Assembly (NCBI RefSeq): GCF_036711975.1
Contig: NC_091967.1
Coordinates: 20,646,001 to 20,710,000, forward strand
Length of the DNA stretch: 64,000 bases
Direction of reading: 5' to 3'
Origin: Onthophagus taurus
Lineage: Eukaryota; Arthropoda; Insecta; Coleoptera; Scarabaeidae
How positions within the stretch are numbered: position 1 is the stretch's first letter; every line of letters starts with the position of its first letter. The notes below the pieces were generated by a model. It searched no databases. It worked only from the letters and a program-made list of their open reading frames with translations, and had not been told where the DNA came from. The position numbers and the translations under genes were made by a program. Shown here piece by piece: positions 1 through 64,000 of the stretch.

Positions 1-454
1 ATATGGCTATAGGAAAACAACACAATGTATATATATTTATTTAAAAATATGGTGTGGCCCAAATGGTGATATTCAAAGAGAAAATTGATTTTATTTGTGT
101 TGAGATATATTCAATATGATACACATATACAAAAATTATACACTTAAGGTTTTGTTACAGTTTACAGTACAGTTTTTTTGAATAATTAGATTATAGAATG
201 ATTAAATTACTAATACTTAATATCTTGCAGATAAAATTAGATAGATAGAGTTATTGATGATTAAACTTCGTGATTTATCAATTGAGAATACAGCATTTTT
301 TTTTTCAACCGATTTTGAAATTGATTAATTAATACTATATCTTCTACATGTAATGAGTGTATAAGATCTCGATTGTATATTGATTGACAGCATAAACTAG
401 AGCCTCTTAAGCATCCATTAATTTGAACATTGTATAAGCAGGTTAATATCAATA
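1..454. other. AT-rich non-coding DNA
   Basis: No coding exon, RNA gene or recognisable transposon domain was seen. If the first WDHD1 exons lie off the left edge, this would be part of a WDHD1 intron. Confidence 0.5.
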
Positions 455-1857
455 TTATTCTTATTTGCAGATAAACAACACTTTTTTTATAAGTGTGTTA
501 TTTCTAATGTGCTTAAAAAAGCTTGAAAACTTTGAAAGTTTTTAGAAAAAACGAAACTAAATCCTTGTATTTGGAGCAAAACAAACATATAATTAGTATA
601 AATTATGTATTAATGAGAAGAATGAAGTTGATGTTTTAACAAGAGTTTCAATATTAGTTTAAAATGGTCACATTTAGTGATGTGTTATTTCGATAACTGA
701 ACTAACACATCTTTATACAAAGTAAAGTAACTATCAAATGTTTCTTGTAATTTAAAAATATATCTTTCTGAAGAGTTGATATCTTATTGATTGATTTTAG
801 TCTTTCATTGGTGATAACTTCTGCATAATTCCTCTTGCATTGTCATATTTGAATTATGAATCTTATGATATGCTGTGTATAGATTGATAATACATTGTGG
901 TATTTCAATCATGATATAATTAAATGAATCATTAATTATGACCAGATTTTACTTTAAAGTGTTTTAAGGGGAGCTGAGATAATTTAATTATTCTTCTTTC
1001 TTTTTATAAAATAGGTTAAAATCTGTTCCTACATCGGTTTTACGCCCATCTATATGTTGCCATTCCATCTTTTCTTGGACGTCCTATACTTCTTCTGCCG
1101 TCAGGTGATGCTTGGATGTCTCTTGCTACTGGCACAAGTCGTTGTCATTCTTGTTTTCTGTTTAGTACCATTCGTTAATATTTTCTATTTTACATTTCTT
1201 TCTTATAGCTTCATATCGCCGTCTATCCCATAAGATTGTTTCCGAAATCTTCCTAAGAATGGGCCTTCTAGTTGTTTTGTATATTCTTGTTTTTGTATAT
1301 TAATATGTTTGTTTCTCAAAATCACTTGGTTCTCACCATAACCTGTTATATTCATACCCAAATACTGAAATTATTCTTATTTGCAGATAAACAACCCTTT
1401 TTTAATCAGTGTGTTATTTCTTATTTGCTTAAGAAAGATTGAAAACTTTGAAAGTATTTTTGTTTATAGTACATCATTAGATAGATATAGAAAAAACGAA
1501 ACTAAATCCTTGTATTTGGAGCAACAAAATCAAAAGTTAATAAATTATTGTATTAATATATAATTAACATAAATTGTGTATTAATGAGAAGGATGAAGGT
1601 GGTGTTTCAACAAGAGTTTCAATATTAGTTTAAAATGTTATATACACAAATGTTATACATCTTTATATAAGGTAAAAATACGTAAAAACTATCAAAAGTT
1701 TCTTGTAACATACCATAAAGATAAACAACAGATATATCTTTTTGAAAAGTTGATATCTTTTATTGACTTTCAGTCTTAGTGATAACTTATGCATAATTCC
1801 TCTTGCATTGTCATATTTGAATCGTGAATCTTACAATATGAGATAATTCTTCTTCTT

Positions 1858-2232
1858 CTAAAATAGGTTAAAACCTGTTCCTACATCGGTTTTACTCCCA
1901 TCTATGTATATGTTGCCATTCCAACTATTTCTTGGGCGTCCAATACTTCTTCTGCCGTCAGGTGATGCTTGGATGTCTCTTGCTACTGGCACAACTTTGT
2001 TGGTTGTCATTCTATTGGTTCTATTCTTGTTTTTTATTAGTAACCATTCGTTAATATTTTCTATTTTGCATTTCTTTCTTATAGTTTCATTTCGCCGTCT
2101 ATCCCATAAGGCTATCTCCGAAATCTTCCTAAGAATTTGCATTTCAGTTATCTCAAGAAGTCTTCTTGTTTCCTCATTATAAGTCATAATGGGCTTTATC
2201 GTTGTTTTGTTTAGTCTTATAAGTACGATGGC
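1858..2232 (-). pseudogene. C-terminal fragment of an RTE-like endonuclease/reverse transcriptase
   Basis: The minus-strand translation gives the tail typical of insect 'endonuclease-reverse transcriptase' elements: ETRRLLEITEMQILRKI, a WDRRRNETIRKKC stretch, VARDIQASPDGRRSIGRP and a W residue soon after. This part lies after the RT domain, so the catalytic residues are absent. A more broken copy of the same segment lies at about 995-1260, part of the tandem duplication. Related fragments of other parts of this family lie at 21250-21945 and 45142-45400. The open frame is probably chance survival rather than a live gene. Confidence 0.75.
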
Positions 2233-2370
2233 TTCACCGCCGGTGTGAGTAACTAAAATTAGAACTAACACTAGAAACTTTCGGGCTTTGCCGTGCGTCT
2301 TTTAAGAAAAAGTTTGACGTTTCGGATGTCATGATGCAACCTTCTTCAGAAACCAGTTCGAAGTGATGTT
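2205..2370 (-). repeat. Short interspersed repeat carrying a hammerhead-like motif, copy 1
   Basis: About 150 bp here matches, in reverse complement, 11345-11500. The shared part runs from an AAGTACGATGGCTTCAC-like block through TAGAAACTTTCGGG and GCCGTGCGTCTTTTAA to GTTCGAAG. It interrupts the second tandem unit and is missing from the first, so it inserted after the duplication or was lost from one copy. No reading frame was found. Confidence 0.65.
2311..2354 (-). ncRNA. Hammerhead-ribozyme-like motif (short stem III)
   Basis: Read on the minus strand: GGUUU, CUGAAGA, one extra A, an imperfect stem II (GGUUG..CAUCC with one U-U mismatch), GAAAC, GUC, then AAACU. CUGANGA and GAAA are the hammerhead core. 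GGUUU and AAACU form a 5-bp stem I with one G-U pair. Stem III is just AC/GU with no loop, the arrangement known from dimer-acting hammerheads in Penelope-like elements and retrozymes. The extra base between the core and stem II departs from the textbook fold. Predicted by eye only; activity is unknown. Confidence 0.5.
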
Positions 2371-2460
2371 GTATATTCTTGTTTTTGTATATTAATGTTT
2401 ATTTCTTTAAATCACTTGGTTCTTACCGAAACTTGTTATATTCATATTCTAGTTGTTTTT

Positions 2461-3586
2461 TTGACAATAATCTAATTAACTTGTTCTTCACCATACCACT
2501 TAGAAGAATTTTAATACTTGTATCAACTGCAAATGCTTCAGTCTGAAATGTTATACAGTACATACCCTGTCCATTGCAGCTTTTGGAGTCAGATAAACTG
2601 TAAGACGCAGGTTTTTCCGAGGAGTTGAGTGAATTTGCTCATTGTTATATCTGGGCATGTCGGACAACGAGTGTGACCTATTCCTTTTGGATGTTTCAAA
2701 CTTTAATGGATTTTACCAAAGATGTTATTAGTCCAAATTGTATATTAGGAAACCTTCAGCCTCCTTTCACGGAAGAAGATTCTATTATACAAGACACAAC
2801 GGGCGTAGACTGCAATGCAGATGATTGCTTATGTCGAAGTAGCTGAAATATTTATACGAGCATACTGTTCCTCGATTGCTATAAGGAAAAAAGACGATGT
2901 ACAAGAAATAATGTTTTTTTTTTCATTTTTTTAGTTTTTAAAAGATTGTGGTTGCATTTTTTATACATCTTTCAACTCCTGTTTATGGGGAAAACGCCAT
3001 ACTTCCTTCATACTTCAGTTTTAAGCAAGGTTTAACGAAAAATTTAGCTACATTAGCAACAATGTAGCAGACGATATAACAGAAGATACTGCCCTGATGC
3101 TCTGCTGTACCATTGTCTTAATATTTTTTTAATATTTTTTGTCGGAGTCATCCAAGCATTATGTTTTTTGATACCCAATCTCGAAACACTCAATACAGGA
3201 GATGCGAATGTCCTAGCTATTTTAAATAGAGTTCAAAATAGAGCACATGTTATTGCAATACGCATCATGTATGAAAATATTGTTTGGTATTTGCCATGAA
3301 ATATTACAAAATCCTTTGAAAATTAAATTTTTTCTAAAGTTCTTTTACTTGAAGCCAATAACGGCACATAACATTAATGTGGATTCAATATTACAACATT
3401 CCTTGTTATAATAAAGCAGAAAAAGTTCGTTTTAAAAGTTGAAAACAAAAATATAAAAAATAGTCTTGAAAATATTTTATCATACTGATAACTATGTTTT
3501 TCCATGTATATTTTATTGCTAAGTTGCATATCACTATTTGGACCATCTTAATGTATTTATTTTAATTTTATTTTTTTTAAATTTAG
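2461..3586. other. Non-coding stretch upstream of the first WDHD1 exon seen
   Basis: It ends in a T-rich tract and the acceptor AG at 3585-3586. I looked for the missing N-terminal WD repeats of WDHD1 and found none, so this is taken as intron. A short open stretch at 2625-2846 has a cysteine-rich end but matches nothing I know. The rest is AT-rich. Confidence 0.5.
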
Positions 3587-6500
3587 TTTGTAGCTATTGC
3601 TTCTGAAGATACAAACATAAAACTAATAGATTTAGCGAACCCTAAAGAACTTCCAAGAAGTTATTTAGGCGTAAACGGGCCTCCATTAAGTGTAGCACTC
3701 TGCCCAGAAGCAAAAATATTAGCTGCAAGTGCTGGTGATGGCTTTCTGAGATTTTGGGATGTTGAAAGTTGTTCAACTTTAAAACAATTACAATGTGATT
3801 CTAAAACAAACAGTTTTGTTAATGCCACTTTATTATGTAAGATATCTACAATTATTTTAATCAATCAATAAAACTTTGTATTTGATTTTAATAAATTAGG
3901 TCGAATGGATTTCGAGCCAACATCCGGAAAACACGTTGCTTATCCTCAAAAGAATACCGTGGTTATTTTAAACACAACGGATTGGTCAAATGTATGCACT
4001 CTCACAACGGATACAACAGATTCTAACTTTTCAATTGTACAATATTCACCTTGCGGTAAATTTATAGCCGCTGCAGCTATTAAAGGAGAAATTATAGTTT
4101 GGGCAGTTGAATCGCAAGAAGTCGTTGAATTTTCTCAACATTCAAGTTCTAAGGCTGTTTGTGCCTTAGCTTGGAACCCATTAGGTAAAAATAAATACGT
4201 TTAATGTAATTAAAAAAAAAATAAATAAATTCTCAAATTATTATAGGAAATGGAGAAATTGCTTTTTGCGACATTGAAGGTGAATTAGGTGTTGTTACTG
4301 ATTGTACAGCTAATACAACTCTTAAAGCAGACAATAAAAGTGATGTTGGCAATGATGTTGATTTTGGAGATATTCAATTTGATGATGATGATGAAGATAA
4401 TGAGAATGCAGTTTCTTTGGAGAAGATAAAAAATAATACTATGGGCTGTTTTAATGATGACGAAGTAGATAAAGGTTAATTTTAATTATTTTGTATTTTA
4501 TTTATGTTTATATACTTCAAATATTTAGCTAGTTCTATTGGAACCCGACGATCTCGACCAGCCACTCCAGAAACCCCAATGCAAGCAACTTTTATGCCTT
4601 CATCAACTCCTGAACACTTGGATCCACGATATCTTTGCTGGAATGAAGTCGGAATTGTTCGTTGTTACGGAAGTGTCAACGAAGAGGATGGAAATAAATC
4701 CATAGAGGCCGAATTTCATGATTCAACGTTTCATAGCAGCATGATGGTACAAAATTTTAATGGCTACACAATGAGTTCTCTTAGTACTTCAGTTTTTACA
4801 TTGGCTAATTCAGAGTAAAATTATCGATTATTAACGGAAAAAAGTGGAATAATTATTGTTTTTTAAATAGGCAAATACAAGTTATTCCATTATTATCAGG
4901 CACGAAAGATTGGATTTTAGCGGTTGAAGAAAATATAAGTATAATTTGCATAGCAGCTTCAAGTAAATTGGTTTGCTTTGCAAGTTCAAATTATTTGGTT
5001 CATGTTTGTACAACTTATGGTACTCAAAAGGGGGTGTTTTCAATACCTGGACCTGTCGTTTGCATGTCGGCTCATGATTCGTCGTTGTTGATTGCTTATC
5101 ATAGTTCAAAACCACGAGGCGATGATCAATGTTTAAAATTAATGTTGGTTAAATTTGAAGGTAAGATTATTTTTAATTAAAAAGGGGCAAAACACTTTTT
5201 TAATGCTTCAAGGAATAAATTAGTAATAATCAATTATACAACAAAATAAAATAACTATAAAATTGAACGAAATAGTATAATGTGAAAACAATATACTATT
5301 ATAACACTACAATTGCAATTACAATCAGACAGACATTTAGTTACTTTTTGTAAGATATCGATTTTGGAGTCGCCAACAGGAAATCTTCAGGTAGTCCGTC
5401 ATATGCTGTCCTAGTAGATATTCTTCTGTAATATATTTTATGGTTTGCATATGCAGAAGGGCGGCAATGTCTTGCCCCATTTTGCAGAAAGTAGGCACAT
5501 TACCATGCTGGATCAGTATTCTGTTTAGAGTTAACCAGGTTTTGCGTGGTCAATCAAAACTGATTGTTCTGCTTCCATTCAACATGGATGCCATGTTTGG
5601 GATCCATTCTTAATGCCAAACATTACACAGCTTGAATTCTTCATCTGTGGCAATGCCTGCTGCTTTGATCGATGACTTGCTGGAGCGGAGGCGGGTGTGA
5701 TTATCATCCTCAATCTCCTCGTGTATTGAGAGGTTTTGACTGCTCAAGATCTCCTTGTATTCTCTCGTGAGGGCATTTATGCGGCATAGGTTTGGGGGTA
5801 CATTGCTCAGTACTGAGAGCAATTCCACTGGAGCAGACTTGATGACCCTGGAGGTCATTCTCATCGTGTTATTGAGTTGAGCATCTATTTTGTAGACATG
5901 AGGACTGTTAAGCCACGCTGGTGTGTGCCCACAGTATGCAATGATTGAGAAGACTAGGCTCAGGGCTGTTGAGAGCAGGGTTGGGTTATGTTGGGTTGGG
6001 TTGGGAAGAGGTCGACGCTCCCCATGTTTTTTACACTGTTTTGTATAATACAGGGTCGCTGATATGTATGGAAACGGTCAGTTATCTCCTAAAGTAAGCT
6101 AGTAAATGTTAAGATACAAAAGTTCTATAGTTTTTTAAAATCTATTATAATAAAGACAAATTAGGTATACAGGGTTAGTCACAAAGTTATGACGAAACTA
6201 GGTTACGTTTTTTTTAATGGAACATCCTGTATATTAGTGGCGGAATAGATATCCGGCCGGATTTTAAAAAATGACCGGATAGTTACCAAATATCCGGCTT
6301 TAGGTGGATATTAAAAACCTATTAGTTAGTACTCCACCATTCACATCAATTACTATGCTATTAATCTTACTATGCTATGTTAAACTTAAGATCGGAGTTA
6401 CCTAAAGATGCGTTTTTGCAATTGTACTACTCCCTCGTATATTCCCATATTTCTTACGGCATATTACTTTGGGGCAAAGCGCCACCTACCATCAAGAGGC

Positions 6501-9500
6501 TTTTCGTTTTGCAAAAGCGCGTAATAAGGTTAATATTTAACTTAAAACAGAGGGATTCCTGTCGTCCTGTGTTTAGAAAACACAAAGTGTTGACGGTAAT
6601 TGCGATATACATATATAAATGTTGCCTGTACGTGAAATCTAATGGCGACAAATTTAAACCCATACCGTCCCACCACGCATATAATACTAGAAACATCAAC
6701 ATATTAACTTTAGACTTGCACAACTCGGCATTGTACGAAAACTCGCCGCTCTACTCGTGCGCCAAAATATTTAACAAATTACCAAATGATGTTAAATCTT
6801 TACCTTTGGACAAATTTAAAATTACTCTTAAAAAAAGGATCACGGAAGCATGCTACTATTCTCCGGATGAATACTATAACGATTAGTTTATTATTTTCTC
6901 GGCTTATTGTGTATTTATTGTGTATTTATACTATATTGTGTACTTATTTTTGACATACCTTATACTACTAACTATAGTCTGAAAGGGTGAATAAAGGTGA
7001 TTTGGTTTGATTTGATTAATTAGTATCTCTTTTAGGTGTTGGACACTGCAGATAATAATCAAATTCAACCCCAGTATGACTTTTTTCAATAAATACAACT
7101 TTATTTATATCAGATTTGTAATTAGCAACCTCATTGTAACAATGCCAATACGATATATAAAATCCCTTGTTGCAGTTTCGTCTAGTTTTCTTCTCTTCGC
7201 TTGTAATTCTTCATCATATTCATTACTAACAGAACTGTCGTTGTTACCACTTTCGATTATTAATTAAAGTATTCTTTTTTTAATGCAAAAAGCCGTTTTG
7301 AAAAATCAGTTTCAGTTCTTGAGAAATAAATTTTTGAAATGATCGACAATTTTTTTGAATTTTTGCAATTTTCGCCGATTAAGTTTTAAAAATTCGTATA
7401 AAATCCATTTCTTGGAATATGAGTATATAAAAATTTCCCAAAGTGTTAATAAAACTATCCTATTTCCAATGAACCAACCCGTTTTGAAAAATAACTATTA
7501 GTTTTTGAGAAAACAATATTTGAAGTTTTGACAAAATTTTCGATGTTCCAATTTTCATCGATAATTTTCAAAATTCGCTAAAAAATTAATTTCCTGGAGG
7601 ATCCTTGTGGAAATATCACCAATTATTAATTAAAGTATCCTCTTTTTAATGCAAAAAGCCGTTTTGAAAAATCAGTTTTAGTTCTTGACAAATAAATTTT
7701 TGAAATAATCGACAATTTTTTCGAATTTTGCAGTTTTTGCCGATTAAATTTTAATAATTCGTATAAAATCGATTTCTTGGAATATACATATGAAAATTTC
7801 CCAAAATGTGAATAAAACTGTCTTCTTTTCAATGAACCAACCCGTTTTGAAAAATAACTTTTAGTTTTTGAGAAAACAATAATTGAAGTTTTGATAACAT
7901 TTTCGATGTTGCAAGTTTCATCGATAATTTTCAAAATTCGCTATAAAATTAATTTCTTGAGGGGTCGTTGTGGAAATATAACCAGTTATTAATTAAAGTA
8001 CCCTCATTTAATGCAATAAGACGTTTTGAAATATCGCTTTTAGTTCTTGAGAAATAAATTTTTGAAATAATCGACAATTTTTTCGAATTTTGCAATTTTC
8101 GCCGATTAAGTTTTAAAAATTGTTAAAAATGTTAATAAATGTGTTCTCTTTCCAATGAACCAACCCGTTTTGAAAAATAAGTTTTAATTTTTGAGAAAAC
8201 AATATTTGAAGTCTTGATAATATTTTCGATGTTGCAATTTTCATCGATAATTTTCAAAATTCGCTAAAAAATTAATTTCTTGAAGGATCCTTTTGGAAAT
8301 ATCGCCAATTATTAATTAAAGTATCCTCTTTTTAATGCAAAAAGCTGTTTTGAAAAACCACTTTTAGTTCTTGAGAAATAAATTTTGGAAATAATCGACA
8401 ATTTTTTCGAATTTTGCAATTTTCGCCGATTAAATTTTAATAATTAGTATAAAATCCATTTCTTGGAATATGCATATGAAAATTTCCCAAAATGTGAATA
8501 AAACTGTCCTCTTTCCAATGAAACAACCCGTTTTGAAAAATAAGTTTTAATTTTTGAGAAAACTATATTTGAAGTTTTGATAATATTTTCGATGTTGCAA
8601 TTTTCATCGATAATTTTCAAAAGTCGCTACAAAATTAATTTCTTGAAGGATCCTTGTGCAAACATAACCAGTTATTGATTAAAGTATCCTCTTTTTTATG
8701 CAAAAAGCCGTTTTGAAAAATCACTTTTAGTTCTTGAGAAATAAATTTTTGAAATAATGGACAATTTTTTCGAATTTTGCAATTTTCGCCGATTAAATTT
8801 TAATAATTAGTATAAAATCCATTTCTTGGAATATGCATATGAAAATTTCCCAAAATGTGAATAAAACTGTCCTCTTTCCAATGAACCAACCCGTTTTGAA
8901 AAATAACTTTTAGTTTTTGAGAAAACAATAATTGAAGTTTTGATAAAATTTTCGATGTTGCAATTTTCATCGATAATTTTCAAAATTCGCTATAAAGTTT
9001 ATTTTGAAGGATCCTTGTGGAAATATCGCCAATTATTAATTAAAGTGTCCTCTTTTTAGAGTTGCTTCGTTAGTTAAATCAGCATCAAAAAAGTTCATTT
9101 TGTATCTTGGATTCAAATAAGTTGACATATCTTATTAGCTTTCTTATTAATTTCATTTTTATTCAAATATTGCAAGAATGTGGGAATGTAGGGTATCACT
9201 TCAGAAATGCACCAAAAATTATAACCATAATGACTGGATAACCGGATATCCGGCCGAAAGGGATGCCGAAATCCGGCTTTTCGCAAAATCACGTTTCATC
9301 ACTACTGTATATTATTCCACTTAGTTTCTTCATACCTTTTTGACCGACCCTGTATACTTAATTTGTCTTTATTGTAATAAATTTTAAACACTAAAACTGT
9401 TGTATCTTAACATTTTTTGCCCGCTATCTTACTTTAGGAGGTAATTAATATATAATTATATTTATATCAATTTTATTACAGGATTATCATTACATAAAAC

Positions 9501-12500
9501 AGATTTAGAAAATACTTTGGGACCTGAATGTACACTTAATTGGATGGGATTTACCGATATGGGTTCACCCGCTCTTTTAGATTCCAACGAAACACTTTTT
9601 ATTTATTTAACACGTTCAAACATTTGGGTACCAATCTGTGATACAAATCAACACGTAATTATTTGATTAATTACTTAAAATTTACTTTATTAATGTTACT
9701 TTTTAGACTGCAGCTGCCGCTGACGGATTTTTCGTTACGACAGTCTCAGAATCACTAGCTACCGTTATTGGGATTAGATGCAAAGGAAGTAAATATCCTA
9801 ATTTCGTCCCAAGACCAACGCTCTCCGAATTACCCCTTCAGCCGACTTTTGTTGAAATTACGAGTGAAAAAGCTCAATTAGGTGCGAATTTGTTTATGTG
9901 GAGTAACTTACAGGTTGAAGATACGGAGAAGAAATGTAAAGAAGCAGCTTTAAAATCATTTGCTGTAAGATATAGAAAACATAAATACAAAATGAATAAT
10001 TTTTTGATTTGTTTAGTTAGCTTGTAAAAATTCTTTGGATCAAAGAGCTTTCGAACTTATTGAGTTGGTTCAAAATAAACAAGTCACCAATTTGGCTGTG
10101 AAATACGCGACTAAATTGGAAAGAAAACGGCTTTTGGAGAAGTTGATTGAGTTGCAGGCTAAGTTAGAATCTGAAACTGGAGATGAAATAACTGTAAATA
10201 ATTTTATTTGTTGTAAATTAAATTATTTTTTAAATTTTTTTTAATAGGAATTGTCGCAAATTGAACAAAGGGCTGTTGTAAAACCTAATAGAAAATTACT
10301 TATGAATCTTTCTGATAGAAGTACACCTAAAAATAAGTTAAGGAAACATTTGGTAAATTATTATAAAAAATTAACATGAATTATTGTTATAGTTTTTATT
10401 TTTAGAATATGGAAAATATTGAGAATACTTCTAACAATTTAAATGCACAAAGTTTACTATCAACCCCAACTTTATTAGTTGATAATTCTTTTGATACTAA
10501 TACAACAATGGGTACAACACAAGTTAGTAATAATAAATGTTTTTGTTCGACTTTTTAATCAAGCATATTTATGTTAATTTATTATTATAGGATATTGAAG
10601 AAACAAAAAATCCGTTTGCAAAGAACTTGAAAAAAGCGACACCAACAACATCAAACCCATTGAGTTTAACCGATAAATTTGCTGGATACAAATTGGATTT
10701 AAAAGAGAATGTAAGTATAGATCTTATACAGGATTCGATTTAAAATATTTTCAAGGTGGCTGCCACTTCCGGTCTACCGGAAGTAGACCATAACTTCGTT
10801 ATTTTAAATGGAATGCTATAGTTTTTATTATATTTTTTAATTGTACTTAAAAAAGTATGTTGACTTCCATAAAAGTTATTGGTCTAGCGTCTTTCGTTTG
10901 CGAGTTATTTTGATTGTAAGTTTTTTTTGGCAAATTTCACCTTGCTTTTTAAAACGCCATATCCCAGCCAACGTTTATTTAAAAAAGCTCTAAATTGACA
11001 TGATTACTCTTTAGATGCTGTCAAATAGATTGTCATTTATTGTATCAGAGTATCTTATACAGGTTGGTCAAAAATTGTATTACCGTTTCTCCATATTCAA
11101 CCGCAAGAAAGTCGAAAATCTTAAATGGAACGTCCAATATTTTATTAGCCTACCCGAAAGGGAATTTAATTCTCTACAATTTATCTATAGACATTCCAAT
11201 ACTTATTTATTGTAGTTTTTCTCATATGGGGAAATTTATCAAAACATGCAGGAAATACAGGAAACCGTTTGTATTTTTATTAGAAGGCCATGACATTTTG
11301 ACAGTTTTTCGTATAATTTACTTCTATTACCAGGACTTAAAGGACTTCGAACGAGTTTTTGAAGAAGGTTGCAACATGGCATCCGAAACGTCAAACCTTT
11401 TATTAAAAGACGCACGGCAAAACCCGAAAGTTTCTAGTTTTAGTTCTAATCTTAGTTTAATTCACAGCGGCCGTGAAAGCCTTCGTACTTATAGTACTGA
11501 TCTTAATCGTTTACATGTACTGGTCACATGTTTATCCCACCTCATGAATTGGTCCATTATTACGCCAAGATACTTTACTGAATAGGTTTTAGATATTTTT
11601 GGACACCTACAGGTCGGAGACGAGCAGGTACATGTAGCGTCATGTATTGTAAGGTGTTCTATATTTGTTGGTTGTGTGTTTTGATAGGTAGAAAAAGTTA
11701 GAAAATGAGTTTTCTCGTAGTTCATAGTCAAACGATTTGTGTAAAGCCAACGCGTAATCTTAATCATATCAACCACACCCGCTCGTTCCACCTGCCCCCA
11801 GTCCGTTCCATCAAAGTAAAGTGCAGTATCATCCGCAAAAGAAACCATTTTCCCATATAAAGGTAACGCCAACAAATCATTTATGTACAACAGAGATAAA
11901 ATGGGTCCGAGGACTGTGCCTTGTGGTACTCCGCAAGACATTTCTCCTGGGGAACTCTTCATAGAATTTATCTGAACCACCTGTTCTCGTTCTCGCAAGT
12001 AAGATTGGAACAGCTTGAGGGGTAACCCCCTCACACCGTAGTGCTCCAATTTGTCAAGTAATAGAGCATGATCCACAGAATCAAATGCCTTTCTTAAGTC
12101 TAAAAATATTGCCATAGCATGCTTAGAATTATCTAATGATTCGTAGATCATCCCCGTTAGCTCAGCTAGCATCAGAGGCACCCCTCCCCTTTCTAAACCC
12201 AAATTGAAAATCAGATAAAATTTTATGCTTCTCTAAAAAGTCATTTAACCTCACGTAAATTATTTTCTCTAAAATTTTTGCGAAGCTGGTAATGAGTGAG
12301 ATCGGACGATAATTGTTTACATCCTCTGCGGATCCTTTTTTAAATAAAGGTTTGACAACTGATTTTTTAAGACTACGGGGAAAGTGCCCCTCATCTATTA
12401 TCCTGTTATAAACAATACTAAGTGGTTCAGAAATTTCATGTGCTACCTTTTTTAAAACGGTTGCGCTCAGAGTATCATGCCCAGAACTTAACTTATTTTT

Positions 12501-15500
12501 TAAGTTATTGATTACCCTTTCTACTTCGTTCTTAGATGTTGGAGTAATAAAAATCGAGTGGCTGTTACGCGGAACAATTGATGTGATATCGAATTCTGGA
12601 TAGGTTTGAACCATAGTATTAATGTTGTGTACATTGAGAAAATGGTCATTGAATGCATTGGCAATATCACTATCAGCCAAAAGCTTTTGACCAGACACAG
12701 TTAATTGTGCAGGTGACTCGCAACGTTTTTCCTTATTTAATATAGATTCGGACAACTTCCACATCTTTCCCCCGTTTTTATTAACCTGTAATGCCAACTT
12801 TTCGTAATAATTTAACTTTAATGATTGAATTAGTATGGGTTTGTTAGGCATCTCTCATTAAGTGTTCGACACGTCCTGTCCAAAAGTTTATGACATTCGC
12901 CATCAATACAATAGTATATTACAGTACAAGTAAGGAAACTATGATGTTTCATTAACGCGTATGTCGGATTCTCGCCTTCGGCTCGTGTGGAAAGACATAC
13001 AAGTTAGTGGAAAAACTTTCCCACGTGTGCTGTATAGCGTTTTGTTCAATCCTACTATTTAGAGAAAACCCGTCTTAAAATTCGATAATTCCTGAGTAAT
13101 TTTATGTCGACATGTCGGCGATGACAGTAGTTTTTGACATTGTCATGCTCTTCATTGATATATGTAAACAACCATTTGTGTCAAATTGTTAATTGTCATC
13201 ATTATGCATAAAAGTAATAAATTGATTAAAATTAATAATTTATACAAGTGAAATACTTAATGAATTTTCCACGTGTGCTGTCCACCGTTTTTTAGTTAAC
13301 GTCGGTTACGTTTAAACAAAGAGTTGTTCCTTTAAACAAATTAGAATGAGTGAAAAAAATTTTCACTCACTCGTTTCTATGAAAGTCAGCAGAGTGAATG
13401 TAAATAACAACTTTCAACACTTGTATCTAAGTTAGAAACTCACAATTTCGAAGGTAGGATTGAACAAAATAAATTTCAAATATTGGGGTTGGAATAATCT
13501 GTCATGACGTTCAATGACTAATCTGTCAAATGTAACTAATGGCAACAATAATACAAACATGGACCAAAAACTGTCAAAATTCCATAGCTTTCTAATAAAA
13601 AATGCTGCATTTCGTGCATGTTTTAATAAATTTCCCAATATGAGGCAAACTACAATAAATAGGTATATGAATGTTTATAGATAATTTGTAGAGAATTAAA
13701 CTCCTTTTCTGATAGACTAAAAAATATGGGGCGTTCCATTTAAAATTTTCGACTTTCTCGCCATTGAATATGTAGAAACAGTAATTCAATTTTTGACCAC
13801 CTTTGTAAGATACTCCGATACAACAAATGACAATCTAGTTGACAGCATCTGAAGAGTAATCGTGCCAATGTAGATCTTTTTTGAATGAACGTTGGCTGAG
13901 GTATTGCGTTTTAAAGAGCATGTTGAAATTTACTATGAGCATGTTTAAAACTAAAATAACTCGAAAACGAAAAACGTTAGGTACCAATAACTTTGATCAA
14001 AGATAGCCTATTTTTTACGTACAATTAAACGGTGTAATAAAAACTATAGCATTCCATTTAAAATAACGAAGTTATGGTCTACTTCCTGTAGACCGGAAGT
14101 GGCGGCTATCTTGAAAATATTTTAGATCAACAGACGTGAGACACCTGTATATGCCGTCTTAAGCTGAAATTGTTACTATGAATTGTTTTGCGTGTCCTTC
14201 TTCTATTTTCTAAGGTTAAAGATAATAATAATAAACTGTTTATTGAGCCAGAAATAATGATAACAAAAACAAGATACAAAATTATTTGACCAGAAACAAA
14301 AAAAAAATAATAAATATAATTAATAAAGCAAAATAAAATACTTACAACTAAAAATAAATAAAAAAGTATTCAAATTACAATGACTCAAATGGTACAAGAA
14401 CAGAAAAGGTAGCAACACTACCACTGATTTTAACTTGTACCAAGACAAACAAAAACAGAAAAAAAAACAAAATCGTATACTGAGTAGCATCTTAAAAAAA
14501 AATCAAAAAAATCATATAAACAACAACAAAAAAATAATAAAAAAAGTAAAATCAAAATTTACAATTCTCATTCTCAGCTCTCATTCAAAAATCAAAAATT
14601 AGTATCCCGAGTCTTCCGAATAATCAACCACCTAAACTGCGCGGCTGAGCAAGCACATCTAGCCTCGACAGACAAGGAGTTCCATAGTTTCGCAATCCGG
14701 TAAGAGAAGGAACGACAGAACTTAGCAGACCGGTGTGAAGAATCCTATAAATTAGACACGAATAATGCACACGGAATGTATTATTCACTCTGTTTCATAT
14801 TCAGCCAACCACTAGACATTAGAAGGGGGAAATATGATCTCTTCGTTTAACGCCATTAACAAAGCGCAAGCAAGAGTTTTGCACAACTTGTACCTTGTGC
14901 ATTGATTCAAAAGACAAGCAAGATCTAAAAACAACACTACAATAATAAACGTAATAACTACGTAATAATAATACGTAATAAACGCTTAAGCTCAATAGAC
15001 AAAAATTTCCGACATAAAGCGCGCGCACGCCGAATCTCTATATATGAGTTAAAATTGATGAAATCCATGTTACCAGTCAAAAAATAAATGGTCAAAAATG
15101 AAAGACAGTTTCAATGTACCTTAACTGGTTGCAAAATTTTTTATTTTTCGTCTGACTAGTTTCGCCTTATAGAGACTTCGTTAAATATGTGAAGTTACAT
15201 CCATTTTATCAAAAAATAACTATAGAATTGACTGATTATGTTGTAGAACGTTTCTTAATACCGAAAAATACCATAAAAATTAGTTAAACTTTTAAAATTA
15301 AAGACGAGCACGTTACAGTTTAAAATGGTTGAACTACGTCTTAAATGGTCGACGTAGTTTATTTTTTTACACGGAAACTATTAACTTTAATTTTATGTTA
15401 ATATTCCGTAACGTTAAAAAGATCTTACAAAAAAAAATCAAGGGGATGGTGAATTTCATCCCCTTACAGGGCGCTAGGGAAGTTTAAGGTATGCTTGAAA

Positions 15501-17486
15501 ATAAGGTCTTAACCAGTAGTAAATACGTGGAAAGTTTCAAATTCTACCTTTTACTTACAGCCGAAATACAAAACAAAATGTAAATTTTTGGCTCAACTTT
15601 GAGCGCTCATAGCTCGAAAACAAAAGAGTTGTGACCCTATGTTTATATAAAAAACTTGTGTTATTTTGGCAAGTACTACATGCTATAGTAGACGCCACGA
15701 GAGCTGGCAGTAAATCATCGTTTTCCGCTCTTACAAATGCCATACGTAGTTCACAAACCGCTAGAGAGTAATGTGTGTTAGAAAGAGATAGCATTAATTT
15801 AATATGTCTGCTGTACAATTCAAATGGCCACGTCGAAAAAGTACGTCTGTTCTTCTAAGGGATGTAACTCTATAATTATAACCTCAAATCGAAACGTCTT
15901 GTGAGCGTTGTCATGAATCTGTTAGTGATGGATTGAGCCAACGAGAGAGATAGCTTGCGCAAGGTGATCGAACCGAGATAGACATAGAAGCGTACTGACA
16001 TATAATGGGCGTGCGTTAATTTATAAGATAAAAAACTATCAATTAGAAGTAACATTTATAATACTTACAGGTGATGTGAAACTGTATTATCGCGAACTTT
16101 GCACACGAAACAATACATTTTTAAACATAACGGTGTGACTGGCTGTGACACAACAAAACGATAAACGTCAGGTTTGACACTTTTGTGCGCATGCGCCCGT
16201 CTGTTTAGTACCGTTTTATGTCTATCTTTGTTACACTTTCACATTATCGCTTTCCATCTGCGTCTATTCACCTTGAGCCACATTTTTGTTAGTAGATATA
16301 TTCAGTTAGCTCAATCCATATTATATATAATAAAAGGTGTTTTCACAAGCCGAAAATGTTTTCTTTGAAAGGAAAATCATTAAATAATATCTTTGACAAT
16401 GTTTGACATATAACCTCCATTACTAACATAACCTACATTTAAATGTATGTGGTGAAATAATCTAAGTCGTACGTCCATATCTTGATTCATACCATTTTTA
16501 AACGATCTGTCACTGCCAGCTCTCGTGGTTTCTACTATAGTAAAGTTTCCCGATTAAAAACTGAACCACCTATATACAGGATGTCCGGTATCTTCCGTAT
16601 TAGAGCATTATACGGTTGTAGGATACATTATTTTGAAGCGATCTTTCTAATAAAATTTTTTCGAAATGTTTCTAATAACCGCACGGGAACTGTTTAAAGT
16701 CATTGGTCTTTGGTTCACCGAAAAAGTTTATTTCTTTTCCCGTGTCGAATCTATTGGTAAGTACACGTGAGAAACGTGTTATGAACGGCGCGACGCGGCG
16801 GTCCGACCGAAGGTTACGCCGATTACCTGAATCTGATTTACGATTTGCCATTGGACTTTCAAAAAATATTATTAGAATGATCGCTTCAGAATAATGTATT
16901 CTACAACCGTATAATGCTCTGATGCGGAAGATACCGGACACCCCTGTATAGTAAACATGCATAAGAATATTTTACGTATCTGAACAATAAGTTGTGCGAG
17001 GTAAGAATGATGACTTTGTTTGCTTTCTGACAAAAAAATATAAAAACAATATATCTGTCTTTTTACAGATTTTGCATGACTTTACCTTATCCGGTCGTTA
17101 AAAAACATATAAAATTACTTCATTATAGCCGAGATCTCGTTATACCCGATCCTCGTTATAACCGACATTTTTAACATTGTAAGGGTAGGACTTTTGACGG
17201 GACTTGAAGGCATGCTCGTTATAACCGGTTTTCACTGTATTACAAAATTTAGTTAGCAAAAATACAAAATTTGCAGATACAATTCAGCTTAGGACGGCAG
17301 ATGTGTTGTATGTTTATTTTAACTTTAACATACAAAACTGATTTATTATTTTTTATTCTCTATTTATTTTTTAATTACTAAAATCAGGGGGCAAAACGTA
17401 AACAACCTGAAACAAATATAGAAGCAACGAATCCAAAAGAAAAACAACGAAAATTAGCACAATTTAGTTTTACAAAGAAGACTTGA
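3587..17486 (+). CDS. WDHD1: WDHD1/Ctf4/And-1 replisome adaptor, 5'-truncated by the window
   Basis: Twelve exons with consistent phases: 3587-3836, 3900-4184, 4247-4474, 4529-4814, 4871-5160, 9482-9654, 9707-9964, 10017-10193, 10248-10352, 10406-10522, 10591-10710 and 17388-17486, about 795 residues. The first exons give WD repeats (SAGDGFLRFWDVES, then IIVWAVES and CALAWNPLG), then an acidic linker. Next come the Mcl1/Ctf4 middle domain (RYLCWNEVGIVRCY, FSIPGPVVCMSAH) and a helical C-terminal part (IRCKGSKYPNFVPRP, NLAVKYATKLERKR). The known role is linking the CMG helicase to DNA polymerase alpha and sister cohesion in the nucleus. About 100 N-terminal residues are missing. The vertebrate HMG box is not found, but the protein still ends in KLAQFSFTKKT, like the conserved vertebrate tail. 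Introns 5 (4.3 kb) and 11 (6.7 kb) are full of transposons. Confidence 0.93.
5340..5935 (-). pseudogene. Jockey-like retrotransposon 3' fragment in a WDHD1 intron
   Basis: The minus-strand translation matches the region after the RT domain: PAWLNSPHVYKIDAQLNNTM, then SAPVELLSVLSNVPP and INALTREYKEILS. Past a stop it continues as KTWLTLNRILIQHGNVP, the usual W-x-LNRIR-x-GHG-like block. Several stops break it and there is no RT catalytic core. Confidence 0.7.
6377..6886 (+). pseudogene. C-terminal domain of a jockey/CR1-type retrotransposon
   Basis: A 169-residue open frame contains YSLVYSHISYGILLWGKA, FVLQKRVIRLIFNLKQRDSC, SHHAYNTRNINIL and SPLYSCAKIFNKLPNDVK. This is the standard block after the RT domain of insect non-LTR elements. 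It ends in a stop and is followed by an AT-rich tail with a TTTGGTTTGATTTGATTAAT end, as at LINE 3' ends. The RT core is missing, so this is a 5'-truncated insertion. The frame is unusually intact, suggesting a younger insertion than its neighbours. Confidence 0.8.
7258..9055. repeat. Intronic satellite, about five copies of a 362-bp unit
   Basis: The phrase TATTAATTAAAGTATCCTC recurs near 7258, 7622, 7986, 8311, 8673 and 9034, a spacing of 361-364 bp except one copy shortened by about 38 bp. Each unit has two related halves of about 180 bp. Both contain CCGTTTTGAAAAAT, then a TTTTTGAGAAA-like stretch, then a TCGA-rich part (ATAATCGACAATTTTTTCGA in one half, TTTTCGATGTTGCAATTTTC in the other). 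The array is thus a dimer-based satellite. Open frames within it are accidental. Confidence 0.85.
11345..11500 (+). repeat. Short interspersed repeat with decayed hammerhead-like motif, copy 2
   Basis: Reverse complement of the repeat at 2205-2370. In the motif at 11354-11397 the first core base is T instead of C (UUGAAGA). The rest reads an extra A, GGUUGC..GCAUCC as stem II with one U-U mismatch, GAAAC and GUC, then AAACC pairing with GUUU. If the motif is a ribozyme, this copy should be dead because that core C is essential. Confidence 0.55.
11489..12851 (-). pseudogene. Non-LTR retrotransposon reverse transcriptase, frameshifted
   Basis: Two overlapping minus-strand frames join at about 12165-12200. 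The first gives the RT fingers: NNYRPISLITSFAKILEKII and FQFGFRKGRGASDA. The second gives MAIFLDLRKAFDSVDHALLL, GVPQGTVLGPILSLLYINDL and the catalytic FADD box (MVSFADDTALYF), then VKYLGVIMD. One frameshift separates them, and both the endonuclease and the C-terminal tail are missing. All RT motifs being readable suggests fairly recent decay. Confidence 0.85.
12852..13561. other. Interior of the long inverted-repeat element, no frame
   Basis: Sequence between the RT fragment and the right arm. CACGTGTGCTGT occurs twice (about 13022 and 13268). No coding potential was seen beyond short chance frames. Confidence 0.5.
14590..15030 (-). pseudogene. LINE 3' fragment
   Basis: The minus-strand translation gives FESMHKVQVVQNSCLRFVNG, then KRRDHISPF. 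After stops come remnants of the usual LRNYGTPCLSRLD end that precedes the stop in these elements. An A-rich tract follows on the left (14220-14540), as expected for the 3' tail of a minus-strand insertion. Confidence 0.65.
15280..16575. mobile_element. Decayed inverted-repeat element related to 45858-46797
   Basis: 15290-15700 matches 45900-46330 in reverse complement (TTGAGCCAAAAATTTACATT-like block, a CCCTATGTTTATATAAA block and a CATCCCC block). An inverted partner segment lies at 16505-16575, with CTGCCAGCTCTCGTGG and a GTAAAGTTTCCCGATTAAAA end. The complement of its CCAGCTCTCGTGG block is at 15695-15712. Between them (15715-16500) I see no coding sequence. Confidence 0.55.
16577..16946. 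mobile_element. 370-bp MITE with about 85-bp terminal inverted repeats
   Basis: The left end CAGGATGTCCGGTATCTTCC and the right end complement match over about 85 bp, including GAGCATTATACGGTTGTAG and GATACATTATTCTGAAGCGA-like blocks. TA sits at both outer edges, as expected for Tc1/mariner- or pogo-driven elements. The centre is GC-richer (CGCGACGCGGCGGTCCG). A 95-bp relative without the centre is at 52150-52244. Confidence 0.85.
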
Positions 17487-17623
17487 AGATTAGTTAAGTT
17501 TTTTTTATTATTAGAATAAGCTTTTTCAGTCTACATTTTTTATTTAATTGTATTATTATATATCATTTTCGAATATTATATTTGTTAATATTTTTAATTA
17601 ACTTTATTTTATTTTCTTCCAAA

Positions 17624-19334
17624 TTAATATCCTTTTTTCCTCGGATCATGGAATAATCCTTTTGCAAACATCGCTTCCCACTCGGTTCCTGTAGGATACT
17701 CAAATTGTTTAATTGCCTCAGCTTTTAACGTTGTATTATAACCAGCAGCCTAAAAAACGAGATTTAAAAAAGGATTAAAATTAATACACAACCTTACTCT
17801 AGGTGACATATATTTAGCATTTTCGATCACCACCGGATGTTCAAATTGATCATGTTGTTGATCGACATACTCAATAACCCTGTCCTCTTGAGTCCCCGAT
17901 AGACACAAAAAGTCCCACATTTGTAAGTGTTGGACCATTTCACAAAGTCCCACACCTCCAGCATGAGGACAAACTTTAACTCCAAATTTGTGTGCCATTA
18001 AATAAACGCTTAGTATCTCGTTAACACCGCCGATTCGAGCGGAATCGATTTGACAATATTGAATGGCTTCCGCTTGAAGGAATTGTTTGAACATAACGCG
18101 ATTACAGCACATTTCCCCAGTTGCCACGCCGATTTTTAGTGGATGTAAAGCTTTGGAAATTGTGGCGTGCCCAAGAATATCATCGGGAGATGTTGGTTCT
18201 TCGATCCAAGTTAGTTTGAAACGTTCGAGTTTTTTCATCCATTCAATCGCTTGATCTACGTCCCAAACTTGGTTTGCATCAACAGCCAATTTGTTTTCCC
18301 AGCCGATTATATTCCGTACGGTTTCTAAACGTTTAATATCGTCGTTTATATCTCTTCCAACTTTTAATTTGAAGAAAGTGTAGCCCTCATTTAAATATTT
18401 TTGGCAAAGTTCGACTAAAGTTTCTTTTGTATAACCCAACCAACCTTTAAATTGATTTAATTGATTTTAATGATTATGTTGATGTTGTTATGATTATTTA
18501 ATTACCAACTTGCGTTGTATACGCTGGATATCCTTTTTCTAAAAGATACTTCATTCTTTCCTCTTTGCCTTCAGCAGCTTGTTTTAGCATATCGATCGCT
18601 TCATTTTTAGTTATTACATCGGAAATATAGCGGAAATCGATTAATGATACTAAATGCTCAGGGTCCATGTCGGCTAAAAGCAACCAAACTGGTTTGTTTA
18701 AGAGTTTCCCCCATAAATCCCATAAAGTGTTGATAATAGCTGCAACTGCTAAATGGACAACTCCTTTTTCTGGGCCGATCTAAATCAATTTTGTTACAAA
18801 TTAAGAATCATTTTAATTAATTTTTAACAAACCCATCTTATTTGACTTTCACTGGTTAATGACCTCCAAAATGAAGCAAAATCTTTAAAAATATCTACAG
18901 CCGTTTGACCCACAACTAAAGGTTCTAATGATTTAATCGCTGTTACAACAATTTCGGTTCCTTTTCCGCAGGTAAATGTTAAACCATTTGCCGTGTCACC
19001 TCTAATTGTTTTTATTGTAACATAAGCGCAAGAATAATCTGGATCAGTATGCTAAAATAATAATAAAAAAAGTAAACGTCACATGCTTTATAATCATATG
19101 ACCCATAAAGTTGTTGATAAGAAATTGTTTATTAAAAAAAAACATATTTAAAAAAAAAGTAAAGTTCAATGATCTCTATTTTTAGAATAATGTTATTCAA
19201 AATAAATTGATTTAACTTTAAATATTTTAAATTAATCTTACCATGGCATCTGATCCATGCGCGTGTAAAGAGGTTGGAAAGCGAATATCTTTAACGTCCA
19301 TAGAGACAATTTTAAGATTTTCTCGAGTATCCAT
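17624..19334 (-). CDS. ENOSF1: ENOSF1-like enolase-superfamily sugar-acid dehydratase
   Basis: Five exons on the minus strand: 19242-19334, 18833-19051, 18506-18779, 17798-18444 and 17624-17749, 452 residues, close to the human length of about 443. It starts MDTRENLKIVSMDVKDIRFP. Catalytic residues of the mandelate-racemase-like barrel are in place: the KxK pair in FFKLKVGRD, Asp in LAVDANQVWD, Glu in WIEEPTSPDDILGHA, Glu in GVATGEMCCNR and His in KVCPHAGGVG. Human ENOSF1 dehydrates L-fuconate and related acids in mitochondria; the same reaction is inferred here. It converges on WDHD1, the two stops being 137 bp apart, so their 3' UTRs may overlap. No frame damage was seen. Confidence 0.95.
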
Positions 19335-20131
19335 GATTTTGTTGGTTTAAAATTGTTTCTCTTAAAACGTTAATTATTTCGTTGAACGGTCCAAATTACT
19401 TCTGAAACGCCGCCGGAGACAAAATCGAAAATAAACGAGCAGATAAACAGCGTTATCAGTTACTCTCTTACTTAAATAAATGCCCAGATTTAACTGAATC
19501 TCTTTTTTAAAAATCACATGATTATTATGCACATATATTGTTTAAACTGTTTAACGTGACTTGTTTATAAGAACGCTTAGAGAAGTTGTGTTAAATGAAT
19601 TCATTAATTTTATGTTAAAATTGCTTTTTTTAATTTTATTTAGGTTTAAACCAGATAAAAATATATAAAGAAAAGTATCCAAATGGAAAATGTTGCCAAA
19701 AGTTTATAAATCGAACTAAGAGGTGATCAATAATAGAGCTAAATCGTATCATATAATTTAAAGTAAATATTTAATATATGCATATGCAATTATGCAAATA
19801 TATGCAAGAACAGCTGTTGTTATTACAAATAAAACAAAAAAATTCATGGGTTTAGACGTGCTCTATTAAAATAGATTATAATTTCAGATGCCAGAAATTC
19901 ACAGATTTAGTGTTCTATAAAATGAAAAGTGGGGGTATTATGTAAAAGACTAAGAATGCTCTAACTTGGATGCCAAAAGAAGAAATTAGATATGATAAAA
20001 ACATCATAACATATGAAAACATCAGATATCCTTCGAGCTGTACCTGGAGAACTGGACGAGTTTTGAGTTTTGGCCCTATACTTACGACTACGATTTACCA
20101 CTTGTGCAGGCAAGTGTTAATACATCGTGTA
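19335..20131. other. 5' flank of the ENOSF1-like gene
   Basis: AT-rich DNA upstream of the ENOSF1 start; it should hold the promoter, but no TATA box or initiator stands out. A short open frame at 19970-20179 is not recognised and overlaps the start of a mariner element. Confidence 0.45.
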
Positions 20132-21010
20132 CATACAGGATGTATCATAAGGAATGGTACATACGTTAATATGTTATAGATTTGTTCATATTAAGCAGAA
20201 AAGTTCCTATGAACATGTGCTTAATTCTCAAAGGTAACTGAGATACAGCCAGTTAATGCATAAATTAATATCACGCACGGCTATTGTGAAACAGTCATTT
20301 GTCAATGTTTGACATTTAACATTAATATGTCGACTAAGTTGTTGATAATGCCACATATTGGCTCATGCAGAACAAGTTGATATGGTGTCATGACTATAGG
20401 AGACGGTTTCCTAACCGAGATTCCAGATTGCATGAAACCGGTTCTGTTCTAAGAATAAGTAATGAATACTCAACGTGCAGGTGAGCAAAGTCTGAATGAA
20501 ATTGAACAAATTCTTCAATCGGTAGAACACAGCCCATCTACCAGTACAAGACAACTTTCTCCTCGTCTTGGTGTTCCTCATGTGAAAGTATTACGTACTA
20601 CTCATGGCTTGTATCCATTCCATGTTCAACTAGTACAATACCTTGAACCAACAAACTGTGCCAGAAGATTAGAATTTGGTGGATAGGTAATATCTAACCG
20701 GTTGGTTCCTGTAATACTTTTTACCGATTTTTACCAAAGCCACTTTCACTCGTAATGGAATCAATAATAGTCGAAATGATCACCGTTGGTCTGAGGATAA
20801 TCTGCATGCCAGTGTTGAAACAAATTTTCAGGTAAAATTCTCTGTGAATGTATGGTGTGGAATGACTGACAATTCACACCATTCTTAATTGGGCCTTTCG
20901 TACTGTCCGAGCGTCTAACAGCGGGCAGATGTTTAGAGTTCTTGCGCAATGAGCTTCCAATACTGTTAGAAGATATTCATTTGGCTACCAGAGCCAATAT
21001 GTTGAGCTAA
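20132..21010 (+). pseudogene. Decayed Tc1/mariner-superfamily element, copy 1
   Basis: The left end from about 20132 matches, in reverse complement, the right end of the better copy at 58926-60246 over about 240 bp (ATATGTTATAGATTTGTTCAT, a TCAAAGGTAACTGAGATA block, GCACGGCTATTGTGAAAC). Downstream, broken frames give the transposase middle: AFTRNGINNSRNDHRWSED-like, then NFQVKFSVNVWCGM and RLTAG..FLRNELPILLEDI. The right part, with the last catalytic residue and terminal repeat, is missing. Confidence 0.75.
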
Positions 21011-21249
21011 TATGGAAAAATAAACACACTACTGCTAGTTGATTTACTAACAATCTATAAACCAGACGTCCGACTGTGATCTATCGTAATTCCGATCAAT
21101 ACCACGTCATCTAGTCAGAATCGCTTCATCTAGGTTTTGTCACCTTTTATAAGAAACATGTACAAGAAATCATGAATCGATGGAAACAATCTTCCAAACT
21201 TCCAAAAGTTCATTACCACGAATACACCGCTGGTCCAATATGAGTTAAA

Positions 21250-21945
21250 CCCATGAATTAAAGTATTGGGGAGAACGACTTACAACACTGAATACAGTAA
21301 TAGTAGAAATATGGAAAATAGAAGACATCCCAGACGAATGGCGTACCAGCATAATTTGCCCTATATATAAAAAGAAGAGATAAATCCAAGTATGAAAATT
21401 ATAAGGGAATATATATAACGCTACTAAGCACAGCATATAAAGTGCTCACGAGAAGCTGACTTCAGGCCGGGTAGCTCAACACCTGATCAACTCTTTAGCA
21501 CCATACAGCTCTATGAAGTTGAGTTCTGGGACTTTCAATAGACACTTCAAATAAGCATACGACAGCGTTGACAGAAACAAACTCTAAATCATAATACGCT
21601 ACCTCAATATACCAAATTAATGACAGAAGTCAAATGCACAATGTAACATTGAAACCTTTGGAAATCTCGAAACCACTAGAAGAGAGGTTGGTCTAAGGAT
21701 AAACGAAGACAAAACCAAACTCTTGATTTAAAGTAAGAAACGGGATATCGTATTGGGCAAAATGTTACAATTGGAGACTACAACATCGAAGTTGTGGACA
21801 ACTTCAACTACCAGGGCAGCAAAGTTAACATCGAAAACGATGAGACTCAGCAAATACAAAAACTAGTAGCCACCGGAAATCGCGCATTCTATTCCTTTTT
21901 ACCTATCATGAAATCCCGAAACATTGAGACACATAAAATTGATGT
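21250..21945 (+). pseudogene. RTE-like reverse transcriptase fragment with deletions
   Basis: The plus-strand frames give [43 protein letters not shown], then ADFRPGSSTPDQLFSTIQL. After a deletion of the catalytic part comes EVGLRINEDKTKLLI, and then FNYQGSKVNIENDETQQIQK and ATGNRAFYSFLPIMKSRNI. The order is that of insect endonuclease/RT elements; the FADD/YADD region is lost. It belongs with the fragments at 1858-2232 and 45142-45400. Confidence 0.75.
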
Positions 21946-22656
21946 GAGTCCGCTGGGTGGCATATTTTATTGGTGCAGAAGTTTATGGCAAGAACTTCTG
22001 CTTGGAAAATTGTTATGTCCGAGCTGAGGGACAGTTTATTGTGGTTATTTGGTCCACTGATGCCCGGAATACCTGCTCCGGATCTAACTATCTTTGAAGC
22101 ATCGGTGTACCAGGCTAGGGCTCCTCTTTTTAATTGAGGGTCACCCTTCGCCCAATCATCCCTGCTTCTAAATATGACCTCATACGGCTGGTTGAATTGT
22201 ATTCTGTCGGTATAAGGTCCGTATTAATTCCAATCAGCTGTCTTATGTTTTATTTTTGGCCACCAAACCAATGAGGCATAGGCGACCATGGGTCTGATTA
22301 TTGCTATGTAGGCCCAATGAGCCATTTGTGGTTTGAGATCTTAGTTCGTACCTAGGAGCCTGTGGTAGATCTGGTTTAGCATGATGGCCTTTTTCCTCAT
22401 TTTGTCTAAACCGGCCCATACACGGTGATGCAAAACTGTCACATTTGCACGCAGAGCTAATGCACACGAGCAAATGTGATCGTCTATGTCTCAAAACTGA
22501 CGACGCTGTCAGGTCTAGACATGGCACGATACGATCTGGTTGAGCATGATTTTGCACGGCCCGCCGCGTGCAAGTTTGTACGTGTGGAGATAGTTCATGC
22601 CATTCTTCTCAGTTTTAAATTGATCTTCGCAAGAGTAATATTAAAATTATTACGAA

Positions 22657-23049
22657 ATGGCTGTGCGTAAGCAAGAAGATGTTATGCGAGATTTTATAAG
22701 TGTTTATCAAAAAAATAGTTGTCTTTGGAAAGTGAAAAGTGCCGAATACATGGATCGAAATAAAAAGGATGAGGGTTACCAGCTACTGGTGGAAGTTTTT
22801 AAGCAAATAAACCCTGCTGCGAACATTGACTTAGTAAAGAAAAAAATTAATTCAATGAGGAGTTGTTTTCGAAAAGAGTATAAAAAGGTCATAGAATCCA
22901 AAAAATCTGGTGCAGGCAGCGAGGACATCTATACTCCTTCTTTGTGGTATTTTGATTTGTTGATGTTTCTTAAAGACCACGAAGTCCCCAGAAACAGCAT
23001 AGCAACCGATGACCCTGATTTCATGACTAGGCAGACAGGAGTGTATTAG
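22657..23049 (+). CDS. MADF-domain DNA-binding protein of the Harbinger element
   Basis: 130 residues starting MAVRKQEDVMRDFISVYQ. The MADF/Myb-like fold is visible: FISVYQKNSCLWKVKSAEY, then a linker, then INSMRSCFRKEYKKV and PSLWYFDLLMFL near the end. In Harbinger elements this partner carries the nuclease to the nucleus and helps it bind DNA. The ATG at 22657 is the first in frame. The tail after LKDHEVPRN is short, and the frame stops where the deletion joins the nuclease gene, so the protein may be clipped. Confidence 0.75.
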   Translation: MAVRKQEDVMRDFISVYQKNSCLWKVKSAEYMDRNKKDEGYQLLVEVFKQINPAANIDLVKKKINSMRSCFRKEYKKVIESKKSGAGSEDIYTPSLWYFDLLMFLKDHEVPRNSIATDDPDFMTRQTGVY

Positions 23050-23817
23050 TTTGTTGTAAAAATTTGTATTTTCTATAACACCGCCGTCCGAAATTCTGCC
23101 ATTGGTACCGACGTCGATGAGCAAGAATTCACAATTGCTATTTACAATACCTAACAAAACTATGCTGTAAAATCCTTTATAGTTATAGATAAATGATCCA
23201 CTATTCGCTGGTCGTGCAATTCTGATGTGCTTGCCATCCACTGCGCCTAAACAATGAGGAAATTGCCATTTTTCTTGAAATTCCCGCGCTATCTGTATCC
23301 GTTGCGATTCAGTCGTTGGAAACTATAAAAATACAATTTGATATTTAATATAAGTAGTTGTTTTTTTTATAAAAGTGCTTACGCTTATGTAATCTTTGCT
23401 AAGAACTTGGCAAATTGCTGCACATGTATCAGGTATGATTTTACCTAATGACTGAGGTGATATGATTGCAGAAAACTTTAAGTCTTCAAAACACCGACCA
23501 GAAGCTAGAAACCGCAATGTCGTTGATAACCTTTCGTGAGGACTAATAGCTTTTCTCATTATCGTATCTTCCTTTTCTATTAGCGGCGTTACTAGATGTA
23601 GTAGTTCAATATATGTGTTTTCATCCATGCGCAAATAATTCCTATAGTCATCGACTTCTAACCGTAATTCGTTCAGTAAATTCGCGTGAGAATACTGTTT
23701 CCGTTTTTTCAGCCAATTTTTTACCCATTTTGTTCTCTTCCTTTCTTTCTTCTTCTTCACTACTATTGCGATAGCAGTAGCAATTAAATATAAATCATTT
23801 TGTCGTATTACATTCAT
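23050..23817 (-). pseudogene. Harbinger nuclease (DDE_4), C-terminal part deleted
   Basis: Two exons on the minus strand. Exon 1 runs 23383-23817 (MNVIRQNDLYLIATAIAIVV, a basic stretch, then MDENTYIELLHLVTPLI and LRFLASGRCFEDLKF). A short GTAAGC..AG intron follows, and exon 2 from 23322 gives FPHCLGAVDGKHIRIARP and IVLLGIVNSNCEFLLIDVGT. AVDGKH and the later IDVG hold the first two acidic catalytic residues. The frame then runs into the antisense of the MADF gene near 23050, so the last catalytic acid is lost and the protein cannot be active. Confidence 0.85.
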
Positions 23818-25493
23818 TATAGTAACAAGTCACACCTTTTAGTCACAACTCACTATGAAACTGATACTAAAACTGACAAGTAAATTTGAACCGTGTGTTC
23901 CATCATTTTCGTTTCACATTTGCTCGCATGCAAACATGCTTCAGTTTTGCATCACCGTGTATGGGCCCCTTAAGTGTGAGTTCCAGTTTAGTTTACTGTT
24001 TAGTGTTACCCCCAGGTATTTAACTTTTGTTTTGGGGTTAATATTTCTGCTTTCAATGGAGGGTGCTTTTATTTGTAGCTTCCTTCACCGAATGAAAGGA
24101 ACTATTTCGATTTTATTTGGTTTGATGCTGAGCTCATTGCTTCTACACCAAGTACTGGTGAGTAGTAGTAGGGCTTTCCGCATTAGTTGAGTTATGATTG
24201 TATCATATTTACTTCGGATTGTGATTAGCAGGTCATCAGCATACACCTGAATCTTGAATCCAGTCTTTGTTAGGTTCTTACACCATTTGATTGTTGACGG
24301 ATGTATATCTTTTTCGTTTAGAGCCTTCTCTATGGATTTATAGGAGGTGTTATCAAAAATACCCTCTATGTCTATAAAAGCACATAGCTAGTCAAAGCAT
24401 GGAGAGCAGTAATTGTTGAGTTTGCTTTCTGGTAAGCATGTTGGCTAGGGTGGAGTGGATTAGTGACAAGCATTCCATTCCTAAGGTATTGATTGATTAC
24501 CTTTTCCATCCCTTTGAGGAGAAATAAGGTTAGGCTCATTGGTCTGTATGCCTTGGGATCGCTGTTTGAACGCCTACCACCTTTAGGTATGAAAAGTCCA
24601 CCTTTACTTTCCTCCATAGTGTGGGTATATAGCTAAGGCTGTAGCTAGCTATATATAGGGATATTATTACTGGGAGCAGGTCTTCTAAGCCTCCAGGCGA
24701 TTTTAGGGGCTTGAAATTAGAAATAGCCCACCTTACTCTGTTAGGTGTAAAAATGTTTCCAGCTATGCTGCGAACCCTATCTGATGGAGTGATGTGCGCT
24801 GTCTTCTGGTTTTCGTAGTTGACTACCAGCCAGCGTGCCTTAAATGTGGTGCCGAGGTACTTAGGCTTGATTTCGCTTTCGTGTCCGCTACGGTCCACTA
24901 TTCTTGAGATGATGACCTCTTGAATAGCCTACATTTGGGCTGTTGTGGAGTTCACCTCTGGAAATAGGGAATCTGCAATTCCCATCTTTTTTCCTTCCAA
25001 CACCTTCTTGAAGCTTGCAGCTGTAAGCTTTTGCCCCTGCGGAAAATTGCCTCCGCTAGGAACGCTACGTCTTTCAGTCGTCGCTCGTTTGGTGTTGTGC
25101 TTTCGGAACGAGGTCTTTTAGCCCTCTTCTTCTCCTCACTGATTAGGCTGTGTGGCCTTTGCTTCCTCAAGAGTCAGCTTTTGTTTGAGCAGCCACTTAC
25201 TTAAGCATTTTCCGTGGCATATTTAGAAGGCAATCCGGATAGGAACGTTGAGCTTTAGCCTCGATTTGAACTGCAGCGCCATTGAAGAAAAAATAAAGGA
25301 AAGGTAAATTTAGGAAGGAAACACAAAATACTAGAAAAATCACCAACACAAACACACACAATAATAAATAAAATTAAACAAAAAAATTCATTTGAGAAAA
25401 AAGTTTATCTTTATTTCTTTTTAATGAGATTACAAGTTTAAAATAAATTATCACAGAAAAAAATAAATAACAAATTACGTCTTAACATCTTTT

Positions 25494-27022
25494 TTAATCA
25501 AATTCTGCTCCAATTGTTATACTAATACTTCCTGGTAAAATTTCAGTTTGGTGATACCATTTATTTGTATCAATGACAACTAAAAAAATTGAATTAAATG
25601 GATCCATGTTGCAAGTTCGGAAGTATATAAAAAAGAAAATAAAAACTTCTTACTTACTAAAATTTTTTTAAATTTATTCGGGACTAGTTTCGAGCCATTA
25701 AGCTCATCCTCAGCCAAATGGTCAAAATCACCATTAAAACAGGAAAATCAATATTTGAAACATTTGCAAAATCCTTACACTACATGAATAAAATACTATT
25801 TATAATTAAAATTAAACGAAGTTTTACACTTTATATAGATTTATAAATAGTATTTTATGTGTGATTTTGACAATTCGGCTGAGGATGAGCTTAATGGCTC
25901 GAAACTAGTCCCGTATAAATTTAAAAAAATTTTAGCAAGTAAGAAGTTTTTATTTTCTTTTTTATAAACTAAAAAAATATTAAAATTGTATACACAGCAA
26001 ATACTTTCGCAAAATAACTTACTTATTTCACCTGGTTCAACAGTAATCTCCATTCTTTGACATTTATGCATACATTCAGGTGGTGGTGCTAACTTCCAAG
26101 TTTTTCTTCCTTTAATTTGAGCTTGCCAAGACGGATATGTAACATCATCGACATGCATATGAGCTCCAGATCCTTTCCCTCCCATAAAAATCCAATTTAA
26201 CGCGATATTTTCGGATGTTATCGGTAAAAAATACGGGCGATGATAATAAGTTCTTAAAATTTTTCCAGCATCGTCATTACAATTACTCCAACCTATATAC
26301 CAAGGTTTTGAACCAGGTTCAAATCGAGCACGCTCCGGATTCATGTTTAAAACATCTGATAAAGATTTAAACTCTGTTTTGTATGGAAAAAATTGGCATT
26401 CGAGTTTTATATCGGCGAAATTTCCGGTTGATTGATATAAATCTTTGAAAAAATCGAAACTAAAGTAATCAACAGCTTTCCAACCTTTTGTACCATCTGT
26501 TATAACTACTGGTTTTCCTATCGATGCGTAATTTTTATCAAAATCATCAGGAGAAACGTTATTAATTTTATCGACGGTCGTTACATTGATGCATATGTCA
26601 CAATTTACTGGTCCACGAAACACTTTTGTTGTATCAAACGGAAATTCTAAGAAACACTAAAATGTATGAATTCAAATGTGTTATGATGTTTTTCGAGTAT
26701 CATACAGGAAATGGGATATAAAATGAGTTATTTCCGTCATAAAAATTAATGTATAATGCGATTTTAATAATTTAATAATAAAAAAGATCAAATAATTAGC
26801 ACTTACCTCATCATCACCTCGTAGCCCCATAAAAAAATAAACCATGTAAGCAAAAATTCCTATAAAAACCATGTATGAAATTTTTCTTTCAGAATTTTCA
26901 ATTAAATTAGACGTCCCAATTAATTTCTTAACAACATCCAACTTTTTCAACTTTTCTTTTGATACATTACTTTGATTGATTTTCTCGAAAATCGCCAAAA
27001 ATCTTTTCTCTGCTCTCTCCAT
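25494..27022 (-). CDS. Membrane-anchored JmjC/cupin-8 oxygenase, frameshifted in last exon
   Basis: Three minus-strand exons: 26807-27022, 26023-26656 and 25494-25580, about 311 residues if the frame is kept. The start ATG at 27022 opens a basic N-terminus. A transmembrane segment follows at about residues 51-66 (ISYMVFIGIFAYMVYFFMGL), so a type II membrane protein is likely. The cupin part has GKPVVITDGTKGW, YIGWSNCND and the iron-binding HxD in GAHMHVDDVTYPSW, and also QAQIKGRKTWKLAPPPEC. The distal His lies in WYHQTEILPG of the last exon, but one extra A in the AAAA run near 25558-25563 puts it out of frame, giving an early stop. Substrate unknown: JmjC relatives hydroxylate or demethylate proteins. 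Intron 2 holds a fold-back element. Confidence 0.8.
25676..25719 (-). ncRNA. Hammerhead-ribozyme-like motif, all three stems present (left arm)
   Basis: Minus-strand order: AUUUGG, CUGAGGA, one extra U, GAGC, loop UUAAUG, GCUC, GAAAC, UA, GUC, CCGAAU. Stem I AUUUGG/CCGAAU is 6 bp with one G-U pair. Stem II GAGC/GCUC is 4 Watson-Crick pairs. Stem III is AC/GU closed by UA, so cleavage would follow the C at 25682. The core CUGANGA and GAAA is exact. The extra U between core and stem II is not textbook but recurs in the other copies. Fold drawn by eye; activity untested. Confidence 0.6.
25873..25917 (+). ncRNA. Hammerhead-ribozyme-like motif (right arm)
   Basis: The same core as the left arm on the opposite strand: CUGAGGA at 25879-25885, GAGC/GCUC stem II, GAAAC at 25901-25905 and GUC at 25908-25910. 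Stem I pairs AUUCGG with CCGUAU, five pairs with one U-U mismatch at the fourth position. Core and stem II are unchanged between arms, while both flanks differ slightly. Confidence 0.55.
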
Positions 27023-28077
27023 GACGCTTGAATGCAAACTGTTTGAAAATTTTCAATCCCGCTCAATGACGATACAAATCCTTATCGCGGTCTTGCGGTT
27101 TGCAGCTGGGTGAATTCAATGTTGCGTGACTAATCAGTCAATTTTGCAGCCACCTGTGTCCGATAATGGGATCGTTTTGAGTGCTTCCTATTCGATACCA
27201 TGTGGGACGATGTGGTGACGGTTAATAACGATCGAAACTTAATCATCTTTACTTCGTTATCACGTTACGAAACTGCATCACTTTAGATTTATTCGGTACT
27301 AACGCATTTATAAACGGCTACAAAGTCCGTTGATTAAGCTTATTTGGAATGAGTTATGATTGGTCGTTGGAGTAATTGAGGACGTTAATGGAGAGAAAGT
27401 TGATATGAGACCAAACGAGTTTTTTGGGTCAGGTTTAATTAAAAGAAAAATTAATAAAAACCTTTAAGTTATCATATTTTATTACTATTATTAGGGAATG
27501 TCCTTGAACAAACCATTTAAAAAAAATCTACCACCACTATAAAGTGGGTAGACTGTACTTAACAAGTGAACTCTATCCTATTATAACTACGTAAAAGTAT
27601 GCTTGAACGAGAAAAAAATTTGAGGGAGACAAAAAGGCGTTTTTTACGATACATCAGCAACCTCTATACAATATTTTTATAGGACGTTGTAATTCGTTAA
27701 TATTAAATTGATAAGAGGACAACAATACCTCTCGTCAGTCGTGTTTTCTTTTGCCTGATAAAATATGTATAACCGGAAATAAAACTAAAATTAATACAAC
27801 CTAAATAACATCGTTAGGTCGTAACTAAAAAATAATAAATAAACTAATACAAAGGTTCTTCCGTCGTGACGAAACGAAAAGGTTCACTTTTTTTTTACTA
27901 AATTGGGAAGATTAGCGGGGTACACCGAAGACGAAAGAAATTTTTAGGATCTGAGCAATAGACGAAGGTGTGTCTTGTGAGAGTGTGCATTATTCGACAA
28001 TTCCAAGTACTCCATTATCTTGTAGGACATCTGTTATTTTTTTACATGTACGAATTATACTGATTTTCTACAATGAC
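27023..28077. other. Spacer between the JmjC start and the Mi-2 stop
   Basis: Contains the 3' UTR of Mi-2 and the promoter of the JmjC gene, both read on the minus strand. A TTTATT (AATAAA on the minus strand) near 27478 may be a poly(A) signal. No transposon domain was seen. Confidence 0.5.
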
Positions 28078-48669
<20,592 letters not shown>

Positions 48670-49339
48670 CGTTCGAGATCACAACCGTTGATTTAAGTCA
48701 ACAAAATATGCAACAACGCGAATTTACACATAAAAAATCAACGCGAATCAATCGGAAAACCTCAAAAACGGTAGCGGTAGATTCTTTTCACCAGTCGTCT
48801 AGTTGTTCTTTACCCCCACTACGCTTTTTCCACTAGAAAACTAGGGACTTTTACGCTTGCGCAGATTAGAAAATGCTATCGTGTCCGTAACGTACTTCTT
48901 GTTCAATTCTTGCACTATCCTTTTCTTACACGTTATTTTATGAATCGCACACGATGTTCCATCTTTATCTTTCATGTACATTTAAAATGTGCATTACGAA
49001 ATGCGCTTTTCGCATGCACAACCAAATTTATCGAACGAATTTTATAAAAAAAAAAAAGACTTAATTTTTTTCCAATTTACTTTTTTATATCGTATTTATT
49101 AATAATTTTTTTTTGCAATTTGAAATTTAAATAAAACCTATTTATTTTATAACAATTTTTTTTAACTAAAGTAATTAAAGATCTTAGTGACTTTTTGATT
49201 TATTGACGTCATCCACCCAAATCATTTAGTCCAATAGTCATTCGATTGTACTAAATTATTAATGAACTAAAAAAAATTTATATAAATGAAAAATACAAAA
49301 ACTTTATTAATTAAAAAATCAAATTTACAAGATTAACTT
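48670..49339 (-). promoter_or_regulatory. Upstream region of Mi-2
   Basis: Only about 670 bp separate the Mi-2 start from the stop of the MACROD-like gene on the same strand. The Mi-2 promoter and first UTR must lie in it or in the tandem neighbour. No TATA box was found. The part nearest the ATG has GC-richer sequence than average for the window (around 48770-48960). Confidence 0.45.
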
Positions 49340-50252
49340 CTATTTTAAAGGAAAATAAGATTGTAAAACGCCTTGGTAAATAGTTACATCTTGATCAGCG
49401 AATAAACAAAAAATAATTCGATCAACCTTTGAGGAGTTTGATTCCAAAAATGAACGTACTTCGTTTACTGCTACATGAGCAGCCGGTTCTAATGGGTAAC
49501 CATAAATTCCTGTTGATATACATGGAAAAGCTATTGTTCTTAAGTTTTGTTCGAAAAATAATTTTAAACTGTTCTTGTAACATTGGCTCAAAAGATCTGG
49601 CTTTTCCCCCTGAGGTCCAACCGTATGTATAACATCTAATAATAAAATTTTATATTAAAATATTGATTTAAAATTAATTTCATAAATACATTTAGCTGGT
49701 AATTCATATCCCCCAGTTATTTTAGCTTCGCCAACATTACAACCCATTAAAGTTTTACATTCTTGAAGTAAAAAATGTCCGGCAGTCCTATGGATAGCCC
49801 CATCAACACCTCCACCACCTAATAAAGATTTATTCGCTGCATTTACAATAGCATCAACCTAAAATTAAAAGAATTAATAATTCTTTCCCTTGTATTTGTT
49901 ATGATTACAATATAACCTCTAAATGTGTTATGTCACCTTTATAGTAAGATATTTTATCCGCTAATTCTTTATTCATAGCGGGATTGATTGTATTTCTTGG
50001 TAATCGTGGTATTTCTTTGGCCAATTCTGATGTTTTGTTTTGAAAAATCGTTTTCCAAGTTGGAATTGTGGATACAGTTACTATTTTAAAACTGGGCCCC
50101 TTTTTTTGAGACGCGGTCATTTTTACAAACTTTTCTTTTTCTGTTTCCCAAGTCATTGTGGTTTCACCCGAATAATTTTTAATAAATTGCGAATATAAAC
50201 AGGCGAGGTTAGGGGGTTTGAGAAAAATACGAACTGATAATTTCTTCAACAT
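49340..50252 (-). CDS. MACROD: MACROD-type macro domain ADP-ribosyl hydrolase
   Basis: Three minus-strand exons: 49917-50252, 49690-49858 and 49340-49635, 266 residues. The macro domain begins [20 protein letters not shown]. It has the catalytic loop [19 protein letters not shown], the E/C region [20 protein letters not shown], and the second loop [20 protein letters not shown], all as in MACROD1/MACROD2. These enzymes remove mono-ADP-ribose from acidic residues and open O-acetyl-ADP-ribose. The N-terminus after the ATG at 50252 ([20 protein letters not shown]) is basic and lacks acidic residues, consistent with a mitochondrial import signal, as in human MACROD1. Which of the two vertebrate paralogues is closer cannot be settled here. 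Confidence 0.95.
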
Positions 50253-50584
50253 TGTTGCCACCACTTTCACAAAAAAAAATCTGAACGTTAAAAGTTACTA
50301 AAAATAACTATGGTATTTTTAATTTTAACTTTAATTATAAAAATATTATGAGATAGATGGCATTAATAAATTAAAATTCTTTTTTACAATTAATTAGTAA
50401 GTAATTAAACAAATTTAAAAACGAGAACTTTTATAATGAATTTCTTTAAGTGTCGTTAATTTATCTTTTAAATTTCTTTAAATATTAGCTCTTTGTTGAC
50501 TATGAGAACTTTAAAGGTTATAAGCAACTGGTGGTAACTCAATTTAAAGAAAGAAATAGTATTTTTTAACCTGCAGGCTAGAAA

Positions 50585-50850
50585 AACCAAACTTAGTATA
50601 CAGGGTGATTCTCAACCTATACGCATAAACTTGGGGTCTAAACCAGAATGTTTGCGGGTCTCGGCAGCAGCATGTATACGATTCTGCAATATTTGCTCAG
50701 TATTAACATCCGTGGTCTACACTACGCTTTTTAAGTGACTCCAAAAATAAAAATCAAGAAGATTGAGGTCGGGCAATCGTGCTGGTCAAGTCATTGGATC
50801 ATCTTAATTTATCCATTTTCCGGAAAATACATTATCTAGATGTCGCCGCA
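50585..50850 (-). pseudogene. Tc1/mariner-superfamily transposase 3' fragment
   Basis: The minus strand reads ARLPDLNLLDFYFWSHLKSV and VYTTDVNTEQILQNRIHAAA, the block around the last catalytic residue (SPDLNPLDFFLWG), then the terminal GWESPC-like tip (TACAGGGTGATTCTCAACC on the plus strand at 50599). The 5' two thirds are missing. It lies upstream of the MACROD-like gene. Confidence 0.75.
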
Positions 50851-51820
50851 TATATCGTATATCTAGGAAAGTAAAAAATTGTTACACTACAATTTTTTTC
50901 ACCTATTAGGAGAAAATAAAAAAAAATCATCTTCATATAATCATAACAGAAAATATCATAGCATTGATTCATTAACGACTGTTGTATATTGTTGTTAATT
51001 ACTCAATCATAGGCTTAGACATCTAAACGTACGTAGATTTAGAGAAGAGCTCAAGTCTTAGTTCTAAAATATTGCAAGCAGGTATTTGAGTTTTTGGTTC
51101 TTGAGTTCTCTGAACATCACTGAGAGATCAATCTTCTATATCTTTTCTATCAGGCGTATGCTTAATTGATCAATAACTACTACTCCCAGTTCAACAAATT
51201 CTGCATTTCTTTTGCTTTTCTTCTTCTTAATCATGGAGTGACAAGGCCCTAGGATAGAGCGCAACTCCTTTTTATTTTCTGATTTTGAGGTATATTGTAT
51301 ATGTTGGTGATGACTTTCCTGAGGCACGCTGCTGTCAGGTGTTATCCGGTCCCGGTAATCGAGAAAATCATCTCCAAGGACTTAGTTTTCGATGGAGAAA
51401 CGCAGTGTATGTTATACGAATGTGCAAGTGTGATGCAGATGATCCGAGCGTTGTTGGTAGCCATCATTGATGTTAATGTTGTTAAGACGAAGACGAACCA
51501 GTCCATGTAATCAACCTTGTGAATGCTTAAGAGACTTTGATTTTGACCAGAAAAGACTTTTACTTGACGCAAGTGTAGTAATTCTTAGATGATTGCAAAA
51601 GTTGAAGATTCATCTTCCGTTTGGGCGTTTAACCGCCCATAATCCTTACAGAACCTCTTCTTGTTAACGTTGATATTTATTCAAGATGTCATGACAGCCT
51701 TAGGGCAACTCTATTGCCACTACAAGTTTGAATACCTGTTAAGATATTCCTCGATTGATGTGTAAAGTATTGCAAATCTATTCTTTTACTATTCTTTTAT
51801 TTTCAATTGTCAACGCAATT
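50851..51820. other. Unassigned spacer
   Basis: Two overlapping short frames on opposite strands (51295-51510 plus, 51342-51572 minus) do not resemble a family I know. Base composition is less AT-rich here than in the surrounding spacers, so an unrecognised element fragment is possible. Confidence 0.4.
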
Positions 51821-51824
51821 GTCT

Positions 51825-54170
51825 GTTAATGTATATTATCAAAATGTTAATGGTCTTTGTACAAAAACACTTATGTTAATTGTTCTGATTGTACCTATGA
51901 TTTGATTGCTCTATCGGAAACTAATTTAAATTCGGATCTTGGATCTAATGAATTATTCGTGGATAAGTACAGAGTCGTATGAGCTGATCGTAAGTTTGAT
52001 TTGGTTGGACATAACAGAGGTGGTGGAGTTCTGCTTGCTATAGCTAGTCATCATGATGTTGAACTGGTTGATTCTACAGACATTCAGTCTTTAGTACCAC
52101 TCGTCGATATGTTGATTTGCAAGTGCTCTTTATGGTCAGTGACCTTATACAGGCTGTTCCGTATCTTCGGCATCAGAGCATTACACGGTTGTACGATACA
52201 TTATTCTGAAGAATGCTCTGATGCAGAAGATACGGGACACTCTGTATATCGTGGTGGTGTACATACCTCCTGATAATCCGCAACCTGATTTACTATGTTT
52301 CTTAGACGCCCTAGAACATAGAGTTTTGAATTATCCTATCCTTATCCTTGGTGATTTTAATTTGCCTGAATATATTAAGGCACCTGGCATATCAACCAAA
52401 TGTGGAAAAATGGAGTTATTTCGGAACTTTAGTGATTTTCTGGACCTTCGTCAGCTCGATCATGTATTAAACTGTGACAATTGTCTATTGGATTTGGTTC
52501 TGACAAATACTGATCATCAATTTGATCTTGTTCATGATGATTGCCCCTTCGTCTACGAGGATCAGTACCATCCTTCCTTAAATATTATAATGAATGTACT
52601 GACAGCAAATGATGGTTTGCCAAACTTTTCGTCTTTGGGTGGTCGCTATAATTTTCGAAGAGCCAACTTTCCTAGCTTGTATGATGAACTACTTTACACG
52701 GAATGGTGAGATTTTGGATTTATTTGTTCCTAAGAGATTGTGTCATAGATCCTCATACCCTATTTGGTACACCCCAGAAATTAAGCGGCTATTAAAGTTG
52801 AAAGAGTATTATAGGAGGAAATGGAGGAGAATCAATAGTGCTTTCTATTCAACGGAATATAAAAGACTGAGATTTTTGACTAAACAGAAAATTTCTGATG
52901 CGTATACTTCCTTTACTACTTCCTATTAGTGCTGAACAATCGCTTAGTTCTGATCCCCGTAACTTTTAGAGTTATATAAGATAGAAAACAACGACCTCTC
53001 GACTTCCTGGGAAAATGATGTGTGATAAGTCCACCTACACTGATCCTGAAAAAATACTTAACGCTTTTGTAGTTCAATTCTCGAGAGTATATTCTGGTGT
53101 CTCTGCTTATAACATGGTTGATGTACACTCTACGTATCCTCCAGTATTTGTTACCGACGTCACTGACGAACAGGTTCTTCATTTCCTAAAAACGTTATCT
53201 AATAAATTTACTGCTCGTGATGATGATCTTCCTGCATTTTTCATTCGTGATTGCTGTGCAGTTTTTGCAGTTCTGCTTCATTTAATAATTAACCTCTCCT
53301 TAAGCACTTGCTCGTTTCCTAAACTTTGGAAGCGCTCACGCATTGTTCCTGTATTCAAACATGGCGAACGTACCAACATTACTGATTATCGACCGATATC
53401 GTTATTGTCCAATTTCGCTAAAGTATATGAACGGATTATTTACAAGATGATTTATCCGCAGGTTCAGTCATTTGTGTCACCATATCATTACCAATCTCGC
53501 AGTGGTTCAATCACTGAGGTGATTTGTGAATCTTTGGATGGGGGCGGTCAGGTAGACATGATTCATCATGACATCCTCTTGTATAAACTTAGTGCTTTTG
53601 GCTTATCTCCTAAGTTTATGAAACTATTTACGGTTATTGCGAAGTTTATTTACGATTATTGCGGTTAGTTTTACACGCAAGCTGTCTCCTCTTCCATCTT
53701 CTTATTACATAGAAGGTGTTCTTCTTGAGAAACTATCTACAATCAAGGATCTGGGAGTAACTTTTGACCACAAATTGTCTTTTGTACCGCACATTGAAAA
53801 TATTGCATCTTCTGCAGCGAGGATCCGTGGTTTCGTTTTGCGCACCTCGCGTGCTTTTTCTGACATAGTTGTGTACAAGTCTCTGTTTTCGACCTTGTAT
53901 TGTCCAAATTGGAATATGGCTCCGTAATTTCGTCGCCACATTATGTGTGTCATAGTCTTATATTGGAGAGAATTCAGAAGAGATTTCTCAAATATTTATC
54001 TCTACGCCTGTACGGATCATATCCGGATCGTGGAACGGATGACACATCCCTGCTGCGGCGTCACAACTTTTCTGCACTAGACGTAAGAAAAGATGACCAG
54101 TGTATCAAGTTTTTACAGAAATTAGTGCAAGGTGGTCGCTTGTGGCCAAGGCACAATGATTAAGATTACA
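51825..54170 (+). pseudogene. Jockey-like retrotransposon (endonuclease and RT), decayed
   Basis: The plus strand gives the APE endonuclease from about 51850 (DLIALSETNLNSDLGS, HNRGGGVLLAIASHHDVEL, then VVVYIPPDNPQPDL and YPILILGDFNLPEYI). The RT follows from about 53015 (SNKFTARDDDLPAFFIRDCC, FPKLWKRSRIVPVFKHGERT, ITDYRPISLLSNFAKVYERI). The catalytic FADD region (between 53640 and 53700) is deleted. The tail resumes with LSTIKDLGVTFDHKLSFVPH and ends about 54170. Stops and shifts are present. A MITE is inserted in the endonuclease. Confidence 0.85.
52150..52244. mobile_element. 95-bp fold-back MITE, derivative of the 16577-16946 element
   Basis: Its ends CAGGCTGTTCCGTATCTTC and complement match the MITE at 16577-16946, but the centre is gone, leaving almost a pure hairpin. 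It is flanked by TA at 52148-52149 and 52245-52246. Removing the element and one TA restores the endonuclease frame of the host retrotransposon (VTLYIVVVYIPPD). Confidence 0.9.
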
Positions 54171-54357
54171 TTACCCTGAAACTGCTCATTATGTTGTGGT
54201 GCCTCGGCTTTATCAGATAAAATTGTAGATCTTAAGCCGAGGTCACTTGGGGCCGAGGCTCAATAATTAATATCATGTCTATCTAAAACTGGTTATCAAA
54301 AGATTCCTAACATGATTTAACACTCTCGTTAAAATAAAAAAATATCTCTGTATATTT

Positions 54358-55169
54358 TTATTTTTTATACCGGATGTAGATCGTTACATAAATAGCATTT
54401 AACAGCAAGCCGCAAATGTTCTGCACCTAAAAAGGAACTTTAAAAAGAAAAACTTTTCAAGTTCATTATCTACCAGCAACTTACCAACATCGTGGGATTA
54501 TTTGCTGCCAGTGCTACCAAGACCCAAAGAAAAGAGGCAGTCATCGATAAAGTTGTTATTATTACATTTATTGCACCACATTCGTTGTCTCTAATCATTT
54601 GTCTCTAAATATATTCGTAATGCAAATTGATCATTCGTTGATTCAATAAAAATCGACTTACCAATTTAGTGAATGGCGAAGCTAAAGTTACTATAGATAA
54701 TGCACCTAAGCAAGTACCAAATCTGTTACAAACCGTATCTGGATCTTCAAATTGTGCGTAACCAAGTCCGGCTAAAACCATGAAAAATCCTTTAATTAAT
54801 GGTCCTAATACATCTCTCCATTTATTGTTAGTGTAAACGAAGTGCACGCTTAAATTTATTCCATCTACGATTATTTGGAGGATATGTGTGCATACTAAAG
54901 TTTGGTCGCATGCTAAACATGCATGCCTAACACCTAAAATAGCCCTAAAAAAATATGTTTCCTCACAATATTGTTAAAATATTATTTTGGTGTTCTTACA
55001 AAGATAAACTGCTTACTGTTCCTACTGCTGACTGTTTTGTGGCATCCTTTTTAGTTATAATCTGATAACTAATTGTTAAATTTGTTAAAGATTTTACTAT
55101 TCCAACGATCACCGCCAAATTTGCCATCTCCCTTCGGTAAATGTGCAACATCAAACCTACAGAATCCAT
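54358..55169 (-). CDS. SWEET-type sugar transporter
   Basis: Four minus-strand exons: 55000-55169, 54662-54944, 54485-54604 and 54358-54426, 213 residues, near the 220-230 usual for animal SWEETs. Hydrophobic segments follow the SWEET order: MANLAVIVGIVKSLTNLTIS; then TLVCTHILQIIVDGINLSVH; GFFMVLAGLGYAQF; GTCLGALSIVTLASPFTKL; VIITTLSMTASFLWVLVALA; and VQNICGLLLNAIYVTIYI, which parallels the IPNFLGCILSLLQ end of Drosophila slv. Family members move sugars passively across plasma or Golgi membranes. Similarity is weak in the first repeat, so the family call is fairly sure but the substrate is not. Two nearby donors after exon 1 (55016 and 54999) exist; only 54999 keeps frame. Confidence 0.75.
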
Positions 55170-55525
55170 TTTTTATTGATTTTTTTAAATAATTTCTACC
55201 GAAATTTTATAGATTTTTTAAAATTTCTCTTAATTTTTTCCATTTTATAGATCTCGAAACGAGACAATTTTGATTAATTTTGACAGTAATTTGAAATATT
55301 TAAAAACAACCACACCTTCGCCATCTATGAACTCACCATAGAAATCTGCAATACCGACTTCATTAACCGTTAACGTCAAAGCAACTGTCAGTTTTTGTTA
55401 TTGTTATTAAATCCGGTTAGAAAACACTTGTAAAAACAAAAACGTTAAAAATGAATCAAATCTCATTCTTACGAACGTTTTACAAAACCAATTCTTATAA
55501 GTGATTAAAAATTAGTGTCGTAACG
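55170..55525. promoter_or_regulatory. Shared promoter region of the SWEET-like gene and UBE3B
   Basis: The two genes start 356 bp apart, head to head, so promoters and 5' UTRs of both must lie here or overlap. No TATA box stands out on either strand. No transposon is inserted, in contrast to most spacers in the window. Confidence 0.55.
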
Positions 55526-58500
55526 ATGTTTCATAGAGCAGAAAATACCAAGGGTACCTTCCTGGAGCAAACTAAAGCAGCCAGGGAGGAAAGAGCCTTT
55601 GAAAAACGCAAGGAAACAGCCGCTATTGTGCTACAAAAAAATATAAGAGGATGGTTACAAAGGGTGAGATTTACAAAAGATATACTGTAAGTAAAATGAA
55701 CGAATTCATCGAATATTACTTTATAATATTTTTTTCGCAATTAGAGATGAATTTGATGAATACATTCCCGATATTCCTGAATCAGAAAAACCCGTTTTAA
55801 AACCTTCTGTACAAGTTTTCCATCAAGTGAGTCGTTTCATGATTGTATGGCAAAAACAAAGGGATAAAGACAGGTTTGCGAGGTTATGTCGTTATTTAAT
55901 CGCCAGTTTGGACTCGGATTCACCCAAATTAAGTTATGTTGGAATGGCTTTGAATAAAGATTATGTTATTAGATGGATATCACACATAAACGATATACTT
56001 TGGAAGTGTTGTGGTTATTTAGAAGATTTAAAACCTGAATTGGCATCTGAAATGATATTAATTTTATTATTTTTACATATGCTAGTTTCTTTTACCACCA
56101 CAAATACTTGGGTTATTTTAAAAAATAAAAATACTGAGGTATTAAAAATTGGTATGAATCAATTGTGTGCTAATATTATGGGGCAACTATTTCATAAAGG
56201 TTTTTATTTAACTTTAAAGGTAAAAAACATAATTATTACAATATAACCTCGATATAATGGAATTCCTTAGAACACACTTTGCATATAATGGACAAATTAT
56301 TTTGAAATCATGTTATTAATATTATCTATTTAATACAGTACCACTCAAAAGTGTGTAACTTTTTTCCTACTTAACATTCTTATCTAAAATTTTAATACAG
56401 TATAACACACACCAGTTTTTATAAACAAAACCAAGGACAGTAGAATCTAACAGGACTGCTGCATCCATTGTATTTTTGTAGTCCACTACGGGTTGGTCGC
56501 CCGCACTCTACATCACACTATTTGCCACGCCTGGTAACTGTCTGTATTTTTAGAGGTTATATCATAGACTTTAATACGTCTAAAAACATAAAACTTCAAA
56601 TATAATATGAATACGTCTAAGATATAACCTCTAAAAATACACAGCAAACGCATAGACCATAACAACAGCTGGGCGTGGAAAATGGTGTGACGTAGTTTGC
56701 GGGCAGGTTGTCACAACAATGGATGTAGCAGTCCTGTTAGATTCTACTGTCCTTGAAACAAAACAATTTATCAAAACAACGCAAAATGACAAATCCAACA
56801 ATTGTAAAAACCCAAGGTATTTCTGAAATCTCTGAACTCTGGAGTACTCACTAGACTGGGATATCCATTGTTGGCAATGACAGCCTTGCATCTATGGAGC
56901 ATGGAATCAATCAAAGAGTCTATGATTTGGTCGATCTTTGCCCACTCCGCCTGCAGCTGCCAGAACTTTTTATCGCATGTAGCCCAAACGCCATTCAGCT
57001 TGCGTCCCAGAATGTCCCAGAGTGGTTCAATGATGTTGAGGTCTAGGGATTGGCTGGGCCAGTCCATTACAGTCACTCATCGTTGCGCGAATCAATTGGC
57101 AACGTCCCTGGAACGATATTAAGACATGTGGCGGTCAATTATTATGCTCAGAATGCGGATGAGGGGAGCCGTTCCAATGGCGCTGAAACACCCCCACACC
57201 ATGACGCTACCACCGCGGTGCTTCATGATGGGCAATTGGTATTTGGGATCAAAGCGGGTGTCAGAGAGACGGCGTATCCACTATATGTCATCAGTTCCAA
57301 TGATCAGGAACTTGCTCTCGTCGCTCCAGATTCTTGGCCGACACGAACGGTTTCTTCATTCCTCGTCGCCCAATGAGTCCAGCAGCATTTAGCCTTCTCT
57401 TGATCGACGCCACAGATTACTAGCGCTGCCACAATTCACGTTCAATGTCCACACGCTAAGCCTGGCTATGTCCGTACGGCGTTCCTGTCCTCGAGGCAAG
57501 CGGTAATTCTTAGTCTTCCTGGACGTTTTTTTATCACAGAGCCTCTCTGAGTTCGCCAGTTCTTAAGAACTCTGGATACAGCAGACTGGGTGATCGTTAA
57601 CTGCGCTACTAGTTGCGTCATCTTCTGACGATGGCTTTCCACGATTCCTTTCTGCATCGCTTCAGAAAATTCACGAGTGTTCTTTCTCATTTCCATGTGT
57701 GTAAATACATAATACATAATTCTTGCGACCATAAAACAGCTTTAAGCTGAGAAATATTGTGTGAAAAAAGAGTGATTGGTGTAACCACAAAAAAATTATG
57801 CCAAATTTTTCAAAATATAATACACTTTTGAGCGGTTGAGTACCGCTCAAAAGTATATTTAAATATAAATGTAATATCAGTATATTTAAATATAAATGTT
57901 AACGCTCATAGAAAAAATCCAACTTGGATTATTCCCTAAGTTGCTCTATCCCATATTCATACAGTGCTGTGCAAAACAATAAGTGTGACTTGAAAATAGT
58001 TTTTAAATGTATTTTGGTTGTAAAATATATAAGAGTAAAAGGTTAATACGTAAAATCGGAACTAGTAAACGATTATTTCAAACGAAGCCTTTGCTGCCCT
58101 GGAAGTGTATTTAGGGTCGTTGTCTTGCTGAAACTTTCACCGCAGAGGCATATTGTCATTAGCGTAGGGCAACATGGTATTTTCATGGTATTGTTATTAT
58201 TATTGCTGCCGGACTGAGGGGAGCGGCCCCTCTTGTTACCGCGACCTATAAGATCTATTGTAACTTTAGCCCTCCAAAAGTTTAGGGCAAATGTAGGTCC
58301 TTGGTGAACCTTAGTATTGCGCTGAGGTCTTGAGCTTTTATTACCTTTTGTACACCTACCGACAAGGTGTCAAGAGAGTTTTGCCGAAAATATTGTGTTT
58401 TAGACGGCCTCTGGCGACGCAATTGCACAGTATATGTTCAGCTGTTTCTGACTCGTCGTTGCAAAGTCGACAAGTTTAATGCTCAGCTTGTCCAATGTAG

Positions 58501-61500
58501 AAGAGGTGGTATTTTAGGGGCGCATGGTCGGTCAGGTAACCTGAGAGAGTCCTTAGATCCCTTTTGCTGAGGCATAAAACCTCTTTGATTTTGTTTTGCG
58601 ACGGAGTTATCATACTCTTCGTTTGCCTGTGACCTGGAAGTTCTTTCCAGCGTAAGGCTACTTTTGAGACCTCCCTAGACTTCTCTCAGGTTGCTGGTAC
58701 ACTCTTTAATCAGTGCAGAGTCACACGTGTAGGCCTGAATTGCCTTTAAGGCGGCCCGACTGTCTGTGAAAATGTTTATCAATGCACCTTTCTGTCCCTT
58801 CTGTAGGTTCAAAGCGGTGCAGAAGTTTATAGCAAGAACTTCTGCTTGGAAAATGTTATGTCCGAGCTGAGGGGCAGTTTAATGCGGCTATTTGGTCCAC
58901 TAATGCCAATACCTACTCCGAATCGGTCCACTAATATGTTATAGATTTGTTCATTGTAAGCAGAAAAATTAAACACAAGTTAACACATGTGCTCAATTCT
59001 CAAAGGTAACTGAGATATAGCCTATTAACGAATAAACTGATTTATTTAAATGTGTACATAAAATATCAAAATTTGGACTTTAAAGGAAGGGTTCGAATAT
59101 CCCACCGCCTAACTTGATGCACTTGGGTGATCTCTTGGAGATATCACACACTGTGCTGCGTAATTTATACTGATGTGCCTTGATTCGTCCAGCACTGGCC
59201 GTAATACGAGCGATTAGCTCGAACATCGCTTTTCAGCCATCCCCACATTCCGTAATCTAAAGGATTAAGGTCCGGTGATCGAGCTCGCCAACTGATATTG
59301 CCCCCATGACCAATCCACCGTTCCGCAAAGGTTTTGTTCAGGTATTGCGTCACTTGACGGCCGTAGTGAGCAGGGGCCCCATCATGCTGGAAGAACATAT
59401 TGGCTCTGGTAACCAAGGGAATATCTTCTAACAGTATTGGAAGCTCATTGCGCAAGAAGTCTAAAAATCTGTCCGCTGTTAGACGCTCGGGTAGTACGAA
59501 AGGCCCAATTAAGTTATTGTCAATCATTCCACACCATATATTTACAGAGAATTTTACCTGAAAATTTGTTTCAACACTGGTATGTGAATTATCCTCAGAC
59601 CAGCAGTGATCACTTGGACTGTTATTGATTCCATTACGAGTGAAAGTGGCTTCATCAGTAAAAAGTATTACAAAATTCACAAAATTCCAATCTCCTGGAA
59701 AAGTCTGTTGGTTCAAGGTGTTGTACTGGTTGAACATGGAATGGATACAAGGTATGAGTACGCAATGTTTTCATACTTTTACATGAGGAACACCACGACG
59801 AGCAAAAAGTCTTCTTGTACTGGTTCAGAGTTCAGAGTTTGCACACCTGCACGTTGAGAATGAATACTTGTACTTGGAACAGAACCGGTTTCATGCAATC
59901 TGTTGAATGTTCGAGTAAATGTTTTTGAATCTGCTAACACTTGGTTAGGAAACCATCTCCTATAGTCACGACGAGCAATACGTGCATTTCCATTGCAGAA
60001 TATTCTGCATGAGTCAATATGTGTGGCATTATCAACAACTTAGTCGACACGTCAACCAAATAATGTTAAATGTCATACATTGACAACAGTTTCACAACAG
60101 CCGTGCGTTATATCAATTTATGCATTAACTGGCTGTATCTCAATTACCTTTGAGAATTGAGCACATGTTTTTAGGAACTATTCTGCTTAAAATGAACAAA
60201 TCTATAACATATTAACGTATGTACTTTTCCTCATGAATCACCCTGTATTATGAACCATAAGTCTTAAAGTAACAACATTGCAACACACGAATAGAAAAAA
60301 TTAATTTGCTAATTCAAACCCAACCCATCCCATGCGTGACGTCACGAACGGACCTTCGAGCTGTCCATCTGTTACTGTTATGGCACTTATGTAACACTTA
60401 TATTCTACCGTCCATGGTATAAATCCGAATTTGTGTACATTAAAATTATTCATTCAAATTTTATCATGTAACTGACTTTTAGCTACAACGGACACTTCCT
60501 TCCCCGTATTATTCCGTTATATCGAGGTTTCACTGTATTTCATCATTAAATTGTTTACGTATTTTTTTAGAGTTTACTTTTACGAGGTTTGGGAAGGTCA
60601 AAAATTTTATTTAAAAATGTTTCTTTATCAGCTATTGTTACATTGGCATTAAGACCTTTGATTTCTGCAAATTTTTCCGATAAGTTAATGACTATGTTTT
60701 TGATTCATATTTTATCAGTTCCTGGACTTATTCAACACTTAGAAACATTAACACCTGAGGTAAAAAAAAATGGATAATTTAGAAATAATTTTGTTTAAAA
60801 GTCATCATTTTAGTGCATATCCAAATTAGTTTCGCATAAAATATTTCCGAAGAGTTTGGAGTTGTTGGCAAGCCAACAATCAATGAGAATTGTGTTTAAT
60901 ACGTTAGAAGGAAATTATGCTTTATGTTTATTAGCAAATTTACTTCAATTGGCCCAAGTCGAAAAAGACACAACTTTACCTGAATTATGTTTTCCTACTT
61001 TCACTGTAAGAATAATTTTTTTTTAATTTAATTTAATACATTTTAATTCTTTTAAATGAAAAGGTTGTTATAACTGGATTATTAGAAAGTTGCCAAAACT
61101 ATGTAGTTAGTAAACAATCAAACTTAACACATTGGCATCCAGTTTTGGGTTGGTTTGCTCAACCAATGGATCCATCTTTACATGCTGCAATGCCCCATGT
61201 TAAGAGTCAATTACATATTTTATGGAATTCACAAATGATATCAATTTTATTAGGTTTGAATTATTTAAAATTTGTACTAAACATTTTTGTTACATTTTTT
61301 GTAATTTTATAGGTAATTATTTATCAGAAATGGTTAAAGATGTTTCATTACCTCAAGTAGCAGCAAGTCCAACTACGTCTCATTTTAGTGGTGCTAATTT
61401 TATAAAAAGAGCTTTAGAATCTCGCGGAAATCGAGCCAATACCCAACGAGTTTATCGATCGTTGGGGAGTCCAGAGGTTTATCGTATCGTTCTTTTATGT

Positions 61501-61789
61501 TCCATGTATCATACAGCATTGAATACATTAACTCAATTAAGACTTGATATTTTAACCGGTAAATTTATTTATAACGAAAATTATTTTAAAAAATTGTTAC
61601 TTTTTTTTGTTATTTAGGTTTGTGTTATCAAGGAGAAATTTTATATAATTTATGGTTATTTCTTTGTTCGCTTGGACCAAATTGTGGAATAAAAACTTTT
61701 CTGGATCATTTAGCTTTTCATACTAAAAGTAGCACACCTGAATTTCAACTTTTACAATTATTTGCGGATTGTATGACACATTACATAAC
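55526..61789 (+). CDS. UBE3B: UBE3B HECT-type E3 ubiquitin ligase, 3' part outside the window
   Basis: Seven plus-strand exons: 55526-55686, 55745-56219, 60571-60759, 60814-61005, 61064-61253, 61313-61558 and 61618-61789, 541 residues plus two bases. It starts MFHRAENTKGTFLEQTKAAR. An IQ-like motif (AAIVLQKNIRGWLQRVRF, about 32-50) is followed by the UBE3B helical region. That region includes INDILWKCCGYLEDLKPEL, MNQLCANIMGQLFHKGFY, VTLALRPLISANFSDKLM, LTHWHPVLGWFAQP and LTQLRLDILTGLCYQGE, each in human UBE3B order. The catalytic HECT domain is not in the window; after the donor at 61790 only intron was seen. UBE3B binds calmodulin through its IQ motif and acts near mitochondria and in metabolism. 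Intron 2 (4.35 kb) holds Tc1, mariner and LINE pieces. Confidence 0.95.
56336..57845 (-). mobile_element. Tc1-type transposon, broken, with a MITE inside
   Basis: The minus strand carries the N-terminal paired-like domain at 57732-57466 (KMTQLVAQLTITQSAVSRVL, KNWRTQRGSVIKKRPGRLRI). Then comes a middle part with MKHRGGSVMVWGCFSAIGTA (about 57230), and the C-terminus at 57076-56771 (VMDWPSQSLDLNIIEPLWDI, LQAEWAKIDQIIDSLIDSM, AVIANNGYPS). The ends share a CTCAAAAGTGTGTAA-like tip near 56343 and its complement near 57825-57845. Stops and shifts are present. A palindromic MITE lies in its C-terminal side (56433-56754). Confidence 0.8.
56433..56754. mobile_element. Palindromic MITE, family Y copy 2
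   Basis: The ends AAGGACAGTAGAATCTAACA and TGTTAGATTCTACTGTCCTT are perfectly inverted, and the inverted match continues as GGACTGCTGCATCCA/TGGATGTAGCAGTCC. An inner inverted pair carries TTTTTAGAGGTTATAT and CTCTAAAAATACACAGCAAA. Copy 1 is at 39231-39494. Confidence 0.85.
57846..58199. other. Spacer inside UBE3B intron 2
   Basis: A GTGCTGTGCAAAACAATAAG tip near 57963 looks like another Tc1 end (CACTG-type start, AAACAATAAG inside), but no matching frame was found. Confidence 0.4.
58200..58925 (-). pseudogene. RNase H part of a LINE, same family as 21950-25290
   Basis: The minus strand reads FQAEVLAINFCTALNLQKGQ, ALINIFTDSRAALKAIQAYT, then VALRWKELPGH. The end, SGYLTDHAPLKYHLF and CRLCNDESETAEHILCNCVA, has the usual zinc-knuckle-like C-x2-C..H..C end of these elements. 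The first RNase H Asp region is near the right edge. The junction at 58925 is against the mariner copy 2. Confidence 0.8.
58926..60246 (-). mobile_element. Tc1/mariner-superfamily element, copy 2 (better preserved)
   Basis: Long inverted ends include AATATGTTATAGATTTGTTCA at the left (58929) and the complement near 60190-60215; a CTCAAAGGTAACTGAGATA block is also inverted. The minus-strand transposase, 59737-59165, is open for 190 residues: LFTDEATFTRNGINNSPSDH, NIWCGMIDNNLIGPFVLPER, MFFQHDGAPAHYGRQVTQYL and RSPDLNPLDYGMWG. The first two catalytic Asp (TDEATF, QHDGAP) and the last acidic position (DLNPLDYGMWG) are present. The N-terminal DNA-binding part is broken. Confidence 0.85.
60247..60570. 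other. End of UBE3B intron 2
   Basis: AT-rich sequence ending in a T-tract and the acceptor AG at 60569-60570. Nothing else recognised. Confidence 0.5.
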
Positions 61790-62284
61790 GTAAGAAATAT
61801 ATGAGTACAGTGGAGTCTTGATAATCTGAGTTTAACTAAAACGGTTGTAACTTGAGAACAAAATTTGAATCTGATTTTTTTGAACTATGTAAAACTTACG
61901 TATATACTTATACGTAAATAAGTATATACTTAAATTATTTATTAAAAAAGATAGTGATTATTTTTCTTTTGCAAACATCATCTTTTGCATTAATTTGTAC
62001 AAAACGTGTTTCTGTCATTTTCTTGTCATTACACTTCTTCATCACATAGTCATCGCCGTAATTGGGGGCTTGCAATAATGATGAAAACTTAGAATGCACT
62101 TGTTATTTCAAAACTTCATCATCGTTAAAATATTTTCCACGTTTCGCTGTTTCAGAAAACTGAGCACATAAAAACCAAAAAATTCCCTCTATTTTTATCC
62201 ATAGTGCCCTAAACCACCAGCAACTAATTACTGACTTAAAAGCGAACACAAAACACAGTTTCACTACTACGTACAAAAAATCAA
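61790..62284. other. Start of UBE3B intron 7
   Basis: Follows the donor GTAAGA at 61790. No exon with HECT or linker similarity was seen. Confidence 0.5.
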
Positions 62285-62990
62285 ATACCAAAGTAAACCT
62301 AACCCATGCTGATGATTACAGAGCGGTCACCAAATTCTACAAAGAAAACAAAATTCCGTTCCATACCTATCAAGATCCCTCCAGTAAACCTCTTTCTGTG
62401 ATCTTACGCAATGTCCCGATATCAATATCCAATCAAGAAATTAAATCCGAATTGAATCAACTAAACCTACCAGTCATAAGAGGCACGAGTTTGCTTAATA
62501 AGTCGAAATACCCCATAGCTTTATGCGCAGCAGACCTAGAAACCATAGAGAACGCCAAAGAATTCTATCAAGTCATCTTTATGCATGATATCCCGACTGA
62601 CGTAAACTTCGAAATAGCCATGTTTGCGGATGACATGTTAATAATGATTGAAAACGACATCCTTATTGATGCTATTGAGACACTTCAAAGGTCAGTGGAC
62701 AAAATCCAGAAATGGTTATCAAAATGGGTCATTCTGCTCAATGCCAGACCAAGATTTTTTTGCTAAGACCTTATCGAAATGCTCCTTACATTATTATAAA
62801 CGATCAAGAAATGCAGTGGAAAGCAAAAGATGAAGCCATTAAATACCTCGGAGTCCTCCTTGATCACCGCATCACTTGAAAACTCCACATAAACTGAAAG
62901 GTCAACCAAGGATATACCAGGCTTCGCCAATTGTATCCTCTGATCAGCAAAAAAATCACCAGGAGCTCCATGAAGACTTAAATGTCCCAA
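62285..62990 (+). pseudogene. Jockey-type gag/RT deletion derivative
   Basis: The plus strand gives a gag (PRE_C2HC-type) piece, RAVTKFYKENKIPFHTYQD, then SVILRNVPISISNQEIKSEL and LLNKSKYPIALCAADLET. It runs in frame into an RT palm piece, HDIPTDVNFEIAMFADDMLI, followed by a decayed thumb part. The zinc fingers, endonuclease and first half of RT (about 3 kb in a full element) are missing between ENAKEFYQV and the FADD region. Confidence 0.75.
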
Positions 62991-63640
62991 CTATCAGCGA
63001 ATTTATTAAAAAACTAACTAAAAAGTTTAGGTAGTGACAAATTTCTTGTTCTTAAAGGTACATTTTTTGAGAACCCATCTTTAGCACAATTTCATTGCAA
63101 ATTCTTATAAATTTGTGGATATTTTCAAAACTAAGTTTGTACAGAACTAAAAGAAAGTTAGGAGTAGTTGAATTCGGGTTACTTAGACTCTGCTGTATTC
63201 AAATTAAGTATATCACGATTAAAAATATCACTTTTAATTAATAAAAAAGATTCATAATTACTTTGATGTTAAATTTTAGTGTAGAAATACTTTCTTATCA
63301 TCAAAAATTTGTATATGTATTTCATTCATCTTCACATATGTTTTAGTTAATGTGCAAATTTCCAAATGTTGGTGGGTATCCATTTCAAGTGATACGAGAC
63401 AGGTTGGGTAACTGTTCCACTAAATGTACTGATTATTGCATTCGTAGAGGTTTACATTGACTTATGTTATACGGAACTGATGAATCCTAGGTTTATAAAT
63501 TAAGAAACATGTTATTCATCAGACTATCTATTACATATACTATATTTGCTAGCTTTGCAGCGATTGTTTCGAATATCGGCCGGAACATACAAATATAGGG
63601 TTCGATATTATCATCAAATATCCTGCATACAACTTTATCA
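62991..63640. other. Unassigned intron sequence
   Basis: AT-rich, no recognised domain or repeat. Confidence 0.4.
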
Positions 63641-64000
63641 AGATCAAATTTCTGTCACCTAACACCACACCCTTCTTACAGTCAATGAATGAGCAGGTAA
63701 TTTCAAACTTTAAGTAGCTATACATATACGAAAGCTTTTTTTCACGGTGTATCCTGGTGACTAATGATACAGATTTGACCCAGCAAGATTTCTGGAAAAA
63801 TCATTTCAATATTATACACTGCATAAATTTCATTGATATAGCCTGGAACAATGTCTTTTGCCGTACATTGCAGTTAACATGAAGAATACTTTGACCAACT
63901 TTTGTGCCTGACAGACATTTTAAAGACTTTGTGGAGGAGGCAGATATGGTACAAGACATTGTCAAAAGTTTGGAGTTCGAAATCATCGAGGATGATGTGG
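63640..64000 (+). pseudogene. pogo/Tigger-type transposase fragment, runs off the window
   Basis: Plus-strand frames give KFLSPNTTPFLQSMNEQVIS (63648-63707), then QQDFWKNHFNIIHCINFIDI and AWNNVFCRTLQLT, and FVPDRHFKDFVEEADMVQDI at the end. The order NTTPLIQPMDQ, REFWK..FNI, AWNxV..T, ..EADV..I is that of Tigger transposases. In-frame stops occur (near 63880). Too short for the track of long frames, so only visible by reading all three frames. Confidence 0.8.

Follow-up and report, generated by a model that had tools for sequence, protein, structure and literature searches.

What kind of element is the short fold-back sequence that lies in an intron of Onthophagus taurus with a hammerhead-like motif in each arm, how did it arise, and could either motif cut? 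The locus belongs to a stretch of 64,000 nucleotides (the window), to which coordinates refer unless another locus is named. The original prediction had placed a fold-back element at 25621..25973 within a host intron, with outward-facing motifs, and could not assign this class of DNA element. The inverted repeat was recovered, its 118-nt arms (25622-25739 and 25853-25970) being 93% complementary, and both motifs were located. They do face outward: the left-arm motif is at 25713-25682 on the minus strand, the right-arm motif at 25879-25910 on the plus strand. The element is indeed located in a host intron, which spans 25580-26022 on the minus strand. The bounds had to be moved: a 12-bp direct repeat at 25578-25589 and 25967-25978 defines the insertion as 25590-25966, which reaches further left than claimed and leaves the target-site duplication (TSD) outside. 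The class can also be placed. The sequence is that of a Penelope-like element (PLE) pseudo-LTR plus its tail, and inverted pseudo-LTRs and hammerheads have both been described for PLEs. The element is almost certainly a product of PLE retroelement insertion; it is of a known kind and one of many such pieces in the genome. Its features are as follows.

25580-26022, minus strand: host-gene intron, whose flanking exons join in frame.
25578-25589, no strand: left TSD, AACTAAAAAAAT, which includes the host acceptor AG.
25590-25966, no strand: the whole insertion, a head-to-head pair of PLE pseudo-LTRs, recognised from the arms, the flanking 12-bp repeat and arm ends that coincide with the two 3' ends recurring in the family.
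25590-25819, minus strand: left arm, a pseudo-LTR with tail, probably from a spliced template; it aligns to the 3' end of locus L026 minus a 74-nt intron, and its inner end is approximate.
25590-25625, minus strand: tail of 36 nt, in the left arm only, recognised from the two 3'-end groups and from genome matches to the tail pattern.
25590-25607, minus strand: ATGGATCCATTTAATTCA, translated as MDPFNS, the start of the PLE ORF; the same place in locus L068 reads on as MDPINSFPDSTSSLIHGFKRIY.
25682-25713, minus strand: hammerhead motif 1, CTGAGGA to GTC, with the predicted cut after 25682.
25719-25720, minus strand: left-arm site of the missing 74-nt intron, between GACC and ATTTGG.
25820-25966, plus strand: right arm, a tail-less pseudo-LTR with an approximate inner end.
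25872-25873, plus strand: right-arm site of the missing 74-nt intron, between GACA and ATTCGG.
25879-25910, plus strand: hammerhead motif 2, CTGAGGA to GTC, with the predicted cut after 25910.
25967-25978, no strand: right TSD, AACTAAAAAAAT, with the second copy of the acceptor-like TTTTTTTAG.

By eye, the right arm also appears to carry internal deletions close to its inner end.

When the element DNA was compared with the genome, at least 97 matched stretches were obtained, counting both arms and both strands and with scores for 40 of the 181 candidates. In L026, a family copy with the motif lies directly downstream of a GIY-YIG coding stretch on the same strand, this GIY-YIG being recognised by protein match. 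A protein search with its C-terminus (150 of 2,140 candidates scored; 150 of 942 in the GIY-YIG search) showed that six of the seven best matches adjoin family copies (L027, L033, L021, L026, L034 and L009), L026 among them being the source of the query. According to Pfam, both L033 and L027 contain GIY-YIG, and L034 contains RVT_1; for RVT_1, L027 fell under the cut-off. The combination of reverse transcriptase and GIY-YIG that marks a PLE was thus seen in related copies (RVT_1 in L034 and L067; GIY-YIG in L033, L027 and L067), and the 28 loci and the window yielded no intact ORF of the window element's own family. L067 (G000:C1:31636000-31642500) belongs to another PLE family and consists of tandem copies with a period of 2,973, close to which lies a further copy in the opposite orientation; it has an open 837-aa frame with both Pfam domains, RVT_1 and GIY-YIG. 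A PDB sequence search with this L067 protein gave no match.

The left arm ends in TTGCAACATGGATCCATTTAATTCA. With one base changed, this sequence runs on in L068 as the open frame MDPINSFPDSTSSLIHGFKRIY, so the PLE ORF begins within the tail, which holds its first six codons. A 30-nt tail pattern, allowing up to three mismatches, had 22 matches in the genome and none in the control. Just upstream of the hammerhead, a 74-nt segment of the form GTAAGT...TTAG is present in L009, L021, L026, L027, L030, L033, L034 and L036, partial in the short copies L032 and L035, and absent from both window arms and the remaining short copies. As the window copy lacks an intron that ORF-linked copies have kept, its template was probably spliced, and the short copies look like being mostly products of spliced RNA, judging from the borders of the segment. 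Introns are known from PLEs.

Two other sequences in the window deserve mention. At 24372-24928, minus strand, open stretches resemble by eye a remnant of a non-LTR reverse transcriptase, and another short inverted repeat, 83 nt and 92% complementary, occupies 16579-16661 and 16861-16943.

The ends of the family were compared in the 28 loci and the window, using pieces of at least 28 nt and at least 75% identity aligned to a 346-nt reference. The 3' ends of the 40 aligned pieces that extend into the 3' region form two groups about 35 nt apart, 18 at 305-315 and 19 at 338-346, with three elsewhere; the latter group sits at the end of the query, where the reference stops at 346, and its sharpness rests on the flanks and not on BLAST alone. 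Flanking repeats were tabulated for 28 insertions of at least 150 nt. Repeats of at least 11 nt were found at four of them, versus 0.15% of random flank pairs, and all four are at head-to-head pairs (12 nt in the window, 15 in L006, 13 in L017 and 11 in L031). Repeats of at least 8 nt were found at seven (control 3.4%), among them another pair, L004, so that the lengths are 8, 11, 12, 13 and 15 across five head-to-head insertions; the repeats of L019 (8) and L023 (9) belong to single-unit copies and are likely due to chance. The other 21 of the 28 insertions have no flanking repeat of at least 8 nt. Inverted pseudo-LTRs with a short TSD, a PLE trait, are therefore seen in these five insertions, with repeats of 8-15 nt. 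Eight pairs are bounded by a 3' end at either outer border (L003, L004, L006, L017, L020, L031, L035 and the window), six of which combine one tailed and one tail-less arm, while L003 has two tails and L020 has none. The tail-less end of L004 (302) is just outside the 305-315 group.

We also considered that inverted arms might start at the hammerhead cut, and rejected this. With the cut after 250, the nearest starts are 255 in L003 and 256 and 241 in L004, the start at 256 belonging to a match of 37 nt that stands apart. By eye, what is seen in L003 and L006 is a deletion spanning the motif. In these two loci (L003 near 1425, L006 near 1735), the hammerhead is all that the inverted arms are missing, which looks as though a folded stem had been skipped during reverse transcription; by eye, the gaps lie between short AT-rich repeats.

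Much of this architecture is already in print, namely the hammerheads of PLE pseudo-LTRs, the inverted pseudo-LTRs, the tail and the TSD. Passages of PMC3846280 describe inverted pseudo-LTR pairs in PLEs, such as Pen2a_Av of Adineta vaga, and prefer self-priming as their origin. As in the window, an inverted pseudo-LTR completes the Pen2a_Av insert, with a TSD of 9 bp there and 12 here, and one inverted pseudo-LTR has an optional tail, 31 bp there and 36 nt here. In the same passages, pseudo-LTR and tail of Adineta PLEs reach into the ORF, as they do here, and the head-to-head arrangement is the most frequent. Unlike Pen2a_Av, the window element has no ORF between its arms and consists only of two partial pseudo-LTRs. 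The word hammerhead does not occur in the main text of PMC3846280. Sections of PMC7761336 report that many animal genomes contain thousands of minimal type I hammerheads located in PLE pseudo-LTRs; like the motifs found here, these have almost no stem III and are thought to cut as dimers. Parts of PMC11167929 deal with PAc (Poseidon of Anolis carolinensis), for which they report that: the PLE protein cuts AT-rich DNA; reverse transcription begins inside the template near the ORF start, the target strands not being different; two such start sites bound the tail; hammerhead cleavage is not required; and the hammerhead cut only when protein was present, with RNA-seq ends absent at the cut. The window family resembles PAc, as described there, in having a hammerhead at the pseudo-LTR/ORF junction, a tail between two start sites and AT-rich targets. 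Literature searches yielded no title on a hammerhead-bearing inverted-repeat or fold-back element, and no paper on head-to-head PLE insertion by TPRT.

We regard as highly probable, and as the best explanation overall, a PLE insertion from a spliced template whose two primed ends were joined head to head. By this account: a PLE transcript, spliced within the pseudo-LTR, would be used as template; the PLE endonuclease would cut both target strands in a staggered manner, giving rise to the 12-bp TSD; reverse transcription would begin near the pseudo-LTR/ORF junction at each nicked end, at the outer site (ORF codon 6) for the left arm, thus keeping the tail, and at the inner site for the right arm, leaving it without a tail; and the two cDNAs would run toward each other and be joined head to head, with the hammerhead carried along as part of the pseudo-LTR. 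Observed in this account are the PLE identity, the missing intron, the TSD and the two outer ends that recur in the family. The internal PAc start sites, indifferent to the target strand, speak for it, as does the outward orientation of 12 of the 13 neighbours within 1 kb among the first 100 sites listed. The two-strand step itself, that is, reverse transcription initiated on both nicked target strands, we favour with modest confidence. Against the account as a whole stand the many insertions without a repeat of at least 8 nt (21/28), the inward and same-strand neighbours in the family loci and the lack of an Rfam hammerhead match; the unequal arm ends (6/8) come from a small sample, and the start sites are like those of PAc in kind but not in place, as the commonest PAc start in the available part of PMC11167929 is 111-118 bp into the ORF and the one here 18 nt. 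Moreover, head-to-head pairs are put down to self-priming, with an antisense template, in the passages of PMC3846280, an origin with which some of the junctions here could agree. Such self-priming, in which the first cDNA or an antisense template of the PLE would be folded back and copied into the second arm, is the rival that we take most seriously, though we think it rather unlikely. Besides having been proposed for PLEs in those passages, it might be suggested by L068, where by eye an inverted pseudo-LTR fragment meets the palindrome ACTAGT beside the ORF start. However, a copied-back arm should mirror the first one. In six of eight complete pairs the arms instead stop at unequal positions, close to one or the other recurrent end, which argues against it within the limits of this small sample, and the terminal TSDs fit two primed ends. 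We thus infer two independent initiations rather than self-priming.

The explanations that do without PLE insertion fare worse. Long terminal inverted repeats and short flanking duplications would suit a fold-back or MITE-type DNA transposon carrying hammerheads by chance, yet such a transposon should have a fixed TSD length and symmetric termini, and neither was found: the TSD varies among 8, 11, 12, 13 and 15 in the five head-to-head insertions, one arm has an extra tail in 6/8 pairs, the intron is missing and the homology runs into the PLE ORF, leaving this reading with practically no probability. It is very unlikely that the element is a metazoan retrozyme, a non-autonomous element moving via circular RNA made by two hammerheads. 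It is small, non-coding and hammerhead-bearing, and sections of PMC7761336 name PLEs as likely helpers; PMC7229834 and PMC7761336, in the parts on retrozymes, likewise describe small hammerhead-bearing non-autonomous retroelements, but as tandem repeats expressed as circular RNAs, whereas the window element is an inverted pair with PLE ends. Tandem direct hammerheads were not found; there is one motif per strand, inverted, so that a single transcript holds one only. In addition, among the 40 aligned pieces, 30 have their start upstream of the motif, and there is no start within 2 nt of the predicted cut; the templates thus resemble RNA that was not cut and that has the 3' end of a PLE. Finally, a ribozyme adopted by the host and regulating the cupin-domain gene from its intron would be in keeping with motif 1 being sense in the host pre-mRNA (minus strand) with its core intact, and with the acceptor having been duplicated by the insertion. 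The same pre-mRNA, however, would hold a near-perfect complement of motif 1, and folding predictions give -177.7 kcal/mol for the hairpin versus -12.4 for the motif, so we consider host adoption exceedingly unlikely.

The host gene is on the minus strand and its protein matches Cupin_8. After an exon ending in ...TVEPGEI comes a GTAAGT donor, at 26022. The acceptor AG has its last base at 25580, and the exon beyond it keeps the frame up to a stop, IVIDTNKWYHQTEILPGSISITIGAEFD. The intron is 443 nt long with the insertion, and 54 nt without the element and one TSD copy. As the TSD holds the acceptor, the insertion duplicated TTTTTTTAG, with AG ending at 25580 and 25969. If the upstream copy of this duplicated 3' splice site were used, the element would enter the mRNA with early stops.

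In both arms the motif reads CTGAGGA-T-GAGC(T)-loop-(G)GCTC-GAAAC-TA-GTC. Stem I extends over 6 bp in the left arm; in the right arm a mismatch follows after 3 bp. The single extra base that had been noticed between core and stem II is indeed there in both arms; as to the 4-bp stem II, GAGC/GCTC is present in both, though it becomes 5 bp once U-G is counted, and what had been read as a 2-bp stem III is part of a self-complementary hexamer, ACUAGU. A descriptor search gave 26 matches in 219 kb (the window and family loci, which were chosen for carrying the family; L001, L003, L005, L009-L014 and L016 were left out, most, not all, of which overlap other loci) versus 0 in 2.19 Mb after shuffling. 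With a model based on 12 related motifs, both arms were found at E values of 2.1e-14 and 1.5e-13, which are so low partly by construction, since the left-arm motif is one of the 12 rows and close relatives of the right-arm motif are others. The suggested check against hammerhead covariance models did not bear out an Rfam membership, as no Rfam hammerhead family matched in the window (E up to 5) or in a 400-base stretch (E up to 10), nor did any in six related loci; the strong MIR matches in these scans we take to be long-hairpin artefacts. The motif is thus hammerhead-like in sequence and predicted structure and may be called a putative ribozyme.

For the whole genome, the pattern search that had been proposed returned 2,908 matches with a one-base bulge (C or T), against 1 for the reversed-pattern control, these and the following genome-wide counts being pattern matches. 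Requiring two stem II pairs (G-C, then G or C on both sides) left 1,365 matches for the one-base form and 5 for the form without the extra base, with controls at 0. Within the family loci, where the descriptor allowed 0, 1 or 2 extra bases, exactly one was present in 34/34 distinct motifs (T in 31, C in 3), and the unconstrained H17 of these motifs, many of one family, was C in 14, A in 11, U in 9 and G in none. The first 100 of the 2,908 sites listed comprise 81 distinct motifs, selected by a pattern that required neither a palindrome nor a second pair. The centre of ACNNGU is self-complementary in 68 of these 81 (CG 43, TA 17, AT 8), or at 87 of the 100 sites, and the second stem II pair is standard in 76. 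Compensatory changes, which had been named as a check, were partly in evidence. In an alignment of 12 rows (5 of 17 motifs, themselves picked from 19 sites, were dropped for badly aligned loops), 33 two-sided changes were counted versus 10.1 in shuffles, and 96.7% of cells pair; two of the five measures, by contrast, do not differ clearly from shuffles, as the pairs with a two-sided change (7) and the further pair types (16) were equalled in 55 and 50 shuffles out of 500. As the rows had been selected by a pairing descriptor, these counts lean to structure and are support, not proof. The conserved core (CUGANGA / GAAA / NUH) and covarying stems of a type I hammerhead were both found. The hammerhead is thus of the minimal type I, bulged by one base and palindromic in stem III.

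The one-base bulge can also be read from the coordinates given for PAc in part of PMC11167929. There, the AUG made by the bulge starts the ORF, whereas in the window family it opens a short frame only (in 41 of 46 distinct motifs this has under 12 codons), the start of the ORF lying further downstream. That the extra base serves to make the AUG of the ORF was rejected, since only 5 of these 46 motifs from the family loci open at least 12 codons.

Would the window copy cut? A transcript of either strand had been expected to be able to cut itself, and this now appears unlikely. Each strand of the inverted pair carries one motif and the complement of the other. The full element RNA (minus strand) is predicted to fold into one long hairpin at -177.7 kcal/mol (z -26.7), while the isolated motifs fold at -12.4 and -11.4 kcal/mol and have a stem III that looks suited to dimers; self-cleavage in the host intron is unlikely given a hairpin of about -178 kcal/mol. 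Most likely, the hammerhead of this inverted pair is idle, locked in the predicted hairpin. As stem III is palindromic, activity would probably require two motifs in the same orientation or a protein, and the mostly self-complementary ACNNGU suits a dimeric ribozyme. PLE hammerheads are said to work as dimers. If the predicted ribozyme has any activity, it probably needs to dimerise or to be assisted by the PLE protein.

Close pairs of motifs mostly point outward. Among the first 100 of the 2,908 sites listed, neighbours within 1 kb are outward in 12 cases, inward in 0 and on the same strand in 1; within 3 kb, the figures are 17, 0 and 3. In the family loci, 72 model matches gave 11 outward, 2 inward (L017 and L015) and 5 same-strand neighbours within 1 kb, these loci not being randomly drawn and some neighbours stemming from different insertions. 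Outward orientation is thus a rule, not a law. Other PLE families in the genome also show outward hammerhead pairs (L015, L027, L030, L033, L036 and L043). The window itself holds a second inverted pair, from another PLE family, at 30236-30306 and 32867-32937 with other repeats in between; it contains a decayed hammerhead on the minus strand (30286-30243, E 0.18) and, by eye, a similar one on the plus strand near 32891.

A further role of the motif, which we put forward as a doubtful speculation, is that ACNNGU in stem III might serve for the dimerisation of RNA, much as a kissing signal does in retroviruses, and pair two PLE transcripts. If this were true, one template RNA would be brought to each nicked target strand, resulting in a head-to-head pair, and the motif would be kept for pairing two RNAs, with cleavage being secondary. 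Such a role would account for three observations: the palindrome conserved in 68/81 distinct motifs; the lack, among 40 pieces, of any that starts within 2 nt of the cut; and the mostly outward orientation of close pairs.

The single element in the window is ordinary. With about 2,900 motif matches, neighbouring motifs that mostly point outward, two recurrent 3' ends and a palindromic stem III, however, questions about how PLEs use their template, whether cut or uncut RNA and whether one RNA or two, become testable by counting.
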